Shown here: piece after piece, positions 1 to 64,000 of the stretch
Position numbering within the stretch: the first letter of the stretch is position 1
Layout: every line of letters begins with the position of its first letter
Notes under the pieces: generated by a model
The model's database searches: none
What the model saw: only the letters and a program-made list of their open reading frames with translations
Told to the model about the DNA's origin: nothing
Position numbers and translations under genes: made by a program
NCBI RefSeq assembly: GCF_003008425.1
Contig: NZ_PXOQ01000019.1
Span: 1 to 64,000, forward strand
Reading direction: 5' to 3'
DNA length: 64,000 nt
Source: Aurantibacter aestuarii
Lineage (GTDB): Bacteria > Bacteroidota > Bacteroidia > Flavobacteriales > Flavobacteriaceae

Positions 1-3000
1 CCAACGCCACAGATATTAGACACGCCAACGACTATAGAGATTTGTGATAATGCAACCGCAGATGGTTTTGCAACGTTCGATTTAACGACTAATAACACAC
101 AGATATTAGATGGATTAGATCCAGCCAATTATGAGATTACATATTACACGTCTCAGGCAAATGCAGAAGCACCAAGTAACCCAATAACCTCACCAACCGC
201 TTATAACAATACCACAGCGTTTAATCAAACGGTTTGGGTAAGAGTAGAGGATGACCCAAATCCAACAGGAGTTACAAATGGTTGTTATAGTGTTGTGGCC
301 ATGAATCTGGTGGTTAATGCCAACCCAGTATTAGTACAACCAGACCCATTACAGTTATGTGATGAGAACAATCCAGGCGATGAGCAAGAATTCTTCACAT
401 TAGAAGATGCTAATGCTCAAATATTAAATGGACAAACCGGTATAGTACTGAGTTATCACTTAACACAAAACGGAGCAAATACAGACACTCAGGAAATTAC
501 CAGTCCATATGAGAATGTGGTAAACCCTCAGACTGTTTTTGTAAGAGCGGAAAATAGTGTAACAGGTTGTATAAGTACAACTACATTAACCCTTCAGGTT
601 AACCCGTTACCATCACCATTAGCAAACCCAGCACCATTAACAGCGTGTGACACGGATAATGATGGTATATTTGATATGTTCGATTTAGACAGTCAGACTA
701 TAAGTATCTTAAACGGAGAGCCAAATGTGACGATAACTTACCACGAGACCGAGCAAAATGCGATAAGTGGCGCAATGGATTTAAGTAGTCCATATGAAAA
801 CATCCAACCATTTAGCCAATTGTTATGGGTAAGAGCAGAGAACAATACCACAGGATGTTACCGTATTGTGAATTTAGAATTACAAGTATTAAACTCACCT
901 GTCATACCAAATAATATCGATCCAATCGATGCAACACCAGGTGATAATATTTATATCGTATGTGACGATAATAACGATGGATTTAATGTCTTTAATTTTG
1001 ATATGAACGTAACACCAGTTGTGTTAGGTACTCAAAACCCGGCAGACTTCCCAATCAGTTATTACACGACACAAAACAATGCCATAAGCGGTATTAACCC
1101 AATTACTAACACGGCAAGTTATCCTAACGTGACTAACCCACAAACCATTTGGGTACGATTAGATAATGCCAATGGTTGTGAGACGATACGAAGCTTCCAG
1201 ATAGAGGTAGAGTTCCCACCGGTAATAGTAACACCAACAGTATTAAATGCGTGTGACGATTTAGATGCGAACTACTATGAAGATAATGATGGCTTTACCA
1301 CATTTGACCTAACGGTTAAAGATGGCGAGATTACCAATAACGATCCAAGTTTAGTGGTAAGCTATCACACTACAGCAGCGAGTGCACAAGCAGGAACGGT
1401 AACCATCCCAGATCCAACGATGTTTGTAAACACGGTAAATGCAGTGCAAACCATTTATGTACGAGTGGTAGATGCTAACACAGGATGTTTCAGTACAACC
1501 ACCTTAACGGTACGTGTTAGACCAAACCCATCACCAACACAAAATCCAATGGATATAGAATTGTGTGATGACAATAACTCACCAGATGGCATAGAGGTAT
1601 TTGATTTAACTCAAAATGCAGTAGACATCATCAATGGAGAGCCAAATGTAAGTTTAACGTACTATACAGATTTAAATGAAGCCTTAGCAGGAGTTAACTT
1701 TATAGTAGATCCAACGATGCATAGTAACGAAGATCCAGCTAACCCAGGAACAGGTATCTCACCACAAACCATCTATGTACGAGTAACCAGTGGAAGTGAT
1801 GTTAATGGAACAGGCGGAACAGGTTGTTATACGATAGTAGACTTCGATATTATAGTTAATCCGTTACCAGTGATACCGACCGATGATTTAGATATCCGAG
1901 AGTGTGAGCCAAATACGGATAATGTATTTACGTTCGATTTAACTCAGAACACGCCTATAATCTTAGGAGCACAAGACGGACCAAACTATGCAGTAACTTA
2001 TCATACAACCTTACTAGCCGCACAAAATGGCGCACCACAAATAGGTAATCCAGCAGCGTTTACTAACTCGAGTAACCCACAAGAGATTTTTGTAAACATC
2101 AGTAACACAACCACAGGTTGTGAGATTGCTACCTTAAGTTTCTTTATCGAGGTTAATGACGATGCAGTAGCGTATCCGTATGCTAATGTGTTTGAGGTTT
2201 GTGATGACAATATGGAGTTTGATAACGATACAACAAATGATAGTGCAACCTTCGATTTATCAACACAAGATGCAGAAGTATTAGGAAACGATCCAACAAA
2301 TCCGCAACCGGCAGCAGACTTTGCAGTAAGCTATTACGAAACACAAGCCGATGCAGATGCAGGAACCAATCCATTACCAACATTATACAATAACATCGTT
2401 AACCCACAAGTGATATACGTAAGAGTAGATAACAACATCCCAACAGGCACGCCTCCAGTAGATGGTTCGTTCTGTTATGATGTAACTACACTAACACTTC
2501 AGGTTAACCCAATGCCATCATTTAATTTAGATGACATGTATCTAATTTGTGCAAGCACTAATGGAACAGAAGTCTTACCAAACGATGTGATAGACACTGG
2601 ATTAAGTGCAGCAAATTACAGTTTTGAGTGGTATTTAAATGGAACAGTAATCCCAGGACAGACAGGACCAACTTTAGCGCCACAAGAAGGAGGAAGCTAT
2701 GCGGTGATTGTGACAGATAATGTTACAGGATGTTCAAGCGATCTAAACGATCCAAATGCGAATACCATCGTAGAGGTAAGTACACCACCGGTTATAACCG
2801 CCGAGGTGGTTACCGATGCATTCTCAGAAAACCATACCATCCAGGTCACAGCAACAGGTGATGGAATCTCGGAATTTGAGTTCAGTTTAGACGGCGGAGC
2901 TTATGTATCTAACGAGCCAAATGATGGCACGTATACCTTTACCGATGTAAGCGCAGGAGAGCATGTAATTACGGTAAGAGACAAGAATGGTTGTGGAGAA

Positions 3001-3300
3001 GCAAGTGCAACAGTACTGGCAATGGACTACCCATTATTCTTTACACCAAATGGAGATGGCTATAACGATACGTGGAACATTTACGGAATCGCAAATCAGC
3101 CAGATGCGACGATTTACATCTTTGACCGTATGGGTAAACTCTTAAAGCAAATCAGTCCAACAGGCGCAGGATGGGATGGAACCTATAATGGTGAGATATT
3201 ACCTACCAGCGACTACTGGTTTACGGTAGAGTATAGAGAACCAAACTCAACTTCAGATGAGAAGAAACAGTTTAGAGGACACTTTACGCTGAAGAGATAA
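1..3300 (+). CDS. T9SS type B sorting domain protein, repetitive cell-surface protein (5' end outside window)
   Basis: The reading frame is open from base 1, so the gene begins before the window; an ATG at 295 is internal. The visible 1099 residues are about eight tandem repeats of roughly 90 residues, each with an acidic motif like CDDNNDG...FDL, then a YHTT-like strand, then a NPQTIYVRV-like strand and a TGC motif. A PKD/Ig-like segment and a SprB-like segment follow. The C-terminal 85 residues form a gliding-motility-associated (type B) sorting domain with FTPNGDGYNDTW near base 3037 and IFDRMGKLL downstream. Known for the family: Sec export, then type IX secretion and cell-surface attachment. 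I infer an adhesin-like or gliding-related surface role; the ligand cannot be told. A strong terminator follows. Confidence 0.93.
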   Translation, partial: PTPQILDTPTTIEICDNATADGFATFDLTTNNTQILDGLDPANYEITYYTSQANAEAPSNPITSPTAYNNTTAFNQTVWVRVEDDPNPTGVTNGCYSVVAMNLVVNANPVLVQPDPLQLCDENNPGDEQEFFTLEDANAQILNGQTGIVLSYHLTQNGANTDTQEITSPYENVVNPQTVFVRAENSVTGCISTTTLTLQVNPLPSPLANPAPLTACDTDNDGIFDMFDLDSQTISILNGEPNVTITYHETEQNAISGAMDLSSPYENIQPFSQLLWVRAENNTTGCYRIVNLELQVLNSPVIPNNIDPIDATPGDNIYIVCDDNNDGFNVFNFDMNVTPVVLGTQNPADFPISYYTTQNNAISGINPITNTASYPNVTNPQTIWVRLDNANGCETIRSFQIEVEFPPVIVTPTVLNACDDLDANYYEDNDGFTTFDLTVKDGEITNNDPSLVVSYHTTAASAQAGTVTIPDPTMFVNTVNAVQTIYVRVVDANTGCFSTTTLTVRVRPNPSPTQNPMDIELCDDNNSPDGIEVFDLTQNAVDIINGEPNVSLTYYTDLNEALAGVNFIVDPTMHSNEDPANPGTGISPQTIYVRVTSGSDVNGTGGTGCYTIVDFDIIVNPLPVIPTDDLDIRECEPNTDNVFTFDLTQNTPIILGAQDGPNYAVTYHTTLLAAQNGAPQIGNPAAFTNSSNPQEIFVNISNTTTGCEIATLSFFIEVNDDAVAYPYANVFEVCDDNMEFDNDTTNDSATFDLSTQDAEVLGNDPTNPQPAADFAVSYYETQADADAGTNPLPTLYNNIVNPQVIYVRVDNNIPTGTPPVDGSFCYDVTTLTLQVNPMPSFNLDDMYLICASTNGTEVLPNDVIDTGLSAANYSFEWYLNGTVIPGQTGPTLAPQEGGSYAVIVTDNVTGCSSDLNDPNANTIVEVSTPPVITAEVVTDAFSENHTIQVTATGDGISEFEFSLDGGAYVSNEPNDGTYTFTDVSAGEHVITVRDKNGCGEASATVLAMDYPLFFTPNGDGYNDTWNIYGIANQPDATIYIFDRMGKLLKQISPTGAGWDGTYNGEILPTSDYWFTVEYREPNSTSDEKKQFRGHFTLKR

Positions 3301-3318
3301 AATAGAATTGATTAAATC

Positions 3319-3353
3319 AAAAAAGCCCAACTTATAATAAGTTGGGCTTTTTT
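3319..3353 (+). terminator. Rho-independent terminator after the T9SS type B gene
   Basis: Near-perfect hairpin with arms AAGCCCAACTTAT and ATAAGTTGGGCTT, flanked by an A-run and a T-run, 19 bases after the stop codon. The symmetric runs mean it could work in both directions. Confidence 0.9.
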
Positions 3354-3535
3354 AATTTCAAAATAACTTAGGTTAAACAGTTAAATTATTAGAGTTAAAT
3401 ATTATTGTTTTAAACAATAATTAAAAAAAATATAATAGAAATAGATTATAAATTAAGGTTAAAGCCTTTATTAGATTAACTAGTATAAACTAATTTGCCT
3501 AATTTGAAAAAATAAAAACAAATTAAAAATTATAA

Positions 3536-4408
3536 ATGAGAGTATTTAATATCATAGTAGCCGCAATATGCTTACTTATAATAGGTGGTGGTATTGTGGG
3601 TTTTGCTTTACAACATAAATATAGAAATCAAATAGAAACGCCACAATTTTCTCAATCATCATACAAGATTACTAATACTTGGAAAATGCCAGGAAAACTA
3701 AAAGAGATTAGTGGTATTTCTTGGCTTGGTAATTCTAAAATAGCATGTATTGAAGACGAGGATGGCGTAATTTTTATATATGATTTAAATGAGAACAAAA
3801 TTAAAGAGGAAATTACTTTTGGAGACTCTGGAGATTATGAAGCTATTACTATAAATAAAACTGACGCTTACGTGATGCGAAGTGATGGTGTGATTTTCGA
3901 AATTAAAAACTTTCAGGATAAAGACCTAAAGACATCAAAAATTGAAACAACATTTTCTTCAAAAAATGATATGGAGTCTTTATTTTATGATGTTAAAAAT
4001 GACCAATTAATAACGGTTTGTAAGTATAAGGATTTGTCGTTTGAAAATTATAAAGGCTTATATGCTATTCCTTTAAAAACAAAACAATTAAATCCGACTC
4101 CAATTCTTAAATTACACATGAAAGATAAGGCTTTAAAAGAGTTTCAAAAAAAGAAGTTATATAAAACTTTTTATCCTTCAGATATTGCTATTCATCCAAA
4201 AACGGAGCAATACTATATTCTAGATGGGAGAAATACAACATTAATGTTGCTAAGCCAAACGGGAAAAATAGAAAAGGTTATAGAATTAGACGAAGATGAG
4301 TTTCCACAGCCTGAAGGCCTAACCTTTAGTCAGGATGGTAAACTCTATATTTCTACAGAAGGTCGTAAACACAAAGCTGCAATAATGGAAGTAGAAATAA
4401 AGAAGTAA
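3536..4408 (+). CDS. SdiA-regulated-domain-like beta-propeller protein, membrane-anchored
   Basis: 290 residues. One hydrophobic segment near residues 5-25 (IIVAAICLLIIGGGIVGFAL) acts as an anchor or uncleaved signal. The rest resembles the SdiA-regulated (YjiK-like) family: blades with ISGISWLGNSKIACIEDEDG, GDYEAI, NDMESLFYD and PQPEGLTFSQDGKLYISTEG. Acidic loops of this kind often bind calcium in propellers, but that is inference. The start is an ATG after an AT-rich leader without a clear Shine-Dalgarno sequence, as is common in Bacteroidota. The gene stands alone between two terminators. Exact function unknown. Confidence 0.8.
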   Translation: MRVFNIIVAAICLLIIGGGIVGFALQHKYRNQIETPQFSQSSYKITNTWKMPGKLKEISGISWLGNSKIACIEDEDGVIFIYDLNENKIKEEITFGDSGDYEAITINKTDAYVMRSDGVIFEIKNFQDKDLKTSKIETTFSSKNDMESLFYDVKNDQLITVCKYKDLSFENYKGLYAIPLKTKQLNPTPILKLHMKDKALKEFQKKKLYKTFYPSDIAIHPKTEQYYILDGRNTTLMLLSQTGKIEKVIELDEDEFPQPEGLTFSQDGKLYISTEGRKHKAAIMEVEIKK

Positions 4409-4430
4409 TAATAAAAGTCACCTAAAAAAT

Positions 4431-4466
4431 AAAACCCTCTAAAATCAATACTTTAGAGGGTTTTTT
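4431..4466. terminator. Bidirectional terminator shared by the SdiA-like gene and ssrA
   Basis: Arms AAAACCCTCTAAA and TTTAGAGGGTTTT with A-rich and T-rich flanks. It lies 22 bases after the upstream plus-strand stop and directly after the 3' end of the minus-strand tmRNA, so it probably ends both transcripts. Confidence 0.85.
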
Positions 4467-4467
4467 G

Positions 4468-4860
4468 TGGAGTCGGAGAGAATCGAACTCTCGTCCAAAC
4501 AAGTCATCAAATAGCTTTCTACACGTTTATTCTTTTCTTGGGTTTTCGATTAAAAGCTGGTTAAAGACAACCTACTTTTAACTTATCTTTTTTAGTTTCA
4601 ATAAGGCGTCAAAGCGCCACCTTATCTATTTTGACATTTACGATGCCTCAAAATGGAACGCCGTCAATCAGGGCTTTCCGGAGACATAAAGCTTGTTCAC
4701 CTTGTGAACCGAGGCTTAATCCTACTATAATTCGGATTAGGCAGCTAAAGCGTAGTTATTCTCGCCGTTTAAAAGTTCGACTTAGCGTTTTACGAGATCA
4801 AAATCATTACTCGACGTGCTTACTATTTCATAAATCTCGCTGTCAAAACCAGTCGACCCC
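4468..4860 (-). ncRNA. ssrA: tmRNA (transfer-messenger RNA)
   Basis: One-piece tmRNA that rescues stalled ribosomes by trans-translation. On the minus strand it starts GGGGTCGACTGGTTTTGACA and ends with the T-arm GAGTTCGATTCTC and acceptor strand CGACTCC plus discriminator A. The acceptor arms GGGGTCG and CGACTCC pair over 7 bp with one G-U. The tag reading frame (4737-4766) encodes GENNYALAA followed by TAA, which fits Bacteroidota tags. CCA is not encoded: the bases after the discriminator are CAA, so the tail must be added after transcription. Mature length is about 393 nt. Apparent reading frames here are not protein genes. Confidence 0.97.
4737..4766 (-). other. tmRNA proteolysis-tag reading frame (GENNYALAA)
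   Basis: Read on the minus strand: GGC GAG AAT AAC TAC GCT TTA GCT GCC TAA. It ends in ALAA, the hydrophobic degron type recognised by ClpXP-like proteases. The resume codon would be GGC. Confidence 0.93.
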
Positions 4861-4882
4861 ATTATAAAATAATAATTGTTAT

Positions 4883-4970
4883 GGCGTTACCCTATCGGGT
4901 CAGGCTGTCCGCTTTATCTTTTTTTAGGTATTCACCATAAAAAAAGGATACCGCTTCCATCCTTAACGCA
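4883..4970 (+). repeat. Structured dispersed repeat, copy 1
   Basis: One of three related elements in the window (others 16021-16119 minus and 55037-55125 plus). Ends pair as GCGTTA/TAACGC. An inner hairpin ACCC-TATC-GGGT lies near the left end. A long central hairpin pairs TATCTTTTTTTA with TAAAAAAAGGATA. Shared unpaired blocks are GGTCAGGCT.TCCG and CCGCTTCNATCC. It lies 22 bp upstream of the tmRNA 5' end and before the DUF2945 gene. No coding function seen. Confidence 0.75.
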
Positions 4971-5081
4971 GTTAGCAAAACTAACAAAAAATAAGCTTCA
5001 AACACTATACCAAATCAGTTTTATAAAAACATTAAGAGAAATAATGGCAGGCAAAGTGTAATTTTAAATAAAAAAATAATT

Positions 5082-5297
5082 ATGATACAAGAAGGAAGTA
5101 AAGTTAAATGGAAATGGGGAAACGGAACTGCGAAAGGAAAAGTGCAGGAAACCTTTACTGAAGAAGTTACAAAAACCATAAAAGGTAATAAAGTAACCCG
5201 AAAAGGAGAAAGCGGTAACAAAGCCCTTTATATAAAGCAAGACGATGGAGACCATGTCTTAAAAAGTGAAAGTGAAGTAGAGCACATCACCTCATAA
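5082..5297 (+). CDS. DUF2945 / HVA1-type TUDOR-like small protein
   Basis: 71 residues, very basic and acidic, with the family pattern KVKWKWGNGTAKGKVQE at the start and ALYIKQDDGDHVLKSESEVE at the end. It matches the DUF2945 group (hypervirulence-associated TUDOR domain), small cytosolic beta-barrel proteins of unknown role in bacteria. ATG start in an AT-rich leader. Followed by a separate dehydrogenase gene 75 bp away. Confidence 0.8.
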   Translation: MIQEGSKVKWKWGNGTAKGKVQETFTEEVTKTIKGNKVTRKGESGNKALYIKQDDGDHVLKSESEVEHITS

Positions 5298-5372
5298 AAT
5301 ATTTGCTCAAGCCTTTATTAAGCATTACTTTAGCAAACCTATTTTAATACCACCAGTTAAAACGTATTGTAT

Positions 5373-6578
5373 ATGAAATTTGCTATAATAAAAGAGCGTA
5401 AAAATCCGCCAGACAGACGTGTTGTTTTTTCACCAGAAGCTTTAGTAACTTTTAAAACAAAATTTCCAGAAGCAGAAATTGTAGTAGAATCTTCAGACAT
5501 ACGTATTTTTTCAGACGAGCAATATAAAAAAGCAGGTATTACCGTAAGTCATGATGTAAGTGATGCCGATGTGATGATAGGCGTTAAAGAAGTACCAATA
5601 GACGCTTTAATACCAAATAAAAAATATTTCTTTTTTAGTCACACCATAAAAAAACAGCCTTATAATCGTGAGTTGTTAAAAGCGATGTTAGATAAAAACA
5701 TCGAAATGTACGATCATGAAACTATTGTAAATAAAAACAATGCTCGTCTTATAGGTTTTGGTCGTTATGCCGGTTTGGTAGGTGCTTATAATGGCTTTAG
5801 AGCTTTAGGTTTACGTGATGGCTTATTTGAGTTGCCAAAAGTGGAAAACTTAGCAGATTTGGATGCTGTTAAAGCCGAATTAGATAAGATAACATTACCT
5901 CATATAAAAATTCTTCTAACCGGAACAGGTAAAGTAGCCTACGGTGCAAAAGAGATTTTAGATTATTTAAATATTAAAGGAGTTAGTGATGCCTTGTATT
6001 TAACTTCAGAATTTACAGAACCTGTGTATTGCATGGCAGATGTAATGGAATATGCCAAACGTAAAGATGGTAAAGTAGGCGACAAAAGAGCATTTTATAA
6101 CGATCCAAGCGGATACGAAAGCAATTTTATGCCTTATGCCAGACAAACCGACTTTTTTATTGCAGGTCATTTCTATGGAGATGGCGCTCCGTATTTATTT
6201 ACTAGAGACGATGCAAAGCAAGCAGATTTTAGAATTAATTTAGTAGCCGATGTATCATGTGATATTGATGGTCCTGTAGCAAGTACTATAAGACCAAGCA
6301 CTATTGCAGAGCCATTTTACGGCTACCAACCTGAAACAGAATCTGAAGTCGCATTTAATGCGCCAGGAGCTATCACAGTTATGGCAGTAGATAATTTACC
6401 ATGTGAATTACCTAAAGATGCCAGTGAAGGTTTTGGGGAAACTTTTCTAGAGCACGTTATTCCTGCTTTTTTTAATAAGGATGAAAGAGGTATTCTTAAA
6501 CGAGCAAAAATGACAGAAAATGGTGAGTTAACTAATCGCTATAATTATCTGCAAGACTATGTCGATGGAAAAGAGTAA
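5373..6578 (+). CDS. NAD(P)-dependent oxidoreductase, alanine dehydrogenase/PNT N-domain type (saccharopine-dehydrogenase-like)
   Basis: 401 residues. The N-terminal part (FAIIKERKNPPDRRVVFSPE, then VGVKEVP-like and KKYFFFSHTIKKQPYN) resembles the AlaDH/PNT N-domain and the lysine-forming saccharopine dehydrogenases. A Rossmann glycine motif TGTGKVAYG lies near residues 183-190. The C-terminal ADVSCDIDGPV...STI pattern is also typical of that family. It is a cytosolic NAD(P)-linked amino- or imino-acid dehydrogenase; the substrate is uncertain. I use the ATG at 5373 rather than the TTG two codons upstream, because MKFAII begins the conserved fold. Its 3' end overlaps the following gene by 20 bp, so the two are probably co-transcribed. 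Confidence 0.85.
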   Translation: MKFAIIKERKNPPDRRVVFSPEALVTFKTKFPEAEIVVESSDIRIFSDEQYKKAGITVSHDVSDADVMIGVKEVPIDALIPNKKYFFFSHTIKKQPYNRELLKAMLDKNIEMYDHETIVNKNNARLIGFGRYAGLVGAYNGFRALGLRDGLFELPKVENLADLDAVKAELDKITLPHIKILLTGTGKVAYGAKEILDYLNIKGVSDALYLTSEFTEPVYCMADVMEYAKRKDGKVGDKRAFYNDPSGYESNFMPYARQTDFFIAGHFYGDGAPYLFTRDDAKQADFRINLVADVSCDIDGPVASTIRPSTIAEPFYGYQPETESEVAFNAPGAITVMAVDNLPCELPKDASEGFGETFLEHVIPAFFNKDERGILKRAKMTENGELTNRYNYLQDYVDGKE

Positions 6579-7365
6579 ATCTTTTGCTTTAGTTACTGGT
6601 GCTGCGTCGGGTTTAGGGTTTGAATTTGCACAATTACTGGCAGAAGATGGTTATGATTTAATTTTGGTAGATGTAAATGAAGAACAACTTTTAGATACCA
6701 AAAAACAACTATCGGATAACAATCAAATAACAGTAATTTCAATTTCTCAAGATTTAAGTTATCAAAATTCTGCTCAGGATTTATATGATAAAATCCAATC
6801 GTATCCTATTAGCATCTTAATTAATAATGCAGGTTTTGGAATGTTTGGTTCTTTTCATGAAAATGAATGGGAACGTGAATTAAGTATGCTCAACCTTCAT
6901 ATTGTAACCTTAACACATTTAACCAAATTGGTGTTAAATGATATGGTTAGTCGTAATCACGGTAAAATTTTAAATGTGTCATCTTTGGCAGCATTTCAAC
7001 CAGGACCTCTAATGGCATTGTATTATGCTACAAAATCCTATGTGCTCTCTTTTTCAGAAGCAATTGCAAACGAGCTTAAGGATACTGGTGTTACAGTAAC
7101 TGCTTTTTGTCCTGGTCCAACAAAAACCTTGTTCCAGGAAACTGTTTCAGCTTCAAATAAAGAAGGAAAAATAGCTTTTAATATGGGTTGTCCAAAAGAA
7201 GTTACTTTATATGGTTACAAAGCCATGTTAAAAGGAAAAACTTATGCTATTCCTGGGAAATTTAATAAATTTTTAGCCCTACTGCCACGTTTTTTATCTC
7301 GAAATGCTTCAACTAAAATTGTTAGAAAAATTCAGGAAAAAAACAGGATTAATGAGATGTCATAG
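6559..7365 (+). CDS. Short-chain dehydrogenase/reductase (SDR)
   Basis: 268 residues, classical SDR. Cofactor motif TGAASGLG near residues 14-21, an acidic residue in LVDVNEEQL at the end of strand 2 (suggesting NAD preference), NNAGFG near 90, catalytic serine in NVSSLAAF and Tyr-x3-Lys in YYATK. The C-terminal extension (ARF-LSRNASTKIVRKIQEK-like) is seen in DltE/YqjQ-type SDRs of unknown substrate. ATG at 6559, with a second in-frame ATG two codons later, lies inside the preceding gene, suggesting translational coupling. The 3' end overlaps the convergent DUF1361 gene by 17 bp. Confidence 0.88.
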   Translation: MSMEKSKSFALVTGAASGLGFEFAQLLAEDGYDLILVDVNEEQLLDTKKQLSDNNQITVISISQDLSYQNSAQDLYDKIQSYPISILINNAGFGMFGSFHENEWERELSMLNLHIVTLTHLTKLVLNDMVSRNHGKILNVSSLAAFQPGPLMALYYATKSYVLSFSEAIANELKDTGVTVTAFCPGPTKTLFQETVSASNKEGKIAFNMGCPKEVTLYGYKAMLKGKTYAIPGKFNKFLALLPRFLSRNASTKIVRKIQEKNRINEMS

Positions 7366-8011
7366 ACCTGATTTGATCTAAAAGTATATGACTTGCCCAT
7401 AAAACACTTCCGAAGAAGAACGTATATACATACATGTTTTTATCTACGTTTATTAGTGATATTTCAAAAATATAATACAGTAGTTGTTTTGGCTGACTTA
7501 TAATGTCCCAAGAATTAAACCGTAAATAACGTCCTAAATAAATACCGAATCCGCATAAAAAATAAATAAGTACTAAAAGAGGTTTAAGTAATTTTACTTT
7601 GAAGTGTGTTGCTATAATGACTTTAAAATTTGAAATGCTAAGGTAAAAAGCGGTCAATCCCACAAAAGCAAAACTTCCAATAACCAAAACATCTAACCAG
7701 ATGAAATAGGTATGACTTCTTTGTAAGTGAATAAAATCTGTGATAATGTATGGTGCATTAGGTAAAAACAGAAGCCATACAATAAGCAAAATAAGTACAA
7801 AAGGTTTTTTTAATTTAGAATGTCCTAAAATATAGCTACTAATACCAAGAGGTATAAATGCTAAAACTAAATTCCAAACCAAAAATAGAAAGTATATAGA
7901 TTGAGTATACAATACTCTAAATGATATGAGGCTAAAACAAAAGAAACTACTTATCAAAATAAATTTAAAAGTGGCTAAAGGAATACTGTAATTATGGATT
8001 ATTGGTTTCAT
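7349..8011 (-). CDS. DUF1361 family integral membrane protein
   Basis: 220 residues with about six hydrophobic segments. The central LFLPNAPYIITDFIHL motif is the hallmark of DUF1361. Function of the family is unknown. The ATG lies inside the preceding DUF2809 gene (20 bp overlap), so it is the last gene of the coq4-like/sanA-like/DUF2809/DUF1361 transcription unit. No terminator is visible at its convergent end with the SDR gene. Confidence 0.85.
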   Translation of the reverse strand: MKPIIHNYSIPLATFKFILISSFFCFSLISFRVLYTQSIYFLFLVWNLVLAFIPLGISSYILGHSKLKKPFVLILLIVWLLFLPNAPYIITDFIHLQRSHTYFIWLDVLVIGSFAFVGLTAFYLSISNFKVIIATHFKVKLLKPLLVLIYFLCGFGIYLGRYLRFNSWDIISQPKQLLYYIFEISLINVDKNMYVYTFFFGSVLWASHILLDQIRSMTSH

Positions 8012-8375
8012 AAATGTGATGTTTATCTATTAAGTAAATAATTAAAACGCCAACGGAATAGGCTAGTAGGTCTTCAAAACTAAAATGATTACCCAAGACC
8101 ACAGTAAGCAGTTTGTTGTGTTCTTGATGAATTAATTTTGTGAAATTTATAAGTTGTAAGCCTTCAATTAAAAAAGAAATGAATAGACTTATAATAGCCA
8201 CAATAAATGGTTTCAAACTGAAGAAGCTTCTTATAAAAGTGTACACCAAAATACTAGCTAATACATCTCCAAACGTATATCTTATAAATCCGGAATCAAG
8301 ACTTAGCGCAATAGCTATTTCAATACCTAAAATAATAACTGTAAGCGTTAAAAATATGGAGTTAGGTTTAAACAT
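7992..8375 (-). CDS. DUF2809 family small membrane protein
   Basis: 127 residues from the ATG at 8375; a GTG seven codons upstream (8396) is possible. Four hydrophobic segments. The pattern RYTFGDVLASILVYTFIR followed by FEDLLAYSVGVLIIYLID fits DUF2809, a VanZ-like small membrane family of unknown role. Its start overlaps the end of the upstream sanA-like gene by 8 bp and its end overlaps DUF1361, both suggesting coupling in one operon. Confidence 0.78.
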   Translation of the reverse strand: MFKPNSIFLTLTVIILGIEIAIALSLDSGFIRYTFGDVLASILVYTFIRSFFSLKPFIVAIISLFISFLIEGLQLINFTKLIHQEHNKLLTVVLGNHFSFEDLLAYSVGVLIIYLIDKHHIYETNNP

Positions 8376-9006
8376 GAGGGATTTTAATTTTTTCACCTAA
8401 AAATTTAGGTTGTGTATTAATTAAAACATCTATTACAGCTTTGGTTTTAGCAAGATATTCTCTTAACCTAGTTTTTAGTCCAATTGAACTGGAAACGTCT
8501 TTTGCATTAAAGGCAATAGCATTTATGTTAAAATGTTTAGCTAGAAATATAGCGCGTTGGTTATGAAATTTTTGAGAGATAATTGTAACCGATTCTTGTC
8601 CAAAAATTTCTTTTACTCTTACAATAGAATCTAAAGTTCTAAAGCCTGCAAAATCAAGATAAATGTGCGCTTCTGGAATGCCATGTTTTACTAAATCGGC
8701 TTTAAACATATTCGGTTCGTTATAATCTTTAGAACTATTATCGCCACTAATAATGATATACTTAATTTTTTGAGCCTTATATAATTGTATTGCAGCGTTA
8801 AGACGATACTTGTAATACAAGTTAATTGAGCCGTTAGATACGTATTTATTTGCACCCAAAATAACACCAACATGGTTGGATGGTATTTGTGCTGTAATAT
8901 TATAGGTTTTGTTCTTTGCGCTATGTATGACTATAGTATTTGTAATAACAATGGTAAATAATAGCATACTCATGAGTATGATAAATCTTTTTAAGATGGT
9001 TTTCAT
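8368..9006 (-). CDS. sanA: SanA/YdcF-family protein (DUF218, vancomycin high-temperature exclusion type)
   Basis: 212 residues with one N-terminal membrane segment (residues 8-28) and a DUF218/SanA domain: VGVILGANKYVSNG, YYKYRLNAAIQLYKA, YIIISGDNSS, DFAGFRTLDSIVRVKEIFG, TIISQKFHNQRAIFLAKHF. In E. coli SanA is an inner-membrane protein linked to envelope barrier function at high temperature; the biochemical activity is not settled. Preceded by the coq4-like gene with a 2 bp gap and overlapping DUF2809, so part of the same operon. Confidence 0.87.
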   Translation of the reverse strand: MKTILKRFIILMSMLLFTIVITNTIVIHSAKNKTYNITAQIPSNHVGVILGANKYVSNGSINLYYKYRLNAAIQLYKAQKIKYIIISGDNSSKDYNEPNMFKADLVKHGIPEAHIYLDFAGFRTLDSIVRVKEIFGQESVTIISQKFHNQRAIFLAKHFNINAIAFNAKDVSSSIGLKTRLREYLAKTKAVIDVLINTQPKFLGEKIKIPHV

Positions 9007-9008
9007 AA

Positions 9009-9488
9009 TTAATTATAGATTAAGTTAACAAACGTGGACGCTCTTAGTATTCCAATATCAGTATGTAATAATGTACTGTAATCAAATTGATAAAATGCAT
9101 TGGCACTTTTACCAATTCTATAGGATTTTAAATAGTACGGCATGTATTCTGGTAACAATATTGTGCCTAATAAAACAACACCAAAAAGATAAAGACTTCT
9201 TTTTCCGTTGCCATAGCAGAGGTATTGTAATGCAATTTCATCTTCAACTTGAGTTCCATAACCGGTAAGAACGTGATAACAGTCATGACGCTCAATCTTA
9301 GGAATTAATTCAAAATTATTTTTCTTAAGAAATAATCCCAAATGATAACCAAAACTTTCTTTAGTATAATTTAAAAGTTCTTGCTTAGATATTTTCCAAG
9401 CTGTATGATTTCTTTTAAAATAGGTGATATAAAAATGTTGACTGTTTTCAAAAAGCCAAATGATTAATTTTTTTCTATAGTTTCTCAT
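9009..9488 (-). CDS. Coq4-family protein
   Basis: 159 residues from the ATG at 9488; a TTG ten codons upstream would place the start inside the palindromic operator and is less likely. It carries the complete Coq4 metal-binding pattern HDxxHx11E: HDCYH at about residue 91 followed by ...GTQVEDE. In eukaryotes and proteobacteria Coq4 acts in ubiquinone biosynthesis (C1 decarboxylation/hydroxylation of the ring), but Bacteroidota use menaquinone, so the substrate here is unknown. First gene of a four-gene unit, 15 bp downstream of a perfect palindrome shared with the regulator operon. Confidence 0.8.
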   Translation of the reverse strand: MRNYRKKLIIWLFENSQHFYITYFKRNHTAWKISKQELLNYTKESFGYHLGLFLKKNNFELIPKIERHDCYHVLTGYGTQVEDEIALQYLCYGNGKRSLYLFGVVLLGTILLPEYMPYYLKSYRIGKSANAFYQFDYSTLLHTDIGILRASTFVNLIYN

Positions 9489-9503
9489 ATAATTACTTAA
9501 AAG

Positions 9504-9522
9504 TACTTTGAAATACAAAGTA
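9504..9522. promoter_or_regulatory. Palindromic operator, site 1 (upstream of coq4-like operon)
   Basis: TACTTTGAAATACAAAGTA, a perfect 7-bp inverted repeat with a 5-bp spacer, 15 bp before the coq4-like ATG. A 25-bp block including it is identical to the block at 10470-10494. Likely bound by the winged-helix regulator encoded at 9540-9833. Confidence 0.75.
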
Positions 9523-9539
9523 AATGGTTAAAAAAAAGT

Positions 9540-9833
9540 TTAGGTGTTTTTTAAAAGTTGTTCTAAAGCATCAATATGTTTTTTAAAGGCGGCTTGTCCT
9601 AATTTAGTTGCCGAGTAGCTCGTGTTGGGTTTTTTACCAATAAACCGTTTTTCAACTAAAATATACTCTGCTTTTTCAAGAGCTTTTGTGTGGCTGGCTA
9701 AATTACCATCTGTAGCTCCTAAAAGTTCCTTAAGCGTTGTAAAGTCCATTTTTTCATTAACCATAAGAACAGACATAATGCCTAATCGTATTCTATGATC
9801 AAAAACTTTATTTATGTTGTTTATTATACTCAC
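9540..9833 (-). CDS. Winged-helix transcriptional regulator (PF13601-like)
   Basis: 97 residues. A winged helix occupies the whole protein: HRIRLGIMSVLMVNEKMDFTT, the recognition region LLGATDGNLASHTKALEKA, and the wing YILVEKRFIGKKPNTSY. This is the MarR/ArsR-like family that often sits next to small membrane proteins in Bacteroidota. GTG start; 5 bp after the membrane gene's stop. No ligand domain is present. By position it most probably binds the palindrome at 10474-10492 (own operon) and 9504-9522 (coq4-like operon). Confidence 0.87.
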   Translation of the reverse strand: MSIINNINKVFDHRIRLGIMSVLMVNEKMDFTTLKELLGATDGNLASHTKALEKAEYILVEKRFIGKKPNTSYSATKLGQAAFKKHIDALEQLLKNT

Positions 9834-9838
9834 TAGTC

Positions 9839-10465
9839 TTAAGTTCTATCGTGTTTAAGATACATCAAAGAACCGTAAAAAATATGGCATATTCCAAATC
9901 CTAAAGCCCAAAAGAATAAACCGTAACCCAAAAAGTAAACGGAAATAAGCCCAATTATAATCATAGTTAACCCCAGATATCTAATATCACCCAAAGTATA
10001 CTTGCTTGCATTAACACAAGCTAATCCATAAAAAACTAAAGTTAATGGCGCTACATAGGCATACACTTCTTTTTCAATTAAAAGTAAAATGAAAAAACCA
10101 CCGGTAACTAAAGGAATGGCAAAATTTATAATTAAACGCTTCGATGTTGCATCCCACAAAACCTCATCTCGTTTTTTAGCTTTGCTATAACTTAATAATA
10201 TACCTGTTAATATGGAGGCAACAACAACTACAAAAGCAATTACAAATATTTGTATCATTCGATCTTCGGTTAAAACTAAAGTTCTATAGCCATAAGTAGA
10301 GATGCTATTATTGGCGTAAATAATTTGATAACCTAAAAACGCTCCTATAAGGGCATAAATACCGGCTAATATCCCAGATAAACCACTAAGAGATATAAAA
10401 CGAGAAGACTTTGTCATTAATTGTTTAATCTCGCTTAAGTCTTTTAAATAATCTTCATTGCTCAT
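9839..10465 (-). CDS. Hypothetical multi-pass membrane protein, partner of the winged-helix regulator
   Basis: 208 residues. A charged N-terminus (SNEDYLKDLSEIKQLMTKSS) precedes about six hydrophobic segments. I do not recognise a named family. It is the first gene of a two-gene unit with the downstream regulator; such pairs are common in Flavobacteriia, where the membrane protein may signal to the regulator, but that is inference. ATG lies 8 bp after the perfect palindrome. Confidence 0.75.
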   Translation of the reverse strand: MSNEDYLKDLSEIKQLMTKSSRFISLSGLSGILAGIYALIGAFLGYQIIYANNSISTYGYRTLVLTEDRMIQIFVIAFVVVVASILTGILLSYSKAKKRDEVLWDATSKRLIINFAIPLVTGGFFILLLIEKEVYAYVAPLTLVFYGLACVNASKYTLGDIRYLGLTMIIIGLISVYFLGYGLFFWALGFGICHIFYGSLMYLKHDRT

Positions 10466-10473
10466 AATTAAAG

Positions 10474-10492
10474 TACTTTGAAATACAAAGTA
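10474..10492. promoter_or_regulatory. Palindromic operator, site 2 (upstream of membrane protein/regulator operon)
   Basis: Same TACTTTGAAATACAAAGTA palindrome as at 9504-9522, 8 bp before the ATG at 10465. Its place over the expected transcription start suggests repression of the regulator's own operon. Confidence 0.75.
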
Positions 10493-10578
10493 AAATAATT
10501 TTACGTTATAAAACTAATAAAATCTAAAATTTAATTTTTTAAAAGTGTATTTTAGAAGTATAAATTAAATTATATATT

Positions 10579-10938
10579 ATGTTAGGATTTCTGTTTAATA
10601 TCGCCAATATTGCTGGAGGCATCTTATTGGGTTTGACCTTATTAGATAAGTGGGATGGGGACAAAGATTATTTTAATAAAGCTGCCAGTTATCTTTCACC
10701 ATTTCAGACTGTAATTGGCTCAATACTTATGGTATTTTCTATAATTTACTTAATTCGAGGTGGCGGATTTTTATTTCATATAGTTAGTTTTATAGGCGGA
10801 TTTTTGTTGTTAACCCATGTTATAAGTAAATCTCCAAGCTTAAAAGATAGTTTGTTAAAATTTTCGGATATGCTTATGCCTTTTAAGGCAGGAATTGGTA
10901 TAGCACTAATAGTTATTGGTATTTTGGGATTATTTTAA
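10579..10938 (+). CDS. Hypothetical small membrane protein
   Basis: 119 residues with about four hydrophobic segments and glycine-rich turns (IAGGILLGLTLLDKW, PFQTVIGSILMVFSIIYLIRGGG). Two halves look related: SPFQTVIGSILMVFSI and MPFKAGIGIALIVIGILG, suggesting an internal duplication. No named family recognised. It is 11 bp before a DUF1801 gene. Confidence 0.65.
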   Translation: MLGFLFNIANIAGGILLGLTLLDKWDGDKDYFNKAASYLSPFQTVIGSILMVFSIIYLIRGGGFLFHIVSFIGGFLLLTHVISKSPSLKDSLLKFSDMLMPFKAGIGIALIVIGILGLF

Positions 10939-10949
10939 GTTGTTATATT

Positions 10950-11309
10950 TTGAAACCAGCAGAAGAATATTTCTTAAATCAAATTGAGCCTTATCAGTCT
11001 ATTTTATTAGATTTAAAGGCTATTATTGAAGCTGTTGTGCCAGAAATAACCTTAGAATATAAATGGAAACTTCCATTTTATTATTTACATGGACGGCCAT
11101 TATTTTATTTAAACCAAACAAAAAATTATGTCGATTTAGGATTTTGGCATGCTCATTTGTTAGAACACCATCAGCATTACTTTATATCGGAAAACCGAAA
11201 AGCCGTAAAGTCACTTCGCTATTTTAAAGAAACCGATATTGATGAGAAAATTTTAAAAGATGTAATTGAGACTATCGCAAATAGTGATTTTCATCCTTTT
11301 AAACGTTAA
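10950..11309 (+). CDS. DUF1801 family protein (YdhG-like)
   Basis: 119 residues. The pattern of DUF1801 is visible: KPAEEYFLNQIEPYQSILLDL, EITLEYKWKLPFYYL and a C-terminal helix. Small cytosolic fold of unknown role. It starts with TTG at 10950, as no in-frame ATG lies nearby. Probably co-transcribed with the membrane gene before it. Confidence 0.8.
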   Translation: MKPAEEYFLNQIEPYQSILLDLKAIIEAVVPEITLEYKWKLPFYYLHGRPLFYLNQTKNYVDLGFWHAHLLEHHQHYFISENRKAVKSLRYFKETDIDEKILKDVIETIANSDFHPFKR

Positions 11310-11347
11310 TGTATAACCAATTTTTTTTAATTAGAAATTAATTTAAA

Positions 11348-12361
11348 ATGAATGATACCATCATAACACCAAAATTAACAAGACAGGTATTTGTACTAAG
11401 TCTTATTTTATTTATGGGGATTTTAATCTTTAGAGAACTCATTCCATATTTATCTGGTGTCTTAGGTGCGGTAACCATCTTTTTACTTTTAAGACCTTGG
11501 ATGAATACTTTAATTCAAAAAGGTTGGAAAAAAAGTTTAGCGGCATTGCTTTTAATGTTCTTATCCTTTGTGTGTATTTTATTACCCATATCTGCAATAG
11601 TTATCATGTTGGGAAATAAAATTGGAGATGCAGTTAAAAATTCCGAACAGGTTGTAACCGCTTTTAAAAAGCAAATGGAAAATATTGAGTCTTTTTTAGG
11701 ATATGACCTTACGTCTAATATTGATGCCTCCAAAATTTCAGACTGGATATCAAATAACGCGAAAGGTTTTGCGGACAGTACTTTAAATATTTCAATTGCT
11801 ATAGGTCTAATGTACTTTATGTTGTATTATATGTTTACCAATAGTGATAAGCTTATAAAGTACTTACATAAATATATACCTATAAAAGAAAAAAACTTAA
11901 AAATTATAGGCTCAGAATGTCAAACTATGGTAAGATCTAATGCCATAGGCATACCATTAGTAGCTTTTGCTCAAGGTATTATTGCTTTAATAGGGTTTCT
12001 AATTTTTGGTATTAAAGATCCGTTTTTTTGGTTTATGTTAGTTACTGTAGGTTCCATGGTGCCTTTTGTAGGAACCCTTTTAGGGATTTTGCCTGTATTT
12101 CTGGTGACCTTGTCTTCTGGAGATACTTTTACGGCGTATGGTATTTTAATCTATGGTTTTGTAGTGGTAGGTTCTACAGATAATATAATCCGGCTTTTTG
12201 TGTTGAAAAAATTAGATAATGTTCACCCGTTAATTACGTTAATTGGTGTTATAGTAGGTGTGCCATTATTTGGATTTATCGGGCTTATTTTTGGTCCGCT
12301 CTTAATTAGTTTATTTTTAGTGATTCTAAAAATTTATAAAAGAGAATATGGACTAAAATAA
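11348..12361 (+). CDS. AI-2E family transporter
   Basis: 337 residues. Family layout is clear: N-terminal hairpin of membrane helices (residues 15-45 and 60-90), a soluble amphipathic section (KNSEQVVTAFKKQMENIESFLG), then the C-terminal bundle with FAQGIIALIGFLIFGIKDPFFW, the conserved GSMVPFVGTLLGILPV and GPLLISLF. Members export small molecules or ions (AI-2 export by TqsA, Na+/H+ exchange by others); which applies here cannot be told. It ends 6 bp from the convergent outer-membrane gene. Confidence 0.9.
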   Translation: MNDTIITPKLTRQVFVLSLILFMGILIFRELIPYLSGVLGAVTIFLLLRPWMNTLIQKGWKKSLAALLLMFLSFVCILLPISAIVIMLGNKIGDAVKNSEQVVTAFKKQMENIESFLGYDLTSNIDASKISDWISNNAKGFADSTLNISIAIGLMYFMLYYMFTNSDKLIKYLHKYIPIKEKNLKIIGSECQTMVRSNAIGIPLVAFAQGIIALIGFLIFGIKDPFFWFMLVTVGSMVPFVGTLLGILPVFLVTLSSGDTFTAYGILIYGFVVVGSTDNIIRLFVLKKLDNVHPLITLIGVIVGVPLFGFIGLIFGPLLISLFLVILKIYKREYGLK

Positions 12362-12367
12362 TTAGTT

Positions 12368-13213
12368 TTAAATACTAAAAATCCCACCAAGAGTCACAAC
12401 TCGTTGTAAGAATAAAAATTGATGTGATGCTTTATCTGCAGGGTCGTTTGTAGTCTTAGCATCATACATATGTATAAATCCACCTTTCAAATCGGTTTGA
12501 ATATAAAAATGTTTAAACAATGTAAAGTTTAAACCTAAGTTTAGAGAAGTACCATATCCTGAAATACTAAACTTATCGGTTTGGTCTTTGTAAAGAAGCG
12601 TCGAGTTGGTTCTGGGATATAAAACACCAATACCAACACTTTCTGTTATATTTATTTGAAAAACATCGGTATTAGTAATGCCAAACCATTTAGAAATATC
12701 ATCATATCTGGCAAGTTCTGTGGTTACATAATTTAAACCATCGGTGTATTCAAATTTTAAAAAATCTTCAGACACAAAAGTGTCACCGTTATAAACCCCA
12801 TTAAATGTGCTTCCAGGTTCATTAAGAGGTAAATTAATTTCACCTTGAACCTTTTTTACACGATTCCTGTCCATAACGTATTTCATATGATCAAAACCAA
12901 TAATTAATGCATATTTATCCGAAATAAAATATCCAAGTCTAAAATTGGTTTGTGGAATGGTTAATCGGGTAGGATTAAAGTAATCTATATGCCAACCTTT
13001 TGGTTTATCATGTGCGCCAACATCCTCAATAGTAAAATCGTAATTCTCACCAGTAAAATGAATATCCGAGTAGGAGTATGACGCACGATTTCCACCCCAT
13101 GCTATAAATAGTTTTCCTTTTTTTGAAGATGTATGCAATGAGTCCTGTGCTTGACTTATTGCTGTGCTTAGTAGTGCAAAACTTATCAAGCAGAGTTTTA
13201 TGTTGTATATCAT
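12368..13213 (-). CDS. Predicted outer-membrane beta-barrel protein
   Basis: 281 residues. Signal peptide with cleavage near ISQAQ-D (residue 22). The mature part is rich in alternating strands (KLFIAWGGNRASYSYSDIHF, TNFRLGYFISDKYALIIGFD, TSLNLGLNFTLFKHFYIQTDL) and ends in an aromatic/hydrophobic strand (VVTLGGIFSI). I recognise no named family. It follows kdsA by 7 bp on the same strand and is probably co-transcribed with it. Confidence 0.72.
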   Translation of the reverse strand: MIYNIKLCLISFALLSTAISQAQDSLHTSSKKGKLFIAWGGNRASYSYSDIHFTGENYDFTIEDVGAHDKPKGWHIDYFNPTRLTIPQTNFRLGYFISDKYALIIGFDHMKYVMDRNRVKKVQGEINLPLNEPGSTFNGVYNGDTFVSEDFLKFEYTDGLNYVTTELARYDDISKWFGITNTDVFQINITESVGIGVLYPRTNSTLLYKDQTDKFSISGYGTSLNLGLNFTLFKHFYIQTDLKGGFIHMYDAKTTNDPADKASHQFLFLQRVVTLGGIFSI

Positions 13214-13220
13214 TAAAGAT

Positions 13221-14039
13221 TTAGAAGGCGTTTATAGTCTGTCTAATTTTAGTAAGGTTAGTAAGTAAGGCTTCTAAATTATCTAAGTGTAGCATATTTG
13301 CGCCATCACTTTTAGCATTTGCTGGATCAAAATGGGTTTCAATAAATAAACCATCTACATGGTTTACAACTCCTGCACGTGCAATAGTTTCAATCATATC
13401 CGGACGTCCACCAGTAACACCAATACTTTGGTTAGGTTGCTGTAAGGAATGTGTAACATCTAAAATAGTTGGGGCATACTCACGCATAGTTGGGATGCCT
13501 CTAAAATCTACAATCATATCTTGGTAGCCAAACATAGTTCCGCGATCGGTAATCCAAGCTTTGTTATTTCCAGCATCTTTAACTTTTTGTACCGCATGTT
13601 TCATGGCTTCTGGACTCATAAATTGTCCTTTTTTAAGATTAACCACTTTTCCAGTTTTTGCTGCAGCCACCACTAAATCGGTTTGTCGCACTAAAAACGC
13701 AGGAATTTGTAACACATCTACATATTGAGCTGCCATAGCTGCATCACTAACTTCATGAATATCAGTCACTGTTGGGACATCAAAAGTTTCAGAGACTTTT
13801 GCTAAAATTTCTAAAGCTTTTTCATCTCCAATACCTGTAAAACTATCAATTCTGCTACGGTTAGCTTTTTTAAAGCTGCCTTTAAACACGTAAGGAATTT
13901 GTAGTTTATTAGTTATGTTAACCACTTTTTCTGCAATGCGTAAAGCCATATCTTCGCCTTCTATAGCGCATGGTCCACATAGTAAAAAAAAGTTATTCGC
14001 ATTGGCATGCTTTATTTTAGGAATGTCTGATAATTGCAT
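13221..14039 (-). CDS. kdsA: 3-deoxy-8-phosphooctulonate synthase (Kdo-8-P synthase)
   Basis: 272 residues, normal length for KdsA. It condenses phosphoenolpyruvate with arabinose-5-phosphate to make Kdo-8-phosphate for the LPS inner core. Visible family blocks: LLCGPCAIEGEDMA (phosphate/PEP binding), FKGSFKKANRS, VTDIHEV, NLKKGQFMSPE, WITDRGTMFGY, VDFRG and VTGGRPDMIE. An asparagine (NLKKG area, KAW for the metal Cys position) cannot be resolved by eye, so metal dependence is left open. ATG preceded at 18 bp by a TATCTTTG -7 box. First gene of a unit with the outer-membrane protein. Confidence 0.96.
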   Translation of the reverse strand: MQLSDIPKIKHANANNFFLLCGPCAIEGEDMALRIAEKVVNITNKLQIPYVFKGSFKKANRSRIDSFTGIGDEKALEILAKVSETFDVPTVTDIHEVSDAAMAAQYVDVLQIPAFLVRQTDLVVAAAKTGKVVNLKKGQFMSPEAMKHAVQKVKDAGNNKAWITDRGTMFGYQDMIVDFRGIPTMREYAPTILDVTHSLQQPNQSIGVTGGRPDMIETIARAGVVNHVDGLFIETHFDPANAKSDGANMLHLDNLEALLTNLTKIRQTINAF

Positions 14040-14057
14040 AGCTTAAATTTTACAGCG

Positions 14058-14065
14058 CAAAGATA
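14058..14065 (-). promoter_or_regulatory. Promoter -7 box for kdsA
   Basis: On the minus strand TATCTTTG, an exact match to the Bacteroidota TAnnTTTG consensus, ending 18 bases before the ATG. No clear TTG at -33. Confidence 0.5.
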
Positions 14066-14251
14066 CATAATTTCATATCTAAGTTAGGTATGTTTATGCG
14101 TTTAGAAGTTTATTTGTTTAGCCTTTTATAAGCTACGAGTTTTGTTTTTTAGATTTTTTAAATAGAAAACTATTTGAATAGTTATGTCTATCTCACTTGC
14201 GGAAAATAGTTATATTAGAGTTATAAAAATTGTATTATAGGATTATCTTTA

Positions 14252-14262
14252 CGGGATATAAG
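14252..14262 (+). repeat. 11-bp direct repeat CGGGATATAAG, left copy
   Basis: Identical to 15908-15918; together they bound a 1.67-kb AT-rich segment with two small genes between kdsA and typA. Could mark an insertion, or be chance. Confidence 0.4.
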
Positions 14263-14355
14263 GAGCCCTAAACTTACTATATCCAGATTTATTTACGGGA
14301 TATGAGTAATAAAATTAATTATATAACGAGTTGTAAAACATTAAAAAAACAATTA

Positions 14356-14943
14356 ATGAGAATATTTAATCGTCTCATATTAGTAATACTAAATACATTC
14401 TTATTTATCTCATGCAATGATGTAAATAAAAGTAAGGAAATATATAAGTCTAGAATAATTGAGAACGATACGACCTATCAAAAAGAAACCTACATTTATT
14501 TTCTTAAAAACAAAAAAGAAGTAAATAAAATATATAAAGATAGTATATACACGGGAGTTATAGCATTTAATAGTTTGCTGGATACGGTTACTACTGAATT
14601 ATATGAATTTGAAAAGTATCCGAACAGAGGAATATTGTTTTATAAAACCCAAAATCACAAAAGAGAAATTTCACTGTTGGATAAGCAATTAAATGGAAAA
14701 GTTTCTTCTCATGATTTATTAAAAGATTTTAAAAGCAAGAATAAACTAGATACATTATATGCAATTTCAAGTGACAAAATTCCAATTTTTGGTTTAAAAT
14801 TTAATGAAGTTGGTACTCATTATATTAATGGAATTGTAGAAGATTTTGTTCATATTAAAACGTCAGATACATCAAAAGTGAGATTAATTTCAAAAGATAT
14901 TATTATATCAACTAGCTTTGAGGTTATTGAGCCTGATTTGTGA
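14356..14943 (+). CDS. Hypothetical small lipoprotein
   Basis: 195 residues from the ATG at 14356; an ATG 18 codons upstream lies in the TTTACGGGATAT repeat and would bury the signal peptide, so I prefer the later one. MRIFNRLILVILNTFLFISC is a lipoprotein signal with lipobox FISC. The mature part is lysine-rich, without a family I recognise; strands such as RGILFYKTQNHKREISL suggest a beta-rich fold. Codon use is more AT-biased than in kdsA or typA. It lies in the island bounded by short direct repeats, so recent gain is plausible. Confidence 0.65.
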   Translation: MRIFNRLILVILNTFLFISCNDVNKSKEIYKSRIIENDTTYQKETYIYFLKNKKEVNKIYKDSIYTGVIAFNSLLDTVTTELYEFEKYPNRGILFYKTQNHKREISLLDKQLNGKVSSHDLLKDFKSKNKLDTLYAISSDKIPIFGLKFNEVGTHYINGIVEDFVHIKTSDTSKVRLISKDIIISTSFEVIEPDL

Positions 14944-15019
14944 GAGAATAATTAGGATAGTTAAATTAATAATTTTGCTTTAAATTTTAGTAAAAAACGG
15001 ACTAAAAAAGAAAAAAACG

Positions 15020-15160
15020 TTTTACAACAAAGTATATATTTAATTGCTGCTGATTTCCTACCGGAAATCTTTGCTCTTTTATTATATTTAGTTTATGCTA
15101 GCTAAATCCTGCGGATTTAGGCCAGCAACTAAACATACACAAAACGTTGTACACAATTAA
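15020..15160. repeat. Imperfect inverted repeat with two internal hairpins (cassette-boundary-like)
   Basis: Outer arms: 15031-15049 (AGTATATATTTAATTGCTG) pairs imperfectly with 15123-15140 (CAGCAACTAAACATACAC). Inside are two perfect hairpins, GATTTCC-TACC-GGAAATC (15052-15069) and CTAAATCC-TGC-GGATTTAG (15102-15120). The right end continues to AACGTTGTACACAATT. It recalls the folded recombination sites of gene cassettes in shape, but it lacks canonical integron core sites. Confidence 0.55.
15146..15155 (+). repeat. 10-bp inverted repeat GTTGTACACA, left copy
   Basis: Reverse complement of 15896-15905 (TGTGTACAAC). The pair flanks the gene at 15262-15894, the right copy starting one base after its stop codon. 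Confidence 0.5.
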
Positions 15161-15261
15161 CTCACTCAACAGCAAACTTTACTCATTGAAAATTAAGATT
15201 AACTAAATCTAGATTTAAAAGTTATTAAGTTATCTATAAATTTGAGTAAATTAATAAAATT

Positions 15262-15894
15262 ATGAAAAAAATAAAACTTATAATTTTTCTCTTATTTCCC
15301 TTACTTATATTCGGGCAAAAAATAAATTATGAAGAATATCAAAGGGAGAGTTTTATAAAAGCAGAAAAAGCTCTTAAAAACTCAAACGGACTCGAAGCGT
15401 TGCATTATTTTCACACAGTTTGTATTTTAGATGTAAAGTCAGATATAGAAATTAAAGCAAAAGCAAAAATAGATTCTTTACTTCCTATTTATCAAAAAAA
15501 GGAATTGGAAAAATGGAAAGGAACTTGGAAGTTAAAACAAATAAAGACCAATCGATTTGACTATGAAAAAATTATAATTACTGAAAAAGAAATCTCGTTT
15601 TATAAAAAAGAAAAAGATACTACTTACTCTAGAAATGAAACAATTGAACACAAAAAATACGACCCTAATGATTTAATAGTTGATATTCATAGTGTCGAAT
15701 TTAAAAATAAAGAAATTTGGGAATTTAGTTTAAAAGAAAAAAACAATGAATTAAGACTTTTTCCAAACTTAAAAACACAATCAGATGGAACGACTTGGAT
15801 TCTTTTAGATGAACGTTCAATGATAAGAAACAAAGACGATAGAGAAAAAGCTTTAGCTGAAGAAATAAGAACTTATTATACAAAAATAAAATAA
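15262..15894 (+). CDS. Hypothetical exported protein
   Basis: 210 residues. Signal peptide MKKIKLIIFLLFPLLIFGQ, cleavage near residue 19. The mature protein has an N-terminal helical part (EYQRESFIKAEKALKNSNGLEALHYF, TPR-like) and a C-terminal strand-rich part with WKGTWKLKQI, resembling small lipocalin-like Bacteroidota proteins, but I cannot assign a family. Flanked by inverted GTTGTACACA/TGTGTACAAC, consistent with a mobile cassette. Strong AT bias. Confidence 0.68.
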   Translation: MKKIKLIIFLLFPLLIFGQKINYEEYQRESFIKAEKALKNSNGLEALHYFHTVCILDVKSDIEIKAKAKIDSLLPIYQKKELEKWKGTWKLKQIKTNRFDYEKIIITEKEISFYKKEKDTTYSRNETIEHKKYDPNDLIVDIHSVEFKNKEIWEFSLKEKNNELRLFPNLKTQSDGTTWILLDERSMIRNKDDREKALAEEIRTYYTKIK

Positions 15895-15895
15895 C

Positions 15896-15905
15896 TGTGT
15901 ACAAC
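15896..15905 (-). repeat. 10-bp inverted repeat TGTGTACAAC, right copy
   Basis: Reverse complement of 15146-15155; the copy begins just after the stop codon of the exported-protein gene, where a second cassette-like element seems to be cut short. Confidence 0.5.
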
Positions 15906-15907
15906 AC

Positions 15908-15918
15908 CGGGATATAAG
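15908..15918 (+). repeat. 11-bp direct repeat CGGGATATAAG, right copy
   Basis: Identical to 14252-14262. The intervening 1.67 kb carries two small exported-protein genes. From here to typA lies only dispersed-repeat copy 2. Confidence 0.4.
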
Positions 15919-16020
15919 TTATAAAATAACACCAATTAATATTCTAGTTCTTCTTTCTAAATTAACAACTCATATAAACTCTCCTAAACCAATCCTAATA
16001 AACTTTAAAATTAAAATCTA

Positions 16021-16119
16021 GCATTAGCGATAAAAGCGGCATCCTTTTTAAGTGCTTTAGACTTAAAAAGATACAGCGAATAGCGCGACCTTTTTACCGT
16101 TTTGTAAAAAGGAAATGCC
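16021..16119 (-). repeat. Structured dispersed repeat, copy 2 (inverted orientation)
   Basis: In element orientation: ends GCATT/AATGC, left hairpin CCTTTTTAC-AAAACG-GTAAAAAGG, shared block GGTCGCGCTATTCGCT, central hairpin TTTTTAAGT-CTAAAGC-ACTTAAAAA flanked by TATC and GGATG, then CCGCTTTTATC. The terminal pair differs from copies 1 and 3 (GCGTT/AACGC) by a compensating A-T for G-C change, and the hairpin arms differ in sequence but still pair. Lies 40 bp before the typA -7 box. Confidence 0.72.
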
Positions 16120-16158
16120 AAAAAAATAAAACGTGGCTATTTATCCATAAAAATTAAG

Positions 16159-16166
16159 TACATTTG
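16159..16166 (+). promoter_or_regulatory. Promoter -7 box for typA
   Basis: TACATTTG matches TAnnTTTG exactly, 27 bases before the ATG. No clear -33 TTG. Confidence 0.5.
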
Positions 16167-16193
16167 CACGCTTAAAATAAGGCAGCATTTATT

Positions 16194-17993
16194 ATGGCTA
16201 AAATTAAAAACATTGCAATTATTGCGCACGTTGACCACGGTAAAACAACGTTGGTAGACAAAATTATGTACCATTGTCAGTTATTTCGTGAAAACGAAAA
16301 CACTGGAGATTTAATTCTTGATAATAACGATTTAGAGCGTGAACGTGGTATTACCATTACCTCTAAAAACGTTTCTGTAATCTATAAGGATACAAAAATT
16401 AATATTATTGATACACCAGGTCACGCCGATTTTGGAGGTGAAGTAGAGCGTGTATTAAACATGGCAGATGGTGTGTTACTTTTAGTAGATGCTTTTGAAG
16501 GGCCAATGCCACAAACCCGTTTCGTATTACAAAAAGCCATAGACTTAGGTCTTAAGCCTTGTGTGGTTGTAAACAAAGTAGATAAAGAAAACTGTACACC
16601 AGAAGAGGTACATGAAAAAGTATTCGACCTAATGTTCGAGCTTGGTGCAGAAGAATGGCAGTTAGATTTTCCAACGGTTTATGGTTCAGCTAAAAATAAC
16701 TGGATGAGTGACGACTGGAAAAACCAAACAGAAAACATCGAGCCTTTATTAGATATGGTTATCGAGCACATTCCAGAGCCAAAATTACCAGAAGGGAATA
16801 CTCAAATGTTAATTACATCTTTAGACTTCTCTAGCTTTACAGGACGTATTGCTATTGGACGTTTAACTAGAGGTGAATTAAAAGTAGGTCAGAACATTTC
16901 GTTAGTAAAACGTGATGGGAAGATTGTAAAAAATAAAATTAAAGAATTACACATTTTTGAAGGTCTTGGTCGTATTAAAGTAGACGAAGTACAAACTGGA
17001 GATATTTGTGCAATTGTTGGTTTAGAAGGTTTTGAAATTGGAGATACGGTAGCAGATGCTGAAAATCCTGAGGGATTAAAAACCATTGCTATTGATGAAC
17101 CAACGATGAGTATGTTGTTTACTATTAACGATTCGCCTTTCTTTGGTAAAGACGGAAAGTTTGTAACCTCAAGACATATTAAAGACCGTTTAACTAAAGA
17201 ATTAGAAAAAAACTTAGCCTTACGTGTTAACGAAACCGATAGTGCAGATAAGTTTTTGGTTTTTGGTCGTGGTGTATTACACTTATCGGTTTTAATTGAA
17301 ACCATGCGTCGTGAAGGTTATGAATTACAAATTGGACAACCACAGGTAATCATTAAAGAAATTGATGGCGTTAAATGTGAGCCAATAGAAGAAATGACAA
17401 TTGATTTACCTGAGAATGTATCTGGTAAAGCAGTAGAATTAGTAACCATGCGTAAAGGTGAGATGTTAAGTATGGAAGCTAAAGGTGACCGTATGGTTAT
17501 CGAGTTTTTAGTACCTTCTCGTGGTATTATTGGTTTACGTAACCAGTTATTAACTGCTACAGCTGGAGAAGCTATTATGGCGCACCGTTTTAAAGAATAC
17601 CAACCATTAAAAGGTGGTATTCCAGAACGTCAAAATGGATCGTTAGTTTCTATGGAAAAAGGTACTGCAATTCCTTACTCTATCGATAAATTACAGGATA
17701 GAGGTAAGTTTTTTGTAGATCCAGGTGAAGATATTTACGAAGGTCAGGTGATTGGAGAAAATTCTCGTCAGGATGACATGGCTGTAAACATTACAAAAAC
17801 TAAAAAGTTAAGTAACGTACGTTCTTCTGGAGCAGATGATAAAGCTAAAATTGTTCCGGCAATTAAATTCTCTTTAGAAGAAGCTTTAGAATATATCCAG
17901 AAAGATGAGTATGTAGAAGTAACACCAAACTTCTTACGTTTACGTAAAATTCATTTAACTGAAGTAGAGCGTAAAAGAAATAAATCGATTTAA
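16194..17993 (+). CDS. typA: Ribosome-associated GTPase TypA/BipA
   Basis: 599 residues, normal for TypA. Translational GTPase acting in 50S subunit assembly and stress adaptation. Visible: P-loop AHVDHGKTTLVDK (G1), RERGITI (G2), DTPGHADFGGEVERVL (G3), NKVDKE (G4), SAKNNW-like G5, then domain II, an EF-G-like domain (GRGVLHLSVLIETMRREGYELQIGQP begins it) and the BipA C-terminal domain (VPSRGIIGLRNQLLTATAGEA, RQDDMAVNITKTKKLSNVR). Monocistronic with a -7 box at 16159 and a terminator at 18018. Confidence 0.98.
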   Translation: MAKIKNIAIIAHVDHGKTTLVDKIMYHCQLFRENENTGDLILDNNDLERERGITITSKNVSVIYKDTKINIIDTPGHADFGGEVERVLNMADGVLLLVDAFEGPMPQTRFVLQKAIDLGLKPCVVVNKVDKENCTPEEVHEKVFDLMFELGAEEWQLDFPTVYGSAKNNWMSDDWKNQTENIEPLLDMVIEHIPEPKLPEGNTQMLITSLDFSSFTGRIAIGRLTRGELKVGQNISLVKRDGKIVKNKIKELHIFEGLGRIKVDEVQTGDICAIVGLEGFEIGDTVADAENPEGLKTIAIDEPTMSMLFTINDSPFFGKDGKFVTSRHIKDRLTKELEKNLALRVNETDSADKFLVFGRGVLHLSVLIETMRREGYELQIGQPQVIIKEIDGVKCEPIEEMTIDLPENVSGKAVELVTMRKGEMLSMEAKGDRMVIEFLVPSRGIIGLRNQLLTATAGEAIMAHRFKEYQPLKGGIPERQNGSLVSMEKGTAIPYSIDKLQDRGKFFVDPGEDIYEGQVIGENSRQDDMAVNITKTKKLSNVRSSGADDKAKIVPAIKFSLEEALEYIQKDEYVEVTPNFLRLRKIHLTEVERKRNKSI

Positions 17994-18017
17994 TTTTATT
18001 AAATCTTAATTATATCA

Positions 18018-18050
18018 AGAGAAGTGCTATTTTAGTGCTTCTCTTTTTTT
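18018..18050 (+). terminator. Rho-independent terminator after typA
   Basis: Stem AGAGAAGTGCT/AGTGCTTCTCT (11 bp with two G-U pairs), loop ATTTT, followed by a T-run, 25 bases after the stop. Confidence 0.85.
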
Positions 18051-18099
18051 TAGTTTTAAAATATAATCAAGTAACTAAATAAAAACTAACTTAACGCAT

Positions 18100-18327
18100 A
18101 TGGAATTTTTAGGTATATCAGGAGTAGAATGGGTAGGCTATGCAGCGTCACTTGGCGTATTATTATCGTTTTTAATGCGAGATATTAAAACCTTACGATT
18201 GGTTAATTCTGTGGGTTGTTTACTATTTGTAATCTACGGTGTTTTATTAAGTTCTATTCCCATAATCATAACCAATGTGGCTATATTGCTGATTAATTTT
18301 TATTACTTATTTTTGAAAAAGAGTTAA
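18100..18327 (+). CDS. YgjV-family small membrane protein
   Basis: 75 residues, three hydrophobic segments. The pattern WVGYAASLGVLLSFLMRDIKTLRLVNSVGCLLFVIYG is typical of YgjV/SemiSWEET-like half-transporter proteins (PQ-loop-like single triple-helix bundle). Substrate unknown. First of a plus-strand run of four closely spaced genes (12 bp gap to the next). Confidence 0.72.
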   Translation: MEFLGISGVEWVGYAASLGVLLSFLMRDIKTLRLVNSVGCLLFVIYGVLLSSIPIIITNVAILLINFYYLFLKKS

Positions 18328-18339
18328 ACCACTATTTTT

Positions 18340-18537
18340 ATGACTTTACTTTACTTCGATCCAGGATTAGGAGCTATGATTATTCAGGCTTTAGTAGCAG
18401 CAGTAGCGGCAGTTGTTCTGTTTTCGAAAAATTTAATGTTCAAGATAAAATCGTTTTTCGGCTTAATTAAGCATGAAGAAGATGATATGTTTGGCGATAT
18501 CGATGTAAATAAAAAGGAAGACGATACAAGTAACTAG
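18340..18537 (+). CDS. Small membrane protein with DPG motif, partner of methyltransferase and AlkP-like enzyme
   Basis: 65 residues: an N-terminal FDPGLGAMIIQ motif, one membrane helix (ALVAAVAAVVLF), a basic juxtamembrane section (KNLMFKIKSFFGLIKH) and an acidic tail (EEDDMFGDIDVNKKEDDTS). From memory, similar DPG(S/T)GS small proteins occur next to NoeA-like methyltransferases and sulfatase-like membrane enzymes in other bacteria; here the same order is seen (5 bp and 3 bp gaps). Role unknown, probably a membrane partner. Confidence 0.65.
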   Translation: MTLLYFDPGLGAMIIQALVAAVAAVVLFSKNLMFKIKSFFGLIKHEEDDMFGDIDVNKKEDDTSN

Positions 18538-18541
18538 TTTT

Positions 18542-19918
18542 ATGAGTCTAAACGCACATAGCTCTTCTTTTCGAGATCCTTCTGGATTTATTTTTGTAGA
18601 AGATGGACTGGTAAAACGACAAATTAATCCCATCTATTTTGAAACGTATTCGGTATTAAACGAGGCTGATTTTTATAAAAAAGCTATTGAATATGGCTTG
18701 TTAATTCCTCATGAAGAACTTTTTGTTTCTAAAGAGAAAATTATTATTCAACCTGAGCAAATTCCATTTATTACCTATCCTTACGAGTGGAGTTTTAATC
18801 AATATAAAGAAGCCGCATTACTCACTTTAAAGTTTCAGAAATTTGCTTTAGAGCATAATTTTTCGCTAAAAGACGCTTCTGCTTTTAATATAGTTTTCAA
18901 TAAAGGCAAAGCCATTTTTATAGACACATTGTCTTTAGATATTTATAAGGAAAAGACACCTTGGCGAGCCTATAAACAATTTATAACACATTTTTTAGGT
19001 CCATTAGTGTTAGCGCATTATCATGGTGCAGCATCCTTAAAACTAATGAGTAATTTTATAGATGGTATTCCACTATCTATGTTATCTACCATGTTACCTA
19101 TAAGCACAAAGCTTAATCCTTTTTTATATACAAATATTCATTTATTAGCAAAGTTTGAAGCTAAGCACAGTGAGGACTATACAGGAACTTCTAAAACGAA
19201 ACAACTATCTAAAAAAGGACAGTTAAATATATTAGAAGCGTTATACAATTACATTAAAAAATTAACGCTTAAGGAATCTACCGAATGGGGAAATTATTAT
19301 ACAAAAACTAATTATAGTGATGATGCGTTTAAAGAAAAGTCGGTAATAATTAATAATTGGATTTCTAAAATAAACCCTAAAACTTTAATTGATGTAGGAG
19401 GAAATGACGGTACTTTTGTTCGTAAAATTGAGGCACCTTTAGACCTTGCGTTGGTTTGTGATATAGATAATAATGCAGTAGATGCCAATTATAGGCAGAT
19501 TAAAAAAGATAAAGAGTACAATATATTACCGTTTGTATTGGATGTTTTAAATCCAACTGCCAATATTGGCTTTAATAATAAAGAACGATTTTCATTTATT
19601 AAACGTGCTAAACAATTTGCACCAGAGGTCACTATGGCTTTAGCAGTTATACACCATATGAGTTTATCTGGAAATATTAACTTTGATATGTCTGCGCAAT
19701 TTTTTGCTTCATTTTCAAACCATTTAATTATTGAATTTCCTAAGCGAACCGATTCTTGGGTGCAACGTTTGTTAAAGTCTAAAGGAGAATTTGAAACCTA
19801 TTTTGATTTTTATAATGAATCTGAATTTGAGTTGGCTTACCAAAACTACTTTCAACTAGAGAAAAAAGTCGACATAGGAGAATCGGACCGATTGCTATAT
19901 TTTTATAAGCTAAAATAA
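18542..19918 (+). CDS. Class I SAM-dependent methyltransferase (nodulation protein NoeA-like)
   Basis: 458 residues. The N-terminal half (RDPSGFIFVEDGLVKRQINP, KDASAFNIVFNKGKAIFIDTLS) is kinase-like in pattern (a DxxxxNI...xxD loop), and the C-terminal half is a Rossmann methyltransferase with motif I LIDVGGNDGTFVRKI near residue 279 and AVIHHMSLSGNI after it. NoeA-like proteins act on glycans. Co-transcribed with the small DPG protein before and the AlkP-like gene after, with 2 bp between stop and the next start. It probably modifies a surface glycan or lipid-linked group. Confidence 0.8.
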   Translation: MSLNAHSSSFRDPSGFIFVEDGLVKRQINPIYFETYSVLNEADFYKKAIEYGLLIPHEELFVSKEKIIIQPEQIPFITYPYEWSFNQYKEAALLTLKFQKFALEHNFSLKDASAFNIVFNKGKAIFIDTLSLDIYKEKTPWRAYKQFITHFLGPLVLAHYHGAASLKLMSNFIDGIPLSMLSTMLPISTKLNPFLYTNIHLLAKFEAKHSEDYTGTSKTKQLSKKGQLNILEALYNYIKKLTLKESTEWGNYYTKTNYSDDAFKEKSVIINNWISKINPKTLIDVGGNDGTFVRKIEAPLDLALVCDIDNNAVDANYRQIKKDKEYNILPFVLDVLNPTANIGFNNKERFSFIKRAKQFAPEVTMALAVIHHMSLSGNINFDMSAQFFASFSNHLIIEFPKRTDSWVQRLLKSKGEFETYFDFYNESEFELAYQNYFQLEKKVDIGESDRLLYFYKLK

Positions 19919-19920
19919 TT

Positions 19921-21408
19921 TTGAGAGCAGCCGTTTTAAATTTTATAAAAAGTAAAAAAGATAATGTTCTATTAACTGCTTTTTCAGCTGGAGTTTATCC
20001 TTTTTTTAGGTATTTAGATACTCATTTTTATGTCGCAGGTTCACTTAGACATATTATTTTTTTCACATTTTTATGTATTGTATGTCCTATAACTTTAATA
20101 GGCTTGTTTTTTTTGCTTTCTAAAACGTCTAAACTTATTTTAAAATATAAAGGCGTTTTATACACTTTTTTAAACTTAATTACATTTGTAACGCTTATTC
20201 TCATTATTACCTCAGTTTACAACAAGCGTTATATGTTGTTTGCTATATGTGGTGCTTTTCTACTTTCATTTTTAGTATATAAGCATTTAAAAAAAATTAT
20301 TGTTTTTCAATTGATATTTGCAGTAATGCCTTTAGTGGCGTTTTCGACTAAGCTGTTTAAGTCTGTAAAGGATTCCGATAAGTGGTTACAACAAACAGAT
20401 CACATAAAATCTGTTGTCTTCAAAAAAAAACCAAATATTTATGTCATTCAGCCAGATGGTTATGCTAATTTTTCAGAATTAAAAAAAGGCTATTACAACT
20501 TTAATAATTCAAATTTTGAAGACTTTTTAAAGCAAAATAAGTTTAAGCTTTATAATGATTTTAGAAGTAATTATGTGCCTACAGTTTATTCTAATAGTTC
20601 GATGTTTGGTATGCGTCATCATTATTACAAAGCACAATCTCATGCAGAAAATGAAACCTATAATTTTAGGAACATAATTGTAAACCAAAACCCTGTATTA
20701 GATATCTTAAAAGCTAATAACTATCAAACACATTTATTTTTGCAAGAGCCGTATTTTATTTTAGGAAATGAATTAAAAGGATTTGATACTTGTAATATAA
20801 GTTCCAATGAGGTGTCCTATTTCTCAAATGGGTTTGATTTAGATAGAAATATTACTGAAGATTTTGAGGATTTAATTAAGCAAAACGGAAATGATGCGCA
20901 TTTTTTCTTTTTAGAACAATTGCAACCTTGGCACATTAGTAATAATAAACAACAAGAAAATGCTAAGGAAAAAGAACGTAAAGCCTATTTAGAGCGTCTG
21001 GTAGATGCAAACTTGTGGTTGGAAAACATCATATCATTAATTAATACAAACGACCCTAATGCGCTTATTGTTATTGTAGCGGACCACGGTGGGTTTGTAG
21101 GATTTAATTACGAATCGGAATCTAGAACTAAAACACAAGACCGAGATTTAATCTATTCTGCCTTTACATCGGCATTAGCTATTAAATGGCCAGATGATAG
21201 TGCTAAATTATACGACAAAGAGTTAAAAACATCTGTAAATATTTTTAGGACTATATTTTCTTATTTAAGTGAAGACATAAGTTTTTTAGAGCACCTTCAA
21301 AAAGATGATAGTTATTTGATAATAGAAAATGGTGCTCCAAAAGGCGTTTATAAAGTAATTAACGATAAGGATTACATCACTTTTGATAAGTTAAACTCCA
21401 AAAATTAA
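19921..21408 (+). CDS. AlkP-superfamily (sulfatase-like) membrane enzyme
   Basis: 495 residues. Four to five N-terminal membrane helices (residues 10-150), then an exterior catalytic domain: KPNIYVIQPDGYANF (first metal-binding aspartate), YVPTVYSNSSMFGM (probable nucleophile Thr/Ser region) and IVVADHGGFVGF (second metal site, Asp-His). The layout is like LtaS, EptA or phosphoglycerol transferases, which add or remove phospho-head groups on envelope glycans. TTG start at 19921, 2 bp after the methyltransferase stop. The 3' end overlaps the convergent GT2 gene by 4 bp. Substrate unknown. Confidence 0.8.
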   Translation: MRAAVLNFIKSKKDNVLLTAFSAGVYPFFRYLDTHFYVAGSLRHIIFFTFLCIVCPITLIGLFFLLSKTSKLILKYKGVLYTFLNLITFVTLILIITSVYNKRYMLFAICGAFLLSFLVYKHLKKIIVFQLIFAVMPLVAFSTKLFKSVKDSDKWLQQTDHIKSVVFKKKPNIYVIQPDGYANFSELKKGYYNFNNSNFEDFLKQNKFKLYNDFRSNYVPTVYSNSSMFGMRHHYYKAQSHAENETYNFRNIIVNQNPVLDILKANNYQTHLFLQEPYFILGNELKGFDTCNISSNEVSYFSNGFDLDRNITEDFEDLIKQNGNDAHFFFLEQLQPWHISNNKQQENAKEKERKAYLERLVDANLWLENIISLINTNDPNALIVIVADHGGFVGFNYESESRTKTQDRDLIYSAFTSALAIKWPDDSAKLYDKELKTSVNIFRTIFSYLSEDISFLEHLQKDDSYLIIENGAPKGVYKVINDKDYITFDKLNSKN

Positions 21409-22556
21409 CTGGCGTTTTTTAATCCAAGAATACTAAAAAACAAACTAAACAATACAATTTGAGTACCTAATTGCAAACTTATTATAGCAGGAATAACATA
21501 ACGCAATAGCTTTGTAGGTTCTAAATTTGAGAAGTTTGTGGCTTGCCATAAGCTTACACTTATTACGGTAAGGACTATTCCTAAAATAACAAACAAACCG
21601 CCAATAATTAACCCTTTCTCAAGATTTAAAAACTTAAATAGTTTTTGGTATCGGTTACTTTTTGGTAACAAATTATTTTCTACTGCATAAATTTTGGTGA
21701 GTCCATAAAATAGCACAAACTGAAATCCGATAATGATACTTGTAGCGGTATAAAGTAAGGTGTGTACATCTAAAGTTATTGTATTCAATTCTACAGGTTG
21801 AATAATTAATAACGCTGACCCTAAAAATCCAAATATCAATAAGATTAATCCTGGAATTAAAAACAACCAATTTGGACTATACAACAATAAAAAACGTAAA
21901 TGTCTCCAGCCATCCCGCCAAGTATTTAAATGAGGTGGTCGTGTTCTTCCGTCTGGAGATAAAATAGTAGGCACTTCGGCAATACTTAGATTATTTAATT
22001 TTGACTTTACAATCATTTCTGAAGCAAACTCCATTCCTGTAGTTTGTAAGTTCATTTTATAAAAGGCTTCTTTTTTAAAACCTCTTAAGCCGCAATGGAA
22101 ATCGCCAATATTTATTTTAAAAAATAAACGTCCTAAAAAAGAGAGTACAGGATTTCCTAAATACTTATGTAAAAAAGGCATTGCTCCTTTTTTAATACCA
22201 CCTTTAAAACGGTTTCCCATAACCAAATCATAACCTTCACGTAGTTTGTCTACATAGGCTTGCAGGTTTTCAAAATCATAACTATCGTCTGCGTCACCCA
22301 TAATAACATAGGTGCCACGAGCTTCTTCAATTCCACCTTTTAAGGCGTTTCCGTAGCCTTTAGCTTCAACATGAATAACTCGCGCGTTTAAACTTTTTGC
22401 TATGTCCTGAGATCCATCTGTACTGCCATTATCTGCAATGACTACTTCACCATTAATATCATATTTAGCAAAGAAACCCTTAGCTTTTTTTATACAAACA
22501 GCTAACGTCTCTGCTTCATTAAGACATGGCATAACAACTGATAATTCTAAACTCAT
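21405..22556 (-). CDS. Glycosyltransferase family 2, dolichyl-phosphate mannosyltransferase-like with C-terminal membrane helices
   Basis: 383 residues. GT-A domain at the N-terminus: LSVVMPCLNEAETLAVCIKK, VIADNGSTDGS, MGDADDSYDF (DxD-like metal site) and GNRFKGGIKKGAMP. After residue 225 there are four membrane helices of DPM1/GtrB type. It likely charges a polyprenyl phosphate with a sugar for use by GT39-like membrane transferases. Its ATG overlaps the stop of the upstream membrane gene (4 bp), and two GT39-like genes precede it, which fits that role. Confidence 0.88.
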   Translation of the reverse strand: MSLELSVVMPCLNEAETLAVCIKKAKGFFAKYDINGEVVIADNGSTDGSQDIAKSLNARVIHVEAKGYGNALKGGIEEARGTYVIMGDADDSYDFENLQAYVDKLREGYDLVMGNRFKGGIKKGAMPFLHKYLGNPVLSFLGRLFFKINIGDFHCGLRGFKKEAFYKMNLQTTGMEFASEMIVKSKLNNLSIAEVPTILSPDGRTRPPHLNTWRDGWRHLRFLLLYSPNWLFLIPGLILLIFGFLGSALLIIQPVELNTITLDVHTLLYTATSIIIGFQFVLFYGLTKIYAVENNLLPKSNRYQKLFKFLNLEKGLIIGGLFVILGIVLTVISVSLWQATNFSNLEPTKLLRYVIPAIISLQLGTQIVLFSLFFSILGLKNAS

Positions 22557-23827
22557 AGGTTCTTGAATTTTCTTCTAAAAATTAATAGTAAGATGATAAA
22601 TATAGCGAAGTAATTATAAAATAAATAGCGCTGTATAGAATGACAAGCAAATGCAACAATTAATGCATTAGAAATAATTAAAAGTGATAAAAATAATATA
22701 AATGACGTATCGCGTTTGTAGTCTTTTAAAACTTTTACAAAACTCCACAAACAAATAATTAAAATTAGTATTGCATTAATTGGCGACTTAAAGCCATAAA
22801 ATACATTTGTAAAATAAATTAAAATATACGATTTTAAATTTTGTTGAATGTATACAGGCATTACCGCTTTACATGCTATTTCTACATTTATATAACTTGT
22901 AAAGTAATCTTGTTTTTTATAAAAGTAATAATAATTAAAGCCCTGCTCATGTATGGAACTATTACAAATTTGAGGGAAATGATCATGTAAGATTTTATAT
23001 TTTTCTGAACAAGATTTATTTTCATGAGAGGCTAGATATTGAAGAGAATCTACCCGATTGTAAGCTTTTGTAAATATTGCCTTGTAGTCTTTGTTATTTA
23101 TGGCTTTAAGATCTTTTTCTTTAGAAACAAAAAAGGGTTGTGTGATGGCATTAACATAACTAAATGGCGTGGTAACAAAATGCTTATGTAGTAATTTATG
23201 ATAACTTCTATCTAGCAAGTTTGTAAAAACAGGCGTTATAACTAAAATGGTTAAAACAATTAAAGTCGTTTTTGAAAGTAATTTGCGGCGAGATTTAAAG
23301 AAATAAATAAGCGCTACAATAAGTGGAAATATAATAAATTGTCCTCTCGTTAAGCTTAATAGAATTGAAAAAACAGACACAAATAAAACATTTCTTTTAT
23401 TGTTGGTATATAACAGTTTTATAGCATACGCTATGCATAACAAGTAAAGCGGATAAGAAAGTCCTTCGGAACATATATTATTTGCAATCCATAAACTTGG
23501 GTAAAACGGATAAAGTAAAATAATTAAAAGTACAACAGCTTGCCATACGTTTAATTTAAACTGTTTGTATATGTTTTGTGCGAGTTTGTGTACAGCAAAA
23601 CATCCAAATACACCTTGAAATAGCACTATAAATACAGCGTAATTTTCTCCGAAAAATTTACTAAAAACCCGAAGGAAAATAGAATATCCTGGAAACCTAT
23701 AAATTTGCATTTGGAGATAGGTGGTAGTATCCGGAGAAAAAATTGGCTCATATGCCATTACATATATTAGTGTTAATATGCATGCAGGAATACTTATTTT
23801 ATTGTATAAACTCAATCTCTTTAACAC
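22553..23827 (-). CDS. GT39-like multi-pass membrane protein, paralogue A
   Basis: 424 residues, about ten membrane helices. An exterior first loop FSPDTTTYLQMQIYRFPGY carries the acidic residue typical of GT-C transferases, and SEGLSYPLYL and TRGQFIIFP sit in helices. A soluble loop (SYVNAITQPFFVSKEKDL... SLQYLASHENKSCSEKY) follows. GTG start. Closely related to the neighbour at 23886-25184 throughout, so a tandem duplication. Likely transfers a polyprenyl-linked sugar on the outer face of the inner membrane. Confidence 0.75.
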   Translation of the reverse strand: MLKRLSLYNKISIPACILTLIYVMAYEPIFSPDTTTYLQMQIYRFPGYSIFLRVFSKFFGENYAVFIVLFQGVFGCFAVHKLAQNIYKQFKLNVWQAVVLLIILLYPFYPSLWIANNICSEGLSYPLYLLCIAYAIKLLYTNNKRNVLFVSVFSILLSLTRGQFIIFPLIVALIYFFKSRRKLLSKTTLIVLTILVITPVFTNLLDRSYHKLLHKHFVTTPFSYVNAITQPFFVSKEKDLKAINNKDYKAIFTKAYNRVDSLQYLASHENKSCSEKYKILHDHFPQICNSSIHEQGFNYYYFYKKQDYFTSYINVEIACKAVMPVYIQQNLKSYILIYFTNVFYGFKSPINAILILIICLWSFVKVLKDYKRDTSFILFLSLLIISNALIVAFACHSIQRYLFYNYFAIFIILLLIFRRKFKNL

Positions 23828-23885
23828 CTATAATTTTTTAAGAGTTACTAAAATACAACTTATTTAAAGTTGGTAAGAGCTTAAG

Positions 23886-25184
23886 TTAACTGTTTTTAAA
23901 AAATGGAAGTCTTCTGATTAATAATAGCGGTATTATAATAATTGAAAAGTAATTATAAACCAAATACCTGGATATAGAATGGCAGGCAACAGCAACAATT
24001 AAAGCATTGGAAATTACTAACAAAGATGTAAATAAAATAAATCCCGTGTCTAATTCAAACTTTTTAATAACTTTAATAAAGCTCCAAAGTGCTGTAATTA
24101 AAAAAAATAGGGCTATAAAAACGGACCTAAAACCATATATAACATTTGTATAATAAATAGAAATGTAGTTTTTAAAATTATGTCTTATAGAATTAAACAT
24201 AATGGCTTTACAAGCTTCTTCAGTTTTAATATAAGCTTCGGCTCTAGAAAAACCTTTGTTCATATAATAATCTACTCCGCCCATATGTATATTTTGGTTA
24301 CATATAAGTGGGAAATTTTCATGGAAACGCATGTATTTTTCTTCTAAAGAGCCTTCAACTTTACTATTTAATAAATTTAAACTATCGATACGTTTGTAAG
24401 AAAATTTAAAAATTTCTTTATAATCTTCATTTTTAAGTGTCTTGAAATCGTCTTTTTTAGAGACAAATAAAGGTAAAGCTACTGCATTAACGTAACTATA
24501 TGGTGTTTTAACAAAATAACCATGCACCACTTTTCGGTAAGATTTATCAAGCATATTTGTTACAAAAGGAACTAACAGTAAGAGTATTATAACTGTTAGT
24601 TGGGGCTTTTTTCTAAAACGATATCTTTCTTTCAATATAAATATAAAAGCAATAATTATGGGGACTATTACAAATTGTCCTCTAGTTATGGTTAGTGCTA
24701 TTAAAAGAAGTGCTAAAAAATATATTTTATAAAATTGTCTTTGAAATACGACCTTAATAGAATAGGTAATTATTGATAAATATAGTGGGTAGCATATGCC
24801 TTCAGAAGCTACATCATTTGCTAACAAAGGTTTTGTAAAAAAGGGGAATAGTAATAAGAGTAATACACCAATGTTTTGAACAAAGGTCAGTTTAAAAATT
24901 TGATTAAGTTTATTAGTAAATACATGAATAGCAGTTAACCCAAATAAAACATGAATTAGAATAATTATATGTGTGTATAGATTAACACCAAAAATCTTTA
25001 ATAGCACGCGCATAAAAACGGCATAACCAGGAAATCTAGATATTTCCATAACATTATAACTAAAACTGTCATTTCCCAAAACAGGATCTTTTAGCATAAC
25101 AAAAGCAAAAGTTGCTAAATATAGAGCCAAGCTAATGCTGTGCAGCTTTGAGAGTGATGAAACATATTTTCTTACCGCAGTCAT
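23886..25184 (-). CDS. GT39-like multi-pass membrane protein, paralogue B
   Basis: 432 residues, same layout as paralogue A: NDSFSYNVMEISRFPGYAVF, SEGICYPLYL, TRGQFVIVP, MLDKSYRKVVHGYFVKTPYS and NALIVAVACHSISRYLVYN. It shares the HGYFVKTPYSYVNA and VSKK..DF loops. 58 bp gap to paralogue A. ATG at 25184; the upstream gap of 131 bp is shared with the divergent GT39-like gene at 25316. Probably a GT-C glycosyltransferase for the local glycan; the acceptor is unknown. Confidence 0.75.
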   Translation of the reverse strand: MTAVRKYVSSLSKLHSISLALYLATFAFVMLKDPVLGNDSFSYNVMEISRFPGYAVFMRVLLKIFGVNLYTHIIILIHVLFGLTAIHVFTNKLNQIFKLTFVQNIGVLLLLLFPFFTKPLLANDVASEGICYPLYLSIITYSIKVVFQRQFYKIYFLALLLIALTITRGQFVIVPIIIAFIFILKERYRFRKKPQLTVIILLLLVPFVTNMLDKSYRKVVHGYFVKTPYSYVNAVALPLFVSKKDDFKTLKNEDYKEIFKFSYKRIDSLNLLNSKVEGSLEEKYMRFHENFPLICNQNIHMGGVDYYMNKGFSRAEAYIKTEEACKAIMFNSIRHNFKNYISIYYTNVIYGFRSVFIALFFLITALWSFIKVIKKFELDTGFILFTSLLVISNALIVAVACHSISRYLVYNYFSIIIIPLLLIRRLPFFKNS

Positions 25185-25315
25185 TCCATAAGAATTTCTT
25201 CAAAAATACAATTATTAATTCTACTCGTTAATCCTAGTTAGGTTCTATTTTCCTTAAAACATAGCTGTAATTTAAATCTAGATTATTGTACCTTTTCACC
25301 TTAATTTAATTTCTA

Positions 25316-26638
25316 ATGAAAAAAACTAAAGCAATCCTGTTACTGTTAAGTATAGGTCTTATATTTCGTCTTGCAGTGTTTTTTTTAGGATATCCTAATC
25401 CAACCTTTACGGCAGATACTCAAGGATATTTAGAATTAGCTCAGCTTATTCAAGAGTTCAGTTTAAATAATTACATTGGTCACAGAACTTTAGGTTACCC
25501 ATTATTAATAGCTTTAGCATTTGGAAATATATATGTTGTTATTGCTTATCAATTTATTATTGGTTTAATTACGAGTTTGCTGTGGTTTTTAACTTTAATA
25601 AAATTAAATTTTAGAGTTTCACATAGTTTTTATACTAGTTTGTTTCTGTCTACCTTATTAAATGTTTTTATTTTTGAAACTACTATTTTGGTAGAGTGTA
25701 TTACGCTTTTTTTTATGAGTTTACTAGTATATATAGTAGCACCAGAAGGTTTAAATACGAATAGATTTAAATTAAATTTATGGCTTTCGTTGGTATGTGG
25801 TGCTCTTACTTTAATAAAACCTTTCTATGCGTTTTTACCATTTTTATTTTTTGGACTTTATTTTTTAAATCATTTAAAACTCAATCTAAAACTTTTAAAT
25901 AAAAGTGTCATTTTAATAGGAGCTATAGTAGTCTATTTTGGGTGGTCTTATGTCAATAAGGTTAATACAGGACATTTTGTTTCTACAACATTTTACGGTT
26001 TAAATACCGCACAAAACTGTGTCCGTTTTGCAGAACATGTTCCTGAAGAATTTTCGTGGATAGGAGAGCCTTATGCGCATTATAGAGAAAAATCTAAAGT
26101 CGAAGGTAGAGATTTAGCAATGACTATTTGGTATGCATATGAAGAAAACGCTTTTAACTCAAAAAACTTAAGTTTCCCCGATCTATCGGCAGAGTTGGGG
26201 CGTTATGCTAAAGTAGCTATAGCATCTAATCCAAAAGCGTATGTAAACCAAGTATTATTTTATTCCTTTAAGGATTTTTGGAGTAGTTCTATTTATTGGG
26301 AAGATTCAAAATTTACTTCTACAACTTCAGAGTATATTTTAAAGCGTATTTGGTACGTTCAAAGACAATTTATAAAATTATTCAGACTATTATTTCTATT
26401 ACTTACGCCTTTTGTAGTGTATAGTTTTTTTAAAAAAAGAAGAATAACAGATTCTATAGTGTTTTATAGTATTATTTACGCTGCAGCTATACTACAGGCT
26501 TTAGTGACTTATGGTAATAACGCAAGATTTAGTTTTCCTTTCGAGTTTTTAATGTTGTTTTCAGTATTGTACGTTTTAAAAGAACACAATAGTTTATCGT
26601 ATGTAAAAAGTAAGTTTAAAAGATTACAAGTAAAATAA
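25316..26638 (+). CDS. GT39-like multi-pass membrane glycosyltransferase
   Basis: 440 residues, about ten membrane helices. The first exterior loop PTFTADTQGYLELAQLIQEF carries the TADT aspartate typical of GT-C enzymes, followed by HRTLGYPLLIALAFG. A large soluble loop with NTAQNCVRFAEHVPEEFSWIG lies before the last helices. It is related in plan to the two minus-strand paralogues but far more diverged. A near -7 box TACCTTTT (25289-25296) lies 19 bases upstream. Confidence 0.75.
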   Translation: MKKTKAILLLLSIGLIFRLAVFFLGYPNPTFTADTQGYLELAQLIQEFSLNNYIGHRTLGYPLLIALAFGNIYVVIAYQFIIGLITSLLWFLTLIKLNFRVSHSFYTSLFLSTLLNVFIFETTILVECITLFFMSLLVYIVAPEGLNTNRFKLNLWLSLVCGALTLIKPFYAFLPFLFFGLYFLNHLKLNLKLLNKSVILIGAIVVYFGWSYVNKVNTGHFVSTTFYGLNTAQNCVRFAEHVPEEFSWIGEPYAHYREKSKVEGRDLAMTIWYAYEENAFNSKNLSFPDLSAELGRYAKVAIASNPKAYVNQVLFYSFKDFWSSSIYWEDSKFTSTTSEYILKRIWYVQRQFIKLFRLLFLLLTPFVVYSFFKKRRITDSIVFYSIIYAAAILQALVTYGNNARFSFPFEFLMLFSVLYVLKEHNSLSYVKSKFKRLQVK

Positions 26639-26696
26639 ATCTTCAGTTTTGTAAATCATCAGTCGCGTTACTTATATTTGTTTAAACCTATCAATT

Positions 26697-27668
26697 ATTT
26701 ATACAGTAAAAACATATACGACTTCAAATCAATTAGCTTGGGATTATTTTATCCGAAAAGCTAAAAACAGCACGTTTTTATTTGAAAGGGGTTTTATGGA
26801 TTATCATAAGCATCGATTTCAAGATAATTCTTTAATGATTTTTAAAAATACTCAAGTTGTAGCTGTTTTACCTGCAAATAAGTTAGATAACACCATTTTT
26901 TCGCACCAAGGTTTAACCTATGGTGGTTTGGTTTATTCTGAAAAGTTAAAAATGGAACAGGTTTTAGATTTGTATAAATCTATACTGAAATATTTAAGTG
27001 AAAAAGGGATAGATAAAGTGGTTATTAAAGAGCTTCCTTACATTTATCAGAAATTTCCAAATGACGACTTTAAGTACATTGCTTTTATTTTAAAAGCAAA
27101 ACTTTTAAAAAGAGATGCTTTATCCGTAATAGATTATTCATCGACATTTAAAATAGCTTCTAACCGAAAAGAAGGTTTAAAAAAAGCAGAAGAGAACCAA
27201 TTGGTTTTAAAGGAAGAGAATGATTTTCAGGGCTTTTGGAATCTTATTTTAGAGCCTAATCTTTTGAAAAAATACAAAACAGCACCAGTACATTCTTTGG
27301 AAGAAATTCAGCATTTAAAACACAAATTCCCAAAAAATATTAGACAATTTAATGTGTATAAACATGATGAAATTGTTGCAGGAACTACCATTTTTGAAAC
27401 CGAACACGTTGCGCATTGCCAATATATTTCAGCAAATACTGAAAAAAACAAGTTGGGAAGTTTAGATTTCTTACACTATAAACTAATTACAGACGTTTTT
27501 AAGCATAAGGCCTATTATGATTTTGGTATTTCCAATGAAAATAGTGGCAGACAATTAAATAAAGGCTTGTTGTTTTGGAAAGAAGGTTTTGGTGCTAGAA
27601 CGGTAACGCAGGATGTTTATGAAATTGAAACCAGTCAGGTTAACTTAATAGATGAGGTATTAATATGA
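26697..27668 (+). CDS. FemAB/GNAT-like N-acyltransferase; probable ATT start
   Basis: Two starts are possible. The ATG at 26796 gives 290 residues but begins at MDYHKHRF, inside a conserved block. In the same frame, without a stop, 33 codons upstream continue the block: TYTTSNQLAWDYF and FIRKAKNSTFLFERGF. The nearest upstream stop is at about 26653, and no ATG, GTG or TTG lies in frame in that stretch, so ATT at 26697 (or 26694) is the likely start, giving 324 residues. The rest has FemAB-like features: PANKLDNTIFSHQGLTYGGLVY, AGTTIFETEHVAHCQYISAN and YYDFGISNENSGRQLNKGLLFWKEGFGAR. It probably acylates an amino sugar or lipid in the polysaccharide pathway. The stop overlaps the aminotransferase start (ATGA). 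Confidence 0.75.
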   Translation: MYTVKTYTTSNQLAWDYFIRKAKNSTFLFERGFMDYHKHRFQDNSLMIFKNTQVVAVLPANKLDNTIFSHQGLTYGGLVYSEKLKMEQVLDLYKSILKYLSEKGIDKVVIKELPYIYQKFPNDDFKYIAFILKAKLLKRDALSVIDYSSTFKIASNRKEGLKKAEENQLVLKEENDFQGFWNLILEPNLLKKYKTAPVHSLEEIQHLKHKFPKNIRQFNVYKHDEIVAGTTIFETEHVAHCQYISANTEKNKLGSLDFLHYKLITDVFKHKAYYDFGISNENSGRQLNKGLLFWKEGFGARTVTQDVYEIETSQVNLIDEVLI

Positions 27669-28768
27669 TTCCATTTTTAGATTTAAAACAAATCAACAAA
27701 CGCTTTGAAAAAGAATTTAAGGCTCAGTTTAGCGATTTTTTAAATTCTGGAAGTTATATTTTGGGTGATGCGGTATTAAACTTTGAAAAATCATTTGCTA
27801 AGTATTGCGGAACATCTTATTGTGTTGGTGTAAGTAACGGTTTAGACGCCTTAATCTTAATTTTTAAAGCCTACAAGGAGTTAGGTTTGCTACATGATGG
27901 TGATGAGGTTATTGTACCTTCAAATACGTATATAGCTACTGTTTTAGCTATTTTAAATAACGGACTTCAGCCTGTTTTTGTAGAACCAAACCCATATACT
28001 TTTAATATTGAAGCCTCTACCATTTCTAAGCACATAACTAATAAAACCAAAGCCATATTAGTTGTGCATTTATATGGACAGCTATGCGATATGAATGAAA
28101 TTAATAGCCTGGCTAAGACACATGACTTATTGATAGTTGAAGATGCTGCACAAGCACATGGCGCTCAAACTGAAACTAAAGAAAGAGCAGGTAATTTAAG
28201 CGATGCTGCAGGGTTTAGTTTTTACCCTAGTAAAAATCTTGGCGCTTTAGGAGATGCGGGAGCTATTACAACAAACCATAAAGAACTCTATGAATTGTTA
28301 CTGAAACTTCGTAATTATGGGTCTGCACTAAAATATGAAAATGAGGTTCTGGGCTATAACAATCGTTTAGACCCTATACAAGCTGTTTTTTTACAACATA
28401 AATTAACGGTTTTAGATAGTGATAATTCAAAACGTCGCGAGATTGCACAACGATATGTTACGGAGATTAAAAATCCGGAACTTAAGTTGCCTTTTTATAA
28501 TGGTAGTTTAAATCATGTATTTCATTTATTTGTTATTCAAGTAAAAGACAGAACGCGTTTTATGGACTATATGCTTCAAAATCATATTCAAATCGCCATA
28601 CATTACCCAAAACCGCCTCATCAGCAAAATGCTTTAAAACAATTTAATAAGAGGTCTTTTCCTGTTTCAGAAGCTATTCATAAAACTTGTGTAAGTTTAC
28701 CTATAAGTCCGGTCCAAACCGAAGAACAAACGCAACAAATTATATCTGTAATAAACGCTTACCAATAA
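27665..28768 (+). CDS. DegT/DnrJ/EryC1/StrS aminotransferase (FdtB/QdtB-like)
   Basis: 367 residues, PLP-dependent sugar aminotransferase. Visible: IPFLDLKQINKRFE at the N-terminus, GVSNGLDALILI, VIVPSNTYIAT, VHLYGQLCDM, VEDAAQAHGA (Asp/His pair near PLP) and the Schiff-base lysine in SFYPSKNLGALGD. With the FdtA/QdtA ketoisomerase at 32847, it fits making a dTDP-3-amino-3,6-dideoxyhexose. Start overlaps the FemAB-like stop by 4 bp; 6 bp to the flippase. Confidence 0.9.
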   Translation: MIPFLDLKQINKRFEKEFKAQFSDFLNSGSYILGDAVLNFEKSFAKYCGTSYCVGVSNGLDALILIFKAYKELGLLHDGDEVIVPSNTYIATVLAILNNGLQPVFVEPNPYTFNIEASTISKHITNKTKAILVVHLYGQLCDMNEINSLAKTHDLLIVEDAAQAHGAQTETKERAGNLSDAAGFSFYPSKNLGALGDAGAITTNHKELYELLLKLRNYGSALKYENEVLGYNNRLDPIQAVFLQHKLTVLDSDNSKRREIAQRYVTEIKNPELKLPFYNGSLNHVFHLFVIQVKDRTRFMDYMLQNHIQIAIHYPKPPHQQNALKQFNKRSFPVSEAIHKTCVSLPISPVQTEEQTQQIISVINAYQ

Positions 28769-28774
28769 AAACCA

Positions 28775-30052
28775 TTGAAATTTAAACCCAACTATACTAA
28801 GCTCAATAAGCTACAAAAACTAATGTCTCTTAACTCAATTTACTTGATGTTAAGATTGGTTTTTGGAGTGGTAAGTTCTAAAGTGGTAGCTATTACTGTA
28901 GGTGCAGAAGGTATTGCTTTGTTGGGAAATTTCAGGAATTTTTTAACCACTACACAGGCAGTGTCGTCTTTGGGGTTTTATGAAGGTATTGTGAAGTATA
29001 TTTCGGAATATCGAAAAGATTTTAATAAAATTTCTACAGTTTTAAGTACTGCATTAAGCCTAGGATTTATAGGTTCTATAATTCTGGCAGTGGGAATTGT
29101 TTTATTTAACGATTATCTTGGAGCTGCCTTATTAAATGATGTTTCTAATTATAAAATGGCATTTTATATTATGGCAGTTTCATTGCCGTTTTATAGTGCA
29201 GATGTAGTTTTATTAGCTTTTTTAAACGGAATAGATAAACAACAACGCTTAATACTAATTAGAATAATTGGTCATGTGAGCAGTGTGCTTTTGGTTGTTT
29301 TTTTAGTGTATTATTTAAAGCTGAAAGGAGCTTTACTAGCTATAGTGATATCTGAAGGATTTCTACTTTTTATTACGTACTGGTTTGTAAAACAATGGTT
29401 ACCTTCACTAAACTTAAAGTTCCAAATTTCGGGCATGGCCTACAAATTAGTGCCTTATGCGTTAATTACTGTACTTTCGGCAATAATTGTTCCATTGTAT
29501 TCTTATGGTATTCGAGAGTATCTTACCCTAAATTTGGGGTTGGAGAGTGCTGGTTTTTGGGAGGCAATGAACAGGATATCGAGTTATTATTATATTTTTA
29601 TTAGCTCACTTATGGCTTTATACGTATTGCCAAGTCTTTCTAAAGCGAACACTGCTGAACAATTTCGAGCAGTTGTTTTTGACTTTTATAAATCGGTTTT
29701 ACCTTTTTTTATTATTGGGTTAGTCGGTGTTTATCTATGTAGAGATATTATTATTTCTATTCTTTTTACAGAAGATTTTGCTCAGGTGTCCGAGTTATTT
29801 TTATGGCAGGAATTAGGAGATGTATTTAGAACATTATCTTTAGTTATGGCATATCAGTTTTTAGCAAAAAAAATGTTTGTACATTACGTGCTGTTCGAAA
29901 TTGGTTTCGCAGCCTTATATTATTTTTTAAGTTTATATTTAATAGATACTCAAGGAATAATTGGAGCAAACATGGCTTATTTTATAGCTTATGTATGCCA
30001 TTTTACAGCAGTTGTTATGGTGTTTAGAAAACCTTTATTAAATCTTAAGTAG
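28775..30052 (+). CDS. Wzx-type O-antigen/lipid-linked oligosaccharide flippase
   Basis: 425 residues, about twelve membrane helices. The N-terminal MLRLVFGVVSSKVVAITVGAEGIALLGNF, then GFYEGIVKYISEYRKD, resembles RfbX-like O-antigen translocases of the MATE-like superfamily. It moves undecaprenyl-linked oligosaccharide across the inner membrane. TTG start, 6 bp after the aminotransferase; 1 bp gap to the acyltransferase, so tightly co-transcribed. Confidence 0.88.
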   Translation: MKFKPNYTKLNKLQKLMSLNSIYLMLRLVFGVVSSKVVAITVGAEGIALLGNFRNFLTTTQAVSSLGFYEGIVKYISEYRKDFNKISTVLSTALSLGFIGSIILAVGIVLFNDYLGAALLNDVSNYKMAFYIMAVSLPFYSADVVLLAFLNGIDKQQRLILIRIIGHVSSVLLVVFLVYYLKLKGALLAIVISEGFLLFITYWFVKQWLPSLNLKFQISGMAYKLVPYALITVLSAIIVPLYSYGIREYLTLNLGLESAGFWEAMNRISSYYYIFISSLMALYVLPSLSKANTAEQFRAVVFDFYKSVLPFFIIGLVGVYLCRDIIISILFTEDFAQVSELFLWQELGDVFRTLSLVMAYQFLAKKMFVHYVLFEIGFAALYYFLSLYLIDTQGIIGANMAYFIAYVCHFTAVVMVFRKPLLNLK

Positions 30053-30053
30053 T

Positions 30054-30605
30054 ATGCTGGAACGTATTGTTTTAAAGTTTTTACGTTTTTTTTATTCTAA
30101 TCTTTCACAACATCATATTGTGAGTGGTCAGTTTAAGGACATTCAACCTGTTTTAATAAAAGGAAAAGGTAAAGTTGCCTATGGCTTAAATGTAAAACAT
30201 GGTGTGCCTACATCACCTCACTTTTATAATACCTATACTTATATAGAAGCCAGAACAAGCCATTCCGAAATTATATTTGGAGACCATGTGAGTACAAATA
30301 ACAATCTATCTATTGTATCAGAGCAAAAAGTGGTTATTGGAAGTCATACACTTATGGGTTGCAATTGCTCAATTATAGATAGTAATTTTCATGATTTACA
30401 TCCGCAAAACCGTTTACAGACAGATCCCAATCCTAAAGCTGTTATTTTAGGTGAAAATGTATTTTTAGGCAATTCTGTAACTATATTAAAAGGTGTTGAA
30501 TTGGGAGATCATTGTGTAGTAGCTTCTGGATCGGTCGTGAATTGTTCTTTTCCTGAAAAATCGGTAATTGCAGGAAATCCGGCAGTTTTAGTTAAAACAC
30601 TGTAA
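30054..30605 (+). CDS. Left-handed beta-helix acyltransferase (WbbJ/LpxA-fold)
   Basis: 183 residues. Hexapeptide repeats at residues about 65-175: VSTNNNLSIVSEQKVVIGSH, LMGCNCSIIDSNFHD (catalytic His region), AVILGENVFLGNSVTILKGV and HCVVASGSVVNCSFPEKSV. The domain suits O- or N-acetylation of a sugar in the glycan. Its last 18 bp overlap the convergent glycosyltransferase gene. It could be the FdtC/QdtC-type N-acetyltransferase, but its pattern is closer to WbbJ. Confidence 0.88.
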   Translation: MLERIVLKFLRFFYSNLSQHHIVSGQFKDIQPVLIKGKGKVAYGLNVKHGVPTSPHFYNTYTYIEARTSHSEIIFGDHVSTNNNLSIVSEQKVVIGSHTLMGCNCSIIDSNFHDLHPQNRLQTDPNPKAVILGENVFLGNSVTILKGVELGDHCVVASGSVVNCSFPEKSVIAGNPAVLVKTL

Positions 30606-31724
30606 ATACTTTAGCGCTATTGCTTTATCCTGGTGTTGTTTTTCTACAAATGCTCTTGCGTTAGTGGCTATTTCCACGATTTTTTCGGGATGTTGTATAA
30701 AATAGTCTAACTTTTCTACCAAATAATCAATGTCTGGCTTAGCATTTATGAGTAAGGTATCTGCTTCAACATTAAAATACTCCAACCATTCTTTTTCAGC
30801 ACCAGAAAACACCAATTTCCCTTTTGCCATGCTTTCTAACGCATTGTAACCTTGAGAATAGGAATAAACCTGGTCCAACACTATATGTGCTTTGTTATAA
30901 GAATTGATGTATTCAGTATAACTTACATTTTCGGTTCTAAGAATAATCACTTTTTCAGGGTATTTAAGCTTAATAATTTTTAGAGCTTCATCAAAATAAT
31001 GATTGCCTTTCTTGTAATAGTTTAATCGATTAATCCCATGAAATATTATAATTCTATCATGGCTTTTTTGTGGTGTTAATTCAAGTTTTTCCAATGTGAC
31101 AGGAAAAGGGATATAGCCTAAATACTTTTTGCTGTTTTTATAAGCCATATCATAATCTATATCTGCAGCTATAACGCCTTTACAATTATTAATGACAAAT
31201 TCATGTAAATTTTTATGTGCTTTTTTAGTGTATTTAATGCTATCTAAAAAATAAGATTTTAAGGTGCTATTTTTCTTATAAGCATCTAGAATGGTATAAG
31301 GTAATTGAGATTTATTTAAATAATTAATGTACTGGTAGTCATCACCACAAGCCGCTAAATAAACTTTTTTGTTATTTTTAAATATAAATTTTAATATTTG
31401 GCGTTCTAATTTAGGATGTGTTTGTAATGGAAAAGGATTTATTAATAATACCACATCAAAGTGCGTAAATTTTGATTTTATTTTCCAGAAATTATAATAA
31501 ATACTAAGACCAACAATGTCGTAAGACGTTAATTTAAATATGCCTTGTCTTATATAATTAAACGGATTTTTTCTCCAGAATGAGCCTTCTAGATTTATAT
31601 CTACATCATAATTTTTAAAGCCATCTTGTCTGGCAGCGAGCGTAACTTCACAATTGTTTTTTAGCAAGCCATTTTTTAACTGATTAAAAAAGCCACTATA
31701 TTCACCAAACAAAAGTATTTTCAT
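30588..31724 (-). CDS. Glycosyltransferase family 1-like protein
   Basis: 378 residues, GT-B fold by pattern: KILLFGEYSGFFNQLKNGLLKN at the N-terminus, DVVLLINPFPLQTHPKLE, then RIIIFHGINRLNYYKKGNHYFDEAL and the donor-binding HIVLDQVYSYSQGYNALESMAKGKLVFSG with its conserved glutamate. Related to the Glycos_transf_1 group; donor unknown. ATG at 31724, 40 bp from the divergent glycosyltransferase. It converges on and overlaps the acyltransferase by 18 bp. Confidence 0.82.
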   Translation of the reverse strand: MKILLFGEYSGFFNQLKNGLLKNNCEVTLAARQDGFKNYDVDINLEGSFWRKNPFNYIRQGIFKLTSYDIVGLSIYYNFWKIKSKFTHFDVVLLINPFPLQTHPKLERQILKFIFKNNKKVYLAACGDDYQYINYLNKSQLPYTILDAYKKNSTLKSYFLDSIKYTKKAHKNLHEFVINNCKGVIAADIDYDMAYKNSKKYLGYIPFPVTLEKLELTPQKSHDRIIIFHGINRLNYYKKGNHYFDEALKIIKLKYPEKVIILRTENVSYTEYINSYNKAHIVLDQVYSYSQGYNALESMAKGKLVFSGAEKEWLEYFNVEADTLLINAKPDIDYLVEKLDYFIQHPEKIVEIATNARAFVEKQHQDKAIALKYLQCFN

Positions 31725-31734
31725 TAAGATTGTA

Positions 31735-31742
31735 TATTTTTG
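31735..31742 (+). promoter_or_regulatory. Promoter -7 box for the glycosyltransferase at 31765
   Basis: TATTTTTG fits TAnnTTTG, 22 bases before the ATG. Confidence 0.45.
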
Positions 31743-31764
31743 TCTAAGTTACTTAAATATTAAA

Positions 31765-32850
31765 ATGCCACAAAACAATACTAAAAAGATAGGTTTAATA
31801 GTTGATAGCTTGTCCAATGGTGGCGCAGAAAAATCGGCAGCTCATCTATCTGTAATTTTAGAACATGCAGGATATAAGGTTATTATTATTGCTATAAAAC
31901 CAGATGTGTCTTACGCTTATAAAGGAAATTTAATACATTTAGGGAAACAGGTATCTCAAATTAAAATTGTTAAGCAAGTACAAAAGATTTTAAGATTTAA
32001 AAAAGCAGTTGCATCTCATCAAGGTACAATATGGATAGATTATAGAATGCGTAATAGGAAATTAATGGAGTTTTTATTACATCGTCTGGTGTTTAAAAAT
32101 GAACAGTTAATTTTAACCATTCATAACTATCATATTGATTATCATATTCCTAAAGGAAATTACTTCAATAACCTTTATAAAAAACATCACATTACAGCGG
32201 TTTCAAAAGACATTAAAAAACGGTTAAAATCTGAAAAAAATATTGAAAGTACATATATTCCAAATGCTATAGATTTTGAAGCAATTAATGAAAAAGCTGA
32301 TGCGTTTAAAGTAAATGAGCAATACATTGTTGCAGTCGGGAGATTATTTAATAAGGTGAAACAGTTTGATGTATTGATAGATGCGTATGCCAAATCCATT
32401 TTAAAAACACAGCATGTAAAATTATTTATTTTGGGTGAAGGCGAAGATAAATCGCTTTTACAACAGCAAATTAATCAGTTACATTTAAAGGAGCACATTC
32501 AACTTTTAGGATTTAAGGAAAATCCTTACCCATATATAAAAAATGCTAAATTTTTAACGCTAACCAGTAAGTTTGAGGGCTTACCAATGGTGATTTTGGA
32601 AGCTTTAAATTTAAATACACCTGTAATATCTTATAACTGTCCTTCGGGTCCTTCGGAAATGATTATTCATAACAAAAACGGACTTTTAGTTGAAAATCAA
32701 AATCAAGAAAAACTAATTGAAGCGATGAATAGTTTGGTTTTATATCCCGATAAATTGAATGATTTAGCTAAAAATTCTCATGACTATTTATTACCTTACA
32801 CTTCCAAATCACACCTAAATTATTGGGAAAACCTATTTAAAAATTTATGA
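31765..32850 (+). CDS. Glycosyltransferase family 4
   Basis: 361 residues, GT-B. N-terminal IGLIVDSLSNGGAEKSAAHLS (GGAE motif of GT4), acceptor-side region to residue 170 (YIPNAID), then donor domain: VAVGRLFNKVKQFDVLIDAYA, LFILGEGEDKSLLQ and the conserved SKFEGLPMVILEALNLNTPVIS motif with EX7E glutamates. It adds a hexose (sort not decidable) to the lipid-linked glycan. Its stop overlaps the fdtA-like start (ATGA). Confidence 0.92.
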   Translation: MPQNNTKKIGLIVDSLSNGGAEKSAAHLSVILEHAGYKVIIIAIKPDVSYAYKGNLIHLGKQVSQIKIVKQVQKILRFKKAVASHQGTIWIDYRMRNRKLMEFLLHRLVFKNEQLILTIHNYHIDYHIPKGNYFNNLYKKHHITAVSKDIKKRLKSEKNIESTYIPNAIDFEAINEKADAFKVNEQYIVAVGRLFNKVKQFDVLIDAYAKSILKTQHVKLFILGEGEDKSLLQQQINQLHLKEHIQLLGFKENPYPYIKNAKFLTLTSKFEGLPMVILEALNLNTPVISYNCPSGPSEMIIHNKNGLLVENQNQEKLIEAMNSLVLYPDKLNDLAKNSHDYLLPYTSKSHLNYWENLFKNL

Positions 32851-33269
32851 CTAGTACAATCTCTCAGTGTACCATACATCAACTTCCTAAAATTGAAGAT
32901 CATCGCGGTAATATTTCTGTTATAGAAAAAGACATTTTGCCCTACGCTATAAAACGGGTCTATTATCTTTATGATGTGCCTTCTGGAGCCAAACGTGGCG
33001 GTCATGCGCACATTGACCAGTCGGAGCTTTTAGTGGCTGTAAGTGGTAGTTTTGATGTGATTGTAAATGATGGTCAAAATAAAAAAACGGTGACTTTAAA
33101 TAAACCAGACCAAGGCTTATTAATTCCTAAAGGGATTTGGAGAGAATTAGAAAACTTTTCGTCAGGCTCTGTGTGTTTGGTATTAGCTTCCGATGTTTAT
33201 TTAGAAAGCGATTATATTAGAGATTTTGAAAATTTCAAGGCACACAAACTTAATAGCTCGTTACTCTAA
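32847..33269 (+). CDS. FdtA/QdtA-type sugar 3,4-ketoisomerase (cupin, WxcM-like)
   Basis: 140 residues. Cupin fold with the family blocks HQLPKIEDHRGNISVIEKD, VYYLYDVPSGAKRGGHAHI (catalytic His pair), LLVAVSGSFDVIVNDG and LIPKGIWRELENFSSGSVCLVLASD. It converts dTDP-4-keto-6-deoxyglucose to the 3-keto form, the step before a DegT aminotransferase (here at 27665) in the Fuc3NAc/Qui3NAc pathway. Which stereoisomer is made cannot be told from the sequence alone. Overlaps the preceding GT by 4 bp and converges, with 20 bp overlap, on the GT2 gene. Confidence 0.92.
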   Translation: MTSTISQCTIHQLPKIEDHRGNISVIEKDILPYAIKRVYYLYDVPSGAKRGGHAHIDQSELLVAVSGSFDVIVNDGQNKKTVTLNKPDQGLLIPKGIWRELENFSSGSVCLVLASDVYLESDYIRDFENFKAHKLNSSLL

Positions 33270-34194
33270 TTTTCCATTTTAATAAAACGCTCTTAAGCTG
33301 TTTTAAATTTTTTAAAACAAAAACGGGCATTCGTAATAAAAAACGTTGCTTATGGCTTAAATTGTCTTGGTCTAAACCTTTTTTTAATAGTGATATATGG
33401 TCGAAATCATTAGTCATACGACTTTGAGAAAGCCAATAGTATCGGTACGTGTCTAAATACTTTTTAAGACTAGAGTTTTGTTTTGCATCATTTTCAAAAT
33501 GACTTAAATCTGGAAGTTTTTTTCCTTTAAAACCAACTTTTGTCATTTGGTTTGGAATGTCTTGTCTCGAAATCACCAAAGGTTTAAAATAAAAAGCCAT
33601 TTTGTAATCTAAATTCGCTTTTATATAAAACTCAATGTCTTCAGCAAAAGTAACTGCTTCATTAAATTTAATAGCCTCAAACACCTCTTTATTGAAAGCA
33701 AAACTACTAGGTACGGTTATGGGTTGAAACAAGCTAGCATCAAAAAAATCATTCACAATAAATGTCGTGTCACGTTTTGCTTTAGGAATATTTTTTCTGG
33801 GTTGTAGCTGAAGTGATTCACTATAAAACTCTATATAATCTGTGCCAAAAAGTGAAGCTTCAGGAAAATTAAGACTAAGTTGATGAATTTCTTTTAAGTA
33901 CTGAGGTTGCCATAAATCGTCTGCATCTAAAAGTGCCAAAACCTTTCCCTTTGCTAATGAAATAGCTTCATTTCTTGTGGTAGATAATCCTTGGTTGGTT
34001 TGAGAAACTATGGTTTTTTGTTCAAAAGTACTTAATGTTTTTTCCGCTATAGTTACACTTTTGTCTGTAGAGCCATCATTAACAATAATAATCTCAAAAT
34101 CTAAAAACGACTGATTTAAAACACTTTCTAAAGTTGTCTTAATGAAATTTTCTTTATTATATAAAGGAATAATTACAGAAAAAAAAGGCGTCAT
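33250..34194 (-). CDS. Glycosyltransferase family 2
   Basis: 314 residues, GT-A. FFSVIIPLYNKENFIKTTLESVLNQSF at the N-terminus, EIIIVNDGSTDKSV, ALLDADDLWQPQYL (DxD region) and AEDIEFYIKANL in the later acceptor region. It adds a sugar to the lipid-linked glycan; the donor cannot be told. Promoter -7 box on the minus strand at 34213-34220. Overlaps the fdtA-like gene at the 3' end. Confidence 0.9.
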   Translation of the reverse strand: MTPFFSVIIPLYNKENFIKTTLESVLNQSFLDFEIIIVNDGSTDKSVTIAEKTLSTFEQKTIVSQTNQGLSTTRNEAISLAKGKVLALLDADDLWQPQYLKEIHQLSLNFPEASLFGTDYIEFYSESLQLQPRKNIPKAKRDTTFIVNDFFDASLFQPITVPSSFAFNKEVFEAIKFNEAVTFAEDIEFYIKANLDYKMAFYFKPLVISRQDIPNQMTKVGFKGKKLPDLSHFENDAKQNSSLKKYLDTYRYYWLSQSRMTNDFDHISLLKKGLDQDNLSHKQRFLLRMPVFVLKNLKQLKSVLLKWKIRVTSY

Positions 34195-34212
34195 AGAAAT
34201 TGGTTTTCAATA

Positions 34213-34220
34213 CAAAAATA
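34213..34220 (-). promoter_or_regulatory. Promoter -7 box for the GT2 gene at 34194
   Basis: Minus strand TATTTTTG, 18 bases before the ATG. Confidence 0.45.
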
Positions 34221-34268
34221 ATAGATTTAATCGTAGTAGCGTTTAATACTAAAAATCAATTATTAGTT

Positions 34269-34276
34269 TAGCTTTG
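34269..34276 (+). promoter_or_regulatory. Promoter -7 box for the glycosyltransferase at 34285
   Basis: TAGCTTTG fits TAnnTTTG exactly but sits only 8 bases before the ATG, so the transcript would have an almost absent leader. Confidence 0.4.
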
Positions 34277-34284
34277 CCTTAAGT

Positions 34285-35388
34285 ATGCAAAAAACACTTC
34301 AAATAGTAATTTTTGATAATCCTTGTCCGCCAGATTATGGTGGCGTTATAGATGTGTTTTATAAAATAAAAGCTTTGAAAGCTTTAGGTGTAAGACTTAT
34401 ACTGCATGTTTTTTATTCTGAAAGAAATCAATTTACAGCGTTGGAGCAGTGGTGCGATATCTTGTACACTTATAAACGTAATAAATCATTTCTTCAGCAT
34501 TTTTCTATTTTACCTTATGCTGTAAAATCTAGAAGTTCGGAGCAATTACTAACTCAACTTAACAACAGTGATGCGCCAATTTTATTTGAATCACTCGTAA
34601 GTACTAGTGTTTTAAACTCTTCAAAATTAAAACAACAAAAATTGGTAAGAGCTCATAATATAGAACATCACTACAGTAAAGGGTTATTTAAAAGTGCCCA
34701 AAATTACATTCAAAAAACAGCCTTTTATATAGAGGCACTAAAACTAAAACGCTACGAATCTGTTTTGGATAATGCAGATGTTATTTTAAGTTTATCTGAT
34801 TTTGAAACAGAATACTTTAAACAGCATTATACTACTAGCGTTAAGTATTTAAAAATTTTTCAGGAGCATTCAAAAGTCATTAGTGAAAAAGGTAATGGTA
34901 CTTATGCCTTATACCATGGTGATTTAACTATAGCAGATAATATTAAATCCGCATTATTTTTAATAGACGTATTTTCAGAGTTGGAACATCCATTAATTAT
35001 AGCAGGAAGAATAATTCCAGATAGTATTACTCAAAAAGTATCAGGATTTAATCATATTAAGTGTGAGATTATAAAAGATCAATCCCATTTAAATCAACTA
35101 ATTAAAGAGGCGCATATAAATACATTGTATTCTTTTCAGAAATCTGGCACAAAACTAAAAGTGTTTACTGCTTTATTTAAAGGAAAACATTGCATCGTTA
35201 ATAAAAACATGATAGATGATGCTAATATTTTAAGTTGTTGTGAGCTAGCAGAAACGTTAGAATCGTATAGAGTTACGGTTAACAGATTGTTTCAAACCGA
35301 TTTTAAAATTGCAACTACACGTATAAAGGCTTTAGAATCTTACCATCCTGAAAATTTAGCAAAGCAATTAGTAGAGTTTATAAATTAA
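34285..35388 (+). CDS. GT-B glycosyltransferase, family 4-like
   Basis: 367 residues. N-terminal VIFDNPCPPDYGGVIDVFYKIKAL resembles the GGV acceptor motif of GT4/WsaF-like enzymes. KLVRAHNIEHHYSKGLF is typical of the mannosyltransferase group, then YALYHGDLTIADNIKSA, PLIIAGRII and NTLYSFQKSGTKLKVFTALFKGKHCIVN form the donor domain. The usual EX7E motif is weak, so activity is less sure. Ends 4 bp into the convergent ftsE gene. Last gene of the polysaccharide region. Confidence 0.8.
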   Translation: MQKTLQIVIFDNPCPPDYGGVIDVFYKIKALKALGVRLILHVFYSERNQFTALEQWCDILYTYKRNKSFLQHFSILPYAVKSRSSEQLLTQLNNSDAPILFESLVSTSVLNSSKLKQQKLVRAHNIEHHYSKGLFKSAQNYIQKTAFYIEALKLKRYESVLDNADVILSLSDFETEYFKQHYTTSVKYLKIFQEHSKVISEKGNGTYALYHGDLTIADNIKSALFLIDVFSELEHPLIIAGRIIPDSITQKVSGFNHIKCEIIKDQSHLNQLIKEAHINTLYSFQKSGTKLKVFTALFKGKHCIVNKNMIDDANILSCCELAETLESYRVTVNRLFQTDFKIATTRIKALESYHPENLAKQLVEFIN

Positions 35389-36068
35389 GATTTGCGTTGC
35401 ACCACTTCAAAAATACGGCTCTCGTCGCACTTTAAAGTTTTACTTGGGTATTTTAGTAACAGTGCATAATCGTGTGTTGCCATTAAAATGGTATTACCAT
35501 TTTTATTTAATTGCTGCAACACTTCCATAACTTCTACACTAGTTTGTGGATCTAAGTTTCCAGTTGGCTCGTCTGCAATAATTAATTCTGGATGGTTTAA
35601 TAACGCTCGTGCAATTGCAATACGTTGTTGCTCTCCACCAGAAAGTTCATGAGGGAATTTATAACTTTTACTTGCCATACCTACTTTTTCAAGACATTCG
35701 TTAATACGTTCGTCTATTTTAGCTTTCTCTTTCCAGCCAGTAGCTTTTAAAACAAATGCTAAATTATCGTAGACTTTTCGGTCGGATAATAATTGAAAAT
35801 CTTGAAACACCACTCCTAATTTTCGTCTTAAATACGGGATTTCTTTTTCCTTTAAAGTATCTAAATCAAATTCCACAATTTTGCCAACACCTTTTTTAAG
35901 CGGTAAATCGCCGTATAAGGTTTTCATAAAACTACTTTTTCCAGAACCCGTTTTACCAATTAAATAGACAAATTCGCCACGATTAACTTCTAAATTAACA
36001 TTAGAGATAATTAAATTATCACCTTGAAAAATTGACGCATCTTGAAGTTTTAAAATTGCTGTAGCCAT
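35385..36068 (-). CDS. ftsE: Cell-division ATP-binding protein FtsE (ABC ATPase)
   Basis: 227 residues. Walker A GKTGSGKSSFMK, Q-loop VFQDFQLL, ABC signature LSGGEQQR, Walker B LIIADEPTGNLD and the switch His in MATHDY. The close fit to FtsE (YLRRKLGVVFQDFQLL) supports the partner of FtsX that regulates septal peptidoglycan hydrolases. FtsX is not in the window. Divergent from the TPR gene by 144 bp. Confidence 0.92.
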   Translation of the reverse strand: MATAILKLQDASIFQGDNLIISNVNLEVNRGEFVYLIGKTGSGKSSFMKTLYGDLPLKKGVGKIVEFDLDTLKEKEIPYLRRKLGVVFQDFQLLSDRKVYDNLAFVLKATGWKEKAKIDERINECLEKVGMASKSYKFPHELSGGEQQRIAIARALLNHPELIIADEPTGNLDPQTSVEVMEVLQQLNKNGNTILMATHDYALLLKYPSKTLKCDESRIFEVVQRKS

Positions 36069-36183
36069 ATGTTGGGTTTTGTAAAATGTAAAAATTTACA
36101 GTAAAGTAAATACAAATTTTTAGTAAAGGTAAATAACAAAACAATTATAACATATTTCTAACGTTTAAAAATTAGGATTTAGA

Positions 36184-36191
36184 TATATTTG
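36184..36191 (+). promoter_or_regulatory. Promoter -7 box for the TPR gene at 36213
   Basis: TATATTTG fits TAnnTTTG, 21 bases before the ATG. Confidence 0.45.
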
Positions 36192-36212
36192 AACGAATTA
36201 AAACCTACCTGA

Positions 36213-39200
36213 ATGACTTTTAAAAAATGCCTGTTTTTTTTAATGGTTTGCTTTTTTGCTTTTAACCTTAAAGCACAACAAACTAAAATATTCTCACATA
36301 GTTTAGTAAGTTTTAAGAAAGCTGAAGATTTATATAAAAAGAAACAATACCAAACCGCTCAAAATTTATTTGGAAGAATAAAAAAAGACACAAAAGATTT
36401 TGAAGTAGAAAGCGACTGTGCCTATTACATTGCTAATTGTGCCGTAAGACTTAATCAGCAAAATGCCGATGTGTTAATGGAAGATTTTGTTCAAAATTAT
36501 CCTACTAGCACGAAACGTAATGCTGCATTTTTAAATGTAGCTACCTATTATTTTGAAAACGCAAATTATGCCTATGCACAAAAATGGTTTGAAAAGGTAG
36601 ATGAAAGTCGTTTAACCTCAAACCAACAGGAAACGTATAATTTTAGCAAAGGTTACACGGCATTTACTACTAAAAATTTTACTGAAGCGAAACGTTATTT
36701 AACTAAAGTTGAAAATTCGTCCACATATGGGTCACAAGCCAAATATTATTTGGGTTTTATGGCATATGAAGGAGATGATTATACCAGCGCCAATACTTAT
36801 TTCGACCAAGTAAGCGGAGAAGAAAAGTATAAAGAGAAGCTTACTTACTATCAGGCGGATTTAAATTTTAAACTAGGGAAGTTTGAAGAAGCTATAAAAT
36901 TAGCCAAAGCCCAATTAGATAAAAGCAACGCTAATGAAGTTTCAGAATTAAATAAAATTATAGGCGAAAGTTATTTCAACTTAAAAAATTATGAAGAAGC
37001 CTTACCGTACTTAAAAGCTTATAAAGGTAAAAATGGTAAATGGTCTAATACGGATTATTATCAGCTAGGCTACACATACTACAAACAAAAAGATTATACG
37101 AAAGCTGTTTCAGAATTTAATAAAATTATAAATGCAGACGACAAGGTTGCACAGAATGCCTATTACCATTTAGGGGAAAGTTACATCAATCTTAATAAAA
37201 AACAAGAAGCTCTAAATGCCTTTAGAACCGCTTCAAATATGATTTACGATGTTAAAATTCAGGAAGATGCGGCTCTAAACTATGCTAAATTAAGTTATGA
37301 AGTAGGAAACGTATATAAATCTGTTCCAGAAGTTTTAAATGATTTCTTAGAGAAATATCCTAATTCTCCTCACAAAGAACACATCGAAAATTTATTAATT
37401 GATTCTTACATCACCTCTAAAAACTATAAGGAGGCTTTAGTGGTTTTAAAAGGAAAAAATAGCTTTGAAAATAAAAAAGCTTACCAAAAAGTCGCTTTTT
37501 ACAGAGGTTTAGAATTATATAATGAGACTAATTATACCAAAGCAAAAGAGTTTTTTGAAGGTTCTTTAAAAGAGCAAATAGATGAATTGTACACCGCAAG
37601 AGCTACATTTTGGTTGGCGGAAACCAATTACAACACTTCAAATTTTAATGAGGCTTTAATTGGTTTTAAGCAATTTGAAACGAGTGGTAAATCTTCAGTG
37701 ACCCCAGAATTTGCACATTTAGATTACAATTTGGCTTACACTTATTTCAAACTGAAAGATTACGTGAAATCTTCAGCATCTTTTAAAAATTACATCTCAA
37801 AAAATCCTAAAGATGTAAACCGATTAAATGATGCTTATTTAAGATTGGCAGATGGTTATTTTGTAAGTAGCGATTATACCAATGCGATTTCTGCTTATAA
37901 CGAAGCCATCAAAATTGGTGCGTTAGAAAAAGACTATGCGGCATTCCAAAAAGCATTAAGTTACGGTTATATTGGTGATCAAACTAAAAAAATACAGCAG
38001 TTAGAACAATTCTTAGCAACTTATAAAGGTTCAAATTTACAGGACGATGCGCTATATACTTTAGCTAATGCTTATATAGATAATAATAGTACGGTTGAGG
38101 CAATGAAAACCTATTCTAAATTGGTTAATAGCTTTCCAGAAAGTCCTTTAGTGTCTAAAGCCTTATTACGTCAAGGTTTGTCGTACTATAATAAAAATGA
38201 TAATGCAGAAGCACTTTCAAAATTTAAGCAAATTGCCAAGCAATTCCCAGCAACACCAGAAGCCAATCAGGCTGTAGCAACAGCTAGACTTATTTATATA
38301 GATATGGGTCAGGTTAACGATTATGCGGCTTGGGTAAAAACTTTAGGATTTGTGCAGGTGTCTAATGCCGATTTAGATAATGCGACCTATCAGGCTGCCG
38401 AAAAACAATATCTAGATGCCAATGCTAAAGAGGCAATTAAACAATTTAATAACTATATCAATCAGTTTCCTAAAGGACTTCATGCTAAAGAGGCACATTT
38501 CTACTTGGCACAATTATATTATAAAGATAATTTAACAGAGAATGCTACGCCACATTTCGAGTATGTTGTAAATGCACCAAAAAGTGAATTTACAGAAGAA
38601 GCCTTGCTGCGTTTATCTCAAATTTACTTAGCGTCTAAAGATTACTGGAAAGCCATCCCGGTTTTAAAACGTTTGGAAGCAGAAGCTAACTTTTCTCAGA
38701 ACACACTTTTTGCACAATCTAATATTATGAAAGCTTATTACGAGCTTAAAAAATATCCGGAAGCCGATGCTTATGCCAATAAAGTTTTAGCCAATGCGAG
38801 TATTGATCAAAATATAAAAAACGATGCTAAAATAATTATAGCACGTTCGGCTTTAAAATTAAATGACAACCAAAAAGCACAACAAGCTTATGCGGAAGTG
38901 GAAAAAACGGCAACAGGAGAAACTGCTGCTGAAGCGTTGTATTACAACGCCTATTTTAAACATGAAGCGAAACAGTTTGAAGCTAGTAATGTGGTGACAC
39001 AAAAATTAGTAAAAGACTATTCGACCTATAAATACTATGGCGCAAAAGGTTTAATTGTGATGGCTAAAAATTTTAATGCTTTAGACGATGCATTTCAGTC
39101 AACTTATATTTTAGAAAGTGTTATTAAAAATTTCGCCACTTTTGAAGACGTGGTGCAAGAAGCTCAAGAGACGTTAAAGGCAATTAAAATAGAACAGGCC

Positions 39201-39230
39201 AAAACAAATTCTTCAGTTATACCAGACTAA
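36213..39230 (+). CDS. Large tetratricopeptide-repeat protein, exported
   Basis: 1005 residues. Signal peptide MTFKKCLFFLMVCFFAFNLKAQ (cleavage after residue 22), then TPR-type helical hairpins over almost the whole length. Clear units: SYFNLKNYEEALPYLKAYKG, LGYTYYKQKDYTKAVSEFNK, LGESYINLNKKQEALNAFR, RLADGYFVSSDYTNAISAYN, ARSALKLNDNQKAQQAYAE. Probably about twenty or more repeats. A periplasmic scaffold role is likely; the binding partner may be the next gene, 36 bp downstream. Conserved beside ftsE in related species from memory, which I cannot verify here. Confidence 0.85.
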   Translation: MTFKKCLFFLMVCFFAFNLKAQQTKIFSHSLVSFKKAEDLYKKKQYQTAQNLFGRIKKDTKDFEVESDCAYYIANCAVRLNQQNADVLMEDFVQNYPTSTKRNAAFLNVATYYFENANYAYAQKWFEKVDESRLTSNQQETYNFSKGYTAFTTKNFTEAKRYLTKVENSSTYGSQAKYYLGFMAYEGDDYTSANTYFDQVSGEEKYKEKLTYYQADLNFKLGKFEEAIKLAKAQLDKSNANEVSELNKIIGESYFNLKNYEEALPYLKAYKGKNGKWSNTDYYQLGYTYYKQKDYTKAVSEFNKIINADDKVAQNAYYHLGESYINLNKKQEALNAFRTASNMIYDVKIQEDAALNYAKLSYEVGNVYKSVPEVLNDFLEKYPNSPHKEHIENLLIDSYITSKNYKEALVVLKGKNSFENKKAYQKVAFYRGLELYNETNYTKAKEFFEGSLKEQIDELYTARATFWLAETNYNTSNFNEALIGFKQFETSGKSSVTPEFAHLDYNLAYTYFKLKDYVKSSASFKNYISKNPKDVNRLNDAYLRLADGYFVSSDYTNAISAYNEAIKIGALEKDYAAFQKALSYGYIGDQTKKIQQLEQFLATYKGSNLQDDALYTLANAYIDNNSTVEAMKTYSKLVNSFPESPLVSKALLRQGLSYYNKNDNAEALSKFKQIAKQFPATPEANQAVATARLIYIDMGQVNDYAAWVKTLGFVQVSNADLDNATYQAAEKQYLDANAKEAIKQFNNYINQFPKGLHAKEAHFYLAQLYYKDNLTENATPHFEYVVNAPKSEFTEEALLRLSQIYLASKDYWKAIPVLKRLEAEANFSQNTLFAQSNIMKAYYELKKYPEADAYANKVLANASIDQNIKNDAKIIIARSALKLNDNQKAQQAYAEVEKTATGETAAEALYYNAYFKHEAKQFEASNVVTQKLVKDYSTYKYYGAKGLIVMAKNFNALDDAFQSTYILESVIKNFATFEDVVQEAQETLKAIKIEQAKTNSSVIPD

Positions 39231-39266
39231 TTTTTTTAAAATAATTCATTAGAGATATTTCAATTT

Positions 39267-40994
39267 ATGTTTAAGATAAGATATAGTTTATTCATTATTT
39301 TTTGTGTTTTAAGTCACTCGCTTTTGGCACAGGAGCGTCAGCAAGACACACTTAAAACAGATGTTATAGATGTGGTAAAACCTTACACGCCAAGCATTAG
39401 TGACGCTTTTAAAATAAAAGAACAACCTAATTTAAATGATGATACTGTTAATGAAAAAAAGGCAATAGATTATACCATATTTTCATTTCCTGTAGCGTCA
39501 ACATTTACACCAGCTAAAGGTAAAGCCGCAGTAATTGATAAAGCCAAGAAAGAATTGTTGTACGATAATTATGCAAATATAGGTTTAGGTACCAATACCA
39601 CTATTTTAGGAGAAGTGTATTTAAACCATAAAATTGGACGTAACCAAAATATTGGTACTTACTTATCTCACTTATCATCGCAAGTTGGCGTAGATGATGT
39701 ATTAAGAGATACCGATTTTTCGGACTCTAAAATAGACTTAAACTATAAAGATCGCGCCAAGAATTATACCTTTCAATTAAATACAGGGTTCGAGTTTAAA
39801 AGCAATAACTGGTATGGTTTGCAACAACCTTTATTTACACAAGAAAATGCAGATTCTTTAGATGTTAGTCAATCTTATAACAACGCTTACCTTAAAGGAA
39901 CTGTAAGTTTTGAAAATAGTGTTTTAAAATCTGGAGATATTTTATTCCGACGTTTTGCCGATAAATTAGATTCCGCAGAAAACCGATTTTTTGCTGAAAC
40001 GGAAGCTGAATTTGAAATTTTAGAAAGTCCAATCACTTTAGGTTTGTATGTTGATTATTTATCAGGACAATTTGAGCGCAATTATTTTACAGATGAAGCG
40101 GTAAACTATGGAAATATTCAGGTAGGTTTAATGCCAACTTATACGTTTTTTACAGATGATTTATTGGTGAATATAGGACTTAAAACGGTTTATGCTAATG
40201 ATACCGAGTTTGGAAAAAGTAAATTCTTTATTTATCCTAATGTAAAAGCAACATATAATTTGGTAGAACAATATGTGTCTGCTTTTGCAGGTTTAACAGG
40301 AGAATTACAACAAAATTCTTATTATGGTTTTGTAGAGGAAAATCAGTTTGTTTCTCCAGATTTATTTATCACACCAAGCGACCAGCAATATAAAGCTTAT
40401 GGAGGTCTAAGAGGTAAAGTAACAAACAGTACGAGCTATCAAATAGATGCCAGTTATTCTAATACAGAAACTATGGCATTATTTAAAAACAACACCATAA
40501 CGGCATCAAACCGTCCTTATTCTTACGGAAACTCTTTTGGAGTGGTTTACGATAATGTATCGACCTTAACTTTTGGTGGACGTCTGGATTTCGATTTTAA
40601 CCAAAAGATTAATTTGGGAGTAAAAGGAACGTATTATTCTTATAAAACCACTTTTGAAGAAGAAGCTTGGAATTTGCCTAACATAGATATTGCAGCATTT
40701 TTGGATTATAAAATTAATGACAAGTTTACTGCAGGAGCAAGTTTGTTTTTTGTTGGCGAGCGTAAGGATGAATTAACTTTAGACAGCACAAGGTTTCCTA
40801 TTACAGACTCTGAAGTAATTAATTTAGATGCTTACATAGACTTAAATGCTTACGTGGATTATCAGATTAATAATCAGTTTTCGGCTTATTTTAAAGCATT
40901 AAATGTTGTGGCTAATCAGTATGAAAAATGGCAAAACACACCGGTACAAGGCTTTCAGGTTTTAGTTGGTGCCACCTATAAATTTAATTTTTAA
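39267..40994 (+). CDS. Predicted outer-membrane beta-barrel protein
   Basis: 575 residues. Signal peptide MFKIRYSLFIIFCVLSHSLLAQ. A short plug-like N-terminal tail (DVIDVVKPYTPSISDAFKIKEQPNL), then a long strand-rich region: TTILGEVYLNHKIGRNQNIGTYL, YTFQLNTGFEFKSNNWYG, INLGVKGTYYSYKTTF, ending FQVLVGATYKFNF with a C-terminal phenylalanine, as in barrels inserted by BAM. No TonB-box or complete TBDT plug seen, so TBDT is less likely. Probably co-transcribed with the TPR protein. Confidence 0.75.
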   Translation: MFKIRYSLFIIFCVLSHSLLAQERQQDTLKTDVIDVVKPYTPSISDAFKIKEQPNLNDDTVNEKKAIDYTIFSFPVASTFTPAKGKAAVIDKAKKELLYDNYANIGLGTNTTILGEVYLNHKIGRNQNIGTYLSHLSSQVGVDDVLRDTDFSDSKIDLNYKDRAKNYTFQLNTGFEFKSNNWYGLQQPLFTQENADSLDVSQSYNNAYLKGTVSFENSVLKSGDILFRRFADKLDSAENRFFAETEAEFEILESPITLGLYVDYLSGQFERNYFTDEAVNYGNIQVGLMPTYTFFTDDLLVNIGLKTVYANDTEFGKSKFFIYPNVKATYNLVEQYVSAFAGLTGELQQNSYYGFVEENQFVSPDLFITPSDQQYKAYGGLRGKVTNSTSYQIDASYSNTETMALFKNNTITASNRPYSYGNSFGVVYDNVSTLTFGGRLDFDFNQKINLGVKGTYYSYKTTFEEEAWNLPNIDIAAFLDYKINDKFTAGASLFFVGERKDELTLDSTRFPITDSEVINLDAYIDLNAYVDYQINNQFSAYFKALNVVANQYEKWQNTPVQGFQVLVGATYKFNF

Positions 40995-41070
40995 GGGATT
41001 ATGACGCAACCTTTTAAAATTTGTTGCATCTAATAGATATATTATAAGGTTCTGCCATAAACCTCATAAT

Positions 41071-41112
41071 AAAAAACCTTAAGGCTTTCCCCAAAGTTTT
41101 AAGGTTTTTTTC
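41071..41112. terminator. Bidirectional terminator
   Basis: Arms AAAAAACCTTAA/TTAAGGTTTTTT, inner CTTT-CCCC-AAAG, with A- and T-runs, 77 bases after the beta-barrel gene. Confidence 0.8.
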
Positions 41113-41172
41113 TGCCTGCTTATCTCAACAATATTGGCTATTTTAGCTATACTAATTTTAGAATATATCAGG

Positions 41173-42795
41173 ATGTACAGAATTTTAATAGTGTTATTGC
41201 TTTTAGTGGTTTCGTGTAAGGAGTCAAAAACAAACGTCGATCTTATCGTTATAAATGCACAAGCCTATTTGGTTAACGCATCTTTTGATACTGCTGAAGC
41301 ATTTGCGGTTAAAGATGGTAAATTTCTGGAGATAGGAAGCAGCAAATATATTCAAGATACTTATGAATCTTCACAAATTATCGATGCTAAAAATAAAACC
41401 ATATTACCGGGTTTAATAGATGCACATTGTCATTTCTATGGATTGGGTTTAAATCAGCTACAAGTCGATTTAGTAGGAACAACAAGTTTTGAAGAGGTTA
41501 TCGAGCGAGTAAAAATATTTCAAAAAAACAAAAAAGCTAATTTTATTATCGGTCGTGGCTGGGACCAAAACGATTGGGCCGTTCAAGAATTTCCAAATAA
41601 AAAGATATTAGATAGTTTGTTTCCAGGGACACCTGTGGCGCTAACCAGAGTAGATGGTCATGCCATGTTATGTAATACCGCAGCTTTAAAAGTGGCAGGA
41701 ATAACTCTAGAGACTAAAGCTGAAGGTGGCGAAATTTTAGTTGAAAACAATCAGTTAACCGGTGTTTTAATAGATAACCCGATGGAACTAGTAGAAGCTG
41801 TTTTTCCTAAACCAAGCAAAAAGATGCAAATCACAGCCTTAAACGATGCTCAGCACATTTGCACGAGCTTAGGTTTAACTACCGTAAGCGATGCAGGTTT
41901 GGACCAGCAAGTTATAGAATTAATAGACAGTTTACAGCAAGCAAATGTTTTAGACATGCGTATTTATGCCATGATTAGTAATAAGAAGGAAAACTTAGAT
42001 TATTATTTAACAAAAGGTAAAATTAAAACACCACGATTAAATGTGCAATCGGTTAAAGTTTATGCCGATGGTGCTTTGGGTTCACGTGGTGCAGCTTTAA
42101 AAGAAAGTTATAGCGATAAGCATAATCACTTTGGTGCTTTGGTAATTGGTGTGGAAGATTATAAAACCTTGGCACAACGTATTGCAAATTCCGATTACCA
42201 GATGAACACGCATGCTATTGGAGATTCTGCCAATAGGTTTGTGTTACAAACGTATAATAAAGTGTTACAAGACAAAGAAAACCGACGTTGGCGTGTGGAA
42301 CATGCTCAGGTGATTACCGACAACGATTTTGAATATTTTAAAAATGATAATATTATTCCGTCTATCCAGCCAACACACGCTACAAGCGACATGTATTGGG
42401 CAGAAGACCGCTTAGGTGCACAGCGCGTAAAAGGTGCTTATGCATATAAAACCTTATTGGAAATTAGCGGTAAGGTTGCTTTAGGAACCGATTTTCCTGT
42501 CGAGCAAGTAAACCCGTTTTTAACATTTTACGCAGCTGTATCTAGAAAAGATACTAAAGGTTATCCTGAAAATGGCTTTAATATAAGAGATGGTTTAACT
42601 CGAGAGGAAACCTTAAAAGGTATGACCATTTGGGCAGCCTACTCTAATTTTGAAGATGAAGAAAAAGGAAGTATTGAAACTGGTAAATATGCCGATTTTA
42701 TAATTCTGGATCGAGATATTATGACTGTAGAGATTAACCAGGTTCCGGAAACCAAAGTACTATCTACGTTTATTAATGGAAAGAAGGTGCATTAA
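41173..42795 (+). CDS. Amidohydrolase family lipoprotein (YtcJ-like)
   Basis: 540 residues from the ATG at 41173; a TTG 13 codons upstream would put residues before the signal peptide. Signal MYRILIVLLLLVVSC with lipobox VVSC, so membrane-anchored. Metal-dependent amidohydrolase: LPGLIDAHCHFYG (HxH metal site), GRGWDQNDWA, ALTRVDGHAML, VYADGALGSRGAAL, MNTHAIGDSANRF, WRVEHAQVI and GTDFPVE. YtcJ-like enzymes act on amide- or imide-type small molecules; the substrate is not known. Alone between a terminator and a CDF gene. Confidence 0.88.
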   Translation: MYRILIVLLLLVVSCKESKTNVDLIVINAQAYLVNASFDTAEAFAVKDGKFLEIGSSKYIQDTYESSQIIDAKNKTILPGLIDAHCHFYGLGLNQLQVDLVGTTSFEEVIERVKIFQKNKKANFIIGRGWDQNDWAVQEFPNKKILDSLFPGTPVALTRVDGHAMLCNTAALKVAGITLETKAEGGEILVENNQLTGVLIDNPMELVEAVFPKPSKKMQITALNDAQHICTSLGLTTVSDAGLDQQVIELIDSLQQANVLDMRIYAMISNKKENLDYYLTKGKIKTPRLNVQSVKVYADGALGSRGAALKESYSDKHNHFGALVIGVEDYKTLAQRIANSDYQMNTHAIGDSANRFVLQTYNKVLQDKENRRWRVEHAQVITDNDFEYFKNDNIIPSIQPTHATSDMYWAEDRLGAQRVKGAYAYKTLLEISGKVALGTDFPVEQVNPFLTFYAAVSRKDTKGYPENGFNIRDGLTREETLKGMTIWAAYSNFEDEEKGSIETGKYADFIILDRDIMTVEINQVPETKVLSTFINGKKVH

Positions 42796-42857
42796 ATACT
42801 AAAGCTGAATAGTTTTGATTCATATACCATAAGTTATTTTTAAAACAGAGAATTTAA

Positions 42858-43652
42858 GTGAAAAAGACCATATTTGAAATTACTAAAATGGACTGTCCGT
42901 CTGAAGAAAATTTAATTCGAATGAAACTGGACGGAATTTCGAGTATTGTAAATTTGGACTTTGATATTCCAAATAGAACATTGACTGTTTTCCACACAGG
43001 AGAGAGTTTTCTCATCGAAAAATCACTGTTAGAACTTAATTTAGGCGCAAAGAAGATCTCTACAGGAGAAACTAATCAAACGGATTTTAAAGAAAACGAA
43101 AATCAGAAAAAACTACTTTGGATGGTACTTGCAATAAACTTTGTTTTTTTTGTTATTGAAATGACAACAGGTGTTTTTTCAAAATCTATGGGTCTCGTAG
43201 CCGACAGCCTAGACATGCTTGCCGACAGTTTTGTGTATGGCATAAGTTTGTTTGCGGTTGGTGGAACTTTAATTAAGAAAAAACGTATAGCCAAACTTGC
43301 TGGATATTTTCAAATTATTCTAGCAATTATTGGGTTTTTAGAAGTTCTAAGACGCTTTTTTGGCGAAGAGAAACTCCCAAATTTTTCAACGATGATTGTT
43401 GTTTCTATTTTAGCGTTAATAGCAAATGGGATTTGTCTTTATATTTTACAAAAATCAAAAAGTAAAAAAGAAGCACACATGAAAGCCAGCATGATTTTTA
43501 CTTCCAATGATGTAATTATTAATTTAGGTGTCATAATTGCCGGGGTTTTGGTAAGCTGGCTGCAAAGTAGTAAGCCAGATTTGATTATAGGAACCATTGT
43601 TTTTGTATTGGTTGTACAAGGAGCAATGCGTATTCTTAAATTAAGTAAGTGA
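42858..43652 (+). CDS. Cation diffusion facilitator (CDF) transporter with N-terminal metal-binding-like domain
   Basis: 264 residues. Residues 1-75 form a ferredoxin-like (HMA-type) domain with TKMDCPSEENLIRMKL, keeping one cysteine of the usual CxxC. Then a membrane part with the CDF motif SLDMLADSFVYGISLF (metal site in helix 2) and ASMIFTSNDVIINLGVIIAG (second metal site in helix 5, D in TSNDV). Six helices; no C-terminal cytosolic domain, so shorter than classical CDF. GTG start at 42858. Metal not known. Confidence 0.8.
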   Translation: MKKTIFEITKMDCPSEENLIRMKLDGISSIVNLDFDIPNRTLTVFHTGESFLIEKSLLELNLGAKKISTGETNQTDFKENENQKKLLWMVLAINFVFFVIEMTTGVFSKSMGLVADSLDMLADSFVYGISLFAVGGTLIKKKRIAKLAGYFQIILAIIGFLEVLRRFFGEEKLPNFSTMIVVSILALIANGICLYILQKSKSKKEAHMKASMIFTSNDVIINLGVIIAGVLVSWLQSSKPDLIIGTIVFVLVVQGAMRILKLSK

Positions 43653-43718
43653 CCAGTTAAATTATTTGTATAAGGTAATAACTTATAAAGCTGACCTTAT
43701 CTAAGGTGATAAATAAAA

Positions 43719-44423
43719 TTATGCGTTAAGGCTAAGCTTAGCTAAATAATCGAAATGTTGGCCTTCTAGTATTAATTCGCAATTAAGCCCTGCAGCTTTA
43801 CAAGCGGTTAGTAAGGTATTAAAGTCCAAGTACAACCATTTCATAGGTGTTTCATTTTCGCCTTTATAACTTAGGAAATAATCCAATTCGCCATAATAAC
43901 TGGCATTGGTGTCTATCCAAAAGCCGCCATCATCATCTTCGTACATGTATTTAATGTCGCTGGAGTCTATTAAAATTTGTCCGTTTTCATTTAAAAGCGA
44001 TTTTAAATGTCTTAAATAGTGTGGTACATCATTTAAAGTTTGAAAAATTCCCGTACCATTCATTAACAATAAAATGGTGTCGTAAGTACCTGTCTCATCT
44101 AAAAGCGCGTGGTTTTCAGCATTTAATACACCTCGTTTTTTTGCCACTTCAATTGCACCTTTAGAGCTGTCAATTGCTTTTACTTTTAATCCTTTTTCTT
44201 GTAAATACAAGCTGTGCAGACCAGAACCACAGCCCACATCTAAAATATCTCCTTGACATAATTTTAAAGCCTTTTGCTCTAAAATTGGCAAGTCATTATA
44301 ACTTCTGAATAAATAGGGAAGTGGTAATTCATCTTCATCAGAAATCTGGGTTGAGGTGATGATATCTTCCGTGTAATTTCCATGATAAAAATCTAATAAT
44401 GCTTTACCAAATATATCTTTCAT
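43719..44423 (-). CDS. Class I SAM-dependent methyltransferase
   Basis: 234 residues. Motif I DILDVGCGSGLHSLYL near residue 60, then VKAIDSSKGAIEVAKKRGVL (acidic motif II), TILLLMNGTGIFQTL (motif III area) and NENGQILIDSSDIK. The C-terminal beta region is of the small-molecule type. Substrate unknown. Divergent from the YkgJ-like gene with a 46 bp gap. Confidence 0.85.
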   Translation of the reverse strand: MKDIFGKALLDFYHGNYTEDIITSTQISDEDELPLPYLFRSYNDLPILEQKALKLCQGDILDVGCGSGLHSLYLQEKGLKVKAIDSSKGAIEVAKKRGVLNAENHALLDETGTYDTILLLMNGTGIFQTLNDVPHYLRHLKSLLNENGQILIDSSDIKYMYEDDDGGFWIDTNASYYGELDYFLSYKGENETPMKWLYLDFNTLLTACKAAGLNCELILEGQHFDYLAKLSLNA

Positions 44424-44457
44424 TGTAAGAGGTGATTTTAAAAATAAATTAAAGTTC

Positions 44458-44465
44458 TATTTTTG
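44458..44465 (+). promoter_or_regulatory. Possible promoter -7 box for the YkgJ-like gene
   Basis: TATTTTTG fits TAnnTTTG but ends 4 bases before the ATG; if used, the transcript would be leaderless. Confidence 0.3.
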
Positions 44466-44469
44466 TACT

Positions 44470-44964
44470 ATGGATTCTACTTTACAACAGCTACCAAAGC
44501 TTGCCAAAGATAAACATAAGGAGAATAAAACCTTTTTTACAAAGCTAAAAAAGAAAACGCCTAAAAATCTGGATTACATCATGCAGGATTTGCATGATAA
44601 TGAATTTAAAAAAACCGACTGTTTAACCTGTGCAAATTGCTGTAAAACGACTGGTCCATTATTTACAGATAAAGATGTACAGCGTATTTCTAAGCATTTT
44701 AAAATGAAACCACAGCAGTTCATAGAGCAATTTCTTCGTATAGATGAAGATAATGATTATGTCCTGCAAAGTGTGCCTTGTACTTTTTTAGATGCCGATA
44801 ATTATTGTTCAATTTACGATGTAAGACCAAAAGCTTGTGCCGAATTCCCTCATACCGACCGTAAAAAGTTTCAGCAAATCTCTGAAATTACCTTAAAAAA
44901 TATGCCTATTTGTCCAGCTGTATTTAATATTGTAGAAGCCATGAAAAAACGGATTAATTTTTAA
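44470..44964 (+). CDS. YkgJ-family cysteine-cluster protein
   Basis: 164 residues. Eight conserved cysteines in CLTCANCCKTTGP, VPCTFLDADNYCSIYDVRPKACAEFPHT and MPICPAVF. The spacing fits the YkgJ/Fe-S-oxidoreductase-like zinc- or iron-binding family; role unknown. Small, cytosolic. The stop codon is followed by a heptamer repeat array. Confidence 0.85.
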   Translation: MDSTLQQLPKLAKDKHKENKTFFTKLKKKTPKNLDYIMQDLHDNEFKKTDCLTCANCCKTTGPLFTDKDVQRISKHFKMKPQQFIEQFLRIDEDNDYVLQSVPCTFLDADNYCSIYDVRPKACAEFPHTDRKKFQQISEITLKNMPICPAVFNIVEAMKKRINF

Positions 44965-45019
44965 GTCTACAGTCTACAGTCTACAGTCTTCAGTTATCGG
45001 TTATCAGTTATCAGTTATC
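44964..45019 (+). repeat. Degenerate heptanucleotide tandem array, eight units
   Basis: Eight 7-bp units starting at the last base of the YkgJ-like stop codon: AGTCTAC three times, AGTCTTC, AGTTATC, GGTTATC, AGTTATC twice. The units drift in sequence from one end to the other. Lies between the convergent YkgJ-like and alpha-2-macroglobulin genes, an intergenic space of 109 bp. Confidence 0.85.
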
Positions 45020-45073
45020 ATTTAACGATAGTAAATTATTATACTCAAATTACTGCCTACTGCTTACTAACCA

Positions 45074-48000
45074 CTACTTATCTACCGATAAACGCACACC
45101 TTCACTATGGCTACTAAATTCTGGTGCGTACATGCTTTGTATAGTGGAAATTCCGTTACTCATTACCCCAGCATTATTGACTCTTAAGTCATATTCAAAT
45201 ACATAAATGCCTTTTGGTAACACATCAAAAAAGAAATTAGTGCTCGTGTCTTTGGTGCTTTCATAATAGCCTAATCCGTCTTGATATTTGTAACTTGAAA
45301 TTACATTTACAGGTTCTAAACCAGCAGCACGCATGTCTTTTAAATGTACAAATTCCATTGGTCTATCGGTACGCAACTCAATACGCACACGAATTAAATC
45401 GCCCACTTTTAAGGCATATTCATTTGGCACACCATACATACGTTGCGTTTTGTCTTCTTTAATTTCAGTTAACACTTCGCCTGTGGTGGTATTTTCTACT
45501 TTAAACAATTTTTTCTTTAGGTTTAAAGATGTTTCTGCAGGTGTAATGGCGTCTAAATCTTCAAAATATTGCCAGTATAAACTACCAAAAGCAATGCCTT
45601 TTGCTTTTTTAGTTAACGTCACTTCAGCTAAATTTGACTTAATTTCATTAGCGTCCCAAGACGTTTTGAAATAACCTGTACCTGCTTCAACTTTAACCAT
45701 TTCTAATTTGTCTTTAGGAATTGGCTGGTTACCAACTAAAACTTTTACACTTTCATCTACACTTAACCAATCGCTACCTTGTAATAAAATAGCATAAATT
45801 GCATCTGTGGTAGCTTTTGTAGTACTCCATTGGTTGGTTTGCTTATGTTTTAATAGCCATATTTTTAAGTTATCTACGGTGTTTATGTCATTTTCTATTT
45901 CCGAAAATGCTTCAATTAATAAGGACTGAGTTTCAATAGGCGCCTGGTACCAGTAGTAAGAATTGGTGTTTTCTTTCCAATACATACCAAGTTCCTCATT
46001 AGTAATACTGGTTTCTTTTAAAGATTTTAAAATTTTAGATGACGTTACTTTGTCTTCATTTCTAAAACTTATTAAAGCCATTAAACCTTTCGCATAAAGC
46101 GGTTTAGATAACCAATAGGTTTTAATCTGATTTAGGTAATAGGTTTTAATCTGATTTGCTTCTTTAGAAAGTTTAATGTCCGGATAAAAACTTCTCATGT
46201 ATAAGTAATGCAATTGCGACATACTTAAATGATTTTGAGACAAATCTACTTTTTCATTATAACGGGTTAAGTCATTGTATTCCTTAACAAATTCTTTATC
46301 TAAATAAGATACAGCGTTGGTAATCATTTCTTGTTCTGATTCCTGACTACTGTCGACATTCAATTTTTTTAAATGACCAAAACCTGTAAGAATATGTTGC
46401 GTGATGTAGCGGTTTTCTCTGTAATCTCCAAACCAAGACCATGCACCAGAAGCCATTTGATTGGTTTTTAATTTATATAATGAGGCTTTTAACTCTTGTT
46501 GCATTTTACTTAAATCGAATAACAACGCGATACGTTTTTTCTGTTCCGATTCGCTTTGTGCATCTCGTAACCATGGGGTTTCCTGAATTAAAATAGATTT
46601 TAACTCGCTATTCTTTTCTAAATTAGACAGTAAAGCATCGCTGGATTTCCACTGATTAAAAACAGCCTGAATTTTTGGGTTGCTGTTGGCAATATGCGTG
46701 GCTAATGCATTAGCGTAATAGCGACTAAAGGTTTGCTCATTACACTCGTATGGAAACTCCATTAAATAAGGTAAAGCTTGTACCGCATACCATGCAGGAT
46801 TACTGGTAATTTCTAGTGTTAGTTTGTGATGTTTTAAGGTTTTACTGTTATTTGTTTTTAATTTATCTAACACAAAAGTTTTAGTTTCGCCTGATTTAAC
46901 ATGCATAGGCAAGGTTTCGGTAACCAACATACGATTGCTTAATACCGGTAGTACATTTTGCTCTCCATCGCTAAAACTTCCTGCGGAAGCTAACACCTTG
47001 TATTGAATAGCGCCAATACCTTCAGGAATACTTAGGATCCAAGACACTTCTGTGTTTTGTTTAGCTTTAGCTGAAAAGATAAGTGTTGGATTATATTTTT
47101 GACCTTTAGTTTTGTACTCAAAAGGTTCGGTGATTATTGTATTAGATATATTTTCTCCTGTAATAGGATTGGTTAAAACAAGTTGTGCTTTTCCGCCAAT
47201 GGTGGTGTCTGTTAAATTTGAAATTTTAGCACTCAGCACTATTTGATCGCCTTCCCTTAAAAAACGAGGTGCGTTTGGAATTACCATAAGTTCTTTCTGC
47301 GTAACCGCCGTTAAGGTTTTTTGGTCAAACTGACCTTTTTTATTATGGGTTAATAGATTTAAATTCCATTTGGTAAGCGCTTCTGGCGTAGTAAAGTTGA
47401 ATCTTATTTCTCCTGCCTCATTTGTAGTTAATTTAGGAAAGAAAAATGCGGTTTCCTGTAAGTTTTTACGGACTTGGATTTGTTCCATAGCAGATTCTGA
47501 AGAATTAGTCGTAACAACAATTACGCCGTTTGCACCTTGAGAACCATATAAGGCAGTTCCATTTGCACCTTTTATAACATTAATGGATACAATTGTTTCA
47601 GGTGATAAGCTATTCAGTACGGTTAGGTTTGAAATTTTCCCATCAATTATAACAAGTGCAGTTTTGTCTGCTGATATCGAAGAGTTTCCTCTTAAAGTTA
47701 CTTTCGAAGATTGATGAAAATCTGAATTAGTAGTATTAACTTGTAATCCCGAAACTTTTCCGTTTAAAGATTGAATCACATTTGGGTTTGCTGATTGATC
47801 TAATTCATCAGATGTAATATTTGAAGTAGAGCTAGATAATTCTGAGCTTTTTCTTTTTATTCCTAAAGCAGTCACTACAACTTCTTCAGATTCAGTCTTT
47901 TCTAAAACATAATTGTAAAGGTTTAAATTTAACCCAAACCAATTCAATTGGTCAAACTGTTGTGTTATGTTAGAATAATAATTCTGATAATCTTGATAAA

Positions 48001-51000
48001 TTCTAAAATTATCTACGCCAAAACTTAAATGACTTGAGGTATTCATATAACTTCGGTAAGCGTTGGGTTGGTATGGGCTAAAATTCCAGCTATGTGTTTT
48101 AAATTGGTCTAAAGACGCATCGTACATACTTGCCAATAATTCAGCAGATGCTTTTTCTTTATCGTCGCCAGTAATTTTAAAGCTCCAAGTTTCATCGGTG
48201 CCTGGTTGTAACTTATCACGAAAGCTTAAGGTTTCTATATGCAATTTAGAGGTTGGATAAGGTACATTAATAGCCACGCGTCCAGAACTAAAACTATTGG
48301 CAAATGCATAAGAGTAATGTATAACAAAACCACCTAAATCATTTTTAGCTATAGGAAATTTTAAAGTTTTACTGTTCTCTTTTAGCGTTATGGTTTGGGT
48401 TTCTACCACATTTTTATTTTTCTCTGTAGTTATTGTAACGACTAACTCTTCCGCTGCAGTTGCAAAAGTAATTTCTGCAATATCACCAATATTATAAGTG
48501 GATTTGTCGGTTTTTATTTGAAATAGTTCATTATCGGCTAAGGCTTCATCTTTATCTGAAAATACAGTAAACAGGGCTTCATCTTTAAGGGCTTGCCCAA
48601 ATTTATCTTTGCTTTTTAAAACCGCTACATATTTTCCGGAATCCCATTTTTTAATGTTTCCTAAAGCTATCGTCTTTTCATTTTCCGTGTTAAAAGTGGT
48701 TTGTAACACCAGCTCACCTTTAAGCCAGTTTTGCGACTCATTCTCATTGTCATAAGCTTCATGAGGAAATAAAGTTTTAAATTCTGTTTTGCTTAAGGTT
48801 TTATAGTCGGGTGCTTGCCAAGGTCTTGGTCTTAACACAAAGTCTGGAGCTTTAAGTTTATAAATATGTACCGTTCCTGATGCTGGAACAAACTCTCCAT
48901 TAAGATTTTTAGTTTTTATACTAAAGGTGTGTTCTTTATTGGATTTATCTACCAAATTTGACGCAATAATTTGTGCTAAAATAGTATGATAACCTACATT
49001 AACTGTAGTAGTAGCACTTCGGGTTTCACCATTTAAATCGGTAACGTCTGCGGTAATTTTATAAGAAAATACAGGTAAGTTGTCTTTGTTAACAGTATCG
49101 TCTGGAATGGCTTTAAAAGTTAGCTCAAATTCACCTTTACTATTAGTTAAGGTTTCTCCAAAGGTAATTTCCTGAGCCTGACTTTGGTAATAAGGTCTCG
49201 ACCAGCGGTACCAACTTGGATAATTAACCTCACGTTTTACTCGGTACACGACTTTAGCATTACTAATGGTGCTTCCGGAAAATGCATTGGCCAAGCCATT
49301 TACAGTAACACTATCATTAACTTTATAAGTGTCCGTAATAGGTTTAAAAGTAGCTTCAAATTTTGGACGTTTGTATTCTTCTACAGAAAAATAGTGCTCA
49401 TTATCTAGATCTAAATTAGTTTCAGATTCAATTTCTAAATAATATTCACCATTTAAACCTGTATCTGGTAAAATAAATTCTCCAGAAATACTACCATAGG
49501 CATTGGTTTTTAGTTTTTGCACACTTATTTCTTCATCATTAGCATTATAAAGCGTTACCACTAAAAGCTCTTCAGGAATAACTTCCGACTTTAAATCTTT
49601 AGTTTTAAGAGCAATTGCTTTGTAAAAAACAGTTTGTCCAGGTCTATAAATACTTCGGTCTGTAAAAATAAAAGATTGATAAACTGTTTTGTTGTTAGTA
49701 TTGTTTCTGTCGTAATAGTAAATATGGCTGTTGCCAAAGTAGGTGGTTTCCTTGTTGTGATTTACTGCGACCTCAAACGTACTTCTGTTATGTGCTGCTT
49801 TTTTAAAGCTTATACGTCCATGTTGATCTGTTTTTAATTTTTGAGTCTGAATGACTTTATTTTGATAAGAAAAGGTAATGGCAACTTCTGCATTTACAAT
49901 AGGTGCGCCAAAAGCTCTATCAATAAATTGAAGATGCTTCTCATCATTATCTTCCGATTCTACCATGGCAATATGCGACACTTGCAATGTTGCACTTGCC
50001 CAAATTTCTTTAGTATTGGCAACTACCAAATAAAGTCCATTAGATAATTTTGGCAGTAATACTTCTGTACTATGGTTTTGATAGTCTTTCTCATTAGTTA
50101 GCTTAGCTGTCCATGAGCTATTGAATTTTAATTTTTCTATAAAAGTTTTTTTAGCGTCTTCACGATATATTTTTTGGAAAGCATCGTACTGCTTTTTTGT
50201 TAACTGATACGCTTTAAAATCAACAACATCAATATTTTTATGAGAAACCAATAGTTTCTCGGTTTGGTTTGGTCTAAGAAAAGATTCTGTGGTAATTTGA
50301 AGCTGAGGTTTTGTTATTTGAAGGCTTAAAGTTTTACATTTTTCTGCACCTAAACTGTTTGAAAATTGGGTTATAGTTTGAGTGCATAACTCTAAAGCTT
50401 CTTTTATTTTCCATTGATTTTCCTTGTTTTCTTGAGAAAATTCTGATCCTTGTTGATAATAAATACTTGCAATTTCAAAGTTATATAAGGCTTCGGCTTC
50501 TTTGTTTTTTACGAATTCACGTTCTGCTATGTAAGTCGATAACAATACATCTTGAGCATTTGTAAGATTTGTGTTTTGCTTTACAAATTCAAGACGTTCA
50601 ATATTTACTTGTGCTAAAGCTAAAGAGCTGTCTTTTTTTAAATGAAATTGAATTAAATCTTGATATATACGTAAAGCATGATATTGAAGTGCTAAACTGT
50701 CGGAACTTTTAAGTTCTAATGAAGAAAATTTACGAGCTGGACTTATAAATTTCTCATCTTGTATTGAAAATGTTTCCGCAGGTTTTGTAATTCGGTTTTC
50801 ATTCGTTTTATAAAATGATAAGGCGTTGTGAGCTAATAAATCGAAAACACTAGGGCGAAAAGTTTCCGAGTTTTCTTGAGTTTGTAATAAAATGTCAAAA
50901 TCTCTAATTGGGGTTTGTTGCAAGATTAATCCGTTTTTTAAGGATGCTTGATAATGATTGTGGATCTCCTCAAAAAGTGTTTCTAAATCCCAAGTTCTAA

Positions 51001-51412
51001 AATCTTTGCCATCAACTTTTTCCGAGGTTTTGGTGCGGTTATAAAATTTCCAGCGGTTTTGTTGAAAGTATTGCCAATATAAAGTAGCCAACATATTTTG
51101 TAGCACATTTTTTTCGGGCGATGGACTATTAGAAATTGCTTTTTTAAAATCTAAAACCACTTGTAACTGAGCATCTTCTTCTAAAATTAAAGCATACTTA
51201 CTTTTAAATAATAGAGTTTTTATAAGTTGTTGGTTTTGATTTTCTTTTTTAGCCAAAGTTTCTATGTCTTCAACTATTTTTAAAGCAGACTTAGGCAATC
51301 CTTCATTTTCAAAAGTTTCTACTTGTTTCCAAAGTTTGGAATAGTTGTTGTTTTGTGCATGATTCATTTGAAAAACAAAAAGTGTAATTATAATAAGTGT
51401 AAGATGTTTCAT
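45074..51412 (-). CDS. Alpha-2-macroglobulin family protein with inserted TonB-receptor plug (SusC-like)
   Basis: 2112 residues from the ATG at 51412; an ATG 16 codons upstream (51460) gives MKCLTVSF but delays the signal. Signal MKHLTLIIITLFVFQMNHAQ. Domain order by eye: helical N-terminal region to about 390; MG domains with DRSIYRPGQTVFYKAI near 584; a SusC/RagA-like plug at 1175-1302 (VVVTALGIKRKSS, SLNGKVSGLQV, KGANGTALYGSQGANGVIVVTT); the A2M domain (TNEAGEIRFNFTTPEALTKWNL) near 1337; thioester CNEQ at 1557 in YECNEQTFSRY; a helical thioester domain; a C-terminal MG-like part. Bacterial A2Ms trap host or foreign proteases in the periplasm. Gene alone on its strand. No barrel for the plug is present. 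Confidence 0.88.
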   Translation of the reverse strand: MKHLTLIIITLFVFQMNHAQNNNYSKLWKQVETFENEGLPKSALKIVEDIETLAKKENQNQQLIKTLLFKSKYALILEEDAQLQVVLDFKKAISNSPSPEKNVLQNMLATLYWQYFQQNRWKFYNRTKTSEKVDGKDFRTWDLETLFEEIHNHYQASLKNGLILQQTPIRDFDILLQTQENSETFRPSVFDLLAHNALSFYKTNENRITKPAETFSIQDEKFISPARKFSSLELKSSDSLALQYHALRIYQDLIQFHLKKDSSLALAQVNIERLEFVKQNTNLTNAQDVLLSTYIAEREFVKNKEAEALYNFEIASIYYQQGSEFSQENKENQWKIKEALELCTQTITQFSNSLGAEKCKTLSLQITKPQLQITTESFLRPNQTEKLLVSHKNIDVVDFKAYQLTKKQYDAFQKIYREDAKKTFIEKLKFNSSWTAKLTNEKDYQNHSTEVLLPKLSNGLYLVVANTKEIWASATLQVSHIAMVESEDNDEKHLQFIDRAFGAPIVNAEVAITFSYQNKVIQTQKLKTDQHGRISFKKAAHNRSTFEVAVNHNKETTYFGNSHIYYYDRNNTNNKTVYQSFIFTDRSIYRPGQTVFYKAIALKTKDLKSEVIPEELLVVTLYNANDEEISVQKLKTNAYGSISGEFILPDTGLNGEYYLEIESETNLDLDNEHYFSVEEYKRPKFEATFKPITDTYKVNDSVTVNGLANAFSGSTISNAKVVYRVKREVNYPSWYRWSRPYYQSQAQEITFGETLTNSKGEFELTFKAIPDDTVNKDNLPVFSYKITADVTDLNGETRSATTTVNVGYHTILAQIIASNLVDKSNKEHTFSIKTKNLNGEFVPASGTVHIYKLKAPDFVLRPRPWQAPDYKTLSKTEFKTLFPHEAYDNENESQNWLKGELVLQTTFNTENEKTIALGNIKKWDSGKYVAVLKSKDKFGQALKDEALFTVFSDKDEALADNELFQIKTDKSTYNIGDIAEITFATAAEELVVTITTEKNKNVVETQTITLKENSKTLKFPIAKNDLGGFVIHYSYAFANSFSSGRVAINVPYPTSKLHIETLSFRDKLQPGTDETWSFKITGDDKEKASAELLASMYDASLDQFKTHSWNFSPYQPNAYRSYMNTSSHLSFGVDNFRIYQDYQNYYSNITQQFDQLNWFGLNLNLYNYVLEKTESEEVVVTALGIKRKSSELSSSTSNITSDELDQSANPNVIQSLNGKVSGLQVNTTNSDFHQSSKVTLRGNSSISADKTALVIIDGKISNLTVLNSLSPETIVSINVIKGANGTALYGSQGANGVIVVTTNSSESAMEQIQVRKNLQETAFFFPKLTTNEAGEIRFNFTTPEALTKWNLNLLTHNKKGQFDQKTLTAVTQKELMVIPNAPRFLREGDQIVLSAKISNLTDTTIGGKAQLVLTNPITGENISNTIITEPFEYKTKGQKYNPTLIFSAKAKQNTEVSWILSIPEGIGAIQYKVLASAGSFSDGEQNVLPVLSNRMLVTETLPMHVKSGETKTFVLDKLKTNNSKTLKHHKLTLEITSNPAWYAVQALPYLMEFPYECNEQTFSRYYANALATHIANSNPKIQAVFNQWKSSDALLSNLEKNSELKSILIQETPWLRDAQSESEQKKRIALLFDLSKMQQELKASLYKLKTNQMASGAWSWFGDYRENRYITQHILTGFGHLKKLNVDSSQESEQEMITNAVSYLDKEFVKEYNDLTRYNEKVDLSQNHLSMSQLHYLYMRSFYPDIKLSKEANQIKTYYLNQIKTYWLSKPLYAKGLMALISFRNEDKVTSSKILKSLKETSITNEELGMYWKENTNSYYWYQAPIETQSLLIEAFSEIENDINTVDNLKIWLLKHKQTNQWSTTKATTDAIYAILLQGSDWLSVDESVKVLVGNQPIPKDKLEMVKVEAGTGYFKTSWDANEIKSNLAEVTLTKKAKGIAFGSLYWQYFEDLDAITPAETSLNLKKKLFKVENTTTGEVLTEIKEDKTQRMYGVPNEYALKVGDLIRVRIELRTDRPMEFVHLKDMRAAGLEPVNVISSYKYQDGLGYYESTKDTSTNFFFDVLPKGIYVFEYDLRVNNAGVMSNGISTIQSMYAPEFSSHSEGVRLSVDK

Positions 51413-51561
51413 TAGTCTACTGTTTTTAGTAAATATAAATGATACCGTTAAGCATTTCATAACAAAATGAGTAAAGTCAACGTTTTGCTAAGTAAAGCTA
51501 ATCATTTTTTTAGTTAACCATATTTAACTCAACTTAAACAAAAATAATACCAACAGAATAT

Positions 51562-51569
51562 TACATTTG
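51562..51569 (+). promoter_or_regulatory. Promoter -7 box for the TPR gene at 51587
   Basis: TACATTTG fits TAnnTTTG, 17 bases before the ATG. Confidence 0.5.
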
Positions 51570-51586
51570 TAACACATAATAAAACT

Positions 51587-52540
51587 ATGAAAGCATTTTA
51601 TTTATTTTTTTTAATTGTAACGGTAGGTTTTTCTCAATCTAAACTGGTTGAAGCTAAAAAACTTATTGATAATAAATCGTTTAGTAAAGCCCAAAATTTA
51701 CTAGAAGCCGAAATTAAAAATCAGCCAAATAATGCTGAAGTCATTGAGTTGTTAGGAGACGCTTATGGTCACCAGAAAAAATGGGATGAAGCTATTGAAC
51801 AGTACGAAAAATTGACAAAAATAGATGCTAAAGAGGCCAACTACTTTTATAAGTATGGTGGCGCCTTGGGAATGAAAGCTCTAAGCATTAGTAAAATAGC
51901 TGCTTTAGGAATAATTGGAGATGTTAAGGAAGCATTTTTAAAAGCAGCTGCTTTAGACGCCACCCATATTGAAGCGCGTTGGGCTTTGGTGGAGTTGTAT
52001 ATGCAATTACCTGGTTTAATTGGTGGTAGTAAATCGAAATCTTTAAAATATGCTAATGAGTTGCAAAACTTGTCTAAAGTTGACGGATATCTGGCTAAGG
52101 GCTATATTTATGAATATGACGACGAACCAGATCTGGCCGAAAAATATTATTTATTAGCCATAAAAGAAGGCGGTTCCTTAACCTGTTTTGATAAGCTAAC
52201 CAATTTATACGAAACCAATAATCAACCAGAAAAAGCAGTTTCTAATTTAGAGCAAGCTCATGCAAAGCATCATAGAAATGCGTTACACTACCAAATAGGT
52301 AAAGTTTGTGCCGAATATAACGTGCAAATTGAAAAAGGTGAAAAATGCTTATTGCTTTACCTAGATAATTATTCGGCTAAAGATGGAGTGCCTAAAGCTT
52401 GGGCCAACTACCGATTGGCACAAATAAAAAAATATCAAAACGAAAAGAAAACAGCTTTAAAATATATCAATTTAGCCATAGCGGAACTTCCTAAAATAGA
52501 TGTTTTTCAAGAAGAACGTAAAGCAATTCTGGCATTATAA
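51587..52540 (+). CDS. Small exported TPR protein
   Basis: 317 residues. Signal peptide MKAFYLFFLIVTVGFSQ. TPR-like helical hairpins: LLEAEIKNQPNNAEVIELLGDAYG, KKWDEAIEQYEKLTKID, ARWALVELYMQLPG, LAEKYYLLAIKEGG, AVSNLEQAHAKHHRNALHYQ. Periplasmic scaffold of unknown partner. A near-abutting (8 bp) convergent gene follows. -7 box TACATTTG at 51562. Confidence 0.78.
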   Translation: MKAFYLFFLIVTVGFSQSKLVEAKKLIDNKSFSKAQNLLEAEIKNQPNNAEVIELLGDAYGHQKKWDEAIEQYEKLTKIDAKEANYFYKYGGALGMKALSISKIAALGIIGDVKEAFLKAAALDATHIEARWALVELYMQLPGLIGGSKSKSLKYANELQNLSKVDGYLAKGYIYEYDDEPDLAEKYYLLAIKEGGSLTCFDKLTNLYETNNQPEKAVSNLEQAHAKHHRNALHYQIGKVCAEYNVQIEKGEKCLLLYLDNYSAKDGVPKAWANYRLAQIKKYQNEKKTALKYINLAIAELPKIDVFQEERKAILAL

Positions 52541-52548
52541 TAAAAGCA

Positions 52549-53796
52549 TTAGTTGTACAATAGGTATTTTGCTCTTTTCTGTTTAAAAGCTTCTAAACCT
52601 TTTTGCCATGAAGCTCTAATTATAGCTTCAGTATTACCTGCCTCAATCTGGTTTTGAAGTTGTTTTGTTCCTGCAAGTTTAGTAAAAAAGCCATTTTTTA
52701 AGAAAAAATCAGTTTTGTCTGCGCTTAAGTTATAAGCATTTAAAACATAACTCAAATTAAGTTGTTCTAAACGACGTTCTTCACTTAAATCGTAACCATT
52801 ACAAACTTCATTTTCATATTTTGGATACTTTGCGCCTTCATTTGGTTTTGGAGTAAACTTAAATGAAGTTTCTGGCAAAAATGGCGCCCCATAAATTTGA
52901 AATTGTTTATTAGTACCTCTACCAACACTAACATTAGTGCCCTCAAAAAAACATAAACTTGCATATAAATTTATAGCTTTATCATTCGGTAAGTTTGGTG
53001 AAGGTTTTATTGGTAAGCTGTAAGGCATTTCATGTTTGTAATACGCCATTTTAATAACCGTTAATTTACAGCTTACTTCATTTTTTAACCATTTTTCCCC
53101 ATTAATCATTTGCGCATATTCTCCAATAGTTAGTCCGTGCAACACTGGGATAGGATGCATACCCACAAAACTGTGGTGTTCAGGCTCCAAAATGGGACCA
53201 TCAACAATATGTCCGTTAGGGTTGGGACGATCTAGAACTACTACAGGTATACCTTTTTCGGCACATGCTTCCATAACATAATGTAATGAAGAAATATAGG
53301 TGTAAAATCGGGCACCAACATCTTGAATATCAAAAATAACAAGGTCTAAATCTTCTAATTGTTCAAGACTTGGTTTTTTATTAGCGCCATATAAAGATAT
53401 AATTGGTAAACCGGTCTTTGTGTCTATGCCATTTTTAATTATTTCTCCAGCATCTGCAGTTCCTCTAAAACCATGCTCTGGAGCAAATACTTTTTTTACC
53501 GCAATTTTATGTTGAAGTAGCGTATCTACCAAATGAATAAATTGACCTCTTTTATTTGTAGTCACACTAGTTTGGTTGGCAACTATACCAACCCGTTTAT
53601 TTTTTAGCAGTGGTAAGTATTCGTAAATACGATTGGCTCCTGTAATTATTTTTGGAAGCGAGCTATCTTTTTTGGTCAGAGCTATTTCAGGTTCAGATTC
53701 TAATAGGATAGGATTACTTTGTGTTTTTCCGCATGAAATAGCAACCAAAACAAATAATATTATAGTATTTTTGAAACAATTAAGAAATGTTGTCAT
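52549..53796 (-). CDS. namZ: DUF1343 lipoprotein, exo-beta-N-acetylmuramidase NamZ-like
   Basis: 415 residues. Lipoprotein signal MTTFLNCFKNTIILFVLVAISC (VAISC lipobox). DUF1343 blocks: YLPLLKNKRVGIVANQTSVT, VFAPEHGFRGTADAGE, GLPIISLYGANKKPS, LVIFDIQDVGARFYTYISSL and VVLDRPNPNG, then the family's FEGTNVSVGRGTNKQFQIYGAP. NamZ removes MurNAc from the non-reducing end of peptidoglycan fragments for recycling. Start is 2 bp from the divergent permease start. Confidence 0.9.
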   Translation of the reverse strand: MTTFLNCFKNTIILFVLVAISCGKTQSNPILLESEPEIALTKKDSSLPKIITGANRIYEYLPLLKNKRVGIVANQTSVTTNKRGQFIHLVDTLLQHKIAVKKVFAPEHGFRGTADAGEIIKNGIDTKTGLPIISLYGANKKPSLEQLEDLDLVIFDIQDVGARFYTYISSLHYVMEACAEKGIPVVVLDRPNPNGHIVDGPILEPEHHSFVGMHPIPVLHGLTIGEYAQMINGEKWLKNEVSCKLTVIKMAYYKHEMPYSLPIKPSPNLPNDKAINLYASLCFFEGTNVSVGRGTNKQFQIYGAPFLPETSFKFTPKPNEGAKYPKYENEVCNGYDLSEERRLEQLNLSYVLNAYNLSADKTDFFLKNGFFTKLAGTKQLQNQIEAGNTEAIIRASWQKGLEAFKQKRAKYLLYN

Positions 53797-53798
53797 AA

Positions 53799-55034
53799 GT
53801 GAAATTCGAATTTTTTATAGCTAAACGTATTATCGACCAAAAGTCGTATAAAAGTAGTATTTCGGCACCAATAATAAAAATTGGTATTGCAGCAATTACT
53901 ATTGGTATCGTGGTTATGTTAATTGCCATAGCAACAGGTATAGGTTTACAACGTAAAATTCGTGATAAAGTTGTGGCCTTTAATGGTCATGCTAAAATTG
54001 CTAAATACAATACCAATAACTCTAAAGATAGTGAGCAACCTATAAGTAACGCGCAAAGTTTTTATCCTGAATTTAAGTCGGTTCCCGAAGTCAACCATAT
54101 TCAAGGTGTTGCTACAAAGTCGGGTATTATAAGACTTGAAAGCGATTTTGAATATGCTGTGGTTAAAGGTGTAGGAGCAGATTATGACTGGCAGTATCTT
54201 AAAACTTTTCTGGTTGAAGGTCGTTTGCCAGATTATAGTAAAAAACGAAATGAAGACGTTTTAGTTTCCAGTTATTTGGCTAATCGCTTAAACTTAAAAC
54301 TAAATGATAAGATTAATACCTATTTCTTAAAAGACGATTTAAATAAGTCGCCAAGTGTAATAACCTATTCTATTGTTGGTATTTATAATTCAGGTTTAAA
54401 AGAATTTGATGAGTTGTATATGATAGGCGATTTACGCCATATTCAACGTTTAAATAAATGGGAAGATAACGAAGTCGGGCATTTTGAGGTGTTTGTAAAC
54501 AATTATAGCCAACTCGAAGAAACTTGGAAAAAAATGCTGAAAAAAACACCATCTCAAGTCGATGTGTCTACAGTAAAACAGCAGTTTCCAACCATTTTTG
54601 AGTGGATTAGTATTTTTGACGGAAATATATATGGCATTATAGGTATTATGATTCTGGTCGCTGGAATAAACATGATTACGGCATTATTAGTGCTTATTCT
54701 GGAGCGTACTCAAATGATAGGAATTTTAAAAGCCTTAGGAAGTTCTAATAATGGTATAAGAAAAATCTTTATTTATAATGCCACCTATTTAATTATTGTA
54801 GGTTTGTTCTGGGGTAATATTATAGGTTTAGGCTTACTGTTAGCTCAAAAGTATTTCAATTTAATTCCACTAAACCCGGCCAATTATTACGTGTCTACAG
54901 TTCCGGTGTATTTAAACATTAGTTATATTTTAATGGTAAATGTTGGTACATTTGTGTTATGTCTACTTATGTTGTTATTACCATCTTACATTGTGTCTAA
55001 AATATCGCCAGTTAAAGCTATTAAGTTTACTTAA
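53799..55034 (+). CDS. ABC transporter permease of MacB/LolC-E (FtsX-like) type
   Basis: 411 residues. N-terminal membrane helix near residues 28-50 (IKIGIAAITIGIVVMLIAIATG), a large periplasmic MacB-PCD-like region, then three helices: GIIGIMILVAGINMITALLVLIL (with ERTQMIGILKALGSSNN coupling motif), YLIIVGLFWGNIIGLGLLLAQ and ILMVNVGTFVLCLLMLLLPSYI. GTG start, 2 bp from the divergent namZ start. The ATPase is not next to it. Fits lipoprotein-release (LolE-like) in Bacteroidota; the exact substrate is not certain. Confidence 0.85.
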   Translation: MKFEFFIAKRIIDQKSYKSSISAPIIKIGIAAITIGIVVMLIAIATGIGLQRKIRDKVVAFNGHAKIAKYNTNNSKDSEQPISNAQSFYPEFKSVPEVNHIQGVATKSGIIRLESDFEYAVVKGVGADYDWQYLKTFLVEGRLPDYSKKRNEDVLVSSYLANRLNLKLNDKINTYFLKDDLNKSPSVITYSIVGIYNSGLKEFDELYMIGDLRHIQRLNKWEDNEVGHFEVFVNNYSQLEETWKKMLKKTPSQVDVSTVKQQFPTIFEWISIFDGNIYGIIGIMILVAGINMITALLVLILERTQMIGILKALGSSNNGIRKIFIYNATYLIIVGLFWGNIIGLGLLLAQKYFNLIPLNPANYYVSTVPVYLNISYILMVNVGTFVLCLLMLLLPSYIVSKISPVKAIKFT

Positions 55035-55036
55035 TT

Positions 55037-55125
55037 GGGCGTTCCCTTTCAGGTCAGGTTTTCCGTTTTATCTTTTTTTGGCTTAGGCGCCACCAAAAAA
55101 AGGATATCACTTCAACCCTTAACGC
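55037..55125 (+). repeat. Structured dispersed repeat, copy 3
   Basis: Element ends GCGTT (55039) and AACGC (55121-55125), left hairpin CCT-TTC-AGG, block GGTCAGGTTTTCCG, central hairpin TTTTTTTGG-CTTAGGCGCCA-CCAAAAAAA with TATC/GGATA shoulders, then CACTTCAACCC. Sequence of the central stem differs from copies 1 and 2 but pairing is kept. Begins 3 bp after the permease stop codon and 54 bp before the cysM -7 box. Confidence 0.73.
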
Positions 55126-55178
55126 ATTAAAAAAATATAATTAACTTATAAACTTTTATAGGTTGTCAATCAAAATTG

Positions 55179-55186
55179 TAAATTTG
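55179..55186 (+). promoter_or_regulatory. Promoter -7 box for cysM
   Basis: TAAATTTG fits TAnnTTTG, 17 bases before the ATG. Confidence 0.5.
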
Positions 55187-55203
55187 CCGCATAAATAATA
55201 GAG

Positions 55204-56184
55204 ATGGAATACGCAGAAAATATATTAGAAACTATAGGTAATACACCTTTAGTTAAACTGAATAAATTAACAGCAGAATTACCTTGTTTGGTATTAGCTA
55301 AATATGAAACTTTTAATCCTGGTAACTCTGTTAAAGACCGTATGGCATTACAGATGATTGAGGATGCAGAAGCTGATGGTCGTTTAAAACCAGGCGGAAC
55401 TATTATAGAGGGAACTTCTGGAAATACAGGTATGGGCTTAGCATTGGCAGCAATTGTAAAAGGTTACAAATGTGTCTTTGTTATGGCAGATAAACAAAGT
55501 AAAGAAAAAGTAGATATCTTAAAAGCCGTAGGAGCAGAAGTGGTAGTTTGTCCAACAGATGTAGAACCTACAGACCCTAGAAGTTATTATTCGGTATCTA
55601 AACGTTTGGCAGAAGAGACACCAAATGCATGGTATGTAAATCAATATGATAACCCAAGTAATACTAAAGCACATTACCAGAGTACAGGTCCGGAAATTTG
55701 GGAACAAACTGAAGGAAAAATTACTCATTTTGTGGTTGGAGTAGGTACAGGAGGAACTATTTCTGGAGTTGGTAAATATTTAAAGGAGCAAAATCCTGAT
55801 GTTAAAGTATGGGGTATTGATACTTACGGATCTGTATTTAAAAAATATCATGAAACCGGTATTTTTGATGAAAACGAGATTTACCCATATGTTACTGAAG
55901 GTATTGGAGAAGATATTCTTCCTGAAAATGTAGACTTTTCAATTATAGATGGCTTTACAAAAGTAACTGATAAAGATGCGGCAGTTTATACACAACGTTT
56001 GTCTAAAGAAGAAGGCATGTTTTTAGGTAACAGTGCAGGAGCAGCAATAAAAGGAGTACTGCAATTAAAAGAGCATTTTACTAAAGACGATGTTGTGGTG
56101 GTTTTATTTCATGATCACGGATCAAGATATGTAGGTAAAATGTTTAACGACAGCTGGATGAGAGAAAAAGGCTATATTGAGTAA
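55204..56184 (+). CDS. cysM: Cysteine synthase family protein, O-acetylserine sulfhydrylase-like (CysM/CysK)
   Basis: 326 residues. PLP enzyme: NTPLVKLNKL at the start, the Schiff-base lysine in FNPGNSVKDRMAL near residue 44, the substrate loop EGTSGNTGMGLALAA, GVGTGGTISGVGKYL (PLP phosphate) and YVTEGIGEDILP. It makes cysteine from O-acetylserine (or related acceptor) and sulfide. C-terminal VVVLFHDHGSRYVGKMFNDSW is more CBS- and CysM-like, so cystathionine beta-synthase is an alternative. Monocistronic with own -7 box and terminator. Confidence 0.88.
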   Translation: MEYAENILETIGNTPLVKLNKLTAELPCLVLAKYETFNPGNSVKDRMALQMIEDAEADGRLKPGGTIIEGTSGNTGMGLALAAIVKGYKCVFVMADKQSKEKVDILKAVGAEVVVCPTDVEPTDPRSYYSVSKRLAEETPNAWYVNQYDNPSNTKAHYQSTGPEIWEQTEGKITHFVVGVGTGGTISGVGKYLKEQNPDVKVWGIDTYGSVFKKYHETGIFDENEIYPYVTEGIGEDILPENVDFSIIDGFTKVTDKDAAVYTQRLSKEEGMFLGNSAGAAIKGVLQLKEHFTKDDVVVVLFHDHGSRYVGKMFNDSWMREKGYIE

Positions 56185-56204
56185 TAGCTATATGATAAAA
56201 AGTA

Positions 56205-56240
56205 AAAAGCCATTTTAAAATATTTAAAATGGCTTTTTTT
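56205..56240. terminator. Bidirectional terminator between cysM and T9SS type A gene
   Basis: Perfect stem AAAAGCCATTTTAAA/TTTAAAATGGCTTTT with 3-nt loop and T-run, between convergent genes. Confidence 0.9.
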
Positions 56241-56259
56241 ATAGTTCTGTGTACTAAGT

Positions 56260-57402
56260 TTAGTTTTTAACTAGCTTTTTAGTAAAGGATTTAGTATTTG
56301 TAGTAATGTTTACTAAATAAACACCAGCATTTAAGTCCGAAATATTTATAGTCTTACTAGTTGTTTCCATAATTAGTTTACCTAAAACATTATATATTTT
56401 TGTTTCTAATATATCAGCGTTGGTCTGAATGGTAAATTCGTTATTTGCTGGATTAGGATAAATATTTAATTGCTTATTTTGATTTGTAAAATCTTCCGTA
56501 GATAATGTATTATCTGTTAAAGTTACTATTCTTCCTTGATTCAATAATGCTAGGTATAGCGTATTTCCGATTAAAACAACATCTCTAAAATTAGCAAAAA
56601 ACGGATTTCCATTATTAGTATCTTGGTATGTTGTATTCTCGCCAACAAGCTCTAAAGTGCCAGATGTTATTGCATCAACTTTTTGAGCTTTATTTCCATT
56701 ACACATATAAAGATCATCATTACCGCTTATAAATAATCCTCTATTAAATGATACAGAAGGCACAAAAACTTGTAATGTAGCAGAAGCATTAGACGTATCT
56801 AAAGTTAAAATTTCATTACTATCAATATCAGAAAAATAAATGATATTGTTTCTGAATTCTAAATCTTGAACCACACCTAAGCTTAAAGTAGCATATTCTA
56901 CAATTGCAGTAGGCACTGCATCGCTTACATTTATACTATTTAAATTTACATTAAAAACATCTGGATTTGTTGGGTTAACAGGAATTTCTTCAGTAAAATA
57001 AAGTTTGCTTCCGTTTAGGGCAATAGAAGAAATAAAATTGGTTGTAGATGTCAGTACAGTGATACCGGCAGCAAGATTTGTAAGATCTAATCTTACAATT
57101 TCTGTACCTAAAAAGGTGTCTGTAGTTTCATTATAATTTTCCTGTAGGAAATATAAAAAATTACCTAGTTTGACAGTTTTATATATAAAATAATTGGCTG
57201 GTGTAGTGTAAATAGTAACACCATTCGGACTTGGATTTGTAGTATCTATAGAGTAGATGTTGTTAAACCCTGTAGCATAAATAGTGGTTCCATCTAATTC
57301 TAAACTTCTAACCTCTACTAGTCCAGATACATAGTCGGTGGTTTGAGCTTCTCCCGAAAAATGAAGAAATAGACAAATAAACAGTAAAGTAATTTTTTTC
57401 AT
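56260..57402 (-). CDS. T9SS type A sorting domain protein with beta-propeller
   Basis: 380 residues. Signal peptide MKKITLLFICLFLHFSGEAQ. The middle holds repeated propeller-like strands (SLELDGTTIYATGFNNIYSID, IALNGSKLYFTEEIPVN, LEFRNNIIYFSDIDSNEILTL, VVLIGNTLYLALLNQGRIVTL). The C-terminal 80 residues form the type A sorting domain: LNIYPNPANNEFTIQT, IYNVLGKLIMETT and GVYLVNITTNTKSFTKKLVK. Secreted by T9SS and tethered to the cell surface or released. Ligand not known. -7 box TAATTTTG 24 bases upstream. Confidence 0.9.
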   Translation of the reverse strand: MKKITLLFICLFLHFSGEAQTTDYVSGLVEVRSLELDGTTIYATGFNNIYSIDTTNPSPNGVTIYTTPANYFIYKTVKLGNFLYFLQENYNETTDTFLGTEIVRLDLTNLAAGITVLTSTTNFISSIALNGSKLYFTEEIPVNPTNPDVFNVNLNSINVSDAVPTAIVEYATLSLGVVQDLEFRNNIIYFSDIDSNEILTLDTSNASATLQVFVPSVSFNRGLFISGNDDLYMCNGNKAQKVDAITSGTLELVGENTTYQDTNNGNPFFANFRDVVLIGNTLYLALLNQGRIVTLTDNTLSTEDFTNQNKQLNIYPNPANNEFTIQTNADILETKIYNVLGKLIMETTSKTINISDLNAGVYLVNITTNTKSFTKKLVKN

Positions 57403-57426
57403 GATATTCTAATTTTAGGTTTTTTT

Positions 57427-57434
57427 CAAAATTA
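57427..57434 (-). promoter_or_regulatory. Promoter -7 box for the T9SS type A gene
   Basis: Minus strand TAATTTTG fits TAnnTTTG, 24 bases before the ATG. Confidence 0.45.
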
Positions 57435-57536
57435 GTATTTATCATAATGCTAAAACATACCTAAAATTATGTATTTTTAGTAGATCATTTGCTGTAGTGG
57501 TTAATTTAAATTTTAAAGGAATTAGGATGTGAAACT

Positions 57537-58811
57537 ATGAAGGAAGATTTTTTACACTATGTATGGCAATTCAAAAAATTTGACTCAAATAAATTATTTA
57601 CCACTGCTTCTGAAGTAGTGGTGATAGAAAATTTAGGCCTATTAAACACAAATGCTGGACCAGACTTTTTTAATGCTAAACTAAAAATAGGTCAACAGCT
57701 TTGGGCTGGAAATATAGAAATTCACTTAAAATCTTCTGACTGGTATCTTCATAATCACGAAATTGACAAAACGTATGACTCTGTAATCCTTCACGTAGTT
57801 TGGGAACATGATGTAGAAATATTTAGAAAAGATAATTCCACTTTACCTACATTAGAACTTAAAAATTATATAGATAAAGATGCTATTGTGGGATATGAAA
57901 AGTTATTTAGTCAAAAACAAAAGTGGATTAATTGTGAAGATCATATTAAATTCACCAATACTTTTTTGTTAAATAATTGGCTTGAGAAAATATACATTGA
58001 GCGCTTAGAAAATAAATGTGTTTTAATAAACGAACTTTTGCTCTTAACTAAAAACAATTGGGAAGCGGTATTTTTTAAGTTGCTTTGTAAAAATTTTGGA
58101 TTAAAGGTAAATGGCGAAGGTTTTTTTCAATGGTCAAACCAAACGCCATTTCACGTGGTAAGAAAACAACAGCATTCTGTGGAAGACTTAGAAGCCTTGT
58201 TTTTTGGTCAAGCCAATTTATTGAATTCTAATTTCCAAGATCATTATCCAAAAATGCTTCAGCAAAAATATATGTTTTTAAAGCAAAAGTTTAATTTAGA
58301 TTCAACAACAGCTCAGATACATTTTTTTAGACTTCGCCCAAATAATTTTCCTACACTTCGTTTGTCTCAATTAGCTGTTTTATATTATAAGCACTCTAAT
58401 CTATTTTTAAAATTAATGCAGGCAGAACAGTTAGAAACCATATACGGCATTTTTGATATCGAGACAACAGACTATTGGAAAACGCACTACACTTTTGAAA
58501 AGTCATCTAAAACATCTCAAAAGAAATTAACAAGAGCGTTTATAGATTTACTAATTATTAATACTATAATTCCTTTAAAATTTGCTTATCAAAAAAGTAT
58601 AGGTGTAGAGAGTTTTGAACATTTATATGAGGTCTTAAGACAAATTCAACCAGAGAAAAATACTTTGGTAGACGGTTTTTTAAATTTGGGAATACATGTA
58701 AAATCTGCTTTTGACACGCAAAGCTTAATTCAATTAAAATCTAATTATTGCGATAAAAATAATTGTTTACATTGTGCAATTGGTAATAATATATTACAAC
58801 AAAAACAGTAA
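57537..58811 (+). CDS. DUF2851 family protein
   Basis: 424 residues. DUF2851 blocks: EDFLHYVWQFKKFDSNKL, NTNAGPDFFNAKLKIGQQLWAGNIEIHLKSSDW and DSVILHVVWEHDVEIF. The C-terminal part has CDKNNCLHCAIGN (three cysteines). A cytosolic family common in Bacteroidota and of unknown role. 8 bp before the PspC gene, so probably in one operon with it and the potassium channel. Confidence 0.9.
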   Translation: MKEDFLHYVWQFKKFDSNKLFTTASEVVVIENLGLLNTNAGPDFFNAKLKIGQQLWAGNIEIHLKSSDWYLHNHEIDKTYDSVILHVVWEHDVEIFRKDNSTLPTLELKNYIDKDAIVGYEKLFSQKQKWINCEDHIKFTNTFLLNNWLEKIYIERLENKCVLINELLLLTKNNWEAVFFKLLCKNFGLKVNGEGFFQWSNQTPFHVVRKQQHSVEDLEALFFGQANLLNSNFQDHYPKMLQQKYMFLKQKFNLDSTTAQIHFFRLRPNNFPTLRLSQLAVLYYKHSNLFLKLMQAEQLETIYGIFDIETTDYWKTHYTFEKSSKTSQKKLTRAFIDLLIINTIIPLKFAYQKSIGVESFEHLYEVLRQIQPEKNTLVDGFLNLGIHVKSAFDTQSLIQLKSNYCDKNNCLHCAIGNNILQQKQ

Positions 58812-58819
58812 CTTGCAGC

Positions 58820-59047
58820 ATGCAACTGGCTTATAAATTATTACACTATTTTCAAAAACGTGGCTACTATGTATGTCAGCGTATCGCAGATAGATTGGGA
58901 ATTCGCGCTAAAGTAGTACGAACCTCATTTATGTATTTAACCTTTGTAACTCTAGGTTTTGGATTTGCATTATATTTATTCTTAGCCTTTTGGATGCGCA
59001 TAAAAGATATTATTTACACTAAGCGCAGTTCTGTTTTTGACTTATAA
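58820..59047 (+). CDS. PspC-domain small membrane protein
   Basis: 75 residues. ADRLGIRAKVVRTSFMYLTFVT and GFGFALYLFLAFWM are the PspC domain, with one membrane helix. PspC-type proteins act in envelope stress. The stop lies four bases before the channel's ATG (59052), which points to a coupled operon. Confidence 0.82.
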   Translation: MQLAYKLLHYFQKRGYYVCQRIADRLGIRAKVVRTSFMYLTFVTLGFGFALYLFLAFWMRIKDIIYTKRSSVFDL

Positions 59048-59051
59048 TCTT

Positions 59052-60074
59052 ATGCAAAAAATAATAGTATTCATGCAAAATTCAAGGTTTTTTACAGCAA
59101 TGTTATTGTTGTTATTATTGTTAAGCTTTGGTGTTGTAGGATTTATGACTCTCTCAGATTATAACTTCATTAACGCCTTGTATATGACGGTTATTACCAT
59201 AACCACTGTAGGATATGGAGAGGTGCAACCTTTAAATCAAGAGGCAAAACTTTTTACAATTATATTAATTTTATCCAGTGTAGTTATTGTTGGTTATGTG
59301 TTAAGTGTAGTGACAGAGTATATATTAAGCCGTAATAATTTAGAAGAATTAAAACAAAAGAAGATGCAAAAAACAATTGATGGATTTTCTAACCATATCA
59401 TTATTTGTGGTTATGGTAGAAATGGGAAGCAAGCGGCAACGAAATTGTTAGCTCATAACAAGCCATTTGTTATTATTGAAAAAAGTAATGATGTGATTCA
59501 AAAGTTCGAAAGTTTGGATTTACCTTTTGTTTACGGAAATGCCAATGAAGATGACATCCTTATTCAAGCTGGAATTAAACGTGCAAAAACCTTAATTACT
59601 GCTTTGCCAGATGACGCAGATAATCTATTTGTAGTATTGTCTGCAAGACAAATTAATGAAAATCTTCAGATTATTAGTCGTGCATCTCAAGAAACTAGTT
59701 ATAATAAACTCAAGCTTGCAGGAGCAAATAATGTGATTTTGCCAGATCGTATAGGAGGAGATCACATGGCTTCATTAGTAGTCGTTCCAGATTTAATAGA
59801 GTTTATAGACAACCTATCTATTGTTGGAAAAAGCGATATAAATATCGAGGAAATTAAGGTGGAAAAGTTATATAACACTAATGAAATCAGAACAATTAAA
59901 GATTTAGATCTAAGAAATAAAACAGGTTGTACAGTTATTGGTTTTAAAGGAGAAAATGGAGAATACATTGTAAATCCTGAAGCCGAAATTAAATTGGTGC
60001 CACATTCTAAAATTGTGGTATTAGGTCGTCCTGAACAAATTCAAAAACTAAACAGTTTGTATAATATAGATTAA
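59052..60074 (+). CDS. Potassium channel with RCK (TrkA-N and TrkA-C) domains
   Basis: 340 residues from the ATG at 59052; a TTG five codons earlier lies inside the PspC gene. Two membrane helices with the K+ selectivity filter TTVGYGE between them, then RCK: HIIICGYGRNGKQAATKLLAHN (Rossmann GxGxxG) and DADNLFVVLSARQIN, and a C-terminal TrkA-C part ending IVVLGRPEQIQKLNSL. It is a Kch/MthK-like channel gated by a ligand on the RCK. Overlap/abutting order with DUF2851 and PspC suggests one operon. Confidence 0.93.
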   Translation: MQKIIVFMQNSRFFTAMLLLLLLLSFGVVGFMTLSDYNFINALYMTVITITTVGYGEVQPLNQEAKLFTIILILSSVVIVGYVLSVVTEYILSRNNLEELKQKKMQKTIDGFSNHIIICGYGRNGKQAATKLLAHNKPFVIIEKSNDVIQKFESLDLPFVYGNANEDDILIQAGIKRAKTLITALPDDADNLFVVLSARQINENLQIISRASQETSYNKLKLAGANNVILPDRIGGDHMASLVVVPDLIEFIDNLSIVGKSDINIEEIKVEKLYNTNEIRTIKDLDLRNKTGCTVIGFKGENGEYIVNPEAEIKLVPHSKIVVLGRPEQIQKLNSLYNID

Positions 60075-60172
60075 TACAGAGCTTATTTAACATCATAAGC
60101 TTTATAAATTCGTTTTTTTTTAGCATCTTGCTGTCCTTAAATTAACAAATAACTAACATATACATTTAGGTT

Positions 60173-61852
60173 ATGAAGAAAATTCTTCTATTTCTTTTAG
60201 CGATTTCATCGCCAATATTATCAATTTCCCAAAATAGTACAACATCCCAAATCGATGAGACTTTTAAGGCTTATACAGGTTGGTTTGTAGATGCTATTTT
60301 TTATGAAATTCCATTTTCAGACACATTTCAAATACCTTGGGTTCTTATCGTATTAATTGGTGGAGCTGTATTTTTTACTATTTATTTTAAACTAATTAAC
60401 TTCACAGGGTTTCTAACAGCTATACAAGTTGTAAGAGGTAAATATGAAGATATTGAAAAACATGGTGTTGATAATCTATACGGTGAAGATGCTATTGTAG
60501 AAGATATATTAAAAGCAAATCAAGAAGATGAGCTAAATGTAGCTGGAGATCAAACTCCAGGTGGAGATAATATTGAAACCATAAGAGATGAAAGTGCAGA
60601 CGGAGAAGTTAGTCACTTCCAAGCATTAACTGCGGCGTTATCTGCTACGGTTGGATTAGGAAATATTGCAGGTGTTGCAGTAGCATTATCTATTGGTGGT
60701 CCTGGAGCTACATTCTGGATGATTGTAGCAGGACTTTTAGGTATGGCATCTAAGTTTGCAGAGTGTACCTTAGGTGTAAAATATAGAGATGTTGGAGCAG
60801 ATGGTACCGTTTATGGAGGTCCAATGTATTACCTAACTAAAGGATTAAAAGAAAAAGGAGCTGGAGGATTAGGAAAAGTATTAGCTGTTTTATTTGCCAT
60901 TTTTGTAGTTGGAGGATCTTTTGGAGGAGGAAATATGTTTCAGGCTAACCAAGCAGCTGCCCAGTTTACAAAATTATTTGAATTAACAGGAGAAAACTCT
61001 GGTTTATATTTTGGTATTGTAATGGCAGCTTTAGTGGCTGTTGTAATTATTGGTGGTATTAAGCGTATTGCCTCAGTTACAGAAAAGGTAGTGCCATTTA
61101 TGGCAGGAATTTATGTACTTGCAGCCCTAGTAATTTTATTTGCAAACTTTAGCTTAATCGATGATGCATTCGGATTAATTTTTGAAGGAGCATTTTCAGG
61201 TCTTGGCATTGCTGGTGGTTTAATTGGAGTAATGATTCAAGGAATTCGTCGTGGGGCATTTTCTAACGAAGCAGGAGTAGGTTCTGCAGCAATTGCTCAC
61301 TCTGCTGTACGAACTAAATATCCAGCTAGTGAAGGTATTGTGGCACTTCTAGAGCCATTTGTAGATACTGTTGTAATTTGTACAATGACAGCTTTAGTTA
61401 TTATTATTACTAATTTTAATGGCCAGTTTATGGAATATGGTGTAGAGATTAAAGAAGGGGTTGAGCTAACAGCAGTTGCTTTTGATTCAGTTATTCCTCA
61501 TTTCTCTATTGTATTAACCATTGCAGTAATTTTATTTGCATTCTCAACGATGATCTCTTGGTCTTATTACGGAATGCAGGGTTGGAAGTTTTTATTTGGA
61601 AAAGGTAAAATTACAGACTTAGTTTATAAAGTATTATTTTTATTGTTCGTTATTGTTGGAGCGTCAATTAGTTTAGGCGCTGTAATCGACTTTTCGGATG
61701 CTATGATTTTTGCAATGGTGGTTCCAAATATTATTGGTGTAGTAATGCTATCTCCAATAGTTAAAAAAGAATTAACAAAGTATATGAATGCTATTAAAAA
61801 GAAAGAAATAGCAATAGAGGAAGGTGCAGGAGATTTAAACGATCAGCTGTAA
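60173..61852 (+). CDS. Alanine/sodium:cation symporter family (AGCS) protein
   Basis: 559 residues. Signal-like first segment MKKILLFLLAISSPILSISQ, then a helix, then an acidic cytosolic insert at about residues 95-150 (DAIVEDILKANQEDELNVAG), then the AGCS core: ALTAALSATVGLGNIAGVAV and GAFSNEAGVGSAAIAHSA signatures, about ten helices. Members import alanine or glycine with Na+ or H+. The insert and N-terminal segment make it longer than the usual 450-500. Near -7 box TACATTTA 4 bases before the ATG is unreliable. Confidence 0.9.
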   Translation: MKKILLFLLAISSPILSISQNSTTSQIDETFKAYTGWFVDAIFYEIPFSDTFQIPWVLIVLIGGAVFFTIYFKLINFTGFLTAIQVVRGKYEDIEKHGVDNLYGEDAIVEDILKANQEDELNVAGDQTPGGDNIETIRDESADGEVSHFQALTAALSATVGLGNIAGVAVALSIGGPGATFWMIVAGLLGMASKFAECTLGVKYRDVGADGTVYGGPMYYLTKGLKEKGAGGLGKVLAVLFAIFVVGGSFGGGNMFQANQAAAQFTKLFELTGENSGLYFGIVMAALVAVVIIGGIKRIASVTEKVVPFMAGIYVLAALVILFANFSLIDDAFGLIFEGAFSGLGIAGGLIGVMIQGIRRGAFSNEAGVGSAAIAHSAVRTKYPASEGIVALLEPFVDTVVICTMTALVIIITNFNGQFMEYGVEIKEGVELTAVAFDSVIPHFSIVLTIAVILFAFSTMISWSYYGMQGWKFLFGKGKITDLVYKVLFLLFVIVGASISLGAVIDFSDAMIFAMVVPNIIGVVMLSPIVKKELTKYMNAIKKKEIAIEEGAGDLNDQL

Positions 61853-61894
61853 TTCTTAACATATAAAGATTTTATAAGATGTAAAACATTTTTT

Positions 61895-62764
61895 ATGAAA
61901 CTATTTAAATCCCATATCACGTTTACAAAACAACAACGATATGGGATTTTCTTATTAGTAATCGTAATTGTTAGCATTCAACTATGTTATACATTTATAT
62001 CGCTTAAATCACCTATTAAAGAAAATGTTGCACTAATTAAAATAATTCAGCTTGCTAAAGTTGAGCTGGATAGTTTGTATAAACAAAGTTTAAGTGCAGA
62101 ATCAGGTTATAAAACTTATCCGTTTAATCCAAATTATATAACAGACTATAAAGGCTATAGATTAGGAATGAAAACAGAGGAAATTGATAGGCTTTTAGCA
62201 TATAGAGATCAAAATAAATGGATTAATTCTGCACGTGAATTTCAGCAAGTAACAAAAGTTTCAGACTCTTTACTAGAAACCCTTTCACCATATTTTAAAT
62301 TTCCAGATTGGGTAACGTCTAAAGCAAATCAGCAAAACAGTTTTCAGTCTAAATCTAAAAACGAAGTATTTGATTTAAATAATGCAAGCTTAGATCAACT
62401 TAAAAGTATTTACGGTATTGGCGATTTTTATGCAAATAAAATAATAGAGTTACGTCAGAAACTCAATGGTTTTGCAGCTTATCAAGAACTAAGTGTTATT
62501 AATGGGTTAACTCCAGAGGTGTTAGAAAATATTAAGAAAAGTACTATTATTGAGTCACCAAGAATTATAAACACCATAAATATCAATACAGCTACAAAAG
62601 CCGATTTAGTAAAAGTTCCATATATAGATTACGAGATTGCATTTAAAATAATAGAGTATCGGACTTTGAATGAAAAAATATCTAGTATTGATGAATTGTT
62701 AAAAATTAATACTTTTCCAACTTATAAATTTGAGATAATTAAATTATATTTACATATTAATTAG
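61895..62764 (+). CDS. Helix-hairpin-helix domain protein (ComEA-like), membrane-anchored
   Basis: 289 residues. One N-terminal membrane helix (RYGIFLLVIVIVSIQLCYTF). Two helix-hairpin-helix repeats at the C-terminus: FDLNNASLDQLKSIYGIGDF and ININTATKADLVKVPYIDYE, with a third partial, NPNYITDYKGYRLGMKTEEI, ahead. ComEA-like proteins bind DNA; here the partner could also be nucleotide-free protein. No competence gene nearby. 42 bp after the AGCS gene, 34 bp before the acyl-CoA dehydrogenase gene. Confidence 0.83.
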   Translation: MKLFKSHITFTKQQRYGIFLLVIVIVSIQLCYTFISLKSPIKENVALIKIIQLAKVELDSLYKQSLSAESGYKTYPFNPNYITDYKGYRLGMKTEEIDRLLAYRDQNKWINSAREFQQVTKVSDSLLETLSPYFKFPDWVTSKANQQNSFQSKSKNEVFDLNNASLDQLKSIYGIGDFYANKIIELRQKLNGFAAYQELSVINGLTPEVLENIKKSTIIESPRIINTININTATKADLVKVPYIDYEIAFKIIEYRTLNEKISSIDELLKINTFPTYKFEIIKLYLHIN

Positions 62765-62798
62765 AATATTATAAAATAAAACAATATAACACACTAAG

Positions 62799-63968
62799 AT
62801 GAATTCGACATATTTTACAGAGGAGCATGATTTATTTCGTGAAAGTTTAAAAGATTTTTTACAGAAAGAAGTTGTGCCACATATCGAAAAATGGGAAAAA
62901 ACGGGTACTATAGAACGTTTTATTTGGGAGAAATTTGGCGAGATGGGTTTTTTCGGAATAAACTATCCAGAAGCTTATGGCGGATTAAACTTAGATTTGT
63001 TTTATACTGTTATTTTTCTTGAGGAATTGCAAAAGGTTAATTCAGGAGGTTTTGCAGCAGCTATGTGGGCGCATGCGTATTTAGCAATGACGCATTTAAA
63101 CGCAGAAGGAGATGAGCGCATTAAAAAAGACTATTTAGCACCAAGTATCTTAGGTAAAAAAATTGGATGTTTATGTATCACGGAGCCTTTTGGAGGAAGC
63201 GATGTTGCAGCTATGAGAACTACAGCAGTAAAAAAAGGTGATAAATATATCATAAATGGTTCTAAAACTTTTATTACCAATGGTATTTATAGTGACTATC
63301 TGGTTGTGGCAGCAAAAACGAGTCCTGAACTTGGTAACAAAGGGATTAGTATTTTCTTAATCGATAGAGATGTTAAAGGAGTTTCTGCAACTAAACTAGA
63401 TAAGTTAGGTTGGAGAGCTTCAGATACTGCAGAAATTGCTTTTGATAATGTAGAGATACCTGTTGAAAACTTAATGGGAGAGGAAAATAAAGGCTTCCCA
63501 TATATAATGCAGCATTTTGCACTGGAACGTTTAATTATGGGTATAAATGCTCATGCACGTTCAGAATTTGCTATAGACTATACTTTACAATATATGTCAG
63601 AACGTGAGGCGTTTGGAAAAACGATTAATAAGTTCCAAGCTTTAAGACATAAAATGGCAGAATTGGTAACCGATGTAGAACATTGTAAACTATTTAATTA
63701 TGCTACTATTGCTAGATTAGATAAAGGTGACTATGTTGTAAAAGAAGCGACCATGTCTAAGCTAAAGTCAACTAAAGTTGCAGATGATGTTATGTATAGC
63801 TGCTTACAAATGTTAGGTGGTTATGGTTATATTGAAGAATATCCTTTGGCAAGATTATTTAGAGATAGCCGTTTAGGACCAATTGGTGGAGGAACTTCAG
63901 AAATATTAAAAGAAATTATAGCAAAAATGGTTATTGAAAATAAAGATTATAAAAAAGCAGTAAATTAA
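62799..63968 (+). CDS. Acyl-CoA dehydrogenase family protein
   Basis: 389 residues. FAD-dependent. N-terminal helical part, then CLCITEPFGGSDVAAMRTTA (FAD/CoA contact), YIINGSKTFITNG, VEIPVENLMGEENKGF, REAFGKTINKFQALRHKMAE and C-terminal QMLGGYGYIEEYPLARLFRDSR. The short-chain YEGT position carries GGGT, while HFALERLIMG offers a glutamate at the isovaleryl/LCAD-type place, so I infer that catalytic base. Acts in fatty- or branched-acid beta-oxidation with ETF as acceptor. Last gene in the window. Confidence 0.9.
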   Translation: MNSTYFTEEHDLFRESLKDFLQKEVVPHIEKWEKTGTIERFIWEKFGEMGFFGINYPEAYGGLNLDLFYTVIFLEELQKVNSGGFAAAMWAHAYLAMTHLNAEGDERIKKDYLAPSILGKKIGCLCITEPFGGSDVAAMRTTAVKKGDKYIINGSKTFITNGIYSDYLVVAAKTSPELGNKGISIFLIDRDVKGVSATKLDKLGWRASDTAEIAFDNVEIPVENLMGEENKGFPYIMQHFALERLIMGINAHARSEFAIDYTLQYMSEREAFGKTINKFQALRHKMAELVTDVEHCKLFNYATIARLDKGDYVVKEATMSKLKSTKVADDVMYSCLQMLGGYGYIEEYPLARLFRDSRLGPIGGGTSEILKEIIAKMVIENKDYKKAVN

Positions 63969-64000
63969 CTTGTTTAACTGTTTTTAAAAACAAAATCCTA

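Follow-up and report, generated by a model that had tools for sequence, protein, structure and literature searches.

An integron-like gene-capture system, common in flavobacteria, whose recombinase appears to differ from that of known integrons

Which kind of element places two short genes of Aurantibacter aestuarii between mutually matching ends, with a foldable stretch of DNA separating them? The locus lies in a 64,000-nucleotide stretch (hereafter the window; contig NZ_PXOQ01000019.1, positions 1 to 64,000), one part of a genome of 2.9 Mb in 19 contigs. A first-pass annotation made from the sequence alone had described a single unit beginning at 15020, with a folded inverted repeat upstream of the gene at 15262 and inverted 10-bp ends on both sides, and had suggested a cassette mobilised by an unknown recombinase. 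The folded inverted repeat is real, positions 15019-15155 comprising imperfect outer arms and two inner hairpins. The inverted ends are equally real, GTTGTACACA at 15146-15155 and TGTGTACAAC at 15896-15905, the latter one base past the stop codon TAA (15892-15894) of the open reading frame 15262-15894. While the unit is indeed cassette-like, its extent has to be revised: the gene before it likewise sits in a cassette, whose matching ends are located at 14330 and 15019-15028, so that the unit begins at 14330 and not at 15020, and forms an array of two cassettes.

The array is flanked by kdsA (13221-14039, minus strand) on the left and a typA-like gene (from 16194) on the right, both named by eye from the sequence; all array features are on the plus strand. 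Its left boundary is the attI-like core ATATAACGAGTT (14321-14332; motif ATATAA[CT]NAGTT), a copy of the system's attI-like motif, the recombinase being encoded on another contig. Around this boundary lies a "pad" resembling an integrase tail plus attI region (14243-14329, left edge by eye), one of ten in the genome, together with a weak, possible remnant of the last integrase codons (14228-14284; tblastn with the tail of the integrase of locus L174, 19 aa at 53%, E 9.2). Cassette 1 (14330-15145) starts with GTTGTAAAAC and has the exactly matching 10-base end GTTTTACAAC at 15019-15028, followed by its own attC-like site. Its gene (14356-14943) encodes a protein with a lipoprotein-like N-terminus, as judged by eye; the listed open reading frame (14302-14943) begins at 14302, that is, beyond the cassette boundary. 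The inter-cassette attC-like site spans 15019-15155, with R'' at 15019-15028 and R' at 15146-15155. Its connection to a gene, as first proposed, stands, but by integron logic the owner is the upstream gene and not the gene at 15262. Cassette 2 (15146-15905) likewise has exactly matching 10-base ends, GTTGTACACA and TGTGTACAAC, around a gene (15262-15894) for 210 aa with a signal-peptide-like N-terminus by eye. At the right end of the array (15896-15955), what comes after R'' is a degenerate end or an end of a different kind, in which our covariance model R1 detected no complete attC-like site (11.2 bits, E 0.045 with filters off). Lacking a complete right site at cassette 2, the window array may be a dead remnant.

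The two gene products gave no match in NCBIfam (E <= 0.1) or Pfam (E <= 0.01). In one other genome of the genus, the conserved block preceding typA follows kdsA after ~350 bp, compared to ~1980 bp in the window, and neither pad nor cassettes nor such genes occur at the kdsA-typA place of this sister species. Past AAC, the right ends of the window array (15906-15940) and of the loci L249 and L252 are similar by eye (near AMCRRRATATAAGYWATAAAA), resembling part of a pad and not a full attC-like site. A Flavo-1 RNA (RF01705) is located at 16016-16094, after the window array; a similar sequence apparently follows the array on contig C5 (right end of L249, by eye), which may be chance.

The structure at 15020-15160, further copies of which had been named as the first thing to look for, recurs in the genome as ~51 sites linked to genes. 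By simple alignment, bases 2-140 of a 251-base query showed 74% identity to a second genomic place (C4:1158390, E 1.6e-11), with traces elsewhere. The covariance model, built from 21 sites of this genome, detected 41 gene-strand sites at E <= 1e-4 in nine stretches (window, end of contig C4, C11, end of C7, start of C9), or 38 after counting contig overlaps once. Thirteen further sites (E <= 1e-5) were found in nine more stretches around dispersed attI copies. The window site 15019-15155 scored 102 bits, but had itself been used, among the 21, to build the model. Contig C11 is a cassette array throughout, and the end of C4 is another array. One identical 654-bp stretch is common to the ends of C7, C11 and C4, while C11 and C9 begin with another cassette that they share over 653 bp and that recurs, over 564 bp, where C6 ends. 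These shared stretches may be repeated cassettes or assembly overlaps; the repeats at contig ends probably led to the assembly breaks.

On C7 a cassette with the exact ends GTTGTGTTT/AAACACAAC (L036:12859-15428, G000:C7) carries a type II restriction-modification set of control protein, SinI-type endonuclease and C5 methyltransferase, and another cassette gene (L005:7949-8956) matches a DNA gyrase B domain (E 3.5e-15). Past the right end of the C4 array (L005:1412-2371 and 524-1371), an open reading frame has an Arm-DNA-bind_5 N-terminus as its sole Pfam match, and one neighbouring frame matches an integrase SAM-like domain.

The first-pass annotation had proposed to check for tandem arrays of short genes and for a tyrosine recombinase gene; both are present, and arrays adjoin the recombinase gene. 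The enzyme of 392 aa is encoded at 40091-41266 of C7 (L036:8092-9270), a platform on a contig separate from that of the window. Behind the gene come CATATAACAA joined directly to GTTGTAAAAC and, after that, eight sites on the same strand as the gene, the final one truncated by the contig end. With the IntI model TIGR02249 the C7 enzyme reached 210 bits, below the cut-off of 265, and in a search of the whole genome nothing exceeded this cut-off. With NF040815, the XerA model (named "site-specific tyrosine recombinase/integron integrase"), it reached 222.4 bits, marginally above the cut-off of 220. Between two conserved catalytic blocks, 12/12 family enzymes have 58-59 residues; of 21 other Bacteroidia enzymes, 20 have 58-63 (the one truncated row has 2); two Xer have 64 and 66, in contrast to 100 in 13/13 IntI. 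The length was taken from alignment columns for 48/48 rows, and judged by this alignment the IntI-specific insert is absent from the C7-type recombinases.

At its N-terminus the C7 recombinase carries a predicted extra domain of ~78 residues (1-78). The solved XerA chains (PDB 4a8e, 5hxy), which together with the XerA profile are its best matches, align only from residue ~94-101 of the C7 enzyme onwards and therefore lack this domain. Foldseek gave 0 matches for it at E <= 0.001. Profile searches matched HARP in 1/13 (E 7.8e-4) and 2/46 (best E 0.0015) and DUF5710 in 11/46, a weak lead towards kinship.

These results bear on where the enzyme comes from. It may belong to the integron lineage by descent, either as an insert-less relative of IntI or as the stock that gave IntI; this reading competes with an independent origin and not with an integron-type way of working. 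IntI is among the nearest relatives, both by the TIGR02249 score and by structure (IntI4, 2a3v, E 2.6e-58), and the anatomy of the sites is alike in outline. XerA nevertheless matches better, by profile, by the nearest solved structure (4a8e, E 1.6e-65) and with Foldseek (5hxy, 1.1e-16 vs 1.7e-14 for 2a3v). In the trees the IntI rows form their own clade (100/99, 100/100), its junction with the Bacteroidia enzymes is not settled, and support for the family enzymes as a single group is modest (83/57). We regard common descent as a serious candidate whose probability is somewhat below even.

Arrays and recombinase are associated well beyond this genome. The same recombinase occurs in Algibacter onchidii (locus L182) and in G145 of the same family. 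Among 299 sampled genomes of the family, sites were found in 254 (E <= 1e-5) and recombinase relatives in 192 (E <= 1e-40); both occurred in 184, sites only in 70, the recombinase only in 8 and neither in 37. The overlap numbers were obtained by comparing the two genome lists by hand, and at most 11 scored candidates were counted as sites per genome. That 70 of the 254 site-bearing genomes have no recombinase relative at E <= 1e-40 counts against an integron-type reading. Since 20 array regions (L113-L132) had been picked because sites were already seen there, plus a recombinase in ten, they provide no unbiased linkage test; three analyses start from the recombinase instead. In the 1.5-kb flanks of 30 recombinase genes, that of C7 included, 23 sites were found in 19 loci, every one downstream and on the same strand. 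The best 80 named recombinase loci yielded 62 sites in 24 loci, 62/62 on the recombinase strand, 60 of them downstream and 2 upstream (both in L224). When pairs of cassette ends were located without the model, the 234 kb downstream of the recombinase contained 72 and the 429 kb upstream contained 7; on the downstream side, the opposite strand had 8.

The junction behind the gene is also conserved. The motif ATATAA[CT]NAGTT stands within 250 bp after the integrase stop codon in 29/31 close relatives and in 0/740 shuffles, so that an attI-like site lies beside the integrase, at which cassettes would be inserted. In the remoter recombinases (6 of the 37 in total) it was found at the junction in 0/6, a further point against the integron-type reading. 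Exact cassette ends also occur outside Flavobacteriaceae, for example in Arundinibacter, Rufibacter and a Pedobacter MAG. With blastn of the four large arrays of this genome against loci of other genomes, no shared cassette was recognised among the matches listed > 250 bp. Recombinase relatives were observed on plasmids of Chryseobacterium, Persicobacter, Arenibacter, Flagellimonas, Pontibacter and Rufibacter; a relative at E <= 1e-30 is also present in 14 phage records, with less than 80% of the query covered in each.

This linkage also bears on whether the window is simply an ordinary integron remnant of the CALIN type, on which a canonical IntI acts or once acted, the linked recombinase family being irrelevant. 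Arrays without IntI are common according to the accessible part of PMC8618304, and canonical IntI does exceed the cut-off in 105/395 genomes of the phylum. The present genome is not such a case, and of the 108 phylum genomes with an IntI match none belongs to the same family and one to the same class, while the arrays are linked to the other recombinase. The default of IntegronFinder 2.0 for a CALIN, in the part of PMC9024848 available to us, is at least two attC sites with the integrase absent; in the window, a single full site is accompanied by a degenerate end. We consider an ordinary CALIN very unlikely.

In integrons, both ends of a cassette derive from one circular site and match, whereas the halves of a linear site derive from different cassettes. 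This relation was examined in 322 complete sites from 25 sources in 15 genomes, 16 incomplete ones among 338 hits having been set aside. R' agreed with R'' of the same cassette at all six variable bases in 247/290 cases, compared to 13/320 for the two ends of the same linear site and 48/1349 for other sites sampled from the array. Among the 247 agreeing cassettes, pairing of the ends reaches position 14 in 197 and collapses at position 15 (22/247). The AAC and GTT cores are present in 320/322 sites, which thus combine the cores and the paired cassette ends of attC-type sites. Of the neighbouring pairs, 43/290 disagree in at least one of the six bases; 30 agree in fewer than five, and among 25 listed, 23 span > 1 kb, so that a missed site may be hidden inside these long discordant pairs. 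Agreement within a cassette but not within a site is the pattern that circular cassettes leave when they are opened at GTT. MITE-like transposon copies with terminal inverted ends, moved by a transposase, would share the inverted 10-bp ends and the dispersed copies, but fixed transposon ends would not vary between cassettes and agree within one, nor would the tandem copies in one orientation be expected, making this explanation extremely unlikely.

Folding of the sites points to one strand. As single-stranded DNA, the bottom strand of 15019-15155 folds with z = -3.97 (0/200 shuffles as good) and the top strand with z = -3.30 (2/200). In 150 sites (149 distinct) from 14 relatives, 96.1% of the L stem cells are paired, compared to 79.5% in shuffled and at most 40.3% in slid alignments, keeping in mind that aligned relatives lean towards the structure and paired columns of a model built from this genome. 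Double changes in the L stem number 270 vs 64.5 in shuffles, with 0/500 shuffles as high. Two other covariation measures were unremarkable, namely pairs with double changes (9 vs 7.0, 13/500 shuffles as high) and further pair types (18 vs 17.9, 311/500). Among 2384 stem cells, A·C on top, corresponding to G·T on the bottom strand, occurs 368 times and the reverse 2 times. Two stem columns, both outside the paired columns of the model, have A·C on top in 148 and 149 of 149 sites. The bottom strand is the more stable one in 143/149 sites, by 3.25 kcal/mol in the mean, and the R stem exhibits the same G·T bias at position 11 (192/247). An extra base at alignment column 128 was found in 21/150 sites. 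As the A·C mismatches of the stem turn into G·T pairs solely when read on the bottom strand, the sites look as if this is the strand that folds. Intergenic RNA structures such as terminators or regulatory RNA, without any recombination, would account for the covarying stem, but their probability is close to negligible given that the sites remained without an Rfam match when the gathering cut-off was applied (for L006 also at E <= 1), that the stem favours the strand opposite the genes and that RNA leaves the matching of ends across a gene unexplained.

Taken from sequence, matching cassette ends, a covarying stem, a bottom-strand bias, an attI motif and the linkage of recombinase and arrays are in place. 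Very probably, the window contains a two-cassette array of an integron-type system whose cassettes are handled by a tyrosine recombinase. The cassettes would be circular units, usually of one gene each. In the circle, R'' after the gene would pair with R' before the gene to form one folded site, and the tyrosine recombinase would recognise the folded bottom strand of this site. Strand exchange would then take place at the GTT core, and the cassette would enter the attI motif (ATATAACNA followed by GTT) or another site. The acting enzyme would most likely be the 392-aa C7 recombinase, working in trans on the attI copy of the window. The original idea of a cassette moved by a recombinase has thereby gained the copies, their linkage to genes, the tandem arrays and a recombinase gene; the mobilisation itself, including circular intermediates, is what we infer from these sequence features.

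Action in trans concerns all dispersed pads. The pattern ATATAACNAGTT occurs 17 times in the genome and its reverse 4 times; a 39-bp pad pattern with <= 3 mismatches occurs at 9 places (reversed control 0), and a tenth copy is more diverged. Behind 9/10 pads stands a cassette whose end matches (with a single mismatch in one case); at the remaining pad, L254, a matching end is absent, although a site lies ~0.8 kb further on. Among the matches listed to L174, five pads have 81-86% identity over 94-125 bp spanning the end of its integrase gene and attI, and the window pad (14270-14333) has 78% over 64 bp (E 1.5e-7). Pad L252 retains 34 tail codons (68%, E 9e-10), the sole significant integrase tail among the pads of this genome; the tails at five other pads, including that of the window, are individually non-significant (E 0.06 to 9.2). 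Most pads have a common left edge by eye. Resembling integrase tail plus attI over ~100 bp, the pads look like attI copies or remnants; several integrons may have left them behind, or they may have been copied and spread as a unit. Of the six tyrosine recombinase places in the genome, the C7 enzyme is 46% identical to the L174 integrase over its length, two Xer genes reach 27-28% and three places have no match. As only the C7 enzyme is closely related to the L174 integrase, the pad cassettes would depend on it in trans; the presence of other tyrosine recombinase genes counts against the integron-type reading.

Similar to integrons (IntI/attC/attI, CALIN), the system has cassettes arranged in tandem and all oriented the same way, AAC/GTT core triplets and ends that pair in a circle. 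It also shares folded sites of two stems split by unpaired spacers, a bottom-strand bias and an attI-like site beside a tyrosine recombinase gene. In known integrons the recombinase gene is usually divergent from the cassettes and the R stem of attC has 7 bp. Here, in contrast, the gene points the same way as the cassettes and the R stem has ~14 bp; the bottom strand has G·T wobbles that hardly vary, and an invariant extra base is absent. The recombinase lacks the IntI insert (58-63 vs 100 residues) and has an extra N-terminal domain, and ten attI copies are dispersed in one genome. In short, the system works like an integron, and its enzyme lies outside IntI both by model score and by insert. 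We know of no cassette arrays with XerA-type recombinases.

Insertion of cassettes away from the integrase is described for the secondary sites termed attG (Loot et al. 2024, as quoted in the accessible part of PMC12901181). The present cassettes likewise occur at genome places distant from the integrase, but unlike attG the pads resemble integrase tail plus attI over ~100 bp. Reviews, in their accessible parts, list Bacteroidota among integron-bearing phyla. For Bacteroidetes proper, the available part of the IntegronFinder 2.0 paper gives one complete integron, in Salinibacter (PMC9024848), and in the accessible part of a study of attC by taxon no Bacteroidota model is named and the word stem "Bacteroid" is absent. 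Within the open-access PMC literature, preprints being outside this scope, no description of the present system was recognised among the matches listed.

It appears that this is an integron-like gene-capture system, common in flavobacteria, with a recombinase apparently different from that of known integrons. A wider proposal, which we hold with evenly balanced confidence, is that most Flavobacteriaceae, and also other Bacteroidia, possess a second kind of integron. It would consist of an XerA-like, insert-less recombinase with its own N-terminal domain and of bottom-strand sites distinguished by an R stem of 14 bp together with conserved G·T wobbles; the recombinase would serve many chromosomal attI copies in trans. 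IntI is thought to require its extra insert for reading folded attC sites. If the proposal is true, the same site logic without the insert would represent another way to read folded sites and would make this question testable. It would further mean that searches for canonical IntI have missed a large flavobacterial route of gene capture, with sites in 254 of 299 Flavobacteriaceae genomes.
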